Shown piece by piece: positions 1 through 64,000 of a stretch of DNA of 64,000 nt. Origin of the DNA: an uncultured Burkholderiales bacterium (GTDB lineage Bacteria; Pseudomonadota; Gammaproteobacteria; Burkholderiales; Burkholderiaceae_C); contig CAIJQQ010000049.1 of NCBI GenBank assembly GCA_903822825.1, positions 1 through 64,000 on the forward strand, written 5' to 3'. A model generated the notes under the pieces. It saw only the letters and a list, made by a program, of their open reading frames with translations. It was not told the origin of the DNA and did no database searches. Position 1 is the stretch's first letter; each line of letters opens with the position of its first letter. Position numbers and translations under genes: made by a program.

Positions 1-290
1 AGGCACTGGAGGAACGTCCGGACTGCACAGGACAGCGCAGGAGGTAACACCTCTCCACCGTGAGGTGAGGATCAGAGCAACAGAGACGAGTCGGACCGGG
101 GCAACCCGGTTCGGGTGAAACGGGCAATCTCTGCGCGCAGCAATACCAAGTAGGCACACGTTGATCTGGCTCCGGAGAGTGTGCGGGTAGGTAGCATCGA
201 GCCGGGTGGGCGACCCCCGGCCCAGAGTAATGGCGGTCACGCAGCGGGCAACCGTTGTGCACAGAATCCGGCTTATCGGCGAGCTTCACA
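1..290 (+). ncRNA. rnpB: RNase P RNA (class A), 5' end missing
   Basis: This is the catalytic RNA of RNase P, which trims the 5' leader from tRNA precursors. The window opens inside the gene: the conserved region near base 4 (ggaggaacgtccgg) corresponds to the first conserved box of bacterial class A RNase P RNA, so the first helices lie upstream of the window. Near the 3' end, bases 260-281 (acagaatccggcttatcggc) match the universally conserved closing segment, which pairs back toward the 5' part. The 3' end at about 290 is estimated from the E. coli RNA ending a few bases after this segment. A strong hairpin terminator follows at 303-334. Identification is confident; both exact ends are approximate. 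Confidence 0.95.
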
Positions 291-302
291 CTTTATTTAG
301 GC

Positions 303-334
303 ATCAAAAAACCCGCCTCTGCGGGTTTTTTGAT
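303..334. terminator. Bidirectional intrinsic terminator after rnpB
   Basis: The sequence is a near-perfect inverted repeat: atcaaaaaacccgc, a four-base loop (ctct), then gcgggttttttgat. On the plus strand it gives a GC stem followed by six U residues and ends rnpB. On the minus strand it does the same for the Rrf2-type gene that ends at 364. Confidence 0.92.
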
Positions 335-363
335 GGAAGCGCCAGCTGTTCAGCCGCAGAGAA

Positions 364-888
364 TCAGCCTCGCGAGGGCATCAGGCTGCCCGCCAATGCG
401 AACACCGAATTAGGCGCTGTGATCTTCATGGGGGCGGCTTTGGGCTTGGCAAAAACACCGCGTTTGATCGATGGCTGAGGCGCAGGCTCCACGGCCACGC
501 CTTTGGCGCGCTGCTCGGACACCAACTGGCGCAGGCTGATCGACTGCAGGTGCGCGAGCATCTTGTCGTTCAGGCTGGCCCACAGCTCGCTGTTCATCCA
601 GCCGCCTTCTGCAGCCAGTTCTTCGGCAGAGGGCGCATCCACCGCGGCCACAATGTCAGCCATCGTGATTTTGTCGGCGTTGCGGGCCAGTGAATAGCCG
701 CCACCCGGTCCACGCGTGCTTTCTACAAGCGCTTGCTGACGCAGTTTGCTGAAAAGCTGCTCCAGGTAGGACAGCGAAATCTGGTGGCGATCGCTGATGG
801 CGGCCAAAGACACGGGGCCACGGTCTTCCCGCAGCGCCACGTCGATCATGGCGGTGACTGCAAATCGGCTTTTGGTGCTCAAACGCAT
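364..888 (-). CDS. Rrf2-family regulator, IscR-like but without the cluster cysteines
   Basis: This 174-residue protein is an Rrf2-family transcription factor. Its N-terminal winged helix closely follows IscR: MRLSTKSRFAVTAM at the start, then SLSYLEQLFSKLR and the GPGGGYSLAR wing at about residues 60-70. IscR senses [2Fe-2S] through three cysteines and a histidine at about residues 92-107. In this protein the matching stretch (about 88-110, AEELAAEGGWMNSELW) has no cysteine, and the whole protein has none. DNA binding is therefore expected to be cluster-independent (inference), as in apo-IscR. The isc operon is not adjacent, so this may be a paralogue. The C-terminal 40 residues are basic and proline-rich. 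The start has a good ribosome site (aaggaga) just before the ATG at 888. Confidence 0.85.
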   Translation of the reverse strand: MRLSTKSRFAVTAMIDVALREDRGPVSLAAISDRHQISLSYLEQLFSKLRQQALVESTRGPGGGYSLARNADKITMADIVAAVDAPSAEELAAEGGWMNSELWASLNDKMLAHLQSISLRQLVSEQRAKGVAVEPAPQPSIKRGVFAKPKAAPMKITAPNSVFALAGSLMPSRG

Positions 889-1090
889 GGTGATCTCCTT
901 GAAGCGTTCATTGGTCTGCCTCTGATTGAGAGGGACTGTCTCCCTGAATGCCTTGTGGGCATCGAAGTTTACAGATACAACATTTTCTCAGACTGCAGAC
1001 TAAATTGGGATGATTTGAGGCATTTCAAGGGTAAATCCCCTGTGTCAATTGTTGCAAAGAGTAATGTCTCTGCAGATCTGTGCGGGCGCT

Positions 1091-1780
1091 TCAGAACCGT
1101 TCGCCCTGCTCAAGGGCCCGCCACTCGCCCGCGGCCAGGGGGGCAAGGCTCAGGCGGCCAATGCGTTGGCGTCGCAACTCATTGAGCGGCAACTGCTCTG
1201 CCAGCCATTGCGCAAAACCACTGCCTTGAGCCGCTTTGCCAGCAACGCGCAGCACGGCCTGGGCGTCGGTCTGGTGGTTCAGGCTGACGCGAAAGCCAGT
1301 GAACTGCATTTTCTTCAAGGTGTCGGGCTGCACGATGCCACTCACGGTGGCCAGCCACTCTTGCTCCATGGGCGCGCGCGGGTCTTGCAGGTGCCGCAAG
1401 ATCCCGATGTCTTCCGAAAACACACACATACCGCTTGCTCCTTGGGGCAAGGGCACCGCCGCCAGCATCCGGGCCAGACGCTCTGGCCGCCACAAGGGGT
1501 TGGCCTGGCTGCGAAACGTGGACTGGAGCGCTGCCAAGGTGAGGGGCGGGGCACCCGGACTTTGGTGCGCCAAGATCGTCAAGGCATGCATGGCTGTGTG
1601 TTGCGCCAGTCGGTCCACCTGCACGGACTCGTTTTGCACGCGCCGGGCGGGCTCGGTCACCACATGGCCATCGATTTGCACAGCGCCTGCAAAGATCAGC
1701 GCTTCGGCTTCGCGGCGGGAGCAGCCCTGGTCCGAGGCGACCCGTTTGGCCAAACGCACGCCCTCACCGGTGCTGTTCAT
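1091..1780 (-). CDS. S4-domain protein, pseudouridine-synthase-like without the catalytic motif
   Basis: This 229-residue protein begins with an S4 RNA-binding domain (about residues 8-55, including CSRREAEALI and AGAVQIDG). The rest resembles the RsuA/RluB/RluF pseudouridine synthases in layout: SEDIGILRHLQDPR and EQEWLATVSG match the stretches that follow the active site and the K-Y-V segment in that family. The catalytic signature GRLDxxTxG, with its essential aspartate, is not visible where it should lie (about residues 100-125). I therefore expect RNA binding but doubt catalysis. The stop codon of the upstream Nudix/MBL gene overlaps this gene's ATG (ATGA), so the two are co-transcribed. 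A divergent but active enzyme remains possible. Confidence 0.72.
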   Translation of the reverse strand: MNSTGEGVRLAKRVASDQGCSRREAEALIFAGAVQIDGHVVTEPARRVQNESVQVDRLAQHTAMHALTILAHQSPGAPPLTLAALQSTFRSQANPLWRPERLARMLAAVPLPQGASGMCVFSEDIGILRHLQDPRAPMEQEWLATVSGIVQPDTLKKMQFTGFRVSLNHQTDAQAVLRVAGKAAQGSGFAQWLAEQLPLNELRRQRIGRLSLAPLAAGEWRALEQGERF

Positions 1781-3411
1781 GCGTTCGCACTTTCGCGGAT
1801 GTGGTCAACATGGGCCTGCAGCGACCGCGCTGCCACCGGCCACAGGCGGGGGGAAACATCGTCATAGGCTTTTTCGACCCAATCCTGAAGAGAGCCTTGT
1901 GGCATGGCTTGCATGGCAGCGGCGATTTTGGCTTCGCGCTTGAGGCGGTGGGCCTTCAGCTGCGTGATGGCTTGCTTGGCAAACCCGAGTACGTGTCCAT
2001 GCGCGGGCAGGATGAATTCGATGGCGAGCGTGTCGCAGGCTGCAGCCAGTTTGTCGAGCGACGCGAGGTAGTCGCCCATGTGCCCATCGGGCGGGTCGAT
2101 CACAGTGGTGCTGCCGTTGAGCACATGGTCACCTGAGAACAGCAAGCCGTCCTCCTCAAGCACCAGGCAGGCATGGTTGGCGGCATGTCCCGGTGTGTGA
2201 ACAACCCGCAGGGTGTGTGACACACCTGCACCTTCGAGCACCAGCCGCTCTCCATCGGCCAGTTCATGGTCGGGCATGAATTGGCTGTTGGCCCGTGCGG
2301 TCGGGCGCGAGGCCAAACCCAAAATCGGCGGCTTGCCGTCGCAAAGGGCCTGCAGCGGGGCTGCACCAGGTGAATGGTCGGGGTGTGAATGGGTGCAAAC
2401 GATGAAGCGGATCTGCCCACCCGCAGCGCGCCACAGGCGCTCCAAGTGGGCGGGGTCAGCCGGTCCGGGGTCTATGACGATGAAGCCGGTGTGCGGATCA
2501 CCCACCAGGTAGCTGTTGGTGCCAGGGCCGGTCATCACGCCGGGGTTGGGCGCGGTCAGGCGCTGCACGTTCTTGAGCAAGGTGACGGCTTGCTCGCTTT
2601 GCCAGTCCAGGTGGTGCACGATCTGCCCATCGGGGCTGACCAAGGCCAATTCGCCAAAGGCAGGTTCGTGCTCCATGCAGCGAACCTCTCTCCCAGCCAG
2701 CCAGCCGCCACGCGGGCAACTGGTCCACAAAGGCATTTCGTTGGCAGCGCAAGCGGCCAGCACCTCATCGACCGTTTTGAATGCCTGCAGTCGCTCGAGC
2801 GTGCGGATCGTCGGAAAGATGATGAAAAACTGGCCCGCGCCATGGCGCGCCAGAGCATCTTGCGGGCGCACCCAGACCGGCTCGAACTGCTCTGATTCGT
2901 CGGCCACTGGCGTTTGCCCTTCGGGCATGCGGGCCACCAGAAAAGGCACATCAAAGCGGCGCGGCAAATCGCGGTCGGTGATCCAGTGCGCCAGAATGAA
3001 CACCTGGTCGGCCGCCAAGTGCAGGCCTCGTGCGGCGCATTGCGCTGCAAAGGGGGCTTTGCGGTCGAGCGCCGCGATGTCTGCTTCACCGGCCCAGCGG
3101 CCATCGGTGTGGCGCGCAAACAGCACACCCAGCTCCTCGAAGCTTTCGCGGATCGCGGCGATGGCTTGCGTCAGGTGAAGGTCGTTTTGCCCGATGCGGC
3201 GGTTGGCTTGGGGGTGAGCCGCCGCGTCGGCCGCGTCCACCCCGCCGCCTGGAAAAACATAGGCGCCTGGCGCAAAGCTGGCCGTCATCGAGCGGCGCGT
3301 CATCAACACTTGCAGGCCATCGGGCCCGTCGCGCAAGAGCAAAACAGTGGCGGCCGGGCGCAAGGCCACGGGTTCGCGTTGGGGGTGCAGGAGTTGGGTA
3401 GGTCGGACCAT
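1777..3411 (-). CDS. Nudix hydrolase / metallo-beta-lactamase-fold fusion protein
   Basis: This 544-residue protein joins two hydrolases. Residues about 15-215 form a Nudix domain of the NUDT7/NUDT19 kind: [10 protein letters not shown] is followed, after an insertion, by the [10 protein letters not shown] half of the Nudix box. Residues about 265-480 form a metallo-beta-lactamase fold with THSHPDHS (HxHxDH), HTPGHAANH, a metal-bridging aspartate in FSGDHVL, and LPAHGHV; this half resembles LACTB2. A short helical tail (about 490-540) resembles the winged-helix end of LACTB2 proteins. Substrates are not known; a CoA or nucleotide diphosphate for the first half and an RNA or thioester for the second are only guesses. 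A -10-like hexamer (cataat) ends five bases before the ATG. Confidence 0.88.
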
Positions 3412-3448
3412 GCACCATTATGATTGGCCTTCCAGTGATAATCCATCC
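3412..3448. promoter_or_regulatory. Compact divergent promoter, Nudix/MBL gene and dapF
   Basis: Only 37 bases separate the two divergent start codons. On the plus strand gataat (3437-3442) lies six bases before the dapF ATG. On the minus strand cataat (complement of 3417-3422) lies five bases before the other ATG. At those distances transcription would begin at or next to the start codon, so both mRNAs are predicted to be leaderless. Neither gene has a clear Shine-Dalgarno sequence. Confidence 0.5.
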
Positions 3449-4315
3449 ATGCGAATTCGCTTCACCAAAATGCAGGGCGCTGGCAACGATTTTGTCGTGC
3501 TGGACGAAACCCGCCGCCTTCTGGGCCTGAACTCAGCGCAGTACCGTTTTCTGGCCGACCGCCACTTTGGTGTGGGCGCCGACCAGATCCTAAGCGTGCG
3601 CCCCTCGCCTCGCGTCGGCTTGGACTTTGAATACGTGATCCACAACGCCGACGGTGGCGAAGTCGAGCACTGCGGCAACGGCGCGCGCTGCTTTGTGCGC
3701 TACGTATGCGACAAAGGCCTGACCGACAAGCGCACCGTGCGCGTCAAGGTGCAGCAAGGCGAGATCGAACTGCACATGAACCCCGATGGCCGCGTGACAG
3801 TCAACATGGGCCCGCCCGTGTTCGAATGGGAGCGAGTGCCCTTTACCCCCATTGGCCTCGTCAGCGACCAGGTCAACGGCTGGCCTGTGTTTGACCTCCC
3901 GCTGGGTGACCAGGGCGTTGTCCGGATAGGGGTGGTCTCCATGGGCAACCCGCACGCTGTGCAGCGCGTGCATAACGTGGACACCGCCCCGGTGCTGACG
4001 CAAGGCCCTTTGATTGAAAACCACCCGGCCTTTCCCAAGCGTGTGAATGCGGGCTTCATGCAGATCGTCTCGCGCAGCCAGATCCGTTTGCGCGTGTTCG
4101 AGCGCGGCTCGGGCGAAACCCTGGCCTGCGGCACGGGCGCTTGTGCGGCCGTGGTGGCAGGCATTCGACAGGGCTGGCTGGACAGCCGGGTCGATGTGCA
4201 AACCCACGGCGGCATGCTCAGCATCGAGTGGGCCGGCCAGGCCGACAGCCCGGTGTTGATGACTGGCCCGGCGACTTCCGTTTTCGACGGCGAAATCGAC
4301 ATTCCTGAACTTTAA
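3449..4315 (+). CDS. dapF: Diaminopimelate epimerase
   Basis: The 288-residue enzyme converts LL- to meso-diaminopimelate, the last shared step before lysine and the residue that MurE adds to the wall peptide. It starts [17 protein letters not shown], the typical DapF beginning. The two catalytic cysteines sit in [10 protein letters not shown] (about residue 74) and LACGTGACA (about residue 227). The open frame extends further upstream, but the ATG at 3449 fits the family start and has a -10-like hexamer (gataat) six bases before it. It is followed after 22 bases by a DUF484 gene and then xerC, a conserved order in this group. Its product feeds the murE gene about 10 kb downstream. Confidence 0.96.
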
Positions 4316-4337
4316 GACGCATTGAGGACCTGACAGC

Positions 4338-5027
4338 ATGACGCCACAAACCCCCATGGCCCCGATCACCGAAGACGACATCGCGGACTACCTGGTCAAC
4401 ACGCCCGACTTCTTTGAGCGCCACGCTTCTCTCTTGGCGGCGGTGCAGCTGACGCACCCGCAAAGCCACCGCGCCGTGAGCCTGCAAGAGCGCCAAGCGC
4501 AGATGTTGCGCGACAAGATCAAGTCGCTCGAGCACCGCATCATGGACATGATCCGGCACGGCAACGAAAACATGATCTTGTCTGACAAGCTGCACCGTTG
4601 GGCTTGTGACCTGCTGGCCGCGCGCGCTCACGAGATGGCTGCGTTCGCGGTTGACAACATCCGCGAACTCTTTCAGGTGCCCCAAGTGGCGCTGCGTTTG
4701 TGGGGATTGGACCAAGCGCATGCCCAGGCCGCATACGCCCAGGGCGTGACGGATGCCGTGCGCGAACAGACCGCTGCCCTGCAGACGCCCTACGTGGGGG
4801 CCAACAACGGCGTTGATGCTGTGCAATGGTTGGACCAGCCCACACAGGCCGCGTCGCTCGCACTGATGGCCTTGCGCGCCGCCCCCGGCCAGCCCGCTTT
4901 TGGCCTGTTGGTGCTGGCCTCGCCCGATGCCCAGCGGTTCAACAGCCAGATGGGCACCGAACTGCTCGAGCGCTTGGCCGAGCTTGCCGGGGCGGCGCTG
5001 TCGGTGCTGCGCGCGCCACAGGTCTGA
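4338..5027 (+). CDS. DUF484 family protein
   Basis: This 229-residue protein belongs to DUF484, a GAF-like family commonly placed between dapF and xerC in proteobacteria. The typical beginning is visible: IADYLVNTPDFFERH, then the segment HRAVSLQERQ and a predicted helix QAQMLRDKIKSLEHRIMDMI (about residues 50-75) before the GAF-like part. Its biochemical role is not established. Its stop overlaps the ATG of xerC by one base (TGATG), so the two proteins are translationally linked. A ribosome site (gagg) precedes the ATG. Confidence 0.9.
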   Translation: MTPQTPMAPITEDDIADYLVNTPDFFERHASLLAAVQLTHPQSHRAVSLQERQAQMLRDKIKSLEHRIMDMIRHGNENMILSDKLHRWACDLLAARAHEMAAFAVDNIRELFQVPQVALRLWGLDQAHAQAAYAQGVTDAVREQTAALQTPYVGANNGVDAVQWLDQPTQAASLALMALRAAPGQPAFGLLVLASPDAQRFNSQMGTELLERLAELAGAALSVLRAPQV

Positions 5028-6052
5028 TGTACGGAGGCGTTGGCTTGAACGACGCAAAAACCCCCTTGCCCAGCCATTTGGCCTGCATGCCGCTTGACCC
5101 GCTGGCCTTGCGCTATCTGGACCACGTGCGTTTTGAAAAACGCTTGGCCGAGCGCACCTGCACCCTTTACCGATTGGACTTGGAGCGACTGAGCGCGCTG
5201 GCCGCTCAAGCCCAAGTGGTGCTGGTCGAAGTGCAGCCCACCCACATCCGCCGCTGGGTGGCGCAGATGCACAGCGCGGGGCGCAGTGGGCGGGGCATTG
5301 CCCTGATCCTCTCGGGCTGGCGCGGCTTTTACACCTGGTTGGGACGCGAAGGGCGCATCAGCAGCAACCCCGTGCAAAGTGTGCGCACGCCCAAAGTGGC
5401 CAAGCCCCTGCCCAAGGCGCTGGGCGTGGACGAGGCAGTGCAACTGGCCGATCACCAAGAGGCGCAAGACGACCCATGGCTCGAAGCCCGCGATGCGGCC
5501 ATGGTGGAGTTGCTCTATGGTTGCGGCCTGCGTGTGGGCGAGCTGACGGGCCTGGACGTGGTGGCCAGCGATGCCGCGCTCAAACAAGGGCGCGGCTGGG
5601 TGGATTTGCTTGCGGCCGAGGTGCAGGTGCAAGGCAAGGGCGGTAAGCGCCGCTCCTTGCCTTTGGGCGTGCAAGCTTTGGCCGCGATTGAGCGCTGGCT
5701 GGCCGTGCGCAGCCAAGTCATGGGCGTGCTCAGCGTGCCCGAAACGGGCGCGTCGAGCGCTTCGCTGGCGCTGTTTCCCGGGCGGCATGGCACGCGGCTG
5801 ACGGCGCAGTCCATTTGGCAACGGCTCAAGCGACGCAGCCTGTTGGCCGGCCTCGCCACCCCGGTGCACCCGCACATGCTGCGCCACTCGTTTGCGAGCC
5901 ACGTACTGCAGTCGAGCGGCGACCTGCGCGCCGTTCAAGAGTTGCTGGGCCACGCCAATATCACTACGACACAGGTCTACACCCGGTTGGATTTTCAACA
6001 TCTGGCCAAGGCCTACGACGCGGCGCACCCCCGTGCCAAACGCAAAACCTGA
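5027..6052 (+). CDS. xerC: Tyrosine recombinase XerC
   Basis: The 341-residue enzyme acts with XerD at the dif site to resolve chromosome dimers at division. An N-terminal core-binding (SAM-like) domain spans about residues 25-110. The catalytic domain shows the full set: Arg in GCGLRVGELTGLD, Lys in the beta-turn GKGGKRR, HPHMLRHSFA (His-x-x-Arg), LLGHANI (His), and the nucleophile Tyr in TTQVYTRLDF near residue 323. The ATG at 5027 overlaps the DUF484 stop; the longer upstream frame lies inside DUF484 and is not used. The gap of 100 bases to rlmI ends the unit. Confidence 0.95.
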   Translation: MYGGVGLNDAKTPLPSHLACMPLDPLALRYLDHVRFEKRLAERTCTLYRLDLERLSALAAQAQVVLVEVQPTHIRRWVAQMHSAGRSGRGIALILSGWRGFYTWLGREGRISSNPVQSVRTPKVAKPLPKALGVDEAVQLADHQEAQDDPWLEARDAAMVELLYGCGLRVGELTGLDVVASDAALKQGRGWVDLLAAEVQVQGKGGKRRSLPLGVQALAAIERWLAVRSQVMGVLSVPETGASSASLALFPGRHGTRLTAQSIWQRLKRRSLLAGLATPVHPHMLRHSFASHVLQSSGDLRAVQELLGHANITTTQVYTRLDFQHLAKAYDAAHPRAKRKT

Positions 6053-6152
6053 TTTTGCGGGTCGCCAAGTCGGGGCCTCACCCTCGGAGCCCCCTCTGGG
6101 TGGTGTCTGAATGGGTGAACGTGCGCGAACGCACTCAACGACAATACCCTTC

Positions 6153-7334
6153 ATGAAAATCATCCGACTCAAAGAAGGCAAGGAACGCTCCTTGCTGCGC
6201 CGTCACCCTTGGGTGTTTGACTCCGCCATCGCCAAAGGCAGCGCAGATGCCGGCGAGACGGTGCGCATCGAGTCGTCTGCCGGGCAGTTTTTGGGTTGGG
6301 CCGCATTCAGCCCCAGCTCGCGCATCAAGGTGCGCGTTTGGAGTTTTGATGAAGGCGAGCGCATCGATGACGCGTTCATTCAGACGCGCATCGCGCAGGC
6401 GGTGGCGGCCCGCCGCTGGTTCGACATCCAAAGCGATGGCATGCGCCTGGTGCACGGGGAGTCGGACGGTTTGCCCGGCCTGATCGTGGACCGCTATGGC
6501 GACACCCTGGTGGCGCAGTTCACCAGCTGCGGCACCGAGCGGTTCAAGTCGGTGATTGCCGATGCTTTGATCCAAATCACGGGCCTTTCGCGCCTGTATG
6601 AGCGCTCGGATGCCAGCGTGCGCAGCCTCGAAGGTTTGAGCGAAGTCACCGGCTGGCTGCGCGGCGCAGGCCCCACGGACATCACCATCCGCGAGCACGA
6701 TTGGCAACTGTCACTGGATGTGGCCACGGGCCACAAGACGGGCTTTTACCTGGACCAACGTGACAGCCGCCAGCGCTTTGCGCAGCACACGCGCCACCGC
6801 CAGTTTGGCAAGGTGCTCAACTGCTACTGCTACACCGGGGGCTTCACCATCGCGGCCCTGTCGGGCGGGGCGGGGCATGTCACATCGATCGACTCGTCCG
6901 GCCCCGCACTCGAGCGCGCGGCTGCCCATGTCAAGCTCAATGGCTTTGACGCCTCCCGCACCCGCTTCATGGACGCCGACGTGAACGCCAGCCTGCGCGC
7001 CTTCATTGAGGCGGGCGAGACCTTCGATGCCATCGTGCTGGACCCCCCCAAATTCGCGCCCACTGCCGCGCATGCGGACCGCGCCGCCCGCGCCTACAAG
7101 GACATCAACCGCTTGGCCTTGAAGTTGCTGGTGCCCGGTGGAGAGCTGTTCACCTACTCGTGTTCTGGCGGCATCAGCGCCGACCTGTTTCACAAGATCG
7201 TGGCCTCTGCGGGCACCGATGCCGGGGTGGACGGCTACATCAGCGAACGCCTGCAAGGGGCACCGGATCACCCGATGACAGTGAATTTCCCCGAGGGGGA
7301 GTACCTCAAAGGTCTGGTGGTGGTGCGCAAGTGA
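6153..7334 (+). CDS. rlmI: 23S rRNA (cytosine-5)-methyltransferase RlmI-like
   Basis: This 393-residue protein has the two-domain form of RlmI, which makes m5C1962 in 23S rRNA. An N-terminal PUA domain (about 1-75) begins MKIIRLKEGKERSLLRRHPWVF. The SAM-binding Rossmann domain follows, with GHKTGFYLDQRDSR, NCYCYTGGFTIAA (motif I region), LDPPKFAPTA (motif IV, DPPK) and TYSCSGG (motif VI region with the cysteine). The ATG at 6153 is chosen over the longer frame because PUA homology begins there. A -10-like hexamer (gacaat) ends seven bases before it and there is no clear Shine-Dalgarno sequence, so the mRNA may be leaderless. Confidence 0.92.
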   Translation: MKIIRLKEGKERSLLRRHPWVFDSAIAKGSADAGETVRIESSAGQFLGWAAFSPSSRIKVRVWSFDEGERIDDAFIQTRIAQAVAARRWFDIQSDGMRLVHGESDGLPGLIVDRYGDTLVAQFTSCGTERFKSVIADALIQITGLSRLYERSDASVRSLEGLSEVTGWLRGAGPTDITIREHDWQLSLDVATGHKTGFYLDQRDSRQRFAQHTRHRQFGKVLNCYCYTGGFTIAALSGGAGHVTSIDSSGPALERAAAHVKLNGFDASRTRFMDADVNASLRAFIEAGETFDAIVLDPPKFAPTAAHADRAARAYKDINRLALKLLVPGGELFTYSCSGGISADLFHKIVASAGTDAGVDGYISERLQGAPDHPMTVNFPEGEYLKGLVVVRK

Positions 7335-7427
7335 GGGCGATGTCGCTCCCTTGATCTTCCGGCCAAGGTTTGAATAGCCCGATACACTCCCCACCTCATT
7401 TGTTTCGATGATTTCTTGGAGACCTTC

Positions 7428-8540
7428 ATGGCCTTGATTCCTGTCACCATCCTCACCGGCTTTTTGGGTTCGGGCAAAACCACGCTGCTCAAGCGGGTGC
7501 TGACCGAGGCCCATGGCCAGAAGATTGCCATCATCGAAAACGAGTTTGGCGAGGAAAACATCGACAACGACATCCTGGTGTCTGAGACGGACGAGCAGAT
7601 CATCCAGATGAGCAACGGCTGCATCTGCTGCACCATCCGGGAAGACCTGCGGGCCACGCTGCAACTGCTGGCCGCCAAGCGCCGCAAGGGCCTTTTGAAC
7701 TTTGAGCGCGTGGTGATCGAAACCACGGGCTTGGCCGATCCTGGCCCCGTGGCTCAGACCTTCTTCATGGACGACGAGATCGCTGAGTGCTACCTTCTTG
7801 ACTCGATCCTGACCCTGGTGGATGCCAAACACGCCAGCCAACAACTCAACGACCGCGTGGAGGCGCAGCGTCAGGTGGGCTTTGCCGATCAAATTTTCAT
7901 CAGCAAAGCCGATTTGGTGTCGCCCCAGGCGCTGGACGCGCTGCAGCACCGCCTCAAACACATGAACCCGCGAGCCCCACAAAAGGTGGTGCACTTTGGC
8001 GAAGTGGCTTTGGCGGAGGTGTTCGACCTCAAGGGCTTCAACCTGAACGCCAAGCTCGACATCGACCCGGACTTCCTGAGCGATGACGGCCACGACCACC
8101 TTGACCATGCGCACGGTGAGCATTGTGATCACCCCTCGCATCAACACGACAAGGCCCCTGCGCATGACCACGCGCACGATGAGCACTGCAATCACCCCTC
8201 GCATGACCATGGGCATGCCCATCACCATCATCACGACGACGACGTCAAAAGCTTTGTGTTCAAGTCAGAACGCGCGTTCGATCCAGCCAAGCTGGAAGAT
8301 TTTCTTGGGGCCATCGTCAACATCTATGGCCCCAAAATGCTGCGTTACAAAGGCGTGTTGAACATGCGCGGCACCGAGCGCAAAGTCATTTTTCAGGGGG
8401 TACACCAACTCATGGGCAGCGACTTGGGCCCCATGTGGGCCGATGGCGAAGTGAAAATGAGCAAGATGGTATTCATTGGCATCGATTTGCCCAAAGACAT
8501 CCTCATGCAGGGCCTGGAGCAGTGCCTGGTGGCGGCCTGA
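7428..8540 (+). CDS. CobW/G3E-family GTPase, putative zinc chaperone
   Basis: The 370-residue protein is a G3E GTPase of the CobW/YjiA/ZNG1 family, which delivers metal ions to proteins. It has Walker A GFLGSGKTTLL (about residues 9-19), the metal-binding CxCC motif in GCICCTIRED (about residue 66), ISKADLV as the base-recognition motif, and a C-terminal CobW domain from about residue 280. Between the domains (about 215-268) is a very histidine-rich stretch with many DHxHDxH units ending in five consecutive histidines, a likely metal store or sensor. The ATG at 7428 follows a ggaga ribosome site. dksA lies 227 bases downstream; G3E/DksA neighbourhoods are known from zinc-limitation regulons, but no Zur box was seen here. 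Confidence 0.88.
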   Translation: MALIPVTILTGFLGSGKTTLLKRVLTEAHGQKIAIIENEFGEENIDNDILVSETDEQIIQMSNGCICCTIREDLRATLQLLAAKRRKGLLNFERVVIETTGLADPGPVAQTFFMDDEIAECYLLDSILTLVDAKHASQQLNDRVEAQRQVGFADQIFISKADLVSPQALDALQHRLKHMNPRAPQKVVHFGEVALAEVFDLKGFNLNAKLDIDPDFLSDDGHDHLDHAHGEHCDHPSHQHDKAPAHDHAHDEHCNHPSHDHGHAHHHHHDDDVKSFVFKSERAFDPAKLEDFLGAIVNIYGPKMLRYKGVLNMRGTERKVIFQGVHQLMGSDLGPMWADGEVKMSKMVFIGIDLPKDILMQGLEQCLVAA

Positions 8541-8767
8541 AAACCATTCTTTTTCTCATATGGTGCGTTTAATCCGCCTCATGCGTGAATTTGGCAGTTT
8601 CAGTCGCTACAATCGCCGGCCTGACGACCGCCCTTTTGGGTGGGCGACAAATCCCAGAAGGTCATCCAACAGGCTGACCTGATGCAGATGAACAGGATCC
8701 CGGATCAACTGCCACATTCGATGGCAGGATTTCAGGGTCTTCCCGCAACACGGCTAGGAGACAAGAC

Positions 8768-9880
8768 GTGAAGACGCCCGCCAAAAAAGCAGCCAAGGCT
8801 GCAGCCCCCAAGGCCAAAGCCAAGGCGGTGGTCAGCCCCCAAAAAATAACAGCCAAGGTGCCTGTGAAATCGGTCGCCAAAACCAAGGTCGTTGTCAAGG
8901 CGACCGCGGCCAAAAAACAGGTCAGCAAGGCGTTACCCGTGAAAAAAGTTGTCGCCCCCAAAGCCGCAGTGGCCTCCAAAGCTGCGCCTGCTAAAAAAGC
9001 CGCTCCCGTGAAATCGGTGAAAGTGACCAAGGCGGCTTCTCAGGCTCTGCCCGCGAAAAAGGCGGCCAAGCCCGTGCCCGTCACGCAGGCCAAATCGACG
9101 ACCAGGCCTGCGCTCAAGACCCAAGCTGCTGCGAAAGCAGCCATCTCGCGTGCACCTGTGAAGGTTGCACCTGTCCCTTCCAAGAAAGAGTCTGTGAAAA
9201 ATGTAGAGCCTGCCAAGGCCCCGGTCTCCAAGGCACCTGTTCCTGTTCCCCTCGTGGTCGCCCCGGCGGCCTCCGATCAACCTGTTCGATCCACCCGACC
9301 CTCAGCACGCTTGGCCCAAATCACGGTGCCGTCCTTGCCGCCTGCTGTGGCTTCTACAGCCGCCAAGGCCAGTTATTTGCCCAGCATGCCTGAAGCGGTT
9401 GTTTCTGCACCCGTGTTCAACGTCAAAAAAGACGCCAAGTTGGCCAACAACTGGAAATCCAAAACGGTGGACCAGCTCTCGGACCCTGAGTTGTTGGCCA
9501 TGCCCGACAGCGAGTACATGAACGATTTGCAGATGTCTTATTTCCGCCGCAAGTTGGTGGTCCTCAAGCAAGACATCCTGGCCAGTGCAGGTCAGACCAC
9601 CGAAAACCTGCGCGAAGACACGGTGGTCGTCCCCGACCCTGCAGACCGAGCCACCATTGAGGAAGAGCACGCGTTGGAGTTGCGCACACGTGACCGCGAG
9701 CGCAAGTTGCTCAAGAAAATCGAGCAGTCGATCATGCGCATCGACGCGGGTGACTATGGTTACTGCGACGAAACAGGCGAGCCCATCGGCGTTGGCCGAT
9801 TGTTAGCGCGCCCTACGGCCACCCTGTCGCTGGAGGCACAGCAGCGCCGCGAGCTCAAGCAAAAGATGTTCGGCGACTGA
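8768..9880 (+). CDS. dksA: DksA with a long basic H1-like N-terminal tail
   Basis: The 370-residue protein ends in a DksA domain (about 225-370). DksA binds the secondary channel of RNA polymerase and works with ppGpp. The coiled-coil tip motif is present as DPADRA, followed by LELRTRDRERKLLKKI. The zinc-finger region keeps only one cysteine (Cys about 333, GYCDETGEP); the other three positions are T, S and Q-like residues, a cysteine-poor form that is common in this group as I recall it. E. coli DksA has 151 residues. Here about 220 extra residues of Lys, Ala, Pro and Val, like a histone H1 tail, come first. The GTG at 8768 is supported by aggag seven bases before it. A terminator follows at 9907. 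Confidence 0.9.
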   Translation: MKTPAKKAAKAAAPKAKAKAVVSPQKITAKVPVKSVAKTKVVVKATAAKKQVSKALPVKKVVAPKAAVASKAAPAKKAAPVKSVKVTKAASQALPAKKAAKPVPVTQAKSTTRPALKTQAAAKAAISRAPVKVAPVPSKKESVKNVEPAKAPVSKAPVPVPLVVAPAASDQPVRSTRPSARLAQITVPSLPPAVASTAAKASYLPSMPEAVVSAPVFNVKKDAKLANNWKSKTVDQLSDPELLAMPDSEYMNDLQMSYFRRKLVVLKQDILASAGQTTENLREDTVVVPDPADRATIEEEHALELRTRDRERKLLKKIEQSIMRIDAGDYGYCDETGEPIGVGRLLARPTATLSLEAQQRRELKQKMFGD

Positions 9881-9906
9881 TGATCCGGCCGCCCGCCATC
9901 CTTTTG

Positions 9907-9931
9907 AAAGCCCCTTTTGAGGGGCTTTTGA
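9907..9931 (+). terminator. Intrinsic terminator after dksA
   Basis: The sequence aaagcccc, a short loop (ttttga) and ggggctttt forms an eight-pair stem followed by a U run. It ends the dksA transcript 27 bases after the stop codon. Confidence 0.88.
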
Positions 9932-10153
9932 TTGTCTGCTAGAGCAAAGGGCTTCGCAAGATCTTGATGGTTTGAATAATTTTGAATATCTTATCAATTA
10001 AAAATCCTTCAGGCGTTACTTTCAGAGAGGGCTGTAAGTCACTCATTCATATGAAAATTTCTCCTTTTGGTTTGTTCGGTATCGCTTGTAAGCTGTTGAT
10101 TTCATTGAAAAAAATCTGACCCAGATCTTTGCGCGCAGAGTAAATCCTGATAC
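9932..10153. other. AT-rich spacer upstream of the dcw cluster
   Basis: This stretch between the dksA terminator and the MraZ operator is clearly richer in A and T than the rest of the window. It holds no convincing gene. It probably carries the dcw promoter; I could not settle on one -35/-10 pair. Confidence 0.6.
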
Positions 10154-10188
10154 AGTGGAAAAAAGTGCAATTTAGTGGGAAAAAGTGC
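10154..10188 (+). promoter_or_regulatory. MraZ operator: four AGTGG/C repeats at 10-base spacing
   Basis: The pentamers agtgg, agtgc, agtgg and agtgc begin at 10154, 10164, 10174 and 10184, exactly one helical turn apart, with A-rich spacers. MraZ is known to bind tandem TGGGN-like repeats separated by five bases directly upstream of its own gene. The position, 38 bases before the mraZ start, fits autoregulation of the dcw cluster. Confidence 0.85.
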
Positions 10189-10225
10189 CCACTGATGCTT
10201 TGTTTGCTGAAAAAAGGTGGTTGCG

Positions 10226-10654
10226 GTGTTTCAAGGGGCTTCGTCACTGAGTTTGGATGCCAAGGGGCGGTTGTCTGTGCCGACCCGGCACCGTGACGTC
10301 CTGAGCGCCACCGCACTGGGGCAACTGACCATCACCAAGCACCCGCACGGCTGCCTGATGGTGTTCCCCCGTCCCGAATGGGAAAAATTCCGTGAGCGCA
10401 TCGCCCAGCTGCCCATGTCCGCCCAGTGGTGGAAGCGAATTTTCTTGGGCAATGCCATGGACGTCGAGATGGATGGCACGGGTCGCGTGCTGATTTCGCC
10501 CGAGCTGCGCCAAGCGGCGGGCATCTCCAAGGACACCATGCTGCTGGGCATGGGCAACCACTTTGAGCTCTGGGACAAAGCCACCTACGACGGGCATGAA
10601 GCCCAAGCCATGCAGGGCGACATGCCGGACGTGTTCAAAGACTTTTCGTTCTGA
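10226..10654 (+). CDS. mraZ: Division and cell wall cluster regulator MraZ
   Basis: The 142-residue protein is the first gene of the dcw cluster and a DNA-binding AbrB-like regulator of its own operon. It has two repeats of the MraZ fold, each with the signature seen as [15 protein letters not shown] (about residue 8) and [17 protein letters not shown] (about residue 86). I place the start at the GTG at 10226, giving [11 protein letters not shown] as in other MraZ proteins; aggtgg lies five bases before it. A GTG nine bases earlier is in frame but would overlap that ribosome site. The stop overlaps the ATG of rsmH. Confidence 0.93.
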
Positions 10655-11589
10655 TGGCCATGAGCGACGCCGCCCTCGTCCACACCACGGTCCTGCTGAA
10701 CGAGGCCGTTGACGCTTTGCTCTTGGGTGATGCCGGAGCGGATGGCGTGTATGTCGATGCCACTTTTGGCCGTGGCGGCCACTCTCGTTTGATCTTGTCG
10801 CGCCTGTCGGGCCGCGGTCGGTTGGTGGCCTTTGACAAGGACCTGGACGCCATCGCAGAGGCTCAGACCGTGCAGGATGCGCGCTTTTCCATTCGGCACG
10901 AAGGCTTCTGCCACTTGGGTGAGTTGGCCGCTGGCAGTGTCAATGGGATCTTGATGGACTTGGGCGTGAGCTCTCCTCAGATTGACAACCCCGTGAGGGG
11001 TTTTTCTTTTCGGTTTGACGGCCCGCTGGACATGCGCATGGATACCACGCGCGGTCAAAGTGTGGCCGATTGGTTGGCCACTGCAGAGGTGGAACACATC
11101 ACGGAGGTGATACGTGACTATGGCGAAGAACGGTTTGCTTTTCAGATTGCAAAGGCGCTTGTGGCTCGCCGACAAGAGCGGGGCCCAGTTTCATCCACCG
11201 CTGAGCTGGCCCAGCTCGTGGCTGACACGGTCAAAACCCGCGAGCCGGGCAAGGACCCTGCAACGCGGACATTTCAGGCTTTTCGGATTTTCATCAACGC
11301 CGAGCTTGAAGAGCTCGAACAGGCGCTAGAGGCCAGTTTGGGGGTGCTCGCGACGGGCGGCCGCCTGGCGGTGATCAGTTTCCACTCGCTGGAAGACCGG
11401 ATCGTCAAACAGTTCATTGCCAAACATTCCAAAGAGGTGGTGGACCGCCGAGTGCCATTTGCTGCGCCCGTGGCGATGCGCCTGGATGGGCTTGGCCGCG
11501 TCAAGCCCAGTGCACAGGAGGTGTCGTCCAACCCCCGCTCGCGCAGCGCCATCATGCGCGTTGCCGAGCGCACCGGGGTGCCGGCATGA
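10654..11589 (+). CDS. rsmH: 16S rRNA (cytosine(1402)-N(4))-methyltransferase
   Basis: The 311-residue enzyme N4-methylates C1402 in the ribosomal P site. Motifs are [15 protein letters not shown] (SAM-binding motif I, about residue 32), [13 protein letters not shown], and the C-terminal [17 protein letters not shown] (about residue 240). The start overlaps the mraZ stop by one base. A second ATG two codons later is also possible. ftsL overlaps the end by four bases. Confidence 0.96.
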
Positions 11590-11888
11590 CCCGCCTGAAC
11601 ATCTTTTTGTTGCTGGCTTTGGTGGTCAGCGCGCTGGCGCTGGTGCATTCCCAATACGAATCACGCCGGTTGTTCATGGCGCTCGAGTCTGCGCGCAAAG
11701 ACACGGGTCGACTGGAGGTCGAGCGCGACCGTTTGCTGGTCGAACGCGGTGCGCAGGCCACGCCCTTGCGGGTGGAGCAGTTGGCGCGCCAGCAGTTGCA
11801 AATGCGCATGGTCAGTCCAGGCATCACCCAGTACGTGAACAAGCCATCGGCGGCATCTCCGGGCTTTTCCACTGGAGCAAAGCCATGA
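11586..11888 (+). CDS. ftsL: Cell division protein FtsL
   Basis: This is a 100-residue bitopic membrane protein of the divisome that pairs with FtsB and FtsQ. It has a short cytoplasmic start, a membrane segment (about 4-21, [15 protein letters not shown]) and a periplasmic coiled-coil region ([20 protein letters not shown]). Size, topology and position between rsmH and ftsI identify it. Both ends are ATGA overlaps. Confidence 0.92.
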
Positions 11889-13618
11889 GCCGCAGTGTGC
11901 AACTGAGCTCCAGCCCTTTGCTGGCGAGTAAAACGCCGATCTGGCGCAGCAAACTGATTGTGGCGGCCATTGCGCTGGGGTTCATGGGGCTGATGGCGCG
12001 TGCGGCCTATGTGCAGGTCATAGACAACGCTTATTACAAACGGCAAGGCGAGGTGCGTTTCGCCCGTACCTTGAGCTTGCCCGCCAGCCGTGGCCGTGTG
12101 CTTGACCGCAATGGCCTGCTGTTGGCCTCCAGCGTGCCTGCACCCAGCATATGGGCCAACCCTGAAGATCTGGAGCGCGATCCCGTCAAGCTCAAACAAT
12201 TGGCCAAGTTGCTGGACATGAGCCAGGCCGAGTTGGACAAAAGGCTGGAAAACGAAGACAAGACCTTTGTCTGGTTGCGCAGACAACTGGACGAATCGGT
12301 TGTGAAGGAAGTTTTGGCCTTGGACCTCAAAGGGGTCTACACCCTCAAGGAATACAAGCGGCTCTACCCCGAAGGTGAGGCAGCCGCCCACATCGTGGGC
12401 TTCACCAATGTCGAAGACAAAGGTCAAGAAGGGGTTGAGAAGGTTTTTCAGGATGCTTTGTCCGGCAAACAGGGCTCGCGCCGTGTGATCAAGGACCGCT
12501 TGGGCCGCGTGGTCGAGGCAGTGGGTGAAACCGTACCGCCTGTGGACGGGCAAGATATTCAGCTGAGCATCGACAGCAAGGTGCAATTTTTTGCGTACCA
12601 GAAGCTGCGCGATGCGGTGCTTGAGAACAAAGCCAGGGCCGGCAGTGTGGTGGTGCTCGATGCCCAGTCGGGAGAAGTGCTGGCGCTGGCCAATTACCCC
12701 AGCTACTCTCCCGACAAGCGGGTCAACCTCAGTGGCGAGAACCTGCGCAACCGCGCCTTGACCGACACCTTTGAGCCCGGCTCGACCATGAAGCCGTTTG
12801 CGGTGGCTTTGGCGCTCGAAAAAGGGCTGGTCAAACCCGAAACCCCGATTCAGACTGCACCCGGTCGCATCACCATCACGGGCTCGACCATCTCCGATGC
12901 GCACCCCCATGGGGTACTCACAGTCAATGAGATCATCCAGAAGTCGAGCAACGTTGGCACGGTGAAGCTGGCCATGCAGATCGAGCCCCGTGAAATGTGG
13001 GAGATGTATTCTCAGGTGGGCTTTGGACAAAAGCCCCAGATCCCCTTCCCCGGTGTGGTCAGTGGCCGTTTACGGCCCTACAAAACCTGGCGGCCTATCG
13101 AGCAGGCCACGATGAGTTATGGGTATGGCATCTCGGGCAGCCTGTTCCAAGTGGCCCGGGCTTACACCGTGTTCGCGCGTGACGGTGAGGTCGTGCCCGC
13201 AACCCTCATCAAGTCCGAACAACAGGTCCAAGGCGTGCGCGTGTTCAGCGTTGAAAACGCCAAGGCCATGCGCAAGATGATGCAAATGGCGGCAGGCCCA
13301 GGTGGCACAGCGCCAAAAGCCCAGACCATGGGTTATTCGGTGGGTGGCAAGACCGGCACCGCCCACAAGCAAGAGGGCAAAGGTTACGCGGGCAAAAAGT
13401 ACCGCGGCTTCTTTGTCGGCATGGCCCCGATCGATCAGCCCCGCATCATCGTGGCAGTCATGATCGATGAGCCCAGCAACGGCCGCTACTTTGGCGGCGA
13501 TGTGGCCGCTCCCGTGTTCAGCGAAACCGTACAGCAAACCTTGCGCCTGCTGGGTGTGCAGCCCGACATGGCCGTCAAGCCTCAGACCGTGGCCAAAGCC
13601 GTGGAGGAGTCGTTCTGA
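11885..13618 (+). CDS. ftsI: Peptidoglycan transpeptidase FtsI (PBP3)
   Basis: The 577-residue class B penicillin-binding protein cross-links septal peptidoglycan. A single membrane anchor lies at about 22-42. The pedestal begins at about 55 (RTLSLPASRGRVLDRNG). The transpeptidase domain carries the serine nucleophile in GSTMK (Ser about 300), SSN (about 354) and KTG (about 489). The frame is open for 468 bases further upstream, but that part overlaps rsmH and ftsL; the ATG at 11885 overlaps the ftsL stop and gives the normal length. Confidence 0.97.
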   Translation: MSRSVQLSSSPLLASKTPIWRSKLIVAAIALGFMGLMARAAYVQVIDNAYYKRQGEVRFARTLSLPASRGRVLDRNGLLLASSVPAPSIWANPEDLERDPVKLKQLAKLLDMSQAELDKRLENEDKTFVWLRRQLDESVVKEVLALDLKGVYTLKEYKRLYPEGEAAAHIVGFTNVEDKGQEGVEKVFQDALSGKQGSRRVIKDRLGRVVEAVGETVPPVDGQDIQLSIDSKVQFFAYQKLRDAVLENKARAGSVVVLDAQSGEVLALANYPSYSPDKRVNLSGENLRNRALTDTFEPGSTMKPFAVALALEKGLVKPETPIQTAPGRITITGSTISDAHPHGVLTVNEIIQKSSNVGTVKLAMQIEPREMWEMYSQVGFGQKPQIPFPGVVSGRLRPYKTWRPIEQATMSYGYGISGSLFQVARAYTVFARDGEVVPATLIKSEQQVQGVRVFSVENAKAMRKMMQMAAGPGGTAPKAQTMGYSVGGKTGTAHKQEGKGYAGKKYRGFFVGMAPIDQPRIIVAVMIDEPSNGRYFGGDVAAPVFSETVQQTLRLLGVQPDMAVKPQTVAKAVEESF

Positions 13619-15120
13619 TGCACGAACTCCAAAGCCCCCAGGAAGCCGCACGCTGGTTGCACCAACGCGTGACCGGTGTGCTGCGTTCCGACAGTCGCCA
13701 GGTGCAGCCCGGTGACGGCTTCATCGCTTGGCCGGGTGCCGTGACCGATGGCCGCCTGTACCTTGACAAAGCCTTGGCGCAGGGTGCCGCCGCTTGCCTG
13801 ATGACCGCCGAGGGTTGCGAGCCTTGGCGAGATCTGCAGCCCGCTGATCGGCTGGCCGCTATGCCGCAACTCAAGGCCCTGACCGGTCTGGTGGCCAACG
13901 CCTATTACGAGCAGCCCAGCCAGCGTATGCATGTGCTGGCGGTCACGGGCACCAATGGCAAAACCTCGACCGCCTGGTGGTTGGCGCAGGCGCTGGGTTC
14001 GCCCGTCTTGCAGCGTGCTTGCGCGATGGTGGGCACCCTGGGTGTGGGCGTTCTACCCCATCTGGCGGTCACGGGCATGACCACCCCTGACCCGGTGTTG
14101 TTGCAGGCACGGTTCAAGGCGTTTGCCGATGCGGGGGTGGCCTATTGCGCGATCGAGGCGTCCTCGATCGGTTTGGCCGAGCACCGGCTGGACGGCACGC
14201 GCATCCGCACCGCCATCTTCACCAATTTCACCCAGGACCACCTGGATTACCACGGCAGCATGGGGTCCTATTGGCAGGCCAAGCGCGCCTTGTTCAAATG
14301 GGATGGCCTGAAGGCCGCAGTCATCAACATCGACGACTCGCAAGGCGCGTTGCTGGCGCAGGAATTGGAAACCACTGATTTGGACGTGTGGACCTGCTCC
14401 CGCCAAGGCGCCGCACGTTTGCAGGCCCATGTGCAAGCCAGTTTGCAGGGTCTGAGATTTGATCTTGTCGAGGGCAAGGAGCGTCTGCGCTTGGACACCG
14501 CCTTGATCGGTGACTACAACGTCGACAACCTGTTGAGTGTGATTGGGGCAATGCGCTCATTGGGCATTCCTTTGACGCAGGCGGTGCAAGCCTGTCAGCA
14601 TCTGAGCGCCGTGCCTGGACGCATGGAGCGCGTGGGCCAGAATGGGGCTGGTCCCATGGCGCTGGTGGACTATGCCCACACACCCGATGCCGTGACCCAG
14701 GCCTTGTCCTCCTTGCAGTCACTGGCCCGCCAACGCGCAGGGCAACTTTGGTGCGTGCTGGGTTGCGGCGGTGACCGCGATGCCTCCAAGCGCCCGCTGA
14801 TGGCCGCCGCAGCCGAGGCGGTGGCCGACCATGTGGTCCTCACCAGCGACAACCCCCGCTCTGAATCGCCGCAAGCCATCCTCGATGAGATGGCCAAAGG
14901 TTTGACAGATCACGCCAAAGCGCAGGTCGTGGTCGACCGCGCCGAGGCCATTGTTTTGGCCATCTCCCGAGCCCAAGTGGCCGATGTGGTGTTGGTGGCG
15001 GGCAAAGGCCACGAGGCATACCAAGAGGTGCAGGGCGTGCGCACCCCGTTTTCGGATGTGCAGCAACTGCAGGTCGCTTTGCAAGCCCGTCAGGTGCACA
15101 CAACAGGGGGGACGACATGA
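13618..15120 (+). CDS. murE: UDP-MurNAc-tripeptide synthetase (meso-DAP adding)
   Basis: The 500-residue Mur ligase adds meso-diaminopimelate to UDP-MurNAc-L-Ala-D-Glu. The ATP loop is TGTNGKTST (about residue 108). The DNPR motif, which selects meso-DAP over lysine, is present in LTSDNPRSESP (about residue 411). The protein overlaps ftsI by one base and murF by four. The meso-DAP would come from dapF at 3449. Confidence 0.96.
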   Translation: MHELQSPQEAARWLHQRVTGVLRSDSRQVQPGDGFIAWPGAVTDGRLYLDKALAQGAAACLMTAEGCEPWRDLQPADRLAAMPQLKALTGLVANAYYEQPSQRMHVLAVTGTNGKTSTAWWLAQALGSPVLQRACAMVGTLGVGVLPHLAVTGMTTPDPVLLQARFKAFADAGVAYCAIEASSIGLAEHRLDGTRIRTAIFTNFTQDHLDYHGSMGSYWQAKRALFKWDGLKAAVINIDDSQGALLAQELETTDLDVWTCSRQGAARLQAHVQASLQGLRFDLVEGKERLRLDTALIGDYNVDNLLSVIGAMRSLGIPLTQAVQACQHLSAVPGRMERVGQNGAGPMALVDYAHTPDAVTQALSSLQSLARQRAGQLWCVLGCGGDRDASKRPLMAAAAEAVADHVVLTSDNPRSESPQAILDEMAKGLTDHAKAQVVVDRAEAIVLAISRAQVADVVLVAGKGHEAYQEVQGVRTPFSDVQQLQVALQARQVHTTGGTT

Positions 15121-16532
15121 GCGGCTTCACCCCCATGAACCTTCAACTCTCTCAGGCGCTGGGCTGGCTCAGCCATGCGCAGTTGCAAGGCGCTGGCGAC
15201 GTGCCGGTGCTGCGTGTGCACACCGACAGCCGCAGCTTGCAAGTCGGCGACTTGTTCGTGGCGTTGCGCGGCGAGCGCTTTGACGGCAACCAGTTCATCG
15301 CCCAAGCCCAGTCGCAAGGCGCGGTCGCCGTGTTGTGCGAGGCCAGTGGCGCCGGTGCCGCCCAGGCCGCGGGTCTGAGCGCCCTGGTGGTGCCCGATGC
15401 CCGCATCGCTCTGGGCGAATTGGCCGCAGGCTGGCGTGCCCAGTTCACTTTGTCCGTGGTGGCGGTGACGGGCAGCAACGGCAAGACCACCGTGACCCAA
15501 ATGCTGGCCAGCGTCCTGCGTGCACAGGTGGGCGATGCGGCTTTGGCCACCGAGGGCAACCTCAACAACGACATTGGCGTGCCGCTGACGGTGCTTGGAT
15601 TGCGCGCACACCACACCTTGGCCGTGATTGAGTTGGGCATGAACCACCCGGGAGAGATCGGCTGGTTGGCCCGCATCGCTCAGCCCACGGTGGCGTTGGT
15701 GAACAACGCGCAGCGCGAGCACCAGGAATTCATGGGCACTGTGCTGGCTGTTGCCGAAGAAAATGGCGCCGTGATTTGCGCTTTGCCCGTTGACGGCGTG
15801 GCCGTGTTCCCTGCCGATGAGCCCTACACCGCGCGGTGGGCGGCACTGGCGGGCGCTCGCAGCGTCACCCGCTTCGCATTGCAAGGTGCAGATGTGAGCG
15901 CGGCGGTCGTGCTCTGGCAATCGGGCGCCTGGCAGTTCACCCTCAAGACGCCGCAGGGCACAGCGCCCGTGCGGCTGCACATCGCCGGGCGTCACAACGT
16001 CAAGAACGCGCTGGCCGCTGTGGCTTGTGCGCTCGCAGCAGGCGTGCCTTTGCCTGCCGTCGTGCAGGGCTTGCAGGCATTTGAACCGGTCAAGGGCCGC
16101 TCTCGCGCACTCAGCCTTCGCTCTGGCGCGGTCTGTCTCATCGACGACACCTACAACGCGAACCCGGACTCGGTGCGTGCTGCGATCGAGGTGCTGTCCG
16201 AGCTGCCTGCGCCGCGTTTGCTGGTGTTGGGCGACATGGGCGAAGTGGGCAGCCAGGGGCCGCAGTTTCATGCCGAGGTGGGCAACTATGCGGCTGAGCT
16301 AGGCATTGAGGCGCTCTACACCCTGGGCGACTTGAGTGTGCATGCCGACCAGGCGTTTGGACGGGGTGTGCACTTTGACGACATGCAGGCGCTGCAAGCC
16401 GAAATGGCTTTGCATTGGTCAAGTTTTGCCAGCATCGTGGTCAAAGGCTCTCGGTTCATGAGGATGGAGCGCCTTGTTGAGGCCATGTTGCAGCAAGAGG
16501 AATCAGAAAAAGGGGAGGCGCATGCTGCTTAG
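15117..16532 (+). CDS. murF: UDP-MurNAc-tripeptide:D-Ala-D-Ala ligase
   Basis: The 471-residue Mur ligase adds D-Ala-D-Ala, made by ddl in the same cluster, to complete the pentapeptide precursor. It shows [13 protein letters not shown] (ATP loop, about residue 116), the substrate region [13 protein letters not shown], and the C-terminal domain motif [13 protein letters not shown] (about 342). The ATG at 15117 overlaps the murE stop; a second in-frame ATG five codons later (MNLQLS) is a possible alternative. Confidence 0.95.
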
Positions 16533-17700
16533 CCTGGCCCAGTGGTTGCAAGGAATGTTCCCCGAGTGGGGCTTTTTGCGTGTTTTTCAGTACATCACTT
16601 TCCGTGCGGTGATGGCTGCGATGACCGCGTTGTTGATTGGGCTGGCCGCAGGCCCAGCGGTGATTCGCCAGCTGACCGCGCTCAAAATCGGACAACCCAT
16701 CCGGGGTTATGGCATGGAAAGTCATTTGTCCAAAAGCGGTACACCCACCATGGGGGGGGTGCTGATTTTGTTGGCCATCGCCGTGGCCACGCTGTTGTGG
16801 TTTGACCTGTCCAACCGTTTTGTTTGGATCGTGTTGATCGTGACACTGGGCTTTGGTGCGATTGGCTGGGTCGATGATTGGCGCAAAGTGGTCAACAAAG
16901 ACCCCGAAGGCATGCGCTCACGAGAGAAGTACTTCTGGCAATCGGTGGTCGGCCTGCTGGCTGCGCTGTACCTGGTCTTCAGCATTTCCGAAAGCTCCAA
17001 CCTCAAGGTGCTTGACCTGTTCGTCAAATGGGTCATGTCGGGATTTGACGTCAGCCTTCCCCCCAAAGCCGGTCTGCAACTGCCCTTCTTGAAAGAAATC
17101 AATTACCCCTTGGGGGTGTTTGGCTTTGTGCTCTTGACTTACTTGGTGATCGTGGGTTCCAGCAATGCGGTGAACCTGACCGACGGACTCGACGGCCTGG
17201 CCATCATGCCCGTGGTGATGGTGGGCTCGGCGCTGGGCGTGTTTGCCTACGTGACCGGAAGTTCCGTGTATTCCAAGTACCTGTTTTTCCCCTACATTCC
17301 CGGCGCAGGCGAGTTGTTGATTTTTTGCGCTGCCATGGCGGGCGCTGGCCTGGCATTTTTGTGGTTCAACACGCACCCCGCGCAGGTCTTCATGGGCGAT
17401 GTGGGTGCGCTGGCCTTGGGCAGCGCTTTGGGAACGATCGCTGTGATCGTGCGCCAGGAAATCGTGCTCGCCATCATGGGGGGCATCTTTGTGGTCGAGG
17501 CCTTGTCGGTCATGGCCCAGGTGACCTACTTCAAATACACCAAGAAAAAATACGGTGAAGGTCGCCGCATCCTGAAGATGGCACCTTTGCACCACCACTT
17601 TGAAAAGACCGGATGGAAAGAAACGCAGGTTGTGGTGCGCTGTTGGATCATCACCATGCTCTTGTGCCTGGTCGGCCTGTCGACCCTGAAGCTGAGGTAA
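16522..17700 (+). CDS. mraY: Phospho-MurNAc-pentapeptide-transferase
   Basis: The 392-residue integral membrane enzyme transfers phospho-MurNAc-pentapeptide to undecaprenyl phosphate, making lipid I. Typical motifs are GTPTMGG (about residue 72), the acidic pair in GWVDDWRKV (about 116), [10 protein letters not shown] (about 222) and MAPLHHHFE near the C-terminus (HHH motif). About ten membrane segments are evident. I choose the ATG at 16522, which overlaps the end of murF by 11 bases and has a strong ribosome site (aggggagg) inside murF. Confidence 0.97.
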
Positions 17701-17703
17701 TCG

Positions 17704-19344
17704 ATGCAGCTGCAAGGTCAACACATCCTCATCCTTGGCCTGGGCGCCTCGGGCCTGGCCATGGCCCGCTGGTGCGTGCATCAGGGCGCCGAGGTGACGG
17801 TGGCCGACACCCGCGAACAACCGCCTCAGATTGGGGTTCTGCAGACGGTGTGCCCGTCTGCAAGATTCGTGGCCGGGCCGTTCACGGCGGCCTTGGTCGA
17901 GGGCACATCGGTGCGAGCGGTGTTCCGCAGCCCAGGTCTGGCGCCAGGCGTGGTCGCTCCCGTGGTGGATGCCGCGCGGACCATGGGTTTGTGGCAAGGC
18001 GGTGAGCTCAGCTTGTTTGCGCAGGCCCTGCAGAGCCTGAACAACCAATACGGCTACGCACCGCAGGTGCTCGCGATCACCGGCACCAATGGCAAAACCA
18101 CGGTGACCTCGCTCACGGGCCAGCTGGTCGCGCGTGCGGGCAAAACGGTCAAGGTGGCCGGCAACATCGGCCCCTGCTTGCTCGACACTTTGAGTGAGGC
18201 CCTGGCCCAGGCCCAAGGCGATGCCCAGGCGCTGGCGCAAGGGGAACGGGAAGCCGATGATGTTGAAGCCCTGGAGGCCGAGGGCACAACGCAAACGCCT
18301 GCCCCACAGCCTGCCGCTAGTTTGTCAGCCATGGCACGTGTGTTGCCCCAGGTCTGGGTGCTGGAGCTTTCCAGCTTTCAGCTCGACAGCAGTGACGGTT
18401 TTGAGCCGAGTGCCGCCACCGTGCTCAATGTGTCGCAAGACCACCTGGACTGGCACGGCTCGATGGCCGCTTATGCTGCAGCCAAGGCCCGCATTTTTGG
18501 GCAACAGGGATTGATGGTGCTCAACCGGGAAGACGCCCAAGTGCTGGCGATGCGGCCCGAGCCGATTCCTGTGAAATTGCATAAGCCAATGGAGCGCCAC
18601 TGTGTGATGTTTGGCGGCGACATGCCCCAGCGCCCAGGCGACTACGGCATCGAAGTGCTCAACGGCATGGCCTGGCTTGTGCGTGCGTTGGAGGCCGATG
18701 AGACGCGCAAGCGCCGCAAGGGTGAGGAAGAGGAACTTTTCATCCAGCGACTGATGCCCGCTGACGCTTTGCGCATCCGGGGTCGCCACAATGCCGTCAA
18801 CGCGCTGGCCGCGTTGGCGCTGGCCCACAGTGCGGGTTGCGCCCTGGGCCCCATGCTCTACGGCTTGCGCGAGTACCGTGGTGAGCCGCACCGGGTTGAG
18901 CCTGTAGCGACAGTGAACGAAGTGGAATACTTTGACGACAGCAAAGGCACCAACGTGGGCGCCACGGTAGCCGCTTTGCAAGGTTTGGGCGCTGATCGTC
19001 GCGTGGTGGTCATCTTGGGAGGGGACGGCAAGGGCCAAGATTTCTCGCCACTGCTGGAGCCAGTGTCGCGTCATGCCCGTGCGGTGGTTCTGATGGGCCG
19101 CGATGCGTCTTTGATTCAAACGGCTTTGGGTGCATGCGTTGTGCCCATGCACGCGGCCCAGAGTTTGCAGGCTGCGGTTCAATTGGCCAGCGAATTGGCC
19201 CAGGCGGGTGATGCGGTGTTGATGTCGCCGGCCTGTGCCAGCTTTGACATGTTCGAGAACTACGAGCACAGAGCTCAAGTGTTCACGGACGCTGTAAAAA
19301 AACTGGCCGAACAAGCCGGCGTGAGCTTGGAGGGCGCGCTGTGA
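17704..19344 (+). CDS. murD: UDP-MurNAc-L-Ala:D-Glu ligase, enlarged
   Basis: The 546-residue Mur ligase adds D-glutamate to UDP-MurNAc-L-Ala. The ATP loop [12 protein letters not shown] is at about residue 126, the mid region has [10 protein letters not shown], and the C-terminal domain has [17 protein letters not shown]. MurD usually has about 440 residues. The extra length comes mainly from an acidic, low-complexity insertion at about 165-212 ([20 protein letters not shown]...) and a charged one near 332-343 ([13 protein letters not shown]). Both lie on the surface between conserved blocks, so the active site should be intact. Confidence 0.95.
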
Positions 19345-20630
19345 TCGCGACCATGTTTGCCCGAATCAAATCCGGCTTGGCCAAGGGGGCGGCCCTGTGG
19401 GGCGCAGCACCTGCGGGCGCATTGCAGCCTCAGGGCTTGCCCGTTAACCTGGGCGGGTATGAGTTTGCCAGATCACCTCAGGCCGCAGCAGCCCGCCTCT
19501 ATGGAATAGACCAGACCCTGCTGTGGGTGGTGGTCGCACTGCTCATGTGGGGCATGGTGATGGTGTACTCCGCCTCTATCGCCATCCCTGACAACCCGCG
19601 CTTGGTTCGCTTGACGCCCACCTACTACCTCTCTCGCCATGTGATCTCACTGGTGATTGGCTCGGCTGTGGCCTTGCTGGCTTTCCAGATGCCCATGGAA
19701 TTTTGGGAAAAAATGGCACGACCTCTTTTCCTGATTTCTCTGGCCCTGCTGGCCCTGGTGCTGATCCCTTACATAGGCAAAAACATCAATGGTGCGCGCC
19801 GCTGGATCGGTCTGGGGGCCATGAACTTCCAGCCTTCCGAGCTGGCCAAGCTGGCAACCATCATCTATGCCGCCGATTACATGGTGCGAAAAATGGAAGT
19901 GAAAGAACGCTTCTTCCGTGCGGTATTGCCCATGGGCGCAGCGGTGGCGGTGGCTGGCGTTTTCTTGCTGGCCGAGCCCGACATGGGGGCGTTCATGGTG
20001 ATCGCGATCATCGCCATGGGCATCTTGTTCCTGGGCGGGGTCAATGCCCGCATGTTCTTCATGATCCTCGCCATTTTGATGTTTGCTTTTGTCATGATGA
20101 TCGCCATGTCACCTTGGCGGCGTGAGCGGATTTTTGCTTACCTCGATCCATTCAGCGCCGAATACGCACTGGGCAAGGGCTACCAACTGACCCATTCCTT
20201 GATTGCCATTGGCCGAGGCGAAGTCTGGGGCGTTGGATTGGGAGGCAGCGTCGAAAAACTCCACTGGTTGCCTGAAGCCCACACCGACTTCTTGCTGGCG
20301 GTGATCGGCGAAGAGTTTGGCCTGGTGGGCTTGACCATCGTGATTTGCTTGTTCCTCTGGTTGGCGCGCCGCATCATGGTCATTGGACGTCAGGCGATTG
20401 CGTTGGACAAAGTCTTTGCCGGTCTGGTCGCGCAAGGCGTGGGCATCTGGATCGGCTTTCAGTCCTTCATCAACATGGGTGTGAACCTGGGTGCCTTGCC
20501 CACCAAGGGGCTGACCCTGCCGCTCATGAGCTATGGCGGATCGGCCATCATGATGAACCTGATCGCGATCGCGATCGTGCTGCGGATCGACGCCGAGAAC
20601 AAACTGATGATGCGCGGAGGTCGGACATGA
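19341..20630 (+). CDS. ftsW: Septal peptidoglycan polymerase FtsW
   Basis: The 429-residue SEDS-family membrane protein polymerises lipid II at the septum together with FtsI. It has about ten membrane segments, [25 protein letters not shown] (about residue 165), [16 protein letters not shown] and the closing [12 protein letters not shown] 55-residue Ala/Gly-rich N-terminal arm precedes the first membrane segment. The GTG at 19341 overlaps the murD stop; an ATG four codons later is possible. The paralogue rodA is at 32681. Confidence 0.95.
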
Positions 20631-21691
20631 CGCTCAAATGCGCGCTGGTCATGGCAGGCGGCACCGGAGGGCACATCTTTCCGGGTCTGGCCGTGGCCGA
20701 AGCCTTGCGTGACGCGGGCTGGCGCGTTCACTGGTTGGGCGCACCCGACAGCATGGAGTCGGAGTTGGTGCCGCCACGCGGTTTCGCGTTCGAGCCGGTT
20801 CAATTTGGTGGCGTGCGCGGTAAGGGCCTCAAGACGCTGGCGCTGTTGCCGTTCAAACTTTTGCGTGCCTTCTGGCAAAGTCTGCAGGTGGTCCGCCGCG
20901 TTCAGCCCGATGTGGTGCTGGGCCTGGGTGGCTACATCACCTTCCCCGGCGGCCTGATGGCGAGCCTTTTGGGCAAGCCGCTGGTGCTGCACGAACAAAA
21001 CTCGGTGGCTGGCCTGGCCAATAAAGTGTTGGCCAGCTTGGCGGACCGGGTTTACACGGCCTTTCCCGACGTGTTCAAACAAGCCCAGTGGGTGGGCAAC
21101 CCCTTGCGCAGCGCCTTTCTCGCGCAGCAAAACCCCGCCGAGCGTTTTGCCGGTCGCAGTGGTCCGCTGCACCTCTTGGTGGTGGGCGGCAGCCTGGGGG
21201 CCAAGGCGCTCAACGACACCGTCCCACAGGCGCTGGCCTTGATCCCCGAAGCTCAACGCCCACAGGTCACCCATCAAAGCGGTGCCAAACAGATCGACGC
21301 CCTGCGTGCCAGCTATGCGGCCGCGGGTGTGCAAGCCGAGTTGACCCCGTTCATCGACGACACGGCCACGGCGTTTGCACAGGCCGATCTGGTCATTGCC
21401 CGTGCAGGCGCCAGCACCGTGACCGAGTTGTCTGCCGTGGGCGCAGCAGCACTGTTGGTGCCTTTCCCGTTCGCGGTGGACGACCACCAAACCACCAACG
21501 CCCGATTTTTGGTGGATGCAGGTGGGGCCTGGTTGGTGCCACAGCCTGACTTGAACGCGCAGATGCTGGCCGACCGTTTGATGGGCTTGACCCGCAAGGA
21601 CTTGCTGGTTTGCGCCGAAAAGGCACACGCACAAAAGAAAACAAATGCCACACGGGAGGTCGTGATGGCTTGTGAGGAGTTGGCAGCATGA
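20627..21691 (+). CDS. murG: UDP-GlcNAc:lipid I N-acetylglucosaminyltransferase
   Basis: The 354-residue GT-B enzyme adds GlcNAc to lipid I, giving lipid II. The glycine-rich [12 protein letters not shown] motif is at the N-terminus, followed by GVRGKG and GGYITFPG; the C-terminal half has [12 protein letters not shown] and the donor-binding [11 protein letters not shown]. The ATG at 20627 overlaps the ftsW stop and gives the normal start; the longer upstream frame is a shadow of ftsW. Confidence 0.96.
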
Positions 21692-23097
21692 AACACGCCA
21701 TCCGAAAAATCCATTTCATCGGCATCGGTGGCTCGGGCATGAGTGGCATCGCCGAAGTGCTGCTCAACCTGGGTTACCAGATTTCGGGTTCGGACTTGTC
21801 TGACAGCGCCACGCTGAGGCGCTTGGCAGCGCTGGGCATCGAAACCCACGTGGGTCACGCTGCCACCAACTTGCTGCAGGCCGATGCGGTGGTCACATCC
21901 ACCGCCGTCAAGGCCGACAACCCCGAGGTACTGGCCGCGCGCGCGCGGCATATTCCCATCGTGCCGCGTGCCGTCATGTTGGCCGAACTCATGCGCATGA
22001 AGCAAGGCGTGGCCATTGCTGGAACGCATGGCAAGACCACCACCACCAGTCTGGTGGCCAGCGTGCTGGCCGAGGCCGGGTTGGACCCGACCTTCGTGAT
22101 CGGTGGTCGCCTGAACAGCGCCGGGGCCAACGCCAAGCTGGGCTCGGGCGACTACATCGTGGTCGAAGCTGACGAGTCCGATGCGTCTTTTTTGAACTTG
22201 TTGCCGGTGATGGCGGTGGTGACCAACATCGATGCCGACCACATGGAAACCTACGGGCACGACCTGGGTCGTTTGAAGTCGGCCTTTGTGGATTTTCTAC
22301 ACCGCATGCCCTTTTACGGGACGGCCATCGTGTGCATTGACGATCCGGGCGTGCAGTCCATCGTGGGTGACATCGCCCGTCCGGTGACCACTTATGGCTT
22401 GCTGGAAGGCGCTCAGGTTCGGGCCGTGAATGTGCGTGCCGAGCACGGCCAAATGCACTTCACTGTGCACCGGCGCAACGGCGTGACGATGCCTGACTTG
22501 GATTTGGTGCTGAACTTGCCTGGCTTGCACAACGTGCTCAACGCGCTGGCGGCGGTCGCTGTGGCGGTCGAATTGGGCGTGCCTGACGCGGCTGTGCAAA
22601 CGGCATTGAGGAATTTCAAGGGCGTGGGTCGGCGCTTTCAGCGCTACGGCGATGTGGCTGTGCCCGGTGGCGCAGGGCGTTTCACGCTCATCGATGACTA
22701 CGGTCACCATCCGGTCGAGATGGCCGCCACGCTGGCTGCGGCGCGGGGCGCGTTCCCTGGCCGTCGCTTGGTGCTCGCTTTCCAGCCGCACCGTTACAGC
22801 CGCACCCGCGACTGTTTTGAAGACTTTGTCAAGGTCATTGGTCAGGGCTGCGACAGCGTGCTCTTGTCTGAGGTTTATGCTGCAGGCGAAGCCCCCATCG
22901 TGGCGGCTGACGGCCGTTCGCTGGCGCGTGCGCTGCGCGTGGCAGGCAAGGTCGAACCCGTTTTTGTCGATGCCATCACCGACATGCCTCAGGCCGTGCT
23001 GAGCAATGCGCGCAACGGTGATGTGGTGATCTGCATGGGCGCAGGCTCCATTGGCGCGGTGCCGGCCAAAGTGGTCGAGATGGGCGGTGCCGCATGA
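21688..23097 (+). CDS. murC: UDP-N-acetylmuramate:L-alanine ligase
   Basis: The 469-residue Mur ligase starts the peptide stem. It has the Rossmann start [17 protein letters not shown], the ATP loop [13 protein letters not shown] (about residue 112), [10 protein letters not shown], and the C-terminal [11 protein letters not shown] and FQPHRYSRT motifs. It overlaps murG and ddl by four bases each. A relative, mpl, at 38767 recycles wall peptides. Confidence 0.97.
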
Positions 23098-24059
23098 GCC
23101 GGTCAAATTTGGGCAAAGTGGCGGTGCTGATGGGTGGACGCTCGGCAGAGCGAGAGGTGTCCCTCATGTCCGGCAGTGGTGTGCTCAATGCCTTGCAATC
23201 CAGTGGGGTGGACGCCCATGCCTTTGACCCGGCCGAGCGCGACCTGAGTGATTTAAAACGCGAAGGTGTTGACCGGTGCTTCATTGCTTTGCATGGCCGC
23301 TATGGCGAAGACGGCACGGTGCAAGGCGCACTCGAGTTGTTGGACATCCCTTACACCGGCTCAGGCGTGATGGCGTCCAGCATCGCCATGGACAAAACCA
23401 TGACCAAGCGCGTCTGGTTGGCGGAGGGCCTGCCCACGCCGCGTTATGTGCTCGTGCGCCGCGAGCAACTGGCGCAGGTGTCTGCCCAAGAGCTGGTGGC
23501 GGAACTGGGCTTGCCCATGATCGTCAAGCCCGCACGCGAAGGTTCTTCGATTGGCGTGACCAAGGTCGTGCAGGTGCAGCAGATCGCCCAGGCTCTGGCC
23601 CGTGCGGCGCAGAGTGACGCCGATGTGATGTGTGAACAATGCATCGTGGGTGAGGAGGTCACCTGCCCAGTGTTGGGCGACGGTGACGCTGCGCAAGCCC
23701 TGCCGGTGATTCGCATCGTTGCGCCCGAAGGCAACTACGACTACCAGAACAAATACTTTACGGACGATACACAGTATCTGGTGCCATGCGGACTGCCAGT
23801 GGGCGAGGAGAAGGCGATCCAAGCGCTGGTCGTGAAGGCCTACCAAGTGCTTGGCTGCCGGGGTTGGGGACGCGTTGACGTCATGATCGATGCCACCACC
23901 CGCGCGCCGTATTTGCTTGAAATCAACACATCACCCGGCATGACCGGACACTCGCTGGTGCCGATGTCGGCTCGCGCAGCGGGAATCAGTTACGAAGCAC
24001 TGTGCTGCCAATTGCTGGTCGCTGCGGCGCTGGACCACAAGCAGGAGGCCCAAGGGTGA
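23094..24059 (+). CDS. ddl: D-alanine-D-alanine ligase
   Basis: The 321-residue ATP-grasp ligase makes D-Ala-D-Ala for MurF. It shows [66 protein letters not shown] and the magnesium-binding end [17 protein letters not shown]. The last motif with Y/S at the substrate site fits a D-Ala ligase rather than a D-Lac one. It overlaps murC and ftsQ. Confidence 0.97.
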
Positions 24060-24844
24060 AAACCGCTTTGCCACTGCCGCTGGACATCCGTCTCATGAAC
24101 ATGGCGGCCGCCTTGCTTTTGTCGGGTGTCGTGCTGGCGGGTTTGGGTGCTGGGGTGTTGTGGTGGCTGCGTCATCCGATGTTCGCGATCCGTGCCATCA
24201 CGGTGCAGGGTGAGGTGACCCGCAACAACGCCATCACGCTGCGCGCCAATGTGGTGCCACAGCTCAATGGCAATTTTTTCACCCTCAACCTGGACCAGGC
24301 ACGGCAGGTGTTCGAAGCCGTGCCTTGGGTGCGGGTCGCGGTGGTGCACCGAGATTTCCCCAACCGTTTGCGTGCGCAGCTGCATGAGCACCAACCGATG
24401 GCGCTGTGGGGCGATGACGGCGCCAACACCTTGCTCAATCAGCAAGGCCAGGTGTTCGAGGCCAATGCCGAAGATCCAGAGGTGGAAGGTTTGCCACGTC
24501 TCAAAGGGCCGGTTGCGCAATCGCGCGAAGTCATGCAGATGTACCGCTACCTCAAACCTATTTTGTTGGCAGCGGACATGGACATAGAGCGGCTCGAGCT
24601 CAGCCCCCGGGGCAGCTGGCGCGTGATCACGGACAAAGGCGCGCAGCTGGAACTGGGGCGGGGCAGTCAAAACGAGGTGGGTGAGCAAGTGCAGATGTTC
24701 TTGCGCACCCTGTCTCAAGTCACGGCCCGCTATGGCCGCACGCCCACGGCTTTGGCCGGGGCCGATTTGAGACACAAGGATGGGTATGCGTTGCGCCTCA
24801 AAGGTGTGAGCACAGTGGAGGCCGATCACAGGAAGAAACCCTGA
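24056..24844 (+). CDS. ftsQ: Cell division protein FtsQ
   Basis: The 262-residue bitopic membrane protein links FtsL/FtsB to the rest of the divisome. It has a membrane segment at about 15-37, a POTRA domain from about 45 ([15 protein letters not shown]) and the FtsQ/DivIB domain ([24 protein letters not shown]). The GTG at 24056 overlaps the ddl stop and is preceded by aggagg seven bases upstream, which decides the start. Confidence 0.93.
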
Positions 24845-24887
24845 GGAACGGTGGCGTCAATGATTGAAATAAGAAACGGTGGACTGA

Positions 24888-26116
24888 ATGGCTAAAGAAT
24901 ACAAAGATCTGGTGGTGGGGCTGGACATTGGCACCTCCAAGGTCATGGCGGTGGTGGCCGAAGTGCTGCCCGATGGCGAGCTCAAAATCGCCGGGCTGGG
25001 CATCGCACCAGGCAACGGGCTCAAGCGGGGCGTGGTGGTCAACATTGACGCCACCGTGCAGAGCATCCAGCAGGCCCTGAAAGAGGCCGAGCTGATGGCC
25101 GACTGCAAGATCGTGCGCGTCAATTGCGGCATCACCGGCAGCCACATCCGCGGCCTCAATTCGAGCGGCATGGTGGCCATCAAGGACAAAGAAGTCACCC
25201 CGCCGATGTGGCGCGGGTGATGGAGACGGCCCGAGCGATCAACATCTCCACCGACCAACGTTTGTTGTTGGTGGCACCGCAAGAGTTTGTGATCGACGGC
25301 CAGGAAGTCAAAGAGCCGATTGGCATGAGCGGCATGCGCCTGGAAGCCAAAGTCCACATCGTGACCGGTGCGCAAAGCGCGGCTGAGAACATCATCAAGT
25401 GCGTGCGCCGCTGTGGACTGGAAGTCGAGCAACTGTTGCTCAACCCCCAGTCGTCGAGCCTGGCGGTGCTCACCGAAGACGAGCGGGAATTGGGCGTGGC
25501 CTGTGTCGACATTGGTGCAGGCACCACCGATGTGGCGATTTTTTCCAACGGCTCGATCCGCCACACAGCCGTGATCCCGATCGCCGGTGACCTGATCACC
25601 AGCGACATCGCCATGGCCCTGCGCACGCCGACCAAGGACGCCGAGGACATCAAGGTTGAAAGCGGATTCGCCAAACAAATGCTGGCCGACCCGGATGCGC
25701 AAGTCGAAGTGCCGGGGCTGGGCGACCGCGGCCCCCGCATGCTGAGCAGGCAAGCCTTGGCAGGCGTGATCGAGCCCCGCATTGAAGAGATTTTCCAACT
25801 GGTCCACCAGGTCATCCGCGAGTCGGGTTATGAAGAAGTGCTGTCCTCAGGCATCGTGCTCACGGGCGGCAGCGCCGTCATGCCGGGCATGGTCGAGTTG
25901 GGCGAAGACATCTTCCTCAAGCCCGTGCGACGAGGCATTCCCAAATACGCAGGCTCCTTGGCTGACATGGTGGCCCAGCCCCGTGCCGCCACCGTCATGG
26001 GCCTGCTCGAAGAAGCCCGGTTGGCCCGCCTGCGTGGCTTCAAGGTCACACAGAAAAAAAGCTCGGTGAACAACGCGTTCGGCCGCTTCAAGGATTTCAT
26101 TGTGGGGAACTTCTGA
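24888..26116 (+). pseudogene. ftsA: Cell division protein FtsA, split by a one-base frameshift
   Basis: FtsA is the actin-like ATPase that anchors FtsZ to the membrane. The first frame (24888-25220) gives 110 residues with the phosphate-1 motif GLDIGTSKV and then stops at TGA 25218. The rest of FtsA continues in another frame to 26116, with VARVMETARAIN, DIGAGTTDVAIF (phosphate-2), LTGGSAVMPGM (adenosine motif) and the C-terminal amphipathic membrane helix. The break lies at 25196-25203, where gtcaccccgccgatg should read with five Cs, giving V-T-P-A-D-V-A-R-V as in relatives. Adding one C restores a 409-residue protein of usual length. Because ftsA is normally essential and the rest of the cluster is intact, a sequencing or assembly error in the C run is the likeliest cause. 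Confidence 0.9.
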
Positions 26117-26245
26117 TGAACTGGAAAAAAAGCTTTCTGGCCCGAAGCAGCCCCCCAGTGCTGGTGCGATGTCGATGTTGACATCCCAGCCCTTTTCAAA
26201 AATTCAAAAAATTCAGGCAACTGCAGATATTTAGGAGTAAGCACC

Positions 26246-27460
26246 ATGAGCATTGAAATGATCGCGACAGAAGAGTTCAACCAAGGCACCCAGATCAAAG
26301 TGATCGGTGTCGGCGGCGGCGGCGGCAACGCCGTGGAGCACATGATTGAGCGCCAGGTCCAGGGCGTCGAGTTCATCTGCGCCAACACCGACGCGCAGGC
26401 CTTGGCCCGCAGCGCAGCGCACCGCTTTGTACAACTGGGCCAAACGGGCCTGGGCGCTGGCAGCAAGCCTGAAAAAGGCCGCGAAGCCGCCCAGAGCGCT
26501 GAGGCTGAAATCCGCGACGCCATCGAGGGCGCACACATGCTGTTCATCACCGCAGGCATGGGCGGCGGCACCGGCACAGGCGCTGCGCCGGTGATCGCCC
26601 GAATCGCCAAAGAGATGGGCATCCTCACTGTGGGTGTGGTGACCAAACCTTTTGAATTTGAAGGACCCCGCCGCACGTCCAATGCCGACGTCGGCATGCA
26701 AGAGCTCGAAGCCAATGTGGATTCGCTGATTGTGGTGCTCAATGAAAAGCTGATGGAATTGCCTGGCGGCGAAGACATGACGCAAGACGAGGCTTTTGCG
26801 CACGCCAACGATGTGCTGAAGAACGCCGTGGGTGGCATCGCTGAGATCATCAATGTGCCAGGCCATGTCAACGTCGACTTTGAAGACGTGCGCACCGTGA
26901 TGGGCGAGCCAGGCAAAGCCATGATGGGCACGGCTGTGGCCAGCGGCCCTGACCGCGCCCGCATTGCCGCTGAGCAAGCCGTGGCCTGCCCGCTGCTCGA
27001 AGGCGTTGACCTGTCAGGGGCCAAAGGCGTGTTGGTGCTGATCAGCGCCGCCAAGGGCTCCTTGAAACTGTCTGAATCCAAGCATGCGATGAACACCATC
27101 CGTGCTTACGCTTCCGAAGAAGCCCATGTGATTTACGGCACGGCCTACGACGAATCGCTGGGTGACCAAATCCGCGTGACGGTGGTGGCCACGGGCTTGT
27201 CCAAAGCTGGCGCGCGCCGAGCCACGCCTGCGTTGCAGGTGCTGCGACGTACCGGTACGGATGACGTCCCATTCGCGTTCGGTGGTCATGACGCCGTGGC
27301 GACGCCAGCAGCCACGATGGCGCCCATCGGCGGCGGCATGAACACCCCAGCTGTGTGGCGCAATACCCGGACCCACGCGGCCACGCGTGTGGATGGCATG
27401 TCGGCTGCAGGCATGGACGACATCGAAATCCCGGCGTTCCTGCGCCGTCAGGCCGACTGA
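26246..27460 (+). CDS. ftsZ: Cell division protein FtsZ
   Basis: The 404-residue tubulin-like GTPase forms the Z ring. It has VIGVGGGGGNAVEHM (about residue 17), the tubulin signature GMGGGTGTGAAP (about 103-114), the T7 loop region NVDFEDVRTVM with the catalytic aspartate, and the conserved tail DDIEIPAFLRRQAD that binds FtsA and ZipA. The 129-base gap after ftsA is AT-rich and may hold an extra promoter; a ribosome site aggag lies at 26232-26236. Confidence 0.98.
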   Translation: MSIEMIATEEFNQGTQIKVIGVGGGGGNAVEHMIERQVQGVEFICANTDAQALARSAAHRFVQLGQTGLGAGSKPEKGREAAQSAEAEIRDAIEGAHMLFITAGMGGGTGTGAAPVIARIAKEMGILTVGVVTKPFEFEGPRRTSNADVGMQELEANVDSLIVVLNEKLMELPGGEDMTQDEAFAHANDVLKNAVGGIAEIINVPGHVNVDFEDVRTVMGEPGKAMMGTAVASGPDRARIAAEQAVACPLLEGVDLSGAKGVLVLISAAKGSLKLSESKHAMNTIRAYASEEAHVIYGTAYDESLGDQIRVTVVATGLSKAGARRATPALQVLRRTGTDDVPFAFGGHDAVATPAATMAPIGGGMNTPAVWRNTRTHAATRVDGMSAAGMDDIEIPAFLRRQAD

Positions 27461-27488
27461 TCGCGGTTCGTTTTTCTCTGGTGCTTTG

Positions 27489-27528
27489 AAGGGCTGCTCT
27501 GACCTGTGGGTTGGGGCAGCCCTTTTTT
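27489..27528 (+). terminator. Intrinsic terminator after ftsZ
   Basis: The arms aagggctgc (27489-27497) and gcagcccttt (27517-27526) form a strong stem followed by a run of Ts. It ends the dcw transcript, so lpxC downstream has its own promoter. Confidence 0.88.
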
Positions 27529-27651
27529 GCTTTCTTGTTCCGCTGTCAGGGGTGAGGGCATGCCGACACCGGCCGCACCCCGCCCAGCTCTGCGCAAGCT
27601 TCAAAGACCGGCCACAACCCAAGCCATGCAGCAAAAACTAAAATACGCACC

Positions 27652-28575
27652 ATGCTCGCACAACGCACCCTCAAAACCCTGACCCGCGCGGTCGGGGTGG
27701 GCCTGCACAGTGGCCAACGTGTGGAACTCACGCTGCGCCCGGCGCCCCCTGACACCGGCATCGTCTTTCGACGTGTAGACCTGCCCGAGCCGGTGGACAT
27801 CCCGGTGTGCGCCGAGGCCGTCACCGACACCCGCCTGGCTTCAACCATATCGGTGGGCCAGGCCAAGGTCCTGACCATCGAGCACCTGATGTCCGCCTGT
27901 GCGGGGCTGGGCATCGACAACCTGTACGTCGACATCGACGCTGAAGAGGTGCCGATTCTCGATGGTTCGGCTTCGTCCTTTGTGTTTTTATTGCAAAGTG
28001 CGGGCGTGACCGAGCAAGCTGCGGCCAAGCGCTTCATCCGCGTGCTCAAGCCGGTGCAGGTCACGCAGGGTGAGGGCGACGCCACCAAGTGGGCGCGTCT
28101 GGAGCCCTACCATGGTTACCGGCTGAGCTTTGAAATCGATTTCCACCATCCTGCCGTGGACAACACTGGCCAGCAGGTGGTGTTCGACATGTCCGTGGGC
28201 ACGTATGCGCGGGACATTGCGCGTGCCCGCACCTTCGGGTTCACCAAGGATGTGGAAATGCTGCGCGCCAACGGCCTCGCACTGGGGGGAGGTCTGGACA
28301 ACGCCATCGTGATGGACGACTACAAAGTGCTGAACTCGGGTGGGTTGCGCTACGACGACGAATTCGTCAAGCACAAAATCCTGGACGCGATGGGGGATCT
28401 TTACATCGTGGGCAAGCCGCTGCTGGCCTCATACAGCGCTTTCCGATCAGGCCACGCCTTGAACAATTTGTTGCTGCGCCAGCTGCTCTCGCAGCCCGAT
28501 GCCTACGAGGTGGTCACTTTTGAGAACGCAGCGCTGGCACCCAAGGGTTTTGCCGCCTTGCAACCGGCTTGGTGA
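27652..28575 (+). CDS. lpxC: UDP-3-O-acyl-N-acetylglucosamine deacetylase
   Basis: The 307-residue zinc enzyme catalyses the committed step of lipid A synthesis. It begins [18 protein letters not shown], has [15 protein letters not shown] with the first zinc histidine (about residue 78), [13 protein letters not shown], and [15 protein letters not shown] with the other two zinc ligands (His and Asp, about 240-245), then the catalytic histidine in SGHALNN. A taaaat hexamer lies seven bases before the ATG and there is no Shine-Dalgarno sequence, so the mRNA is predicted to be leaderless. Confidence 0.97.
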
Positions 28576-28600
28576 TGAACTTGCCCCCGTTGCGGCCCGC

Positions 28601-29173
28601 TCAGTGCGAGCGTCCGCTGCGGTACATGCCATGGGTCTTGCGGCTCAAGACGCCTTGCGCGGCCAGCTTGTTCATGGATGGGCTTGCATGGGCATGGGTG
28701 ATGGCCAGGCCCAGGGCATCGGCAGCGTCTTGGCGCGGCACCACGGGCAGCTGCAGCAGGCGCTTGACCATCTCTTGAACTTGCGATTTGGCCGCGCGTC
28801 CGTGCCCCGTGACGGCTTGCTTCATTTGCAGGGCGGTGTACTCGGCGACCAGCAGATCGCAGGACACCAAGGCCGTGACGCAGCAGCCGCGTGCTTGGCC
28901 CAGCATCAAAGAGGCCTGAGGGTTGACGTTCATGAAGGTGATTTCTACCGAGGCCACATCGGGCTGGTAGCGGGTGTGAATTTCCCGGATGCCGTCGTAG
29001 ATGATTTTCAGGCGTGCGGGCAAGTTGCCCATTTCGCCCTTGGTGGTTTCGATCACACCACTGGCCACATAATGGAGTTTGGAGCCGGTCATGTCGAGCA
29101 CGCCAAAGCCGGTGGTCTGCAAGCCCGGGTCGATGCCCAAAATGCGGATGGTGTCTGGGTTGTTGACCGTCAT
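28601..29173 (-). CDS. ruvC: Holliday junction resolvase RuvC
   Basis: The 190-residue endonuclease cuts Holliday junctions. The acidic active site is complete: [15 protein letters not shown] (Asp), [10 protein letters not shown] (Glu), and [14 protein letters not shown] (two Asp). I choose the ATG at 29173 ([13 protein letters not shown]); the longer frame upstream overlaps mtgA. Its ATG overlaps the mtgA stop (ATGA). Homologous ruvA and ruvB are not in the window. Confidence 0.95.
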
Positions 29174-29898
29174 GGCAGTGCCACATCGTTCATGCGGTTG
29201 ACAATCACCTCGGCACGCGAGGCGAGGTAAGGCGATTCCGGTCGTTTTTCGAAGTAGCGGGGACGCGGCAGCATGACGGCCAGGCGTGCCGACTCCCAAG
29301 CAGAAAGCTGCGCCGCAGGTTTGCGAAAGTAATGCAGGGCAGCAGCCTGCGCACCAAAAACGCCTTCGCCCCACTCCACGCTGTTGAGGTAAATTTCGAG
29401 GATGCGCGGTTTGGACAGCAGGGCTTCGAGTGTGAGGGTGATCACCGCCTCTTGCGCTTTGCGCACCAAAGTGCGCTCGCCCGACAGGAACAGATTTTTG
29501 GCCAGTTGCTGCGTGATGGTCGAGCCACCATAAATCTTGGCGGGTGCTGCCGCTGAACCCGGGCGTTGGCTTTGTTCAGCACGGGCTTGGGCTTTTTGGT
29601 TTCGTTGGTGGGCCTGCTCAATGGCGTCCCACCAGATGCCGTGGTGCTTGGGAAAAGCGCTGTCTTCGCAAGCCAGCACGGCGCGCTGTAGGTTGCGCGA
29701 GATCGCGCCCATGTCTCGCCATTCTTGCCGCCAGGGCAGGCGCCCATCGCGTGACAGGACTTGCCAGATCTGCGAGCGCTCGAAGGCCGTGGACTCGGGC
29801 GCGATGAAAGCCATGGTGCCGATGCGCAGCACAAAGAACAGCTGCAAGCCCAAGCCCGCCATCAGCAGCAGCAGGCACCAGCGTGAGAAGGCTTTCAT
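29170..29898 (-). CDS. mtgA: Monofunctional peptidoglycan transglycosylase
   Basis: This 242-residue GT51 enzyme polymerises lipid II without a transpeptidase domain. It has an N-terminal membrane anchor (about 6-28), the catalytic Glu in [16 protein letters not shown] (about 82), [20 protein letters not shown] (about 126) and [18 protein letters not shown]. Size and lack of SxxK separate it from class A PBPs. It lies 13 bases downstream of the RNase II-like gene. Confidence 0.95.
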
Positions 29899-29911
29899 GG
29901 GCGCTTGGACT

Positions 29912-31969
29912 TCAGTTGCCCCCGGCCGGGGCTTCGTTCACGTCGACTGCGATGGTGAGCGGTCCAGCGCTCAGGCTGTCGTCGTCATCGCCCTCGTCGG
30001 CATCGGCGTGCGCCTCTGCATTGTCCTCGGTGCTGGCATCAAGCTGCGCCACCACGGTGCCGCCCACATCCAGCGCCATGAGGTCGATGTGGCCGAGTTT
30101 GACGCGTACCTTGGCGCCACGCGGCAGGCCTTGTGCGCCCATCACGGTCAAGACCAGTGGCAGCGTCTCGGCGCGCACCAACCAAGCGCCCCCGCCGTTT
30201 TCTTTGACCAGTGCGGCGTCGAGTTCGGTGATGCCTTGCTGCTGCAGGTGCTGGAGTGTCCAAAAGCGCTCCATGCCTGACTGCACACCGTTGTAGCCGC
30301 TGTAGGCGGCGTCAAAGGCGCTGATGATCGAGAAGAGTTCCGCGTCTTTGGGCTTGAATGGTGCGGCCAATGCGGCCGTGGCCCCGTGGCGGGCGCAGGC
30401 GATGATTTGCCACTGGTTGACCAGGTCGGTGTAGCGGCGCAGGGGCGAGGTGCTCCAGGCGTAGCTGGGCACGCCAATGCCCGCGTGCGGCAGCGCCTTG
30501 GTGCCCATGCGCACCTTCACGCCGGGGGCGAGACTGGCCTGGCTGCGGTAGATGCCGGGCACGCCCAAGCTGGCCATCCACTGGCCCCATGTGCTGTTGG
30601 CCAAGATCATGGCCTCGGCCACCATCAGGTCGAGCGGCGCGCCCCGTTGACGCACGCCGATGACCACCGTTTCGTCGCCTTTGGGCGGGGTGTCGTTGTG
30701 CTCGCGTTCAAGCTTGAAGCTGTAGTCGGGGCGGTTGAAGGTCTCGGGCTTGCCACGCACCACTTCGCGCCGGGCCTTGAGCGTCTGCGCCAGTCGCCAG
30801 AAGAAAGCCAGCGTGGCGCGGTCCACCGGCAAGCCGTGGGCCGGGGCCTCGTCAGCTTCCAGCCACTCTCGGGTGATCAGCTGGTCCAGCTGGTCGTGGC
30901 GCAGGTTGGCCAGGATCGGCACACGCTCCAGTTTGGTTTCGGTTTTCTGGATTTCCAGGCTGGCTTCGTCAAACGTCACATACAGCGACACGGCAGGGCA
31001 GGCCTGGCCTTCGCTCAGTGTGTAGTTCTGCACCACGCTGTCGGGCAGCATGGTGATTTTGTAGCCGGGCATGTAGACCGTGGACAAGCGCTGGCGCCCC
31101 AGCTGGTCGATGGCGTTGCCGGGCTGGATGGCCAAACCGGGTGCGGCGATGTGGATGCCCACGGTGACGGTGCCCGTGCCCAGGCCTTGCAGCGACAAGG
31201 CGTCGTCGATCTCGGTGGTGTGCGAATCGTCGATCGAAAACGCCTGCACGCTGGCCAGCGGCAGCGCGTCGGTGATGGCCGGAGCCTGCAAGCTCGCAAA
31301 GCCCGTGCCCTTGGGAAACCATTCAAACAAGAAGCGCTGCCAGTGGAAGTCCCAGGGCGAATCGATGGCCTTGGCCTGCTGTAGCAAATCCAGGGGCGCG
31401 GCCTTGCTGGCTTTGCTAGCCTCCACCACGGCCTTGTATTCGGGGGTGTTTTTGTCCGGTTTGAACAGGATTTTGTAGAGCTGGTCACGGATGGCACTCG
31501 GGCATTGGCCGCTCACCAAGTCCTGCGCCCAGCTTTCGATCTGGGACTGCACTTGTTTTTTCTTTTCAATGGCAGCCAAGGCCTGTTGCACTGTCTCGGC
31601 CGAGGCTTTGCGAAAGCGCCCTTTGCCCGCTCGGCGAAAGTAGTGTGGCGCTTCGTACAGGCGCAGCAGGGCAGCGGCTTGTTGCACGGAGGTGGCGCCA
31701 TCGCTGAAGTAATCGGCTGCCAGGTCGGCAAAGCCAAATTCCTCCTCGGGGGCGAACTCCCAAGCCAGGTCGAGCTCAATGGTCTGGGCCAGCGCCGTGG
31801 CTTCGCTCAGCAGCGCTGCAGGAGCGGGCTTTTCAAACTTGAGCAGCATCTGCGCTGCTTTGACTTTGACCCGTTTGCCTGAGTCGAGCTCCACTTGCGC
31901 AGAGGCTTCGGCTTCGGACATGACCCGTCCGGCCAGAAATTTGCCGGTTTCTTCAAATAATACGTACAT
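29912..31969 (-). CDS. RNB-domain exoribonuclease (RNase II family)
   Basis: The 685-residue protein is a 3'-5' exoribonuclease of the RNase II/R superfamily. The RNB catalytic core spans about 230-560, with SIDDSHTTEIDDALS at about residue 243 supplying the metal-binding acids; the second acid of E. coli RNase II (Asp207) is Glu here, as in the TTEIDD subgroup. Further motifs are YMPGYKITMLP and SYAWSTSPLRRYTDLVNQ (about 490). The N-terminal part (about 1-200) lacks a clear cold-shock domain, and the C-terminal S1-like region ends in an acidic tail. The first 17 bases overlap the upstream esterase gene. Confidence 0.9.
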   Translation of the reverse strand: MYVLFEETGKFLAGRVMSEAEASAQVELDSGKRVKVKAAQMLLKFEKPAPAALLSEATALAQTIELDLAWEFAPEEEFGFADLAADYFSDGATSVQQAAALLRLYEAPHYFRRAGKGRFRKASAETVQQALAAIEKKKQVQSQIESWAQDLVSGQCPSAIRDQLYKILFKPDKNTPEYKAVVEASKASKAAPLDLLQQAKAIDSPWDFHWQRFLFEWFPKGTGFASLQAPAITDALPLASVQAFSIDDSHTTEIDDALSLQGLGTGTVTVGIHIAAPGLAIQPGNAIDQLGRQRLSTVYMPGYKITMLPDSVVQNYTLSEGQACPAVSLYVTFDEASLEIQKTETKLERVPILANLRHDQLDQLITREWLEADEAPAHGLPVDRATLAFFWRLAQTLKARREVVRGKPETFNRPDYSFKLEREHNDTPPKGDETVVIGVRQRGAPLDLMVAEAMILANSTWGQWMASLGVPGIYRSQASLAPGVKVRMGTKALPHAGIGVPSYAWSTSPLRRYTDLVNQWQIIACARHGATAALAAPFKPKDAELFSIISAFDAAYSGYNGVQSGMERFWTLQHLQQQGITELDAALVKENGGGAWLVRAETLPLVLTVMGAQGLPRGAKVRVKLGHIDLMALDVGGTVVAQLDASTEDNAEAHADADEGDDDDSLSAGPLTIAVDVNEAPAGGN

Positions 31970-32603
31970 GGGCTGATTTTCCCATGCCGTTCGGGTTTTC
32001 TTCGGCGTTGGCCAGCAAGTCCAAAAATTCGAGGATTTCAGGCAGGTACTGGTCGAAATCGGTGAGGCCGTGGTCGCTGCCCTCGATCAGCCGCACCCGG
32101 TCCTGCCCGTAGGCGCCGAGCATCTCCTGCCAATCCAGCACCTCATCGCCCTTGGCGATCACGGCCAGGCAGGGCGGATTGTGGGTTTGAGGGGTGTGCT
32201 CAAGCGCCCACAACTCGTCGATGTAGGCCGCATCGAAATGGATGCGCTGGCTCGGATCGTGCCATGCCGGATGCTCCCCAATGTGGCTGGCCAGGTCTCG
32301 CGATGGGTGCACGGCGGGGTTCAGCAAGACCACCGGGCAGCCGATCTGCCGCGCGAGCACATGGGCATAAAACCCGCCGAGCGACGAGCCCATGACGGCC
32401 ATGCCCGTCCGAGGCCAGTCCTGGATGCCCGCTGCAAGTTGTTCCATGGCTACCCGAGGCGAGGCGGGCAAAGCAGGGCACCACCTGTGCAGTGCAGGGA
32501 ATTGCTGCGCCATCAGGCGCGAGAGTTTTTGCGCCTTCACAGACTGAGGTGAGGAGCGAAAACCGTGCAGGTAAAGCAAGTGCGTCAAAGGTGTGGATGC
32601 CAT
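31953..32603 (-). CDS. YqiA/YcfP-family alpha/beta hydrolase
   Basis: The 216-residue protein is a small alpha/beta-fold esterase of the YqiA/UPF0227 family. It has the oxyanion stretch LLYLHGFRSSPQSVKA, the nucleophile Ser in GSSLGGFYA (about residue 81), an acid in AKGDEVLDWQ and the histidine in GSDHGLTDF. The substrate is unknown. The in-frame TTG two codons earlier is not used, I think, because a -10-like taacat ends six bases before this ATG. The divergent rodA start is 78 bases away. Confidence 0.88.
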   Translation of the reverse strand: MASTPLTHLLYLHGFRSSPQSVKAQKLSRLMAQQFPALHRWCPALPASPRVAMEQLAAGIQDWPRTGMAVMGSSLGGFYAHVLARQIGCPVVLLNPAVHPSRDLASHIGEHPAWHDPSQRIHFDAAYIDELWALEHTPQTHNPPCLAVIAKGDEVLDWQEMLGAYGQDRVRLIEGSDHGLTDFDQYLPEILEFLDLLANAEENPNGMGKSAHVRII

Positions 32604-32680
32604 CGCCAAATGTTAGCGCTTGTCGGGATTTCTCGCGATGAAGGCCAGGGTTGGCGTGGAACGGCCCGATAATTGATCAC

Positions 32681-33835
32681 ATGGTTGCCGTCATTCAAAA
32701 AATCCCTTTACGCAAGCGCCTGTGGACACTGGTCGAGGGGTTTGACGGCCCCTTGGCTTTCGTGGTGTTTTTGCTCGCCTGTGCCGGCTTGACGGTGATG
32801 TATTCGTCTGGGTACGACCATGGAACGCGCTTTGTGGACCATGGCCGCAACATGCTGATCGCAGGCTTCATCATGTTTGTGGTGGCCCAAATACCGCCTC
32901 AAAAGCTGATGTCTCTGGCGGTGCCGCTTTACACCTTGGGGGTATTGCTGCTGTTGGCGGTGGCCGTGTTTGGTGTCACCAAAAAGGGTGCGCGCCGTTG
33001 GCTCAATGTGGGGGTGGTGATCCAGCCCAGTGAAATTCTCAAAATTGCAATGCCGCTGATGCTGGCTTGGTGGTTTCAAAAGCGAGAGGGGCAGTTGCGG
33101 CCATTGGACTTCTTGGTGGCGGGGCTTTTGCTGCTGGTGCCAGTGGGTTTGATCATGAAGCAGCCGGACTTGGGAACAGCCTTGCTGGTGCTGGCGGCCG
33201 GCTTGTCCGTGATCTTTTTTGCCGGTTTGAAGTGGCGCTGGATCCTGCCGCCTGTGGTGCTGGGTTTGGCGGGCGTGGTGGTGCTGGTGGTGATGGAGTC
33301 CTCCTGGTGCGCGGACGGCGTGGACTGGAAAGTCTTGCACGAGTACCAGCGTCAACGCATCTGCACCTTGCTCGACCCCGCGCGCGATCCGCTGGGCAAG
33401 GGCTTTCACATCATTCAGGGCATGATCGCGATTGGCTCTGGCGGCTTTTGGGGCAAGGGCTTCATGCAAGGCACGCAAACGCACTTGGAGTTCATCCCCG
33501 AGCGCACCACCGATTTCATTTTTGCCGCCATGGGCGAAGAGTTTGGACTGGCTGGCAACTTGTTGCTGATCGCTGGTTTTTTCTTCATGGTTTACCGAGG
33601 GCTGGCCATCGCATCGAAGGCGCCAACCCTTTTTGCGCGTTTGCTGGCGGCCAGCGTGACCATGATTTTGTTCACTTATGCTTTTGTGAACATGGGCATG
33701 GTCAGCGGCATCTTGCCTGTCGTGGGCGTGCCTTTGCCTTTCATCAGCTATGGCGGAACGGCCATGGTGACGTTGGGCTTGGGCTTGGGCATCCTGATGT
33801 CGATCGCCAAATCCAAGCAATTGGTTCAGACCTGA
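32681..33835 (+). CDS. rodA: Elongation peptidoglycan polymerase RodA
   Basis: The 384-residue SEDS protein polymerises lipid II during cell elongation with PBP2. It shows about ten membrane segments, KKGARRWLNVG, IQPSEILKIAMPLMLAWW, KQPDLGTALLV, ERTTDFIFAAMGEEFG and ISYGGTAMVTLGLG. The spacing and the motif KQPDLGTA favour RodA over FtsW. The ATG at 32681 has gataat seven bases upstream and is preferred to an upstream TTG. mreBCD and mrdA, its usual neighbours, are not in the window. Confidence 0.94.
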   Translation: MVAVIQKIPLRKRLWTLVEGFDGPLAFVVFLLACAGLTVMYSSGYDHGTRFVDHGRNMLIAGFIMFVVAQIPPQKLMSLAVPLYTLGVLLLLAVAVFGVTKKGARRWLNVGVVIQPSEILKIAMPLMLAWWFQKREGQLRPLDFLVAGLLLLVPVGLIMKQPDLGTALLVLAAGLSVIFFAGLKWRWILPPVVLGLAGVVVLVVMESSWCADGVDWKVLHEYQRQRICTLLDPARDPLGKGFHIIQGMIAIGSGGFWGKGFMQGTQTHLEFIPERTTDFIFAAMGEEFGLAGNLLLIAGFFFMVYRGLAIASKAPTLFARLLAASVTMILFTYAFVNMGMVSGILPVVGVPLPFISYGGTAMVTLGLGLGILMSIAKSKQLVQT

Positions 33836-33907
33836 GCGACACAACCGTGGCGACAGGCGCGGTCCTGTGCCTGACAAGGGATTGGCCCTGTGCCTACAAT
33901 GGGCACC

Positions 33908-35368
33908 ATGATTTCACGCGAACCCACCATCGAACGCTTGGCCACCGCCAAGTCCCTGCTGCTTGACCCGTTTGGTCTTCATGAAACCCACCTGAGCCAG
34001 GCGCTCAACGCCATCAAGGCGCACGCGGTCGATGACGCTGATCTGTATTTCCAATACACCCGATCCGAAGGCTGGAGCCTGGAGGAGGGCATCGTCAAGA
34101 CCGGCAGTTTCAGCATCGATCAGGGCGTGGGTGTGCGGGCTGTGTCGGGCGAAAAAACGGCCTTTGCCTACTCCGACGACATTTCCGAAGCTTCCTTGAT
34201 GGACGCGGCCATGACCGTGCGCTCCATCGCGCAGGCCACGCAAAACAAGCGCATCAAGGTGCCAGCGCGCAAGATTTCGGCCAGCCGCTCCCTCTACCCA
34301 TCCATGGACCCGATGTCCACCCTGGACAGTACAGCCAAAGTGAACTTGCTCGGCCGGGTGGAAAAGATGGCCCGTGCCAAAGACCCTCGCGTGGTGCAGG
34401 TCATGGCGGGCTTGGCCACCGAATACGACGTGGTCATGGTGGCGCGTGCCGATGGCACACTGGCCGCCGATGTGCGCCCTTTGATTCGTTTGTCCGTGAC
34501 GGTGATCGCCGAGCAAAAAGGCCGCCGCGAGGTGGGCAGTGCCGGTGGCGGTGGTCGTTTTGGCTTGGCCTATTTTGACGATGCCATGGTCGAGAGCTAT
34601 GTGCAAGAAGCGGTTTCTGCCGCGCTCATCAACCTCGAAGCCCGCCCCGCGCCAGCCGGTGAAATGACGGTGGTGCTGGGCAATGGTTGGCCAGGCGTGC
34701 TGCTGCACGAAGCCGTGGGCCATGGCCTGGAAGGGGACTTCAACCGCAAGGGCTCGAGCGCTTTCAGTGGCCGCATTGGCCAGCGCGTGGCCGCCAAGGG
34801 CGTCACGGTGCTCGACGACGGCACCATGGCCGATCGCCGGGGCTCGCTCAATGTGGACGACGAAGGCCACGCCAGCCAAAAGAACGTGCTGATCGAAGAC
34901 GGCATTTTGCGCGGCTATATCCAGGACTCGATGAACGCCCGCCTCATGGGCGTCAAACCCACGGGCAATGGCCGCCGAGAAAGCTACGCCCATGTGCCCA
35001 TGCCGCGCATGACCAACACCTACATGCTGGGCGGAGACAAGAACCCTGAAGAAATCGTGGCCAGCATCAAAAAAGGGCTATATGCGACCAACTTTGCAGG
35101 CGGCCAGGTGGACATCACCAGCGGCAAGTTCGTGTTCTCTGCCAGCCAGGCTTATTGGGTGGAAAACGGCAAGATCCAATACCCCGTCAAGGGCGCGACC
35201 TTGATTGGCAGCGGCCCCGAGTCGCTCAAGAAGATCAGCATGATCGGCAACGACATGAAGCTCGACTCGGGCGTGGGCACCTGCGGCAAAGAGGGCCAGA
35301 GCGTGCCGGTAGGCGTGGGTCAGCCGACCTTGCGCATCGAAGGCCTGACAGTGGGCGGCACGGCCTGA
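33908..35368 (+). CDS. tldD: Metalloprotease TldD
   Basis: The 486-residue zinc protease forms the TldD/TldE pair, known for CcdA antitoxin turnover and peptide maturation. The metal-binding motif is HEAVGHGLEGD (about residue 267). Other conserved parts are KTGSFSIDQGVGVRAV near the N-terminus and GGQVDITSGKFVFSASQAYW near the C-terminus. Three in-frame starts lie close together; I choose the ATG at 33908, since tacaat (33895-33900) ends seven bases before it with ctgaca as a possible -35 at 33871. The mRNA would be leaderless. The partner tldE/pmbA is not in the window. Confidence 0.95.
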   Translation: MISREPTIERLATAKSLLLDPFGLHETHLSQALNAIKAHAVDDADLYFQYTRSEGWSLEEGIVKTGSFSIDQGVGVRAVSGEKTAFAYSDDISEASLMDAAMTVRSIAQATQNKRIKVPARKISASRSLYPSMDPMSTLDSTAKVNLLGRVEKMARAKDPRVVQVMAGLATEYDVVMVARADGTLAADVRPLIRLSVTVIAEQKGRREVGSAGGGGRFGLAYFDDAMVESYVQEAVSAALINLEARPAPAGEMTVVLGNGWPGVLLHEAVGHGLEGDFNRKGSSAFSGRIGQRVAAKGVTVLDDGTMADRRGSLNVDDEGHASQKNVLIEDGILRGYIQDSMNARLMGVKPTGNGRRESYAHVPMPRMTNTYMLGGDKNPEEIVASIKKGLYATNFAGGQVDITSGKFVFSASQAYWVENGKIQYPVKGATLIGSGPESLKKISMIGNDMKLDSGVGTCGKEGQSVPVGVGQPTLRIEGLTVGGTA

Positions 35369-35462
35369 AAACTGGCATCGGCATTCTCAAGGCGACTGCT
35401 TCGTTGCGTTGTCATTTTTGCCATTGATTTTTGTTGCCTTGCGTAGTTACCCTTGGCTTGTC

Positions 35463-35523
35463 ACGAGAGTGTCTCTCGTACCAGATTGGCGCTGGTAGTT
35501 TGATGGCGTTGAGTATTCTCAAC
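35463..35523. promoter_or_regulatory. Two short inverted repeats upstream of the cyclase gene
   Basis: acgagag-tgt-ctctcgt (35463-35479) and gttgag-tatt-ctcaac (35508-35523) are perfect inverted repeats in the 191-base gap before the gene at 35560. They may be operators for a regulator or RNA hairpins. No named motif was recognised. Confidence 0.35.
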
Positions 35524-35559
35524 CCGGTTCAACTTCATTCACGCTAAAAAGAGACATCT

Positions 35560-36513
35560 ATGCAGACAAACAGTTTTTTCCGCTGCCTGGCGACAGGTCT
35601 TGCGCTCAGCGCAATGTGTGTCAGTGGGGCTTATGCCCATGAAGATTGGTGCAAGTCAAAGTGGGGGGCGCACGACGAGATTGGCGCCGCCAATTTGTTG
35701 ACACCCAAATTGGCGGCGGATGCGGCCAAGCTGGTGAAAACTGGAAAGACCTATGCGCTTGGTTTCGAAACGAATGCTTCAACAGCCGCCTATGCGCCGC
35801 GCACTTGGTCATTGACCGTGGTGCAACCGGGTCAAGCTGGCGGCGTCAGTTTGGGGGGCACCAAAACCACCTACAACGACGACATTTACATGGGCTGGGT
35901 CGGTACTGGATCGCAGTTGGATGGCTTGGGTCATATTGGCATTGACAACGTTTATTACAACTGCAACAAAAACTCCGAGTTCGTGCAGGCCAATGGCTTG
36001 AAAAAGCTGGGTATTGAGAAAGTCCCCCCTTTTGTCACTCGCGGCATCGTGCTCGACATGACGGCTTATTACGGCACCGACATGGTCCAAGAGGGCACAG
36101 CCTTTAACCGCAAGGAAATCGATGAACAGGCCAAGCGCCAAGGCATTGAGATCCGTAAAGGCGACGTGGTTTTGTTCCACACCGGTTGGCAAGCGCTGGA
36201 AGGTAAAGACAACAAGCGCTTTTTGGCTGGTGAGCCGGGCGTGGGCAAAGAAGGTGCGCTGTACTTGGCTTCTAAAGAGGTTGTGGCCGTTGGAGCTGAC
36301 ACTTGGGCCGTGGAGGCCATTCCCTTTGAAAAGGGCGTGGGCGTTTTTGAAGTTCATCAGATTTTCTTGGCCCGCAATGGCATTTATATTTTAGAAAACA
36401 TGAACACGGGGCCGCTTGCCAAAGACAAGGCTTGGGAGTTTATGTTTGTTCTTGGGGCCTCTCGCATGACAGGTGGCGTGCAAGCGATCGTCAACCCGGT
36501 AGCGATTCGCTGA
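35560..36513 (+). CDS. Cyclase-family metal hydrolase with signal peptide
   Basis: The 317-residue protein belongs to the cyclase/kynurenine-formamidase-like family (PF04199). Residues 1-27 form a Sec signal peptide ending SGAYA-HEDWC, so it acts in the periplasm. The metal region is present as GTGSQLDGLGHIG (about residue 113); the usual HxGTHxD motif is altered, with Gln in place of the second His, a variant seen in some members. Downstream conserved parts are GDVVLFHTGW and FEVHQIFLARNGIYILENMN. The substrate is unknown; amide or lactone hydrolysis of an aromatic compound is plausible. A weak ribosome site (aagaga) precedes the ATG. Confidence 0.85.
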   Translation: MQTNSFFRCLATGLALSAMCVSGAYAHEDWCKSKWGAHDEIGAANLLTPKLAADAAKLVKTGKTYALGFETNASTAAYAPRTWSLTVVQPGQAGGVSLGGTKTTYNDDIYMGWVGTGSQLDGLGHIGIDNVYYNCNKNSEFVQANGLKKLGIEKVPPFVTRGIVLDMTAYYGTDMVQEGTAFNRKEIDEQAKRQGIEIRKGDVVLFHTGWQALEGKDNKRFLAGEPGVGKEGALYLASKEVVAVGADTWAVEAIPFEKGVGVFEVHQIFLARNGIYILENMNTGPLAKDKAWEFMFVLGASRMTGGVQAIVNPVAIR

Positions 36514-36525
36514 AAGGCCGCGTGG

Positions 36526-36531
36526 TATATT
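36526..36531 (+). promoter_or_regulatory. -10-like hexamer of the DAHP synthase leader
   Basis: tatatt lies seven bases before the ATG of the leader peptide at 36539. Transcription would start at or next to that ATG, giving a leaderless leader peptide. Confidence 0.5.
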
Positions 36532-36538
36532 CAACGCC

Positions 36539-36604
36539 ATGTTTAACGCCATTGCTTTTTATTTTTGGTTCTCAGTCCCCGGCGGACGAGAGGCGAGCGC
36601 TTAA
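36539..36604 (+). CDS. Aromatic-rich leader peptide before DAHP synthase
   Basis: A 21-codon frame reads M-F-N-A-I-A-F-Y-F-W-F-S-V-P-G-G-R-E-A-S-A then TAA. Five consecutive aromatic codons (Phe-Tyr-Phe-Trp-Phe, 36557-36571) sense all the phenylalanine, tyrosine and tryptophan supply, the end products of the pathway that the next gene starts. The frame sits 87 bases before the DAHP synthase ATG and just before a terminator hairpin, the layout of a transcription attenuator. It is too short for ordinary gene calling. The peptide itself need have no function beyond ribosome stalling. I see it directly; the regulatory role is inferred from the design known for trp, phe and his leaders. Confidence 0.82.
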   Translation: MFNAIAFYFWFSVPGGREASA

Positions 36605-36661
36605 GCACCCGAACATCTCGACACACACCGCCGGAGCCGCCAAAGCCCGGCGGTTTTTTTT
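36579..36661 (+). promoter_or_regulatory. Attenuator: antiterminator and terminator before DAHP synthase
   Basis: The terminator is accgccgg (36627-36634), a 12-base loop, ccggcggt (36647-36654) and eight Ts. Its left arm can instead pair with ccggcgg at 36579-36585, inside the leader reading frame just after the aromatic codons; cgaga (36587-36591) with tctcg (36616-36620) lengthens this alternative. A ribosome that reaches the stop codon at 36602 would cover the alternative arm and let the terminator form. A ribosome stalled at the aromatic codons would leave it free for the antiterminator. Confidence 0.8.
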
Positions 36662-36690
36662 CACCTGTTTTTTCAATTGAGGAGTCCACG

Positions 36691-37812
36691 ATGAACGCCA
36701 AAACCACTGCCCCTGAGAGCTGGTATCCAAATGCCGCCGACCGCAAAGGCCAAACCGACGACGAACGCATCAAGGACATCACCGTGCTCCCACCTCCAGA
36801 ACATTTGATCCGCTTCTTTCCGATTGCAGGCACGGCTACGGAAACGCTGATCGCTCAAACCCGCCAATCCATCCAGCGCATCGTGCACGGCAAAGACGAC
36901 CGTTTGCTGGTCATCATTGGGCCTTGCTCCATACACGATCCGGCTGCGGCGCTGGATTACGCTCGACGCTTGAAGCCCCTGCGTGAAAAATACGCCGACA
37001 CGCTGGAGATCGTGATGCGCGTGTATTTCGAAAAACCCCGCACCACTGTGGGCTGGAAGGGCCTGATCAACGACCCCTACCTGGACGAGAGCTGCCGCAT
37101 CGATGAAGGTCTGCGCATCGCCCGCCAGCTGCTGATCGAGATCAACCGCCAAGGCCTGCCCGCGGGCAGCGAGTTTCTGGATGTGATCTCGCCTCAGTAC
37201 ATCGGCGACCTGATCAGCTGGGGCGCCATCGGTGCGCGCACCACCGAAAGCCAGGTGCACCGCGAGCTGGCTTCAGGCCTGTCGGCGCCCATTGGTTTCA
37301 AAAACGGCACCGACGGCAATATCAAGATTGCCACCGACGCGATCCAGGCGGCAGCCCGCGGCCACCACTTTTTGTCGGTCCACAAGAACGGCCAAGTTGC
37401 CATCGTGCAGACGCATGGCAACCCCGACTGCCATGTGATTTTGCGTGGCGGAAAAGCCCCCAATTACGACGCAGGCAGCGTGGCTGCAGCGTGCAAGGAA
37501 CTCGAAGCCGCCAAGCTGCCCGCCACCTTGATGGTGGACTGCAGCCATGCCAACAGCAGCAAAAAGCACGAGCGTCAGATCGACGTGGCCAAAGACATTG
37601 CAGCGCAGATCAGTGGCGGTTCACGTCAGGTGTTTGGCGTCATGGTCGAAAGCCATCTGGTGGACGGCGCCCAGAAGTTCACGCCCGGCAAAGACGATGC
37701 GACGAAGCTGGCCTATGGCCAAAGCATCACCGACGCCTGCATTGGGTGGGACGACAGCGCAGGCGTGTTGCAGGTGCTGTCGGAGGCGGTAAAGGCACGT
37801 CGCGCACGCTGA
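36691..37812 (+). CDS. aroG: 3-deoxy-7-phosphoheptulonate synthase, class I (AroG/F/H type)
   Basis: The 373-residue enzyme joins phosphoenolpyruvate and erythrose 4-phosphate, the first step of aromatic amino acid synthesis. Typical motifs are IIGPCSIHDPAAAL (about 70), MRVYFEKPRTTVGWKGLINDP, EFLDVISPQYIGDLISWGAIGARTTESQVHRE (about 170), GFKNGTDGN, and DCSHANSSKKH. Ser, His and Glu metal ligands typical of class I are in place. The frame is open further upstream, but the ATG at 36691 has a gagg ribosome site, lies past the terminator and gives the usual length. Which end product inhibits the enzyme cannot be read from here, so the symbol stands for the family. Confidence 0.93.
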   Translation: MNAKTTAPESWYPNAADRKGQTDDERIKDITVLPPPEHLIRFFPIAGTATETLIAQTRQSIQRIVHGKDDRLLVIIGPCSIHDPAAALDYARRLKPLREKYADTLEIVMRVYFEKPRTTVGWKGLINDPYLDESCRIDEGLRIARQLLIEINRQGLPAGSEFLDVISPQYIGDLISWGAIGARTTESQVHRELASGLSAPIGFKNGTDGNIKIATDAIQAAARGHHFLSVHKNGQVAIVQTHGNPDCHVILRGGKAPNYDAGSVAAACKELEAAKLPATLMVDCSHANSSKKHERQIDVAKDIAAQISGGSRQVFGVMVESHLVDGAQKFTPGKDDATKLAYGQSITDACIGWDDSAGVLQVLSEAVKARRAR

Positions 37813-37824
37813 GTTGAAGGGGTT

Positions 37825-37855
37825 CTGAAGGTTGGATTGCATGGCCAGCCTTCAG
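37825..37855. terminator. Hairpin between convergent genes
   Basis: ctgaaggttgg (37825-37835) and ccagccttcag (37845-37855) pair over 11 positions with one G-U pair. It lies between the ends of DAHP synthase and the convergent transporter gene. There is no U run, so termination is only a possibility. Confidence 0.35.
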
Positions 37856-37870
37856 GCGCAGCGCAAGGGC

Positions 37871-38761
37871 TCATGCAGAAGGTGATTCTGCCTTCACCTG
37901 AAACTCGCGCCACAACAGGTAAAGCCCGCTGGCCACCACCACTGTGGCGCCCAGCAGCACTGCCCTGTCGGGCACTTGGCCAAAGACCAGCCAGCCGCCC
38001 AGGGTCATGTAAAGGATCTGCTGGTACAGAAAGGGCCCCAGCACTGCCGCCGAGGCAAAGCGGTGAGCTTGCGCGGCGAAGTAATGACCTGCACCACCAA
38101 ACAGACCTGCGAGTGCAAGCATCAGCCAGTGAAACCCGGTGCTGGGTGTTTGCCAGGTCCACAATGCAAAAGGGGTCAACACGGCCGTCGACACGGCCGC
38201 AGAGGCCAGTTGCATGGTGGCTGGGTGTTCGGTGCTGGCCAGGTGGCGCGTGAGCAGGTTGAACAGGGCGTAAAGCACAGCGTTGCCCGCCGAAAGCAAA
38301 ATGGCTGGGTGAAATGTCTGGCTGCCTGGCTGGATGATGATCAACACCCCTATGAAGCCTGCTGCGATGGCCACCCAGCGGCGCCCATCCAACTGCTCGC
38401 CCAGCCACCAGGCTGACAACATCGCAATCAGTATGGGCACGGAAAATTGCATGGCCCCGGTTTCGGCCAGTTGCAGGTATTGCAGGGCCCAAAAATTCAG
38501 GCCGGTCATGGCGGCCAGCATCATGCCGCGCACCACTTGCAGCCGTGGTTGACGCCAGCGCACCAGTTCCCTGCCCATGCTCGGGGCAAAGACCGCTACC
38601 GAAAACAGCGAATGCGTCAAAAAGCGCAGCCATACGACCTGCAGCACTGGAATACTCAATACCAGCCATTTGGCAGTGGTGTCGAGCACCGCGAACATGA
38701 GCGTGGTCAGGGTGATCAGGCCGATGCCGATCCGTCGGTGGCGGGCGCTGTGTCTGAGCAT
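37871..38761 (-). CDS. DMT-superfamily (EamA) transporter
   Basis: The 296-residue inner-membrane protein has two EamA repeats and about ten membrane segments (for example GLITLTTLMFAVLDTTAKWLV at the start of repeat one and AILLSAGNAVLYALFNLLTR at the start of repeat two). Drug/metabolite transporters of this kind export amino acids, nucleotides or similar small molecules; the substrate cannot be told. I use the ATG at 38761 rather than a longer frame that runs into mpl. It starts five bases after the mpl stop, so both are likely in one transcript. Confidence 0.87.
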   Translation of the reverse strand: MLRHSARHRRIGIGLITLTTLMFAVLDTTAKWLVLSIPVLQVVWLRFLTHSLFSVAVFAPSMGRELVRWRQPRLQVVRGMMLAAMTGLNFWALQYLQLAETGAMQFSVPILIAMLSAWWLGEQLDGRRWVAIAAGFIGVLIIIQPGSQTFHPAILLSAGNAVLYALFNLLTRHLASTEHPATMQLASAAVSTAVLTPFALWTWQTPSTGFHWLMLALAGLFGGAGHYFAAQAHRFASAAVLGPFLYQQILYMTLGGWLVFGQVPDRAVLLGATVVVASGLYLLWREFQVKAESPSA

Positions 38762-38766
38762 GAGGC

Positions 38767-40137
38767 TCAGCCGAGTTGCAAGGCTTGCAGCAGTTTGGCG
38801 TGAATCCCACCAAACCCACCATTGCTCATGCACAACAGGTGGTCGCCGGGTTGCACTTGCGCCAGCACCTGCACGATCACTTCTTCAATGTTGGCACCCA
38901 CTTGCGCTCTTGTTCCCATGGGTTCAAGGGCGGCGACAGCGTCCCAGTCCAGACCGCCCGAGTGGCAAAACGCCAGATCTGTTTCTTCCAGGCTCCAGGG
39001 CAGCTGGGCCTTCATGGTGCCCAGCTTCATGGTGTTGCTGCGCGGCTCGAAGATGGCCAGGATGCGCGCATTGCCCACTTGGCGGCGCAGGCCGTTGACG
39101 GTGGTGCGGATCGCGGTGGGGTGGTGGGCAAAGTCGTCGTACACGGTGATGCCTTGCACTCTACCGCGCACTTCCATGCGGCGTTTGACGTTTTCAAAAG
39201 TGGCCAGGGCTTGCGCGGCCTCGGCGGCAGCCACGCCCACATGGTCGGCGGCGGCGATGGTCGCCAGTGCGTTGAGCTGGTTGTGCACGCCGCCAATGGC
39301 CCATTGCATTTCAGCCACGGGTTTTCCAGCCCGCAACACTTTGAAGTGCGAGGGCTCGCCTTCGGCCACAAAATCGCTCACCACGCTGCCAAATGTGCGT
39401 ACTTCACTCCAGCAGCCTTGGCCCAACACGCGCGTGAGGCTCTCCTCGAGCCCGTTGATGACCACCCGGCCTGTGCCGGGCACGGTGCGCACCAGGTGGT
39501 GGAACTGGCGCTCGATCGCGGCCAGGTCGTCAAAGATGTCGGCGTGGTCGAATTCGAGGTTGTTCAGGATGGCCGTGCGCGGGCGGTAATGCACGAACTT
39601 GCTGCGTTTGTCGAAGAAAGCGGTGTCGTATTCATCGGCTTCGATGACGAAGTACTGCCCTGCGCCCAAGCGTGCCGAGACACCGAAGTTCAGTGGCACG
39701 CCGCCGACCAGAAAGCCGGGTTGCAAACCGGCTTGTTCCAGCACCCAGGTGAGCATGGACGTGGTGGTCGTTTTGCCGTGGGTGCCAGCCACCGCCAGCA
39801 CATGCTGGCCTTGCAGCACGTGCTCGGCCAACCATTGCGGGCCGCTGGTGTAGGGCGCGCCAGCGTCCAAAATCGCCTCCATCAGCGGAAACTTCGGAGC
39901 GCTGTCAGGCTGTCGCGCGCGGCTGACCACGTTGCCGATCACGAACATGTCGGGTTTCAAGGCCATTTGGCTTGCGTCAAAGCCTTCGATCAGCTCAATG
40001 CCCAAGGCGCGCAGTTGGTCGCTCATGGGGGGGTAGACGCCCGCGTCGCAGCCGGTGACTTTGTGTCCGGCTTCGCGGGCCAGGGCAGCCAAGCCACCCA
40101 TGAAAGTGCCGCAAATGCCAAGAATATGAATGTGCAT
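38767..40137 (-). CDS. mpl: Murein peptide ligase Mpl
   Basis: The 456-residue Mur-ligase relative joins the recycled tripeptide L-Ala-D-Glu-meso-DAP to UDP-MurNAc, bypassing MurC, MurD and MurE. It starts MHIHILGICGTFMGGLAALA, typical of Mpl, and has [14 protein letters not shown] (ATP loop, about 113), EADEYDTAFFDKRSKFVHY and YDDFAHHPTAI. The frame stays open to 40767 in the opposite direction of two other genes, but the ATG at 40137 is the family start and has taaaat eight bases upstream. Confidence 0.95.
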   Translation of the reverse strand: MHIHILGICGTFMGGLAALAREAGHKVTGCDAGVYPPMSDQLRALGIELIEGFDASQMALKPDMFVIGNVVSRARQPDSAPKFPLMEAILDAGAPYTSGPQWLAEHVLQGQHVLAVAGTHGKTTTTSMLTWVLEQAGLQPGFLVGGVPLNFGVSARLGAGQYFVIEADEYDTAFFDKRSKFVHYRPRTAILNNLEFDHADIFDDLAAIERQFHHLVRTVPGTGRVVINGLEESLTRVLGQGCWSEVRTFGSVVSDFVAEGEPSHFKVLRAGKPVAEMQWAIGGVHNQLNALATIAAADHVGVAAAEAAQALATFENVKRRMEVRGRVQGITVYDDFAHHPTAIRTTVNGLRRQVGNARILAIFEPRSNTMKLGTMKAQLPWSLEETDLAFCHSGGLDWDAVAALEPMGTRAQVGANIEEVIVQVLAQVQPGDHLLCMSNGGFGGIHAKLLQALQLG

Positions 40138-40176
40138 GGGCAATGATTTTAGAGGGCGCGTGCACAATCCCAGTCC
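40138..40176. promoter_or_regulatory. Compact divergent promoter, mpl and the gene at 40177
   Basis: Only 39 bases separate the two ATGs. On the minus strand taaaat (complement of 40146-40151) ends eight bases before mpl; on the plus strand cacaat (40163-40168) ends eight bases before the other gene. Both mRNAs would be leaderless or nearly so, and the two polymerases could not bind at the same time. Confidence 0.5.
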
Positions 40177-40764
40177 ATGAGCGAGCTTGCCATTGAAATT
40201 GCCGCCACCGCCGCCCGGCTGGTGGTTGAAGAAGGCCTGTCTTTTGGGCAAGCCAAACACCGCGCCCTCAAGGCGCTGGGTTTGCCCGGGCGCACCGCTT
40301 TGCCCGGCAACGACGAAGTGGAGGCGCAGGTGCGCGAGTACATCGCGCTGTTTTGTGCCGACACCCAGACGGGAGAGTTGCTGGCCCTGCGCGAGCACGC
40401 ATTGCTTTGGATGCGCCGCTTGCAGGCATTTCGCCCGCATTTGACTGGCGCTGTTTGGCTGGGCTGGGCCACACGTTTGACGGACATCGACCTGGCGCTC
40501 TTTTGCGACGATGCCAAGTCGGCAGAAATTGAGCTCATCAATCAGAACCAGCGCTACGAGGTCCAGACAGTTCGGGGCATGCACGGCAAGGACATCGACG
40601 TTTTGAGCTTGCACAGTTTTTGTCCGGGCCTGGACGAAGACATTGGGGTCCATTTGCGGGTCTACGATCTGGACGACTTGCGCGGTGCCTTGCAGCCCGA
40701 CGCACAAGGCCGCGCTCCGCGCGGGGGCATCGAGGCGCTGGAGCGGTTGCTGGGTGCCGCCTGA
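40177..40764 (+). CDS. Conserved hypothetical protein, nucleotidyltransferase-like
   Basis: I do not recognise a named family for this 195-residue soluble protein. The first 60 residues look helical (SELAIEIAATAARLVVEEGLSFGQAKHRALKAL). The middle, WLGWATRLTDIDLALFCDDAKSAEIELINQNQRYEV (about 93-130), has the look of a small nucleotidyltransferase core with spaced acids, but a full active-site motif is not clear. It is divergent from mpl with a shared 39-base promoter, and 12 bases before a TlpA-like gene. Similar genes beside mpl occur in related genomes as far as I recall. No signal peptide or membrane segment is seen. Confidence 0.7.
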   Translation: MSELAIEIAATAARLVVEEGLSFGQAKHRALKALGLPGRTALPGNDEVEAQVREYIALFCADTQTGELLALREHALLWMRRLQAFRPHLTGAVWLGWATRLTDIDLALFCDDAKSAEIELINQNQRYEVQTVRGMHGKDIDVLSLHSFCPGLDEDIGVHLRVYDLDDLRGALQPDAQGRAPRGGIEALERLLGAA

Positions 40765-40776
40765 CACAATCGGACC

Positions 40777-41325
40777 ATGACTGAACTTTCCAACGATTCC
40801 ATCACCGAGCGCCGACGTTGGCTAATGGCCGCTGGCGCAGCAGCCGCGGCTGCTGGCGCAGGCCTGGCCTGGTGGCGGTTGCACCCACAAGAGGCACTTC
40901 CCGATGCTGTTCAGGCCTTGTGGAATCAGCAATTTCAGACGCCGACGGGCGAGACATTGCCTCTGGCGACTTTCAGGGGCAAGCCTTTGTTGCTGAATTT
41001 TTGGGCGACCTGGTGTCCACCTTGTGTGGAAGAGTTGCCCATGATCGAGGCTTTCTGGCGCGAACATGCTTACCAGGGCTTGCAAGTGCTGGGATTGGCC
41101 ATTGACCAGCCCAGTGCGGTCAGGCGTTTCCTCGAACGGCAGCCCTTGGCATTTCCGGTGGGATTGGCCGGTTTAGGGGGCACAGAGCTTGCAAAGTCGC
41201 TGGGTAATGAGACTGGTTCGTTGCCATTTTCTGTGTTTTTAGCGACAGATGGACGTATCTTCGCGAAAAAACTAGGGCAGTTGGCCCGAGAAGATCTTGT
41301 GGGGTGGTTTTCGGCGGCTGTATGA
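40777..41325 (+). CDS. TlpA/ResA-family thiol-disulfide oxidoreductase
   Basis: The 182-residue protein has a thioredoxin fold with the redox motif WATWCPPCVEELP (about residue 74). The N-terminus has RRRW followed by an Ala-rich hydrophobic stretch (about 12-30), so it is exported or membrane-anchored, perhaps by the Tat route. Such proteins keep periplasmic cysteines reduced, often for cytochrome c maturation; a ccsA-like gene lies at 50820. cis-Pro is present in GSLPFSVF. A cacaat hexamer ends six bases before the ATG. Confidence 0.88.
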   Translation: MTELSNDSITERRRWLMAAGAAAAAAGAGLAWWRLHPQEALPDAVQALWNQQFQTPTGETLPLATFRGKPLLLNFWATWCPPCVEELPMIEAFWREHAYQGLQVLGLAIDQPSAVRRFLERQPLAFPVGLAGLGGTELAKSLGNETGSLPFSVFLATDGRIFAKKLGQLAREDLVGWFSAAV

Positions 41326-41472
41326 GGGCGGCATAAGGTGGTGCAACCTTTGCATGGCAGAATTTCTTCGCCCTCGCTTACCCGTTTCTTGTGAGATCAT
41401 GCCTTTTCATCGGATTTTCCTTTAAATTAGGGTAAATTCGAAGGATTACATTTTCTGACGCAGGGAGGTCCC
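41326..41472 (+). promoter_or_regulatory. AT-rich gap before accB with likely promoter
   Basis: The 147 bases hold no gene. Between 41400 and 41450 the sequence is AT-rich with taaatt-type hexamers that could serve as -10 elements. A strong ribosome site (gggagg, 41463-41468) precedes the accB ATG, unlike the leaderless pattern of nearby genes. Confidence 0.45.
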
Positions 41473-41922
41473 ATGGATTTGCGCAAACTCAAGACTCTGA
41501 TCGATCTGGTTTCAGAGTCGAACGTCTCTGAACTGGAAATCACCGAAGCTGAGGGCAAGGTTCGCATCGTCAAGAGCGCTGGAGTGGCCGTGGCTGCCCC
41601 CTCAGTGGTGACCGCTCCTGTGGCCGCAGCCCCTCAGGCCGCAGCAGCGCTTGCTCCTCCCGTCGCCGAGACGCCAGCAGTGGCAGTTGGCCATACTGTC
41701 AAGTCACCCATGGTGGGTACTTTTTACCGATCTTCCAGCCCGGGTGCAGCGCCTTTTGTGCAAATTGGCTCGGTGATCAAAGAAGGCGACACCTTGTGCA
41801 TCATTGAGGCCATGAAGATCCTCAACGAGATCGAATCGGACAAATCCGGTACCGTGACCCAAATATTGTGTGAAAACGGCCAGGCGACCGAGTACGGCCA
41901 GCCGCTGTTCATTGTTGAATAA
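41473..41922 (+). CDS. accB: Biotin carboxyl carrier protein of acetyl-CoA carboxylase
   Basis: The 149-residue protein carries biotin for acetyl-CoA carboxylase. The N-terminal domain ([23 protein letters not shown]) is followed by an Ala/Pro-rich linker (about 40-75) and the biotinyl domain with [21 protein letters not shown] and the biotin lysine in [11 protein letters not shown] (about residue 116). accC follows after 16 bases, the usual operon. Confidence 0.97.
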
Positions 41923-41938
41923 ACCAAACGGGAATTTC

Positions 41939-43288
41939 ATGTTCAAGAAAATCCTGGTCGCCAACCGTGGAGAGATCGCATTGAGGATTCAGCGCGCCTG
42001 TCGCGAGTTGGGCGTCAAAGCGGTGATGGTCTACTCAGAGGCGGACAAAGAAGCCAAATACGTGAAGTTGGCGGAAGAAGCTGTTTGTATTGGTCCTGGG
42101 CCTTCGGCTTTGAGTTACCTCAATATGCCTGCGATCATCTCGGCTGCCGAAGTCACCGATGCAGAGGCCATTCACCCAGGGTATGGTTTTTTGAGCGAGA
42201 ACGCAGATTTCGCCGAGCGTGTTGAAAAGAGTGGTTTTCAGTTCATTGGCCCGACCCCTGAATCGATCCGCATCATGGGTGACAAGGTCTCGGCCAAGCA
42301 AGCCATGATTCGAGCCGGTGTGCCTTGCGTCCCCGGCTCTGAAGGTGAATTGCCCGATGACCCGGTTCAGATTCGCCTCATTGCCAAGTCGGTGGGCTAC
42401 CCCGTGATCATCAAGGCTGCAGGCGGTGGCGGTGGTCGCGGCATGCGCGTTGTGCATACCGAAGCTGCCCTGATCAATGCGGTGCAAATGACCAAGGCCG
42501 AAGCCGGTGCGGCTTTTGGCAATCCTGCGGTCTACATGGAAAAGTTCCTCCAAAACCCGCGCCACATTGAAATTCAGATCTTGGCTGACAAGTTCAAGAA
42601 CGTGGTCTATTTGGGCGAACGTGACTGCTCGATGCAGCGCCGTCACCAAAAAGTGATCGAAGAGGCGCCGGCCCCGGGCGTCCCCCGCAAGCTGATCGAG
42701 AAAATTGGTGAGCGCTGCGTGGCCGCTTGCAAGAAAATCGGCTATCGCGGTGCGGGGACATTCGAGTTCCTCTACGAGAACGGCGAGTTCTATTTCATTG
42801 AGATGAACACCCGCGTGCAAGTGGAGCACCCTGTGACGGAATGGGTTACGGGTGTGGACATCGTCAAGACTCAAATCATGGTGGCTGCAGGCGAGAAGTT
42901 GCCTTTCACGCAAAAGCAAATCCAGATCCGGGGCCACGCCATCGAGTGCCGTGTGAACGCCGAAGACCCGTTCAAATTCACGCCTTCGCCCGGCCGCATC
43001 ACGTCCTGGCACATGCCCGGCGGCCCAGGCGTGCGGGTGGACTCGCACGCGTACAACAATTACTTTGTTCCGCCGAACTACGACTCGATGATTGGCAAGC
43101 TGATCGTGCACGGCGATACCCGTGAGCAGGCCTTGGCTCGGATGCAAACGGCACTGGCCGAGACCGTGATCGAAGGCATCAGCACCAACATCCCGCTGCA
43201 CCGCGAGTTGATGGTGGACGCCAAGTTCATGGCCGGTGGCACGAACATCCACTACCTTGAGCATTGGCTGAGCCAACACAAGCGCTGA
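41939..43288 (+). CDS. accC: Biotin carboxylase subunit of acetyl-CoA carboxylase
   Basis: The 449-residue ATP-grasp enzyme carboxylates biotin on AccB. It starts [17 protein letters not shown] and shows [12 protein letters not shown] (ATP loop, about 162), the catalytic region [47 protein letters not shown] (about 280), and [14 protein letters not shown]. An upstream in-frame extension overlaps accB and is not used. Acetyl-CoA carboxylase makes malonyl-CoA for fatty acids; accA and accD are not in the window. Confidence 0.98.
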
Positions 43289-43303
43289 ACGCCGGGCTGA
43301 ACC

Positions 43304-44191
43304 ATGTTTGAACTTTGCTTGCTGTGTCCGGAAGAACGGGTAGAAATCCTGAGCGATGCGCTTGATGCCCTGGACGCCTTGAGCGTGTCGGTGGAGGATG
43401 CGGATGCCCAGACGCCCGCCGAGCAGGCTTTGTTTGGGGAGCCCGGCATGCCTGCTCCCAAAGACGGCTGGCAGCGCTCACGCGTGGTGGCCTTGTTTGC
43501 CGTTGAAGCATCGGCCCAAGAGGCCCGCGAATTACTGGCTGCGCAAGACTTCTTTGGTGAGTGCCAGTTGTTGGGCATTCGCAAAGTTGAAGACCAAGAC
43601 TGGGTGCGTTTGACGCAGTCGCAATTTGCACCAGTCGACATCACGCCCGACTTCTGGGTCGTGCCAACTTGGCATGAGCCGCCAGCTGCAGCTAAGCAAG
43701 TCATCCGGCTGGACCCTGGGCTGGCCTTTGGCACCGGCACCCACCCCACCACCCGCATGTGTTTGCGCTGGATCGCTGGGCATGACCTGCAAGGCCAGCG
43801 CGTGCTGGATTACGGCTGTGGATCGGGTATTTTGGCGATCGGTGCGGCCAAGTACGGGGCCACCCGCATCGATGCGGTTGACATCGATGAAGCTGCCGTG
43901 ACGTCCACGAAGCTCAACGCGCAAGCCAATGCGGTGGTCCTGAATGCCGGTTTGCCTGAGTTGGCCCAAGGCACGTACCAGACCGTGTTGGCCAACATCT
44001 TGGCCACGCCGTTGAAGGTGCTTGCGCCTTTGCTGTGCGCGCATGTGCAGACGGGCGGGCACTTGGTGCTGGCCGGCATTCTGGAGCGTCAGGCGCAAGA
44101 GCTTCAGCAGGCCTATGCGCCCTGGATCGCTCTGAACGTTGCCGATTCGCAGGATGGCTGGATCCTGATGACGGCGACCAAGGCTCAGTGA
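43304..44191 (+). CDS. prmA: Ribosomal protein L11 methyltransferase
   Basis: The 295-residue enzyme trimethylates ribosomal protein L11. The N-terminal substrate domain is followed by LDPGLAFGTGTHPTTRMCL (about 140), the SAM motif VLDYGCGSGILAIGAAKYGA (about 167), and VLANILATPLKVLAP, the N-[IL]-L motif. It follows accC by 15 bases, a common order in this group. Confidence 0.96.
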   Translation: MFELCLLCPEERVEILSDALDALDALSVSVEDADAQTPAEQALFGEPGMPAPKDGWQRSRVVALFAVEASAQEARELLAAQDFFGECQLLGIRKVEDQDWVRLTQSQFAPVDITPDFWVVPTWHEPPAAAKQVIRLDPGLAFGTGTHPTTRMCLRWIAGHDLQGQRVLDYGCGSGILAIGAAKYGATRIDAVDIDEAAVTSTKLNAQANAVVLNAGLPELAQGTYQTVLANILATPLKVLAPLLCAHVQTGGHLVLAGILERQAQELQQAYAPWIALNVADSQDGWILMTATKAQ

Positions 44192-44226
44192 TCTGACCTG
44201 CACTCTGCGCGCCCTACAATCCACGC

Positions 44227-45135
44227 ATGAGCTGGATCACCCGTTGCCCTGATTGCGACACCGTTTACAAAGTGGCCTCTGAACAACTTCAGCAGGCCCA
44301 CGGCTGGCTGCGCTGCGGCACATGCCAGCATGTGTTTGACAGTGCGGGGCGCGTGGTCGCTGCTGATGTCATTCCCACACTGATTGACCGCGTCAACGTC
44401 GGAGCCCCACAGCTTGGTCGAGTGGATCTTGAGCGTTTGCTGCACAAGGAGTCGCCCGGTCCAGTGGTGGCTGCTTCCGTGGCGCCCCTGCCTGTCGAGC
44501 CGCCCTTGGCTGGTGTGGCTGTCAACGAAGCTGAACCTTCTCCCATTGCGGCATTTGAGGACGCACTGCAGTCTTTCAAGCTGCCCGATCTGCCTGCTGC
44601 GCCCCAAGCAGCCCCAGATGTGCTGGCCGCAGGCGGTGCTTCTTTGGATCTGCTCGCGCCAGCAATAGCAGTGAACCGCCGCCCTTCCAAACTGTCCATT
44701 GCTGTGGCTTGTCTGTTGGCGCTGATCTTGGTGTTTCAGCTCTTGTTGGCTTGGCGGTCCACGATGTGGATGCATTGGCCCCAGCTGGGGCGTGTGGCGT
44801 TGCAGTGGTGCGGCACACCGGTTTGCCGTGCCCAGTGGCAACCGCCGTTGTCATTGTGGTCTCTGCAAGTGCAGCCTTTGGAGCTGGACGGTGCAGGGCA
44901 CCGCCTGAGTTGGACATTGGGCCATGCGACATCAGCGCCTTTGGCCGTACCGGACTTGGTGTTGACGCTGCTCAACCCGCAGGGCCAAGCTGTTTCTTCT
45001 CAGCGCTTGACCTCGTCCATGACAACGGCCCCGGCCTTGCTGGGTGCGGGTCAGGTCTGGCAGGGCTCGCTGCGCGTGGATTGGGCGCCAGACATGGATG
45101 CCAGCCGCGCTCAGCTGCGCCTTGTGACACGCTGA
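44227..45135 (+). CDS. Zinc-ribbon / DUF3426 membrane protein
   Basis: The 302-residue protein begins with an MJ0042-type zinc ribbon: TRCPDCDTVYKV and LRCGTCQHVF give the CxxC...CxxC set (residues about 7-38). After a Pro/Ala-rich linker comes one membrane segment (about 160-180, AVACLLALILVFQLLLAW) and a DUF3426 domain likely in the periplasm, ending in VDWAPDMDASRAQLRLVTR. Function is unknown. It often follows prmA in Burkholderiales. tacaat ends six bases before the ATG, with ctgacc 16 bases further up as a possible -35. Confidence 0.88.
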   Translation: MSWITRCPDCDTVYKVASEQLQQAHGWLRCGTCQHVFDSAGRVVAADVIPTLIDRVNVGAPQLGRVDLERLLHKESPGPVVAASVAPLPVEPPLAGVAVNEAEPSPIAAFEDALQSFKLPDLPAAPQAAPDVLAAGGASLDLLAPAIAVNRRPSKLSIAVACLLALILVFQLLLAWRSTMWMHWPQLGRVALQWCGTPVCRAQWQPPLSLWSLQVQPLELDGAGHRLSWTLGHATSAPLAVPDLVLTLLNPQGQAVSSQRLTSSMTTAPALLGAGQVWQGSLRVDWAPDMDASRAQLRLVTR

Positions 45136-45151
45136 ATTCGAATATCCGAAA

Positions 45152-45187
45152 AAAAGCCCCAACGCCATTGAAGGTGTCGGGGCTTTT
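45152..45187. terminator. Bidirectional terminator between convergent genes
   Basis: aaaagccccaacgcc and ggtgtcggggctttt pair around a short loop, with A and T runs on both sides. It can end the plus-strand zinc-ribbon gene and the minus-strand H1-like gene. Confidence 0.88.
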
Positions 45188-45209
45188 GGGCTAACGCCTA
45201 AACGCTGGA

Positions 45210-45677
45210 TCAGGGCTTGGCGGCCGAAGGAAACGGCCACGCAGCTTGAGGATTCAGAGTGGTTTGCGCAGCAGGGGCAGCGGGTGCTTTGGCGGCCTTT
45301 TTCGCAGCGGGCTTTTTAGCCGCTTTTTTGGCCGCAGGCTTTTTAGCTGCAGGCTTCTTGGCGGCAGCTTTCTTCGCTACGGCCTTTTTCGCTGCGGCTT
45401 TTTTGGCTGCTGGCTTTTTAGCGGCTACGACTTTTTTAGCTGCTGGCTTTTTAGCGGCGACGGCTTTTTTGGCCGGTGCAGCTTTTTTCGCTACGGCTTT
45501 TTTAGCTGCTGGCTTTTTAGCGGCGACGGCTTTTTTGGCCGGTGCAGCTTTTTTCGCTACGGCTTTTTTAGCTGCTGGCTTTTTGGCAGCGACGGCTTTT
45601 TTGGCCGGTGCGGCTTTCTTTGCTACAGCTTTCTTTGGGGCAGCTTTTTTCGCTGCTGCTTTTTTTGCAGTTGCCAT
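45210..45677 (-). CDS. Histone H1-like lysine/alanine-rich DNA-binding protein
   Basis: The 155-residue protein is made almost only of Lys, Ala, Pro and Val, like the C-terminal tail of eukaryotic histone H1 and bacterial H1-like proteins (BpH1, HctB type). Such proteins bind DNA without sequence preference and compact the nucleoid. Three perfect 22-residue repeats (KKAVAKKAAPAKKAVAAKKP plus AA) cover residues 15-80. The last 25 residues are different, with Gln, Trp and Phe (TTLNPQAAWPFPSAAKP). I place the start at MATAKKAAAK (45677), since aaggagaaa lies just before it; a longer frame adds six residues. DksA at 8768 has a tail of the same kind. Confidence 0.87.
   Translation of the reverse strand: MATAKKAAAKKAAPKKAVAKKAAPAKKAVAAKKPAAKKAVAKKAAPAKKAVAAKKPAAKKAVAKKAAPAKKAVAAKKPAAKKVVAAKKPAAKKAAAKKAVAKKAAAKKPAAKKPAAKKAAKKPAAKKAAKAPAAPAAQTTLNPQAAWPFPSAAKP
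45438..45635 (-). repeat. Three 66-base tandem repeats inside the H1-like gene
   Basis: Three in-frame copies of a 66-base unit encode the same 22 residues. The nucleotide copies are nearly identical, which suggests recent expansion by slippage or recombination and makes length variation between strains likely. Confidence 0.85.
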
Positions 45678-45869
45678 GGTTTTCTCCTTGATCAAGTTGA
45701 AAAATCAACGGAAGGGAAACACTCTGTGCATGTTGGAGAGCACAAAGCGATCCATGGTGCTGAGGCCGGCCTCAACACCATGAACGGGGGAAAGCCACAC
45801 TCCATAGCTGCTGATGCAGATATGGGGTGTGGCTCATAAGATGTCTTCATGTGAAAGGTAATCAGGGGA

Positions 45870-47000
45870 TCAATCCCAAGAAAGTGCGCCGCCGGATTGG
45901 TATTCGATGACCCGTGTTTCGAAGAAGTTGCGCTCTTTCTTCAGGTCGATCATCTCGCTCATCCATGGAAACGGGTTTTCCTCGTTCGGGAAGAGCTCTT
46001 CCAGGCCAATTTGGGTGGCTCGGCGATTCGCGATGTAACGCAAATAACCTTTGAACATCGATGCGTTCATGCCCAAGACGCCGCGCGGCATGGTGTCTTC
46101 GGCATAGCGGTATTCGAGTTCGACCGCGGTGATGAACAAAGCCTTTATTTCGGCTTTGAACTCGGCAGTCCACAGCTGGGGGTTTTCCAGCTTGATGGTG
46201 TTGATCAGGTCAATGCCGAAGTTGCAATGCATGGACTCGTCGCGCAGGATGTATTGGTACTGTTCCGCGGCGCCGGTCATCTTGTTTTGACGACCCAAAG
46301 CCAGAATCTGCGTGAAGCCCACGTAGAAGAACAGACCTTCCATCAGGCAAGCGAAGACGATCAGCGATTTGAGCAACGTCTGGTCTGCTTCCTGAGTGCC
46401 GGTGTTGAAGTTGGGGTCCATGATCGCGCTGATGAACGGGATCAGAAACTCGTCTTTGTCGCGAATCGACTGTACTTCGTTGTAGGCGTTGAAAATTTCG
46501 CTTTCGTCCAGACCCAATGATTCCACGATGTATTGGTAAGCATGGGTGTGGATCGCTTCTTCAAACGCCTGGCGCAGCAAGAACTGACGGCACTCAGGTG
46601 CTGTGATGTGGCGGTAGGTGCCCAACACGATGTTGTTGGCGGCCAGAGAATCGGCGGTCACGAAAAACCCGAGATTGCGCTTGACGATGCGGCGCTCGTC
46701 TTCGGTCAGACCGTTGGGGTCTTTCCACAAGGCAATGTCCCGATTCATGTTCACTTCCTGCGGCATCCAGTGGTTGGCGCAGGTGGCGAGGTATTTTTCC
46801 CAAGCCCATTTGTATTTGAAGGGCACCAACTGGTTGACATCGGTCTGTCCGTTGATGATGCGCTTGTCGGCTGCAGTCATCCTGCGTGGGCTGGACGTTG
46901 ATGAGGGAGTCGATGCGGCGGCCGATGCAGGTGCTGCATCGCCGAAAAAGGGCACTGCGGGCTGCAATGCAGGTTTGACTTGATCGTCCCAGGACAACAT
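45870..47000 (-). CDS. nrdB: Class Ia ribonucleotide reductase, beta subunit
   Basis: The 376-residue protein is the radical-generating subunit that supplies deoxynucleotides together with NrdA. The di-iron and radical site is clear in [14 protein letters not shown] (Glu, His and, four residues on, the radical Tyr; about 155-165), with further ligands in the region EGLFFYVGF and [10 protein letters not shown] (Glu/His helix). About 40 N-terminal residues are Ala/Ser/Pro-rich. The last residues are SGGALSWD; the end is normally the NrdA-binding tail. The gene lies 141 bases downstream of nrdA with a hairpin between them. Confidence 0.96.
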
Positions 47001-47090
47001 AAAAAATTCCAGTTCTTAAATTATGAAAGCATGTGCGTGAATTGCAAAGCAGTGTTTCATTTTCCGCGCATGCAATGACGTGAAGTGTTG

Positions 47091-47139
47091 TTCAATTGCA
47101 TCGCACTGCTCATGTGCAACTGCAGCGCAATGCATTGAA
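47091..47139 (-). other. Long imperfect stem-loop between nrdA and nrdB
   Basis: ttcaattgcatcgcactgc (47091-47109) and gcagcgcaatgcattgaa (47122-47139) are complementary over about 18 positions with few mismatches, around a 12-base loop. It starts three bases after the nrdA stop on the transcribed strand. There is no U run, so it may protect or process the nrdA mRNA or partly stop transcription rather than end it. Confidence 0.6.
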
Positions 47140-47141
47140 AC

Positions 47142-50057
47142 TCATTGGCACGCTTCGCAACCGACGTCGTCGATCGCGGTGAACTTCACGTCGGTTGCGG
47201 GTGCTGCGCTGCTGGTTGGGGGCGCGGCATCTTGTGAGCGCACGTTACCCGTTGGCATCCCCGATGACACCGCGTTGTGCGAGCCGGCCTTCACAGTGGA
47301 TTTTTCAACTTGCGTTGCACTGGATGTGCGCAGGTAGTACGTGGTTTTCAAGCCGCGCAACCAAGCGAGTTTGTAGGTGTCGTCGAGCTTTTTGCCAGAC
47401 GCGCCTGCCATGTAGATGTTGAGTGACTGGGCTTGGTCGATCCATTTTTGGCGACGCGCTGCAGCCTCGACCAACCATGTTGTTTCGACTTCAAACGCGG
47501 TTGCGTACAAAGCCTTGATTTCTTGCGGAACACGATCGATCGGACGCAGCGAACCGTCGAAGTGTTTGAGGTCCATGACCATCACGTCATCCCACAGGCC
47601 TAGGCGTTTCAAGTCACGCACCAAGTAACTGTTGATGACGGTGAACTCACCCGAAAGGTTGGACTTGACGGAGAGGTTGCCAAAGCACGGCTCGATGGAG
47701 GCGTCCACGCCGATGATGTTGGAGATGGTCGCGGTGGGGGCAATGGCGACGCAGTTGGAATTGCGCATGCCGTCGGCGGCAATTTTCTTGCGCAGTGTGT
47801 CCCAGTCCAGGGTTGATGAGCGGTCGACTTCGACGTAACCACCGCGCTCGCGTTCGAGAAGTTTGAGGGTGTCCAGCGGCAAAATGCCTTGGTCCCACAG
47901 AGAGCCTTTGTAGGTGGCGTATTGGCCGCGTTCCTTGGCCAATTCGGTGGATGCCCAATAAGCGTAGTAGCAGATGGCCTCCATCGACTGATCGGCGAAC
48001 TCCACGGCCGCTTGTGAGGCATAGGAGATGCGCATTTCATACAGGGAATCCTGAAAGCCCATCAACCCCAAACCGACTGGGCGGTGACGCAAATTAGAGT
48101 CGCGCGCTTTTTTGACGGCGTAGTAGTTGATGTCGATCACATTGTCCAGCATGCGCATGGCGATGGTGATGGTCTTCTTCAGTTTGTCGTGGTCAATGAC
48201 TTTGCCTGTGGCGCTGTCTTTGAGGTGGCGCGACAAGTTGACAGAGCCCAAGTTACAGACGGCGGTTTCGGTGTCGCTGGTGTTGAGCGTGATTTCGGTG
48301 CACAGGTTCGAGGAGTGCACCACGCCGACGTGCTGCTGAGGTGAGCGCACATTGCAGGGGTCTTTGAAGGTGACCCAAGGGTGGCCGGTTTCGAAAAGCA
48401 TCGACAGCATCTTGCGCCACAGGTCGGTGGCGCGCACTTTTTTGCTGGGACGGATTTCGCCGCGTTCGGCTTTTTGCTCATAGGCCACGTAGGCTTTTTC
48501 AAACGCCAAGCCGAACAAGTCATGCAGGTCGGGGGCGTCCGACGGAGAGAACAAGGTCCAGTCTCCATTTTCCATGACGCGGCGCATGAACAAGTCAGGA
48601 ATCCAGTTGGCCGTGTTCATGTCGTGCGTGCGGCGGCGGTCGTCTCCGGTGTTTTTACGCAGTTCCAGGAACTCTTCAATGTCCAGGTGCCAAGTTTCCA
48701 AGTAAGTGCAAACGGCACCTTTGCGTTTCCCGCCTTGGTTCACGGCCACGGCAGTGTCGTTGACGACTTTCAGGAACGGAACCACACCTTGCGACTCGCC
48801 GTTGGTGCCCTTGATGTGCGAGCCCATCGCGCGCACACGGGTCCAATCGTTGCCCAAGCCGCCAGCAAATTTGGACAACAGGGCGTTTTCTTTGATCGAT
48901 TCGTAGATGCCATCCAGATCGTCAGGCACGGTGGTCAGATAGCAGCTTGACAATTGCGAACGCAAAGTACCACTGTTGAACAGTGTCGGAGTGGACGACA
49001 TGAAATCGAACGACGACAGGATTTCGTAGAACTCGATGGCACGGGCTTCGCGGTCCACTTCATTGAGCGACAGACCCATGGCCACGCGCATGAAGAAGGC
49101 CTGCGGCATTTCGATGCGGGTTTTGCGCACATGCAGGAAGTAGCGGTCGTAAAGGGTTTGCAGGCCCAAGTAGTCAAACTGCAGATCACGCTCAGGCTTG
49201 AGCGATTCAGCAAGCTTTTTCAGGTCAAACTGAAGCAGCTTCTCGTCGAGCAGGTCGTTGTCCACGCCCTTTTTGATGAATTGGGGGAAGTAGTCAATGT
49301 AGGCCTGCCCCATCTCGGCTTGGGACACTTCTTTGCCCAGGATTTCCTTGGCGATGGTGTGCATCAAAAGGCGAGCAGTGACGTAGGTGTAGTCAGGTTC
49401 TTTTTCGATCAGTGTTCGGGCCGCCAGGATGGATGCCTTGTAGACCTCTTCCATGGGCACGCCGTCGTACAGGTTGCGCAGGGTTTCCGCCACGATGGGC
49501 TCGGAGCTCACGTCTTGGCCCAGACCTGCACAAGCATTGACCATGATCCCCTTGAGGTAGTGCATGTCGAGGGCCACGCGTTGACCGCCATCGAGCACAT
49601 GCAGCACAGGCTCAGCAGCCACTGGGGCCGCTTGCTGCTGCTGTTGCGCGCGCTCTTGGGTGCGGCGCTCGCGGTAAAGCACATAAGCGCGCGCCACCTC
49701 GTGGTTGCTGCTGCGCATCAGACCCAACTCCACCTGGTCTTGCACATCTTCGATGTGGAATGTCCCGCCGCCGGGTCGCGAACGGACCAGGGCGCGGACC
49801 ACGTTTTGTGTCAACTGCTCCACCACTTCACGGACGCTGGCCGATGCAGCGCCTTGTGTGCCATGCACTGCCAAAAATGCCTTCATCAGCGCCACAGCGA
49901 TCTTGTTCGGCTCGAAGGGCACCACCGCGCCATTGCGGCGAATAATTTGGTAGTTGGCCAATGCATGAACGGCCGGAGCGCTCGCGCCTTCGGTCTTGGG
50001 CTGGCTCATGATGCTGGAGGCGGATGCAGAGATGTTCAGGTCGGTTTGCATGGTCAT
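47142..50057 (-). CDS. nrdA: Class Ia ribonucleotide reductase, alpha subunit, long form
   Basis: The 971-residue catalytic subunit reduces ribonucleoside diphosphates. E. coli NrdA has 761 residues; the extra N-terminal length holds an ATP cone (about 38-130, IIRRNGAVVPFEPNKIAVAL) and a second, degenerate cone-like part, similar to the long two-cone Pseudomonas form. The core has SSCYL and NWTRVRAMGSHIKGTNGESQGVVPF; the catalytic stretch is TEITLNTSDTETAVCNLGSVNLS (Cys-Asn-Leu-Gly) and the barrel end is RNSNCVAIAPTATISNI. The C-terminal redox pair is CEACQ. I use the ATG at 50057 (MTMQTDLN); another is two codons on. Confidence 0.96.
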   Translation of the reverse strand: MTMQTDLNISASASSIMSQPKTEGASAPAVHALANYQIIRRNGAVVPFEPNKIAVALMKAFLAVHGTQGAASASVREVVEQLTQNVVRALVRSRPGGGTFHIEDVQDQVELGLMRSSNHEVARAYVLYRERRTQERAQQQQQAAPVAAEPVLHVLDGGQRVALDMHYLKGIMVNACAGLGQDVSSEPIVAETLRNLYDGVPMEEVYKASILAARTLIEKEPDYTYVTARLLMHTIAKEILGKEVSQAEMGQAYIDYFPQFIKKGVDNDLLDEKLLQFDLKKLAESLKPERDLQFDYLGLQTLYDRYFLHVRKTRIEMPQAFFMRVAMGLSLNEVDREARAIEFYEILSSFDFMSSTPTLFNSGTLRSQLSSCYLTTVPDDLDGIYESIKENALLSKFAGGLGNDWTRVRAMGSHIKGTNGESQGVVPFLKVVNDTAVAVNQGGKRKGAVCTYLETWHLDIEEFLELRKNTGDDRRRTHDMNTANWIPDLFMRRVMENGDWTLFSPSDAPDLHDLFGLAFEKAYVAYEQKAERGEIRPSKKVRATDLWRKMLSMLFETGHPWVTFKDPCNVRSPQQHVGVVHSSNLCTEITLNTSDTETAVCNLGSVNLSRHLKDSATGKVIDHDKLKKTITIAMRMLDNVIDINYYAVKKARDSNLRHRPVGLGLMGFQDSLYEMRISYASQAAVEFADQSMEAICYYAYWASTELAKERGQYATYKGSLWDQGILPLDTLKLLERERGGYVEVDRSSTLDWDTLRKKIAADGMRNSNCVAIAPTATISNIIGVDASIEPCFGNLSVKSNLSGEFTVINSYLVRDLKRLGLWDDVMVMDLKHFDGSLRPIDRVPQEIKALYATAFEVETTWLVEAAARRQKWIDQAQSLNIYMAGASGKKLDDTYKLAWLRGLKTTYYLRTSSATQVEKSTVKAGSHNAVSSGMPTGNVRSQDAAPPTSSAAPATDVKFTAIDDVGCEACQ

Positions 50058-50141
50058 GTTTTTCTGTCTGGTGAACAAGGCTGTGGTGGCTCGAAAAAGG
50101 TTGAATCTCGAAATTCTGCAAATTCACGAAAATCTGCGCGA

Positions 50142-50189
50142 ACGCTACATCTGGTGTTTGCAGGGGATCCAATCCACTAGATGTAGTGT
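50142..50189 (-). promoter_or_regulatory. Two NrdR boxes upstream of nrdA
   Basis: acgctacatctggtgt (50142-50157) and ccactagatgtagtgt (50174-50189) both match the NrdR box acaCwAtATaTwGtgt in its palindromic core. Their centres are 32 bases apart, about three helical turns, as usual for NrdR pairs. NrdR is the zinc-finger/ATP-cone repressor of ribonucleotide reductase genes, so nrdA-nrdB is expected to be repressed when dATP is high. Confidence 0.85.
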
Positions 50190-50592
50190 ACCGGGCAATT
50201 TTCAGCTGTGCCATCCCCACCTAAGTAAGGTGTCCGGCAAAGGGGTGGCGCCGCGGCTATCCAACTTCTGGAAAGGGGGGCACGCAAAACCGCACTGGAG
50301 GTGCGTTTGATTTGCACAACCGTGCTTATTTGCGGCTTAGCAAGGGGTTTGTTTCTCAAAGCCCCATGTTTTCTGCATCAGCGGCGAGTGCTTTTGTGCT
50401 TGCCTGATCAGAGGTCGAGAAAAAAAGACTCAAAAGGTGGTCAAAAATAATTTTGAATCACGGAGCGTTCGGTGGGGACTCAGGGGAAATACCGGTGGGG
50501 AAAATCCAACGCGGACACCCAACGGGGGGGCCAGTCGAGGCCTTGGGATTCCAGGACTGCAGCCTCAGGTGCAGGTGATCCTTTGTCGCGAC
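50190..50592. other. Gene-free region between nrdA and the PP0621 gene
   Basis: No convincing gene lies here. The part 50211-50334 is rich in pairing segments: ccatcccc/ggggtgg enclosing acct/aggt, and cgcaaa (50283-50288)/tttgcg (50329-50334) enclosing two hairpins, cgcac-tggag-gtgcg and gcac-aacc-gtgc. It could be an RNA element or the end of the PP0621 transcript. A plus-strand frame at 50437-50871 runs antisense to PP0621 and has no protein-like features. Confidence 0.4.
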
Positions 50593-50823
50593 TCAGGCAG
50601 GGTTGCGGTCCTGCGCGATCGAGCGGTGCTCGGTGCTGCAGTAGAGCCCTTTTTCACCACACACAGCTTCGTCCTGAGGCAGATGAACGCCGCACTGGGC
50701 GCACTGGGCCATCTCTTGCGCAGACGCTTCGCTTTTTTCTGTTTTGATGTGGGTGGCTTTGCGAGGGCGTGTGAGCACCCACCAAGCCAGCGCGATCACC
50801 AAAACCCAGAGCAGGTATTTCAT
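50593..50823 (-). CDS. PP0621-family small membrane protein
   Basis: The 76-residue protein has one N-terminal membrane segment (MKYLLWVLVIALAWWVL) and a short cytoplasmic or periplasmic zinc-ribbon-like part with CAQCG, then CGEKGLYCS (Cys-x2-Cys ... Cys-x6-Cys). This matches the small PP0621 family, of unknown function. The ATG at 50823 overlaps the stop of the ccsA-like gene (ATGA), so the two are co-translated. The longer frame upstream is inside that gene. Confidence 0.85.
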   Translation of the reverse strand: MKYLLWVLVIALAWWVLTRPRKATHIKTEKSEASAQEMAQCAQCGVHLPQDEAVCGEKGLYCSTEHRSIAQDRNPA

Positions 50824-51623
50824 GTGGTCCGTTCCAGCAGGATTTCCATGACGAAACGTGAACCGGCGTAAGACAACAACAGCAAGACCGCGCCGGTGTA
50901 CAGCACCCGCACGGCCCGCTTGCCGCGCCAGCCCCACTGGCGTCGACCCACCAACAACAGGGCAAATGTCAGCCATGACAGCAGTGCAAACACCCGTTTG
51001 TGGTCCCAGCGCCAGGCGCTGCCGCCCTGCCCGTAAAGATGTTCGCCAAACAGAGCGCCTGCCAGGAGTGTGGCGGTCAGCAGCACGAAGCCTGCGGTGA
51101 CAAAGCGGAAAGTCAGACGCTCCAGCGTCAGCAGGGGCAGACCGCTGCCTGCTTCATGGGCCAAGCGGATGTCGCGCTCGGTGAGTGTCATCATCCAGGC
51201 GTGTGCCACGGCTGCGGCAAACATGCCATAGGCCGACAGGCCCAGCGCCCAATGCAGCGGCAGCCATGGCGAGGCCTGCACATGCAACTGTGCCCCCGGA
51301 AACCACAGGGCCAGCAGAACAGCAAGCGCGCCCAGGCTGCCCATGGCCCAGCGCAGCTTGAGCTGGGGGTAAAACTGCCGCTCGACCATGTAAACCGTCA
51401 GCACCAGCCAAGCGGTGACCGAGATGGCCGGGGCAAACCCAAAGCGCACGGGGCCTGCAAGAAGCCCCAGCAAGCTGGCCGCGTGGGCCAGCCAGGCCAG
51501 CCCCATCAGACGGCGTGCGCTCTGATCGTTCCAGGCGCTCGGGGTCACGGCCGGCAGGGCATAGGCGAGCACCGCCAGCACAGAGGCCAGCGAGATCCAA
51601 AAGGGGGTACTCGTTAAAATCAT
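50820..51623 (-). CDS. CcsA/YpjD-like cytochrome c assembly membrane protein
   Basis: The 267-residue inner-membrane protein has about eight membrane segments and matches the cytochrome c assembly family (CcsA/HemX/YpjD). The typical core is PLHWALGLSAYGMFAAAVAHAWMMTLTERDIR (about 120-155), and FGEHLYGQGGSAWRWDHKRVFALLSWLTFALLL carries the tryptophan-rich and histidine positions used for haem. Members beside ffh are common and their exact role is uncertain. taaact ends seven bases before the ATG. The divergent ffh start is 78 bases away. Confidence 0.85.
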   Translation of the reverse strand: MILTSTPFWISLASVLAVLAYALPAVTPSAWNDQSARRLMGLAWLAHAASLLGLLAGPVRFGFAPAISVTAWLVLTVYMVERQFYPQLKLRWAMGSLGALAVLLALWFPGAQLHVQASPWLPLHWALGLSAYGMFAAAVAHAWMMTLTERDIRLAHEAGSGLPLLTLERLTFRFVTAGFVLLTATLLAGALFGEHLYGQGGSAWRWDHKRVFALLSWLTFALLLVGRRQWGWRGKRAVRVLYTGAVLLLLSYAGSRFVMEILLERTT

Positions 51624-51700
51624 GGAACCGAGTTTAGCCTTTCAGGCATGGCCGCAGTGGCCGTGTCGTTTTGGCCAGCGGTTTTTTTCAGATTGCATCC

Positions 51701-53089
51701 ATGGCCACCGCCCTGACCGACAAACTTTCGCGCCTCGTCAAGACCATCAGCGGGCAGGCGCGCATCACCGAATCCAACGTGACCGACATGCTGCGTGAAG
51801 TGCGCATGGCCTTGCTGGAGGCCGATGTGGCGCTGCCGGTGGTGCGCGACTTCATTGCCCGAGTCAAGGACAAGGCGCTGGGGCAAGAGGTCATTGGCTC
51901 GCTCAAGCCCGGCCAGGCCCTGGTGGGCATCGTCAACAAGGAACTGGCCGCTACCATGGGCCAGGGTGTGGCCGACATCAACTTGGCCGCGCAGCCGCCT
52001 GCAGTGATTTTGATGGCGGGTCTGCAAGGCGCAGGCAAAACCACCACCACCGCCAAGCTGGCCAAGCACCTGATCGAAAAGCGCAAAAAGAAAGTGCTGA
52101 CCGTCTCGGGCGACGTGTACCGCCCCGCCGCCATCGAGCAGCTCAAAACCGTCACCGCCCAAGCCGGGGCCGAATGGTTTCCCAGCTCACCCGACCAAAA
52201 GCCGATCGACATCGCCCGCGCCGCCATCGACTACGCCCGCAAGCACTACTTTGACGTGCTGCTGGTTGACACTGCCGGTCGATTGGCGATCGACGACGTC
52301 TTGATGGCCGAAATCAAGGCTTTGCACGCTGAACTCAAGCCCGTCGAAACCTTGTTCGTGGTCGACGCCATGCAGGGCCAGGACGCCGCCAACACTGCCA
52401 AGGCCTTCAGCGAAGCGTTGCCCCTGACGGGCATTGTGCTGACCAAGCTGGACGGCGACTCACGCGGCGGCGCCGCGCTGTCGGTGCGCCAGATCACCGG
52501 TGTGCCGATCAAGTTTGCCGGCACCAGCGAAAAAATAGACGGCCTGGAAGTGTTCGATGCCGAACGCCACGCTGGGCGCATCTTGGGCATGGGCGACATC
52601 GTGGCCCTGGTCGAGCAGGTCACCGCAGGCGTGGACGTGGAGGCCGCACAAAAACTGGCCGCCAAAGTCAAGAGCGGGGGCCATTTCGATCTGAACGATT
52701 TTTTGGCACAGATCCAGCAGATGAAGCAAATGGGGGGCCTGTCCAGCCTGATGGACAAACTGCCTTCACAGCTGACCGCCAAGGCGGGATCCATGGACAT
52801 GGGCAAGGTCGAAAAAGACATCGCCCGCAAGCAAGGCATCATCCACAGCATGACGCTCAAGGAGCGCAGCAAGCCCGAGATCATCAAGGCCACGCGCAAA
52901 CGCCGCATTGCAGCGGGTGCAGGCGTTCAGGTGCAGGACGTCAACCGCATGCTCAAGGAATTTGAGCAAATGCAGGACATGATGAAAAAAATGTCCGGCG
53001 GCGGCATGATGAAAATGATGAAACGCATGGGTGCCATGAAAGGCATGATGGGCGGCGGCGGCGGGGGCTTTCCCGGCATGCCGCGCTGA
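51701..53089 (+). CDS. ffh: Signal recognition particle protein Ffh
   Basis: The 462-residue GTPase binds 4.5S RNA and signal sequences and targets membrane proteins to FtsY. It has the N domain, GLQGAGKTTTTAKLAKHL (about 107), DTAGRLAID, TKLDGDSRGGAALS (about 246) and a methionine-rich M domain ending in a Gly/Met-rich tail (from about 320). The ATG at 51701 gives the usual start MATALTDKLSRLV; an upstream frame adds only a short implausible stretch. Confidence 0.97.
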   Translation: MATALTDKLSRLVKTISGQARITESNVTDMLREVRMALLEADVALPVVRDFIARVKDKALGQEVIGSLKPGQALVGIVNKELAATMGQGVADINLAAQPPAVILMAGLQGAGKTTTTAKLAKHLIEKRKKKVLTVSGDVYRPAAIEQLKTVTAQAGAEWFPSSPDQKPIDIARAAIDYARKHYFDVLLVDTAGRLAIDDVLMAEIKALHAELKPVETLFVVDAMQGQDAANTAKAFSEALPLTGIVLTKLDGDSRGGAALSVRQITGVPIKFAGTSEKIDGLEVFDAERHAGRILGMGDIVALVEQVTAGVDVEAAQKLAAKVKSGGHFDLNDFLAQIQQMKQMGGLSSLMDKLPSQLTAKAGSMDMGKVEKDIARKQGIIHSMTLKERSKPEIIKATRKRRIAAGAGVQVQDVNRMLKEFEQMQDMMKKMSGGGMMKMMKRMGAMKGMMGGGGGGFPGMPR

Positions 53090-53116
53090 GTTTTCAGCCA
53101 GGGGTGTATTGGCTTG

Positions 53117-53446
53117 TCAGTATTGACTCTCGGGCAGTGTGATCTGCAGGCCGTCCAGCGCTTCAGTCAGCATGATCTGGCACGACAAGCGGCTGCCTGG
53201 CTCTCGTGCCTGGGCGGTGAAGGCCAGCATGCCGTCTTCGTCGCTGCTCATCGTTGGCAGCTTTGACAGCCAATCCTTCTGAACCAACACATGGCAAGTT
53301 GCACAAGTGAGCAGCCCGCCGCAATCGGCTTGAATTCCCGTCAAATTGGCATCGACCGCAGCCTGCATCAGGCTTTGGCCGGGCTGGACTTGCAAGGTGT
53401 GTTCAGCTCGTGTCGGGTCATGGGGTTGCAGGTGTATCGTGATCAT
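53117..53446 (-). CDS. [2Fe-2S] ferredoxin
   Basis: The 109-residue protein is a plant/adrenodoxin-type ferredoxin. The cluster ligands are Cys in ADCGGLLTCATCHVLV (Cys-x5-Cys-x2-Cys, about residues 39-48) and the fourth in LSCQIML (about 87). It follows the glutamine-synthetase-like and Rieske oxygenase genes on the same strand and would be the natural electron donor to the oxygenase; a reductase is not in the window. The ATG at 53446 is preferred to an upstream TTG that overlaps the previous stop. It is convergent with ffh. Confidence 0.92.
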   Translation of the reverse strand: MITIHLQPHDPTRAEHTLQVQPGQSLMQAAVDANLTGIQADCGGLLTCATCHVLVQKDWLSKLPTMSSDEDGMLAFTAQAREPGSRLSCQIMLTEALDGLQITLPESQY

Positions 53447-53481
53447 GGGGTGTTGGGTCGTGGGTTGTTTTTTTTGTGTTT

Positions 53482-54963
53482 TCAAATGCGTCCGAAATAT
53501 TCACGCTTGTGAAACTCCAGGGCGTCCTCAGCCTGGGCCAGGCGCTGGTGCTCGGCCAGCTTGATGGTGCTGTAGTAATCCACCAAGGGCTGGCCCATGG
53601 CCTGGCAGATGGCTGTATCTTGCTGCAGTTCATGCACTGCATCGGCCAAAGACGTTGGGATGGAGGCTGCCCCTGATGCGTAAGGTGTTTCGGTGGCTTG
53701 TGGCGCTTGCAGTGGCGCATCCACGCCATCGAGACCTGCATGGATTTGCGAGGCCATGTACAGGTAGGGGTTGGCCGCGGGTTCGCCCAAGCGGTTTTCA
53801 ATGCGGGTGGCATTGTCGCCGGGTGCGCCAATGACACGCAGCATCGCGCCCCGGTTGTCACGCCCCCACAAAATGGACTGCGGCGCCATGGCGTTGGGCT
53901 GAAAGCGCCCATAGCCATTGCTGGTCGACGTGCAAAGGGCGGTGAGTGCAGGGGCGTGCGCCAGCAGACCGGCCAGCCAGGATGCACCCGAATCGCTCAG
54001 CACCTGCCGCGCATCCAGCGCGCCGCTGCCCGGTGCTGCAGCCTCGCGCATGAACACGTTGCGGCCAGTGGCCAATTCGCAAACCGATTGGTGCAGGTGC
54101 CAGCCGCTGGACATGATGTGCTCAAACGGTGGGCGGCACATGAAGGTGGCGTGGTAACCGGCGCGGCGCAGGGCTTGGCGCGTGGCATTGCGAAACAGCA
54201 CCATCTGGTCGGCGGCGGTGAGTGCATCGCGCACGTCAAACACCGCTTCGACCTGGCTGGGGCCGAGTTCGATTTCGAGCGAGATCAGCGGCAGGCCCAG
54301 CGCTTGCGCGGTGCGCTGCACGATGCGCAAGGGTTCTTCGGCCCGGTCAAACCAGCCTTCGGTCAACAGGTTGTAGCCCGGGTGGATCAGGCTGACCTCA
54401 GGCGCGGGGCCGGGCCAGGCGGCGCGATCCGGGTCCAAGTCTGGCCCGTGCAGCGGGTCTTTGAGTCGGTAAATGTGGAATTCGACTTCCAGCCCGCAGC
54501 GCATCTGCCAGCCGCGATCGGTCAGGCGCTGCACGGCTTGTTGCAGCACATGGCGCGAATCGAGCGGCACGGTGCGGCCATCGGCCAAGCAGGGTTGGCA
54601 CTGCAACCAGCCGGTTTTTTCGGTCCAGGGCAAAACACGCCAGCTGGTCGGGTCGGGCATGAGCGTGAAATTGCTGGCCCCGGCAAAGCCGGGCAGGGTC
54701 TCTTGAATGCCCGGCTCGAACACCTTGAAGGCGGTGCGGTCCGAGCTGTCTTTGAGCAGCAAGGTGCTGACCATGCCGATGCCATTGGCCAGCGCCTGGC
54801 GCAGATGCGAGGCCACGATGGTCTTGCCGCGCACCATGCCGTGCAGGTCGCACCAGCCCAGCCGGATCAACTCGATGCCCGAGGCTTCCACCTGCAGTAC
54901 CAGCTGCTCGCAAGCGGCTTCACGTTCGCGGCTGTGCAGGCCGCAGCGTTCAGCGAAGCTCAT
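53482..54963 (-). CDS. Glutamine-synthetase-family ligase (gamma-glutamyl-amide synthetase type)
   Basis: The 493-residue protein is a glutamine synthetase homologue, class III-like rather than GlnA. It has an N-terminal beta-grasp part (IRLGWCDLHGMVRGKT), CGLEVEFHIY and LEIELGPSQVEAVFD (metal glutamates), PFEHIMSSGWHLHQS (His motif), and NATRIENRLGEPAANPYLYMA (Arg/Glu end). Family members PuuA, IpuC and TdnQ/AtdA1 couple glutamate to an amine. Its pairing with a Rieske oxygenase and ferredoxin resembles aniline dioxygenase clusters, where the ligase makes gamma-glutamylanilide. The amine here is not known. Its ATG overlaps the Rieske gene's stop. Confidence 0.88.
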   Translation of the reverse strand: MSFAERCGLHSREREAACEQLVLQVEASGIELIRLGWCDLHGMVRGKTIVASHLRQALANGIGMVSTLLLKDSSDRTAFKVFEPGIQETLPGFAGASNFTLMPDPTSWRVLPWTEKTGWLQCQPCLADGRTVPLDSRHVLQQAVQRLTDRGWQMRCGLEVEFHIYRLKDPLHGPDLDPDRAAWPGPAPEVSLIHPGYNLLTEGWFDRAEEPLRIVQRTAQALGLPLISLEIELGPSQVEAVFDVRDALTAADQMVLFRNATRQALRRAGYHATFMCRPPFEHIMSSGWHLHQSVCELATGRNVFMREAAAPGSGALDARQVLSDSGASWLAGLLAHAPALTALCTSTSNGYGRFQPNAMAPQSILWGRDNRGAMLRVIGAPGDNATRIENRLGEPAANPYLYMASQIHAGLDGVDAPLQAPQATETPYASGAASIPTSLADAVHELQQDTAICQAMGQPLVDYYSTIKLAEHQRLAQAEDALEFHKREYFGRI

Positions 54964-56351
54964 GCCGCGCTCGTGTCGGCTGGCGTCGCCACATGCTCAG
55001 GCAGTGCCGCGTCCCACGGCGCGCCGCTGCGCTTGGCATCGCAGGCCTCGCGCCACCACTGCGGCCACTGGCCGCTCGGTGCGATGCCGTCCACAGTGTC
55101 GGGGCCGATGCGCTTGCTGGCCACAGCCGCTTGCGCAAAGCCGGGCGGCAAGCCACCGGCCTGCACCGTCTCGATGGCTTTGAGCAAGATGCGCCGGTTC
55201 GCCATGATCACCTTGTCGCTGGTGCCCAGGTGCTCGCGGGTGCGGTCCTGAATGGCACCCATGCTCTCGCAGGCCCACTGGTCGTGCACATTGATGTCGT
55301 GCTCGCCCATGCCGAGGTAAGTGCGCGCCACTTGCTCTTCGGGGTTAAAGCCCCAGTGGTTGTGTTTGCCCGCCTTGGGGATGTAGTCGGGCAGCGTGAC
55401 CGAGGGCAGGCGTTGGCGACGCATGGCCTCTTTGTCCACCGGGCCGGCAAAGCTGGTGAACACCGAAAACCAATAGGTGTGCGTGTCGTCCACCGGCACA
55501 TGCATCTGCGTGATGGTCATGGTCTCGGACAGCGGAATCACAAAGGTGTGCGGGAACAGCGCATTCGTCACCCGCACATGGGTCAGCGTTTCGTTGAGCG
55601 GACGCAGGGCCGTCAGGCGCAGGCCCTCATCGGTGGGCTCAAACGAAATTTCCGGCTGGTCCAGCTCACGCATCACGCGCGTCATGGGCCAGCGTTCGCC
55701 TTGCACATCGCCAGCGCTCGCGCCCCGGAACTGGCGGCCATAGCTGCCTTCGAGCGACTCGTCCTTGAAAAAGCGGTGCAGGTACGAAGCGTGCGCCGGG
55801 TCAATGCCCACCTCAAAGGCCTGCAGCCAGTTGCAGTGCCACAGGCCCTTGAAGGCAAAGGTGTGGGTGGCCGGGGCGCTGAAAGCGTCGATGCCCGGCA
55901 GCGGGGGCGGGGTCTGGCCTTCGGGGCCGAACCAGCCAAACACAATGCCGCTGCGCTCGATGATCGGGTAGCTGCGTTGGCGCACGCGCTTGCACAGCGT
56001 GCTGCCGGTGGGCTCGGCAGGGGTTTCGATGCACTGGCCCGTCACGTCGAACTTCCAGCCATGAAAGGGGCAGCGCAGGCCATCGCCTTCGTTGCGGCCA
56101 TAGGCCAAGTCCGCGCCCCGGTGCGGGCAGTCGCGGTCGAGCAAGCCGTAGTCGCCCTGTGCGTTGCTAAACAGCACCAGGTCCTGCCCCAAAATGCGCA
56201 CCGCCTTGACCGGGCGAATTGCCATGCGCGGGTCAAGCGCGGGGTTGAACTCGTCCACCAGGGCCACGGGCTGCCAGTAGTGGCGCATCACCGCGCCGCA
56301 GGGCGTGCCTGGCCCGATGCGGGTGATGAGTTCGTTCTGTTCTGCTTTCAT
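54960..56351 (-). CDS. Rieske non-haem iron oxygenase, alpha subunit
   Basis: The 463-residue protein is a ring-hydroxylating-type oxygenase alpha subunit of the phthalate 4,5-dioxygenase kind. The Rieske centre is in DRDCPHRGADL and LRCPFHGWKFD (CxH...CxxH, about 75-100). The mononuclear iron site is in NWLQAFEVGIDPAHASYLHRFF (two His, about 185-200), and the C-terminal REHLGTSDKVIMANR is typical of the subfamily. The frame is open further upstream; I choose the ATG at 56351 (MKAEQNELITRIGPGTPCG), the family start. The stop overlaps the ATG of the ligase gene, so oxygenase, ligase and ferredoxin form an operon. Confidence 0.92.
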   Translation of the reverse strand: MKAEQNELITRIGPGTPCGAVMRHYWQPVALVDEFNPALDPRMAIRPVKAVRILGQDLVLFSNAQGDYGLLDRDCPHRGADLAYGRNEGDGLRCPFHGWKFDVTGQCIETPAEPTGSTLCKRVRQRSYPIIERSGIVFGWFGPEGQTPPPLPGIDAFSAPATHTFAFKGLWHCNWLQAFEVGIDPAHASYLHRFFKDESLEGSYGRQFRGASAGDVQGERWPMTRVMRELDQPEISFEPTDEGLRLTALRPLNETLTHVRVTNALFPHTFVIPLSETMTITQMHVPVDDTHTYWFSVFTSFAGPVDKEAMRRQRLPSVTLPDYIPKAGKHNHWGFNPEEQVARTYLGMGEHDINVHDQWACESMGAIQDRTREHLGTSDKVIMANRRILLKAIETVQAGGLPPGFAQAAVASKRIGPDTVDGIAPSGQWPQWWREACDAKRSGAPWDAALPEHVATPADTSAA

Positions 56352-56543
56352 GGGCGCCTCTGGCTTGTGCCTGGTGTCTGCCTGGTGCATGCACTCACCA
56401 TGGTGGGTCACGCTTGTCTCTCGGAGAACAGTTTAATCGGCCTCGTGGACGGGGCCTGCCAACAGGTGACAGGGTTAGCAAAGCTGGGTGCATGCCAATT
56501 TAAAAGTCGCCAAAGTGGGCTGCTTTGGGGCAAAATTCAGCGC
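56352..56543. promoter_or_regulatory. Divergent promoter region, Rieske operon and cyclotransferase
   Basis: These 192 bases separate the Rieske operon from the gamma-glutamylcyclotransferase-like gene. On the plus strand caaaat (56531-56536) ends seven bases before the ATG at 56544. No clear promoter was settled for the minus strand. Confidence 0.4.
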
Positions 56544-56939
56544 ATGAAACACATTATTTTCATTTACGGGACACTGATGCCCGGTCTGCGGCTGGAGGCC
56601 GAAATGCAGGGCGCACGCTTCATGGGCCCTGCCCAAGTGCCGGGCCGCTTGGTCGACTTGGGCAGCTATCCGGGCTTATTGCCTGGGGAAGGGCAAGTCA
56701 CCGGCGAAGTCTATGAAGTGGATGACGCGCAGCTGGCCCGTCTGGATGAGGTGGAGGGCGTGGTGCCCGGTGATCGCGCCGAATCACACTACTGGCGGGA
56801 AGAAGTGACTGTGCTCAGCGGCCCGCTGCAAGGCCAGCAGGTGCAGACCTATGTGTTCAACCGCCCGACCGAAGGCTGCACGCCCATCGCGCACGGAGAC
56901 TACCGCCGCTACATCCGCGAAGTCGGGCGCGAGTCCTGA
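56544..56939 (+). CDS. Gamma-glutamylcyclotransferase-like protein (GGCT/AIG2 family)
   Basis: The 131-residue protein has the family start IFIYGTLMPGL (residues 4-14, the substrate phosphate-like loop) and the catalytic Glu in LARLDEVEGVVPGD (about residue 72). GGCT-like enzymes release 5-oxoproline and a free amine or amino acid from gamma-glutamyl compounds; a subgroup acts on gamma-glutamylamines. It is divergent from the operon that contains a gamma-glutamyl-ligase-like gene, which is suggestive. General glutathione or housekeeping roles are possible. Confidence 0.87.
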   Translation: MKHIIFIYGTLMPGLRLEAEMQGARFMGPAQVPGRLVDLGSYPGLLPGEGQVTGEVYEVDDAQLARLDEVEGVVPGDRAESHYWREEVTVLSGPLQGQQVQTYVFNRPTEGCTPIAHGDYRRYIREVGRES

Positions 56940-56951
56940 AAACCCAGCAGG

Positions 56952-58289
56952 TCAGTCCTTGATCACCAACTCCCCGCGCAGCGAGTGCGACAGGCCTTGG
57001 GTGATGCGCACATCGGCCATCTGACCGATCAGGCGGTCCATGTTCGGGCCACCGGGGAAGTTGACCACCCGGTTGCACTCGGTGCGCCCGGCCAGTTCGG
57101 TAGCGTCCTTGCGTGAAGGGCGCTCGACCAGGATGCGCTGCACCGTGCCCACGCGGCTCTCGCCAATGCGCTGTACGTTCTCTTCGATGGTGGCTTGCAG
57201 GTGGTGCAGGCGGCGCAATTTTTCGGCGTGCGGCGTGTCGTCGTGCAGGTTGGCCGCAGGCGTGCCGGGGCGGGGGCTGAAGATGAAGCTGAAGCTCGTG
57301 TCAAAACCCACATCGGTGATCAGCTTCATCATCTTGTGGAAGTCGTCCTCGGTCTCGCCGGGGAAGCCCACGATGAAATCGCTGCTGAGCGACATGTCGG
57401 GGCGGATCGCCCGCAGCTTGCGGATCGTGCTCTTGTATTCCATGGCGGTGTAGCCGCGCTTCATGGCCATCAAGATGCGGTCCGAGCCGTGCTGCACCGG
57501 CAGGTGCAAGTGGCTCACCAGTTTGGGGATCTTTTCGTAGGCGTCGATCAAGCGCTGCGTGAACTCGTTGGGGTGGCTGGTCACGTAACGGATGCGCTCG
57601 ATGCCCGGCATGTCGGCCACATATTCCAGCAGCAGCGCAAAGTCGGCGATGTCTGAGGTGCCGCCCATCTTGCCCCGGTAAGCGTTCACGTTCTGGCCCA
57701 GCAGGGTGATCTCTTTCACGCCCTGCGCGGCCAAGCCCGCCACCTCGACCAGCACATCGTCAAACGGGCGCGAGACTTCTTCGCCCCGTGTATAGGGCAC
57801 CACGCAGTAGCTGCAATATTTGCTGCAGCCTTCCATGATCGAGACAAAAGCGGTGGCACCGTCCACCTTGGCGGGCGGCAGGTGGTCGAACTTTTCAATC
57901 TCGGGGAAGCTGATGTCCACTTGCGGGCGCTGCTTGCGCGCGCGCTCGTTCAGCAACTCAGGCAGGCGATGCAGGGTTTGCGGGCCAAACACCACGTCCA
58001 CATAAGGCGCACGCTTGATGATTTCGGCGCCTTCCTGGCTGGCCACGCAGCCGCCCACACCAATCAGCACACCCTTGGCTTTGAGGTGCTGCACCCGGCC
58101 CAAGTCGCTGAACACTTTTTCTTGCGCCTTCTCGCGCACTGAGCAGGTGTTGAACAAAATCAGATCGGCCTCGTCCACGTCTTGCGTGGGCTCGTAACCC
58201 TGGGCTGCGCCCAGCACATCGGCCATCTTGTCCGAGTCGTACTCGTTCATCTGGCAGCCAAATGTTTTGATGAAGACCTTCTTGCTCAT
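56952..58289 (-). CDS. miaB: tRNA-2-methylthio-N6-dimethylallyladenosine synthase
   Basis: The 445-residue radical-SAM enzyme adds the methylthio group at A37 of tRNAs. It has three Cys for the second cluster ([27 protein letters not shown]), the radical-SAM motif CSKYCSYCV (about 152-159), and a C-terminal TRAM domain. Length is normal. It starts [12 protein letters not shown] at 58289. It ends 12 bases after the convergent cyclotransferase stop, so the two transcripts meet. Confidence 0.97.
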
Positions 58290-58460
58290 GCGGCCTCCAC
58301 GGAATCAATGGAGGTGATGAAGTCAAGGCAAAGCAAAGCACGCCAAAGAAAAGCTCGCCCGGAGAGGGCCAAAGTGCAGCGGTTCATGGTGTAGATCCAG
58401 AGGCTGTGAAAAACAAAAGCGCGGATGCGCTTTGGAAGGGGCTGATTATCGCAGGCAAGC

Positions 58461-59090
58461 TCAGGCTGCGTTCTGCGAGTCTTCGGCCGTTTTGGGCCTG
58501 AAAAACATCGGATACGCCCTTTGCACCGTCGGGCTGTCAAAGGCCCAGCTGTGGCACTGACCCAAGAAGTAGGGCGCTTGGGTCACTTCGGGTTGGGGCT
58601 GGCCTGCCAGCCCGCGGCGGTGCCATTGGCCAGCGGGCAGGGTCTGGTAGGCGGCAGTCGCCATGTTGAACAGCATTTCGCGCAGGTGGGTGCAACCTTC
58701 GGTGCCGCCTACGTGTTGGTTGATGACCTTGCGCCAGCCTGGGCCCATGGTGCAGCCGATCAGCCGGTGCAAGGTGGCGGGGGCCTGCGTGCACTCGGGG
58801 TGCGGGATGTCGTCCATCGACGTGGCGATGTCCTGGATCACCATCTTGTTGTCGAGGGTGACGCGGATTTTCAGGTTGTGGATCGGCTCGTTGGCCGGAA
58901 AGGGCCGTTCGTTGGAAACTTCAAAACCATAGGTCTTGACGTCGGTCAGTTGGGCTTCGATGTCCCACAGACCGTCTTCGCGGTCATAGCCTTGGTACAC
59001 CACGGTTCGCGTATGTGACAGTTTTCGGGGGGATGCTGGGGGTAGTGCCAATGGAATTCTCGCGGGTCTGGTGTTGAATCTCCTGATCAT
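58461..59090 (-). CDS. DUF2889 protein
   Basis: The 209-residue protein matches DUF2889: LPPASPRKLSHTRTVVYQGYDREDGLWDIEAQLTDVK near the start, then NEPIHNLKIRVTLD, IGCTMGPGWRKVINQHVGGTEGCTHLREML with His/Cys positions, and a C-terminal conserved end. Function is unknown; members occur beside acyl-CoA ligases and aromatic catabolism genes. The frame stays open far upstream (to 60857) but that part is antisense to the acyl-CoA synthetase. The ATG at 59090 is 21 bases from the divergent ATG. Confidence 0.85.
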   Translation of the reverse strand: MIRRFNTRPARIPLALPPASPRKLSHTRTVVYQGYDREDGLWDIEAQLTDVKTYGFEVSNERPFPANEPIHNLKIRVTLDNKMVIQDIATSMDDIPHPECTQAPATLHRLIGCTMGPGWRKVINQHVGGTEGCTHLREMLFNMATAAYQTLPAGQWHRRGLAGQPQPEVTQAPYFLGQCHSWAFDSPTVQRAYPMFFRPKTAEDSQNAA

Positions 59091-59111
59091 AGCCACGCAG
59101 AAAGCCAGAAG

Positions 59112-60698
59112 ATGTCGCACGCAGTTCATACCGCTGTCTCTCACACTATTCACCCCGCCGTTCGCCGCCAGACCATCGCAGATGCCTTGCGCCGCACGGC
59201 GATCCGCTTGCCCACCAAAACCGGCATTGTTTGTGGTGCCACCACCTGGACCTATGCCGAGTTCGATGCCCTGGTGACGCGCCTGGCCTCTGGCCTGGCC
59301 AGCATCGGCGTGGCCGAGGGCGATAAGGTGGCGGTGCTGGCGCGCAATTCGCACGGTTTTGCGGCCCTGCGCTTTGCGTTGGCCCGCCGGGGTGCGGTCA
59401 TGGTGCCGATCAACTTCATGCTCAAGGCCGACGAGGTGGCTTACATCCTGCGCCACGCGGGTGCCAAAACCCTGGCCACCGACAGCGGTTTGGCCGAGCT
59501 GGCGCAGGCTGCCTCCAAACTCGACACACAAGTGCAGCAATTCATCTGGCTGCCTTCCGAAGACCCGAGCCAGCCGGTGGCGGGCATGCACAGCTTTGAC
59601 GTGCTGGCCGCTTGCCAGGAGGCGCTGCCCGATTTGCGGCTGGGCAGCTACGACGTGGCGCAGATCGTCTACACCAGCGGCACCGAGTCGTCCCCCAAAG
59701 GGGCACAGCTCACGCACGACGCCGTCATGTGGCAGTACGTCAGCTGCGTGATCGACGCCGAAATTGCCGAGGCCGATGTGGCCCTGCACGCGCTGCCGCT
59801 GTACCACTGCGCCCAGCTCGATGTGTTCTTTGGCCCGGCCATTTACATGGGCAGCACCAACGTCATCACCTCCAAGCCCACGCCCGACAACCTGCTGCCG
59901 ATGCTCGAAAAATTCGGCATCACCAGCTTCTTTGCGCCGCCAACCGTGTGGATTGCGCTGCTGCGCTCGCCGCTGCTCGATGCCGACAAGCTCGCCCAAC
60001 TGGCCAAGGGCTATTACGGTGCGTCCATCATGCCGGTCGAGGTGCTCAAAGAGCTGGCCGCCCGCCTGCCCAAGGTGCGTTTGTGGAACTTGTATGGCCA
60101 GACCGAAATCGCGCCCCTGGCCACCATGCTCGGCCCGGATGATCAACTGCGCAAACCGGGTTCGTGCGGCAAAGCCGTGCGCAACGTCGAAACGCGCGTG
60201 GTCAATGACGACATGCAGGACGTGGCTCTGGGCGAAGTGGGTGAGATCGTGCACCGCTCGCCGCACCTGATGCTGGGCTACTTCCACGACGACGAGCGCA
60301 CCCAGGCGGCGTTCGAAGGCGACTGGTTCCACAGTGGGGATCTGGGCATCATCGATGACGAGGGCTACATCACCGTGGTGGACCGCAAGAAAGACATGAT
60401 CAAGTCTGGCGGCGAGAACGTGGCCAGCCGCGAGGTCGAGGAAATGATCTACCGCCTGCCGCAAGTCAGCGAAGTGGCCGTGATCGGCTTGCCCGACCCC
60501 AAGTGGGTCGAAGCCGTGACGGCGGTGATCGTGGTCAAGGCCGGGCAGGCGCTCGACGAAGCCGCCGTGATCGCGCACTGCGTGCAGCACATGGCCGGCT
60601 TCAAGTGCCCCAAACGCGTAGTTTTCACCGACAGCCTGCCCAAGAACCCCAGTGGCAAGCTGCTCAAGCGCGATCTGCGCTTGCGGTATGCCCAGTGA
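59112..60698 (+). CDS. AMP-forming acyl-CoA synthetase
   Basis: The 528-residue enzyme activates a carboxylic acid to its CoA thioester through an acyl-AMP. Motifs are YTSGTESSPKGAQLTHDAV (about 195), YGQTEIAPLATML (about 326), HSGDLGIIDDEGYITVVDRKKDMIKSGGENVASREVEEM (about 410), and the catalytic Lys in PKNPSGKLLKRDLR (about 517). The substrate is unclear; a fatty or aromatic acid are both possible. The frame ends in a small tandem repeat that adds stop codons in all frames. Confidence 0.93.
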   Translation: MSHAVHTAVSHTIHPAVRRQTIADALRRTAIRLPTKTGIVCGATTWTYAEFDALVTRLASGLASIGVAEGDKVAVLARNSHGFAALRFALARRGAVMVPINFMLKADEVAYILRHAGAKTLATDSGLAELAQAASKLDTQVQQFIWLPSEDPSQPVAGMHSFDVLAACQEALPDLRLGSYDVAQIVYTSGTESSPKGAQLTHDAVMWQYVSCVIDAEIAEADVALHALPLYHCAQLDVFFGPAIYMGSTNVITSKPTPDNLLPMLEKFGITSFFAPPTVWIALLRSPLLDADKLAQLAKGYYGASIMPVEVLKELAARLPKVRLWNLYGQTEIAPLATMLGPDDQLRKPGSCGKAVRNVETRVVNDDMQDVALGEVGEIVHRSPHLMLGYFHDDERTQAAFEGDWFHSGDLGIIDDEGYITVVDRKKDMIKSGGENVASREVEEMIYRLPQVSEVAVIGLPDPKWVEAVTAVIVVKAGQALDEAAVIAHCVQHMAGFKCPKRVVFTDSLPKNPSGKLLKRDLRLRYAQ

Positions 60699-60716
60699 CC
60701 AGTGACCAGTGACCAG
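60693..60716. repeat. Triple 7-base tandem repeat with stops in all frames
   Basis: cagtgac occurs three times in a row, followed by cag. The TGA triplets begin at 60696, 60703 and 60710, so each falls in a different frame. The first is the stop codon of the acyl-CoA synthetase gene. Confidence 0.9.
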
Positions 60717-60948
60717 CGGGTGATCGCCGGATACCGGTTGACTCCCTTGCCAGTGGGCGATGCGGGCCGGCTCACTCGTCTCCAGTGCCGGGTGTGCGCC
60801 CATAAACAGGGATTGGACTTTTGCTTTGAGGCCTCCGTGGCGCAGATGGCCGCGCATTCGTGCAAAATCTCGAGCCGGTCAAAGAGAACGCTTGAAGTTG
60901 GCGCATCCATTGGATGAGGCATACAACGCAAAACATTTGAAAAACAAC

Positions 60949-61923
60949 ATGAACACCATCCAATTCAAAAAAGGGATCGCTTTGGCGGCGGCCCTGCTCG
61001 GCACCATGGGCGCATTTGCGCAAACCAACTACCCCAGCCAGTCGCTCAAGATCATCGTGCCCTTCACGCCCGGCACAGGCATGGACACCATCGCCCGCAC
61101 GGTGGCCCCCCGTTTGGCCGAGCGTTTGGGGCAGCCCGTGGTGGTGCAAAACCAGGCCGGTGCCAGCGGCAACATCGGTGCCGAGACGGTCGCGAAATCT
61201 GCCCCCGATGGGCACACGGTCTTGATCACCGCCAACACCATGCTGATGGCGGCCCAGATGTACAAAAACGTGGGCTTCGATCCGGTCAAGGATTTCACGG
61301 GGGTGTCGATGGCGGCCTATGGCTCCTTGATGCTGGTGGCGAATCCGAAGACCGGCATCAAGTCGGTGGCTGAATTGATCAAGCAAGTGCGGGCCCGGCC
61401 AGGATCGGTCACCTTTGGCTCGCCCGGTGTGGGCACGCCGCACCACATGGCCATGGAGCTGTTCAAGCTGGAGTCCAACACCTTCATGCTGCACGTGCCC
61501 TACCGGGGCACCGCGGGCTACACGCAGGACTTGCTCAGCGGCGAGTTGAATGTGGGGTTTTTGCCCGTGCACATTGCACAAGGCTTTGTCAAAAGTGGCC
61601 GTTTGAATGCGCTGGCCTTGGGCAGCCCCAAGCGCCACCCTGTCGCGCCCGAGGTGCCGACCTTTGATGAGGTGGGCGTCAAGCACATCGATGTGGACCT
61701 TTGGTACGCATTCTTTGTGCCCAGCAAAACCCCGTCTGCCGTGGTGGCGCGGCTGAACACGGAAATCGCTGCCATCATGCGCCAAAGCGATGTCAAAGAG
61801 CTCTTGAGCAAAGCGGGCATGGACGCCGTGGCCTCCACGCCCCCAGAGCTCAACGCCATCGTGGCCAAGGACCTTCCGCGTTGGGGCACGGACATCCGCA
61901 CCAAACAAATTGCAGCAGAGTGA
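60949..61923 (+). CDS. Bug/TctC-family periplasmic binding protein
   Basis: The 324-residue protein is a tripartite tricarboxylate transporter (TTT) substrate-binding protein. A Sec signal peptide (about 1-24, ending GAFAQ) is followed by YPSQSLKIIVPFTPGTGMDTIAR, VVVQNQAGASGNIGAETVAK and VPYRGTAGYTQDLLSGELN. Such proteins bind aromatic or dicarboxylic acids and are numerous in Burkholderiales. No membrane components (TctA/TctB) lie nearby. It precedes the FAD monooxygenase by 10 bases, which suggests it binds that pathway's substrate. I choose the ATG at 60949; the longer frame would include non-signal sequence. Confidence 0.92.
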   Translation: MNTIQFKKGIALAAALLGTMGAFAQTNYPSQSLKIIVPFTPGTGMDTIARTVAPRLAERLGQPVVVQNQAGASGNIGAETVAKSAPDGHTVLITANTMLMAAQMYKNVGFDPVKDFTGVSMAAYGSLMLVANPKTGIKSVAELIKQVRARPGSVTFGSPGVGTPHHMAMELFKLESNTFMLHVPYRGTAGYTQDLLSGELNVGFLPVHIAQGFVKSGRLNALALGSPKRHPVAPEVPTFDEVGVKHIDVDLWYAFFVPSKTPSAVVARLNTEIAAIMRQSDVKELLSKAGMDAVASTPPELNAIVAKDLPRWGTDIRTKQIAAE

Positions 61924-61933
61924 GAATGACACC

Positions 61934-63187
61934 ATGAGCCACAGACAAGCAGACATCGCCATCGTGGGGGGCGGCATTGGGGGCCTGGCCTTGGCCCTGC
62001 ATTTGCATGCGCGAGGCGTGCCTTGCCATGTGTTTGAAGCGGTGGGCGAAGTGCGTGAATTGGGCGTGGGCATCACCTTGCTGCCGCACGCCATGCGCGA
62101 GCTGGCGGCGCTGGGCTTGGCGTCTGCGATGGAGGCGGTGGGCATTGAGAACTACGAAAGTGCTTTTTTCAATCGGCACGGACAGTTCATTTACAGCGAG
62201 CTGCGTGGGCGCCATGCCGGATACGACTTGCCCGAGGTGAGTCTGCACCGGGGCAAGCTGCACAAAATTTTGTTCGACGCCGCCGTCGAGCGCCTGGGCG
62301 CTGACCATGTGCACACAGGTCACCGTTTCGACCGCTTGGTGCAAACCGATGATGATGTGACCCTCACCTTCAAGGACCCACAAGGCAGCGAGTTGCCGCC
62401 TGTGCGCAGCCGCGCAGTGATCGCTTGCGATGGGGTCAATTCGGCGGTGCGCCGCGTGTTTTATCCAGATGAGCAGATGGCGTTCAACGGCATCAACACC
62501 TGGCGCGGCGTGACCCGCTTCGCGCCCATCCTCACGGGCAAGACTTACATGCGCATCGGTGCGATCGAGACCGGAAAAATGGTGATTTATCCCATCATCG
62601 ACCAGGTCGACAGCGAGGGTCATCAACTCGTCAATTGGGTGGCTGAATTGCAAGTGGAAGGCATCAAGCAAAACGACTGGAACCGCGCAGGCCGTGTGCA
62701 AGACGTTTTGAAAATCTTCAAGGACTGGAAGTTCGATTGGCTCGATGTGCCCAAGCTGATCGCTGAGGCCGAGTCGATTTTGGAGTACCCCATGGTCGAC
62801 AAAGACCCGGTGGACCAATGGACGTTCGGTCGGGTGACTTTCTTGGGCGATGCGGCGCACCCCATGTACCCGCGAGGCTCCAACGGTTCTGCGCAAGCTT
62901 TGATCGATGCGCGCACGCTGGCCGATGAATTGGCCCAAGGCGACGCCGACCCCTTGCCCGCCTTGCACCGCTACGAGGCGGTGCGCCGCCCGGTCACTGC
63001 CAAGGTGGTGCAGACCAACCGCACCACGCCGCCAGATTTCATCAACATCGTGGTGGACGAGCGCACTGGGGGCCAGCCCTTCAGGCACATCGACGATGTG
63101 ATCAGCCAGGAAGAGCTGCGCAAAATTTCAGACGATTACAAAAAGATTGCCGGCTTTTCACTCGAAGCCCTCAAGCCCGCTGCGTGA
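61934..63187 (+). CDS. FAD-dependent aromatic monooxygenase
   Basis: The 417-residue flavoprotein resembles salicylate/3-hydroxybenzoate hydroxylases and related group A monooxygenases. It has the FAD Rossmann motif IVGGGIGGLALALHLHARG (about 8-27), the DG motif ACDGVNSAVRR (about 165), and GDAAHPMYPRGSNGSAQALIDARTLADEL (about 300, the GD motif). It probably hydroxylates an aromatic acid. The ATG at 61934 follows gagaatg and gives a usual start; the frame also opens at a TTG eight codons earlier. It is between a binding protein and a fumarylpyruvate-hydrolase-like gene. Confidence 0.9.
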   Translation: MSHRQADIAIVGGGIGGLALALHLHARGVPCHVFEAVGEVRELGVGITLLPHAMRELAALGLASAMEAVGIENYESAFFNRHGQFIYSELRGRHAGYDLPEVSLHRGKLHKILFDAAVERLGADHVHTGHRFDRLVQTDDDVTLTFKDPQGSELPPVRSRAVIACDGVNSAVRRVFYPDEQMAFNGINTWRGVTRFAPILTGKTYMRIGAIETGKMVIYPIIDQVDSEGHQLVNWVAELQVEGIKQNDWNRAGRVQDVLKIFKDWKFDWLDVPKLIAEAESILEYPMVDKDPVDQWTFGRVTFLGDAAHPMYPRGSNGSAQALIDARTLADELAQGDADPLPALHRYEAVRRPVTAKVVQTNRTTPPDFINIVVDERTGGQPFRHIDDVISQEELRKISDDYKKIAGFSLEALKPAA

Positions 63188-63223
63188 GTCACACCGATAC
63201 AGTTGCACAACCAGGAGAACTTC

Positions 63224-64000
63224 ATGGACCGTCGTCATTTTTTCCAAAGCTCAGCACTTGTCACCACGGGTGCCGTGGTGGGCTGTGCCACACCCGGCAT
63301 GGCACAAAACAAGCCCAAAACGCCTTTCGATGTGCCTGACACCTACATCCCGATTGTGGGCAGCGACGAGATGTTTCCCGTGCGCCGCATCTACTGCATT
63401 GGCCGCAATTACGCCGCCCATGCCCGCGAGATGGGCTCAGATCCGACGCGCGAGCCGCCGTTCTTCTTTCAAAAGCCCACCGATGCCATCCAGCTTGTGA
63501 AACCCGGTGTGGTGGCGGATCACCCCTATCCGCCGCTGACCAAGAACTACCACTACGAAGTGGAGCTGGTGGCTGCCCTTCACAAAGGCGGGCGCAACAT
63601 CTCCAAAGACAAGGCACTGGAGCATGTTTACGGCTATGCGCTGGGCCTGGACATGACGCGCCGCGACCTGCAGCGCGGCATGGGCGACCAGAAAAAGCCT
63701 TGGGAAATCGGCAAGAGCTTTGACCTGTCGGCGCCCATCGGTGCGATCCACAAAGTGGCGCAGACCGGGCATTTCACGAAGGGCAACATCTGGCTCAAGG
63801 TCAATGGGCAGACCAAACAGAATGCCGACCTCAGCCAGATGATTTGGTCGGTGGCCGAGCAGATCGCCCAGTTGTCTGAGGCCTTTGAATTGTTTCCTGG
63901 CGACATCATCTACTCCGGCACCCCAGAAAACGTGGGGCCAGTGGTGCGCGGCGATGTGATGGAAATCCACATCGACGGCTTGCCAAATTTGAGCCTGAAA
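63224..64000 (+). CDS. Fumarylacetoacetate-hydrolase-family enzyme with export signal, partial
   Basis: The frame runs 259 codons from the ATG at 63224 to the window end without a stop. An aggagaa site at 63212 supports the start. Residues about 30-259 follow the fumarylpyruvate hydrolase (NagK) type of the FAH family: RRIYCIGRNYAAHAREMG, FFFQKPTDAIQLV, the metal glutamates in NYHYEVELVAAL and the Asp in YALGLDMTRRDLQ, then IIYSGTPENVGPV. Unlike usual cytoplasmic members it begins MDRRHFFQSSALVTTGAVVGC, a twin-arginine-type signal with a possible lipobox. It would act outside the cytoplasm, which is unusual. The 3' end is missing. Confidence 0.88.
   Translation, partial: MDRRHFFQSSALVTTGAVVGCATPGMAQNKPKTPFDVPDTYIPIVGSDEMFPVRRIYCIGRNYAAHAREMGSDPTREPPFFFQKPTDAIQLVKPGVVADHPYPPLTKNYHYEVELVAALHKGGRNISKDKALEHVYGYALGLDMTRRDLQRGMGDQKKPWEIGKSFDLSAPIGAIHKVAQTGHFTKGNIWLKVNGQTKQNADLSQMIWSVAEQIAQLSEAFELFPGDIIYSGTPENVGPVVRGDVMEIHIDGLPNLSLK

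Follow-up and report, generated by a model that had tools for sequence, protein, structure and literature searches.

The question raised by this locus is how the gene for a class I DAHP synthase is controlled, and what is made of the short, aromatic-rich reading frame and the alternative hairpins that precede it. The gene lies in a stretch of 64,000 nucleotides (the window) of contig CAIJQQ010000049.1 from an uncultured Burkholderiales bacterium. Our analysis indicates that the element in front of it is very probably a ribosome-mediated transcription attenuator of DAHP synthase. Its parts are collected in Table 1.

Table 1. Features of the DAHP synthase leader region, in positions of the window; kcal/mol values are computed folding energies.
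Feature	Position	Strand	Remarks
Cyclase-family gene, PF04199	35560-36513		between tldD and the leader
Extended -10 promoter element TGG-TATATT	36523-36531	+	promoter-like; ends 7 nt before the leader ATG
Leader peptide ORF MFNAIAFYFWFSVPGGREASA	36539-36604	+	21 codons, ATG 36539 to TAA 36604; no Shine-Dalgarno
Control codons Phe-Tyr-Phe-Trp-Phe	36557-36571	+	read in the leader ORF
Segment 1 TCTCAGTCC	36570-36578	+	pairs with 36584-36591 GGACGAGA as 1:2 hairpin, -9.3 kcal/mol
Segment 2 CCGGCGGACGAGAGG	36579-36593	+	5' strand of antiterminator; genus pi 0.000; covaries with segment 3
Segment 3	36616-36634	+	TCTCG box 36616-36620 and ACCGCCGG 36627-36634
Extra hairpin, terminator loop with segment 4	36635-36655	+	-11.2 kcal/mol, computed
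Segment 4 CCGGCGGT and T-run	36647-36661	+	3' half of intrinsic terminator; arm 36647-36654
Shine-Dalgarno AGGAG of the DAHP synthase gene	36680-36684	+	read directly
Class I DAHP synthase (AroF/G/H family)	36691-37812	+	TIGR00034, 541.7 bits (cut-off 173.2); PF00793

The first-pass annotation of this DNA had described a 21-codon frame with Phe-Tyr-Phe-Trp-Phe in a row, a terminator at 36627-36661 whose left arm can instead pair with 36579-36585, a second pairing of 36587-36591 with 36616-36620 that lengthens the alternative hairpin, and a design like that of the trp and phe leaders. All of this was borne out, and the coordinates hold. More specifically, the terminator pairs the left arm ACCGCCGG with CCGGCGGT at 36647-36654, continues in T residues to 36661 and has a computed energy of -15.2 kcal/mol. 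The antiterminator (2:3) joins CCGGCGG (36579-36585) to CCGCCGG (36628-36634) and CGAGA (36587-36591) to TCTCG (36616-36620), for a total of -17.4 kcal/mol. Segment 3 has two partners, either segment 2 or, through its 3' half, segment 4, and the 1:2 hairpin locks up segment 2. This hairpin and the probably leaderless start described below are new; the first-pass annotation had missed both. The defining features of a trp-type attenuator at the sequence level are all present, namely a predicted leader ORF, an intrinsic terminator, an exclusive antiterminator that shares an arm with it, the 1:2 hairpin, and control codons for Phe, Tyr and Trp, to which the regulated pathway leads, with DAHP synthase downstream.

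A chance run of T-rich codons was rejected as the source of the leader frame, since five consecutive aromatic codons in a short ORF arose in only 13 of 4000 dinucleotide shuffles of 36514-36690 and the run is conserved across relatives. The leader ORF is also the sole short ORF with five consecutive aromatic codons on either strand of the window. Across 68 independent nearest pairs of elements, single-base differences in the aromatic codons were synonymous in 52 cases and nonsynonymous in 23, and 53 of the 75 fell on the third position. At the level of sequence comparison, this pattern shows the leader frame to be under coding constraint.

The element was then followed through other DAHP synthase loci, with an upstream ORF carrying at least five aromatics in eight codons counted as an aromatic leader. 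Such a leader was found at 30 of 30 genus loci (window included; the best 30 of 58 same-genus genomes with a match), at 88 of 88 family loci (the top-ranked new upstreams from 149 family genomes with a match), at 63 of 80 loci from named genomes (the best 80 of 588 candidates, with L052 lacking upstream sequence) and at 22 of 67 order loci (new upstreams from 120 order genomes, 33 of which gave no match at 1e-110). The ORF, the terminator arms and the segment 2 core occurred together at 30 genus, 83 family, 60 named and 19 order loci, and one of the 22 order matches (L242), which has no terminator arms, looks like chance. The genus has a second DAHP synthase, about 56% identical to the first, and 20 upstreams of this paralog were scored as a control; none reached five in eight, and the best had four in eight.

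The leaders differ in wording between groups. In Burkholderia and Caballeronia they mostly read MSAKFYFYFFW(Y/H)L(K/R)PLADREG, Oxalobacteraceae have forms such as MHSFIFFTGYFYFSDSNPKAVE, and a Xanthomonas locus (L105) carries MNANRSFYFWYYGFPMPLAEEGVRSP before its DAHP synthase. Within the named set, the search gave no leader for the Polynucleobacter loci (L057, L059, L061), for two of the three Cupriavidus loci, for those of Thauera, Azoarcus, Rhodocyclus, Chitinimonas, Vibrio and Enterovibrio, or for three MAG loci labelled Planctomycetota, Verrucomicrobiia and Gemmataceae. At the three Polynucleobacter loci and at a Polynucleobacter-like one (L142), all without leader, the DAHP synthase ATG by eye closely follows a TTAAAAT box; there the DAHP synthase gene itself may be leaderless.

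In total, 62 of 267 upstreams had no aromatic ORF. The remaining 205 elements include some genomes twice (L140/L169, L141/L228), so the counts below use 179 distinct sequences, and 11 of the 205 lack an anchor and were left out. A stricter terminator finder missed 16 of the 205 and misplaced some with long loops, and was replaced by a motif-anchored one. The latter placed terminator arms in 201 of 205 elements and the segment 2 core in 194, although it needs a GG[CT]GG or GACGG core, which makes the invariance of the core columns partly a matter of construction. The MAFFT alignment used for covariation does not itself rely on the core as an anchor, but all 39 of its rows came from elements detected by the core-requiring finder.

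Within the genus, pairwise diversity is low where the attenuator model places its parts. It amounts to 0.244 in the flank before the -10 box and 0.190 after the terminator, compared with 0.007 in segment 1 and 0.000 in segment 2, in the TCTCG box and in the arms of segments 3 and 4; the spacer behind the TCTCG box reaches 0.168. Fourfold sites of the DAHP synthase gene differ on average by 0.34 within the genus (406 of 435 pairs). The antiterminator is the only structure in which the TCTCG box is paired, so the invariance of this box favours 2:3. Positions 36594-36615, the end of the leader ORF plus 11 nt, are nearly invariant as well (pi 0.025), though unpaired in the attenuator model.

Taken by itself, the fold of this one leader argues little (z -1.69, with 13 of 200 shuffles folding equally well); the case is carried by conservation and not by one sequence. 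Among 39 representatives below 80% identity, the antiterminator 2:3 has 10 cells with double changes and 95.3% of its cells paired, against 17-65% in slid registers, and its covariation score was reached by none of 500 shuffles. The corresponding values for the terminator 3:4 are 16 double-change cells, 95.2% paired and again none of 500 shuffles. Other statistics are less striking: 18 (2:3) and 16 (3:4) of 500 shuffles have at least as many pairs with a double change, and pair types are no more numerous than in shuffles, of which 499 and 500 of 500, respectively, reach the observed value. The most telling group consists of six of the 179 distinct sequences, in which segment 2 reads CCGACGG and segment 3 CCGTCGG while segment 4 is still CCGGCGG, giving an A-U pair in the antiterminator and a G-U pair in the terminator.

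Strands were also exchanged between the representatives. By energy, own pairs of the 1:2 stem beat swapped ones with z -3.5, and those of the 5' part of 2:3 with z -3.7, none of 300 permutations being as good in either case. The effect on the longest contiguous Watson-Crick run is smaller (17 of 300 permutations reach the observed value for 1:2, 9 of 300 for the 5' part of 2:3). Segment 3 pairs better than 95% of shuffles in 145 of 189 cases, and when the whole segment was swapped between species the native version beat the average of the swaps in only 112 of 189, a weak test because the core is nearly invariant and a whole-arm swap costs little. The conservation of the short frame and of the two stems in relatives, on which the first-pass annotation had staked its proposal, was thus examined directly: frame, aromatic codons and both mutually exclusive stems are conserved and covarying. 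These alignments show the anatomy, conservation, covariation and coding constraint expected of the predicted attenuator.

The -10 element of the window ends so close to the leader ATG that the transcription start is predicted at or beside this codon. The same geometry recurs in relatives. Of the 179 distinct elements, 136 have a -10-like hexamer that ends 6-8 nt before the leader start codon, in 128 cases with a TGN extension, and the shuffled-upstream control gives 10; in the family set the figures are 68 of 77 distinct elements versus 1. A Shine-Dalgarno-like 4-mer precedes the leader in 1 of the 179 distinct elements and in none of the 77 in the family set, and it precedes 74 of 120 DAHP synthase starts. 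Because the leader starts 6-8 nt behind a -10 box and has no Shine-Dalgarno-like word, its mRNA is probably leaderless. Judged by eye, the likely -10 box of the Burkholderia- and Massilia-type loci inspected is shifted upstream by about 30-40 nt, which makes the leaderless form look like a trait of the Comamonadaceae-like set. A simple pattern scan reported neither promoter nor terminator here (loop limit of the scan 8, terminator loop 12).

These data also bear on the simpler reading that the terminator merely ends transcription of the upstream gene and that the short frame is accidental. Such an arrangement would suit a terminator that sits between two same-strand genes, with tldD in the flank of 28 of 30 genus loci. 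It leaves without a role, however, the antiterminator strand and the TCTCG box, both conserved, and is at odds with the promoter-like box at a fixed distance from the leader start, with the coding constraint and with the covariation of 2:3 and 1:2. We rejected a plain terminator on account of the promoter-like box, the codons and the conserved antiterminator, and consider it hardly credible.

For the attenuator, the folding calculations point to a switch set by the ribosome. The minimum free energy structure of the free full leader is 2:3 and not the terminator; the free leader therefore prefers 2:3 at equilibrium, and the off state would depend on ribosome position and timing. RNA folded behind a stalled ribosome adopts 2:3, RNA folded behind a ribosome at the stop codon adopts the terminator, and RNA folded before segment 3 is made adopts 1:2. 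The spacing is kept across elements: in 172 of 179 there are 8-17 nt between the end of the last aromatic codon and the GGCGG core, and the stop codon lies 1-29 nt behind this core in all 179. The edge of a ribosome lies about 12-13 nt beyond the start of its A-site codon. With this edge, a stall at codons 8-10 of the window leader covers segment 1 wholly or partly and leaves segment 2 free or nearly free; once at the stop codon, the ribosome hides a large part of segment 2.

The proposed course of events is as follows. The RNA would start at or beside the leader AUG, as the promoter geometry suggests, and the ribosome would load without a Shine-Dalgarno sequence. A shortage of tRNA charged with Phe, Tyr or Trp would stall the ribosome in the aromatic codons, where it covers segment 1, so that segment 2 is free, 2:3 forms in place of the terminator, and transcription reads through. 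When the run is translated fast, the ribosome would reach the stop codon close behind segment 2 and mask it; should the ribosome leave early, the 1:2 hairpin would hold segment 2 instead. With segment 2 masked or held, segment 3 would pair with segment 4 and transcription would end before the gene. We infer stalling, masking, termination and a response to each of the amino acids from this arrangement.

Which amino acids are sensed is suggested by the codon content. Leader peptides in the 179 distinct elements have 18-32 codons (median 24), and the best 8-codon stretch contains on average 4.29 Phe, 1.68 Tyr and 0.83 Trp. Sensing of all three aromatic amino acids would be consistent with the presence of Tyr in the run of 172 and of Trp in the run of 145 of these elements, above expectation for incidental codons. 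The attenuator could, however, work and sense mainly Phe, perhaps Tyr, with the Trp codon being incidental. The excess of Phe argues for this, as does the loss of Trp, which is missing in 34 of 179 elements and replaced at three genus loci (L007, L021, L023), and the Corynebacterium AroR leader is said to respond to Phe and not to Tyr. We hold such a Phe-weighted sensor to be a real possibility, at somewhat less than even chances. At two loci (L040, L172), the run has His codons in place of several aromatic ones (RYHFWHFH, FYFWHFH), as though the leader also sensed histidine.

Two additions to cis control by attenuation were considered. First, the terminated RNA of about 120 nt might also act in trans, as a small RNA or as the source of an aromatic-rich peptide. 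The leaderless geometry resembles that of rnTrpL, and 36594-36615, unpaired in the cis model, is nearly invariant; this stretch is, on the other hand, partly coding, and a need for ribosome release or for pausing of RNA polymerase may account for its conservation. We judge the trans role unlikely. Second, segment 1 might pair with the Shine-Dalgarno sequence of the gene and add a translational layer, as in the minimum free energy fold of 36526-36690, which pairs the stretch around 36566-36576 with the AGGAG region. Since the 1:2 pairing already accounts for segment 1, this layer appears more doubtful still.

The window's own version of the attenuator has several peculiarities. The usual run in the genus is longer, FYFFYFWF before SVPGGREASA, and the window is nine bases shorter. 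Its promoter and first codons, too, are unlike those usual in the genus, and of the 30 genus loci only the window's own was found to have the PF04199 cyclase gene in its flank; insertion of the cyclase gene may therefore have replaced both the leader promoter and the first codons. The terminator loop reads AGCCGCCAAAGC in the window and usually AGCCCCAAAGC in genus relatives, a change that makes possible a second, terminator-like hairpin with segment 4. Folding of the remainder gives -10.6 in the window versus a median of -3.0 in 179 elements. This extra hairpin is the strongest of its kind among the 179; the sole lower value (L136) stems from a mis-set anchor with the whole terminator included. 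According to the model, it might form beside 2:3, weaken antitermination and lower read-through at this locus.

The breadth of the element was assessed with a covariance model built from the 39 representatives. The window's genome has one strong full-length match (E 1.5e-17); the other four (E up to 1) either are partial or have an E above 0.6. A single match per genome was found in 27 of 38 relatives. Of the 23 same-genus genomes searched, with the window's counted, 22 have the element. At class level, 17 of 274 genomes match at 1e-3, and those with values below 1e-11 are confined to the window's family (3) and one further family, f63 (2), probably Xanthomonadaceae to judge from its resemblance to the Xanthomonas locus L105. 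At phylum level, 20 of 200 genomes match at 1e-5, 12 of them outside the window's class and 11 of those at full length. All 14 matches inspected (11 from outside the class, two order-level and one from f63) precede a DAHP-synthase-like ORF, and the leaders at all 11 loci outside the class carry runs such as YFWYFSY, FFWYSFY and YWYF. At these outside loci (L317-L327), the terminator stem is closed by G-C (GCCGCC...GGCGGC) and not by A-U, except at L320.

A known Rfam family was rejected, as no family reaches its cut-off in the window or in relatives. For the window, a search of Rfam 15 down to E 5 gave two models and no other, CC0196 with 15.8 bits and one for a CRISPR repeat with 20.5 bits, each against a cut-off of 35; 11 relatives gave no match at gathering score. 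CC0196, which overlaps 36599-36655, was followed up and set aside: at E 0.01 it matches 10 of 100 phylum genomes, the cut-off is passed in none of the 100, and the window's own genome has no match. In 14 further loci searched down to E 5, Phe_leader (RF01859) appeared at the element in six, with 24.7-26.5 bits against a cut-off of 55; such weak matches fit a shared design and not membership. A 'Burkholderiales-1' motif, listed in PMC2864571, is known to us from that source by name alone.

DAHP synthase is the gate of the shikimate pathway. According to the available text of PMC11802643, its expression control on record consists of TyrR and TrpR in E. coli and AroR in Corynebacterium. Being present in Comamonadaceae, Burkholderia relatives, Oxalobacteraceae, Xanthomonas and further proteobacteria, the element would give a default control model for many genomes. 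It would also offer a handle for aromatic-product engineering and a natural setting in which to study the weighting of three amino acids by a single leader, and its probable leaderless start would add a case for initiation on attenuator RNAs. A far wider reading would make it an old attenuator family across Pseudomonadota groups, a leaderless triple aromatic sensor and the main expression control of shikimate entry where the cell makes no use of TyrR-type repression, whose terminated RNA is a small leaderless mRNA that also acts in trans; taken as a whole, we regard this as improbable.

In the classical attenuators trpL and pheL, control codons in a short leader and alternative stems govern a terminator before a biosynthetic gene. 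The window element shares control codons, alternative stems and the position of the terminator; the difference is that trpL and pheL each read one amino acid and serve terminal-branch genes. The ilvGMEDA leader is read by several amino acids of one pathway family. It is thus multivalent, as the window's leader is predicted to be, but for branched-chain amino acids. In the text of the cited sources available to us, trpL and pheL are treated as E. coli attenuators alongside control of the E. coli DAHP synthases by TyrR and TrpR (PMC11802643), and the ilvGMEDA operon of E. coli is mentioned by name (PMC1183508).

For the start of the RNA, the closest parallel is rnTrpL of Sinorhizobium meliloti. 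The accessible parts of PMC7298713 and PMC10117765 describe it as the trpE attenuator with a 5' end at the ATG of trpL, and report action in trans of rnTrpL and peTrpL. It resembles the element described here in transcription attenuation and in an RNA beginning with the leader AUG, predicted here from promoter geometry, and it differs in its Trp codons, its trpE target and the reported trans action.

For the regulated gene, the parallel lies in another phylum. In the open PMC literature (subscription papers lay outside the scope), Corynebacterium AroR was the only DAHP synthase attenuator found, and none was found for this group. As far as the available portions of PMC11802643 and PMC4046766 go, the AroR leader of Corynebacterium glutamicum aroF carries Phe-Tyr-Phe, the only codons named, and responds to Phe and not to Tyr. 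The two systems share an aromatic-codon leader peptide and ribosome stalling before a DAHP synthase gene, predicted in our case, and are likened by this shared logic alone. What we describe here is very probably a widespread trp-type attenuator, apparently unlisted in Rfam at its cut-offs and predicted to act before an enzyme whose attenuation was already known from Corynebacterium.
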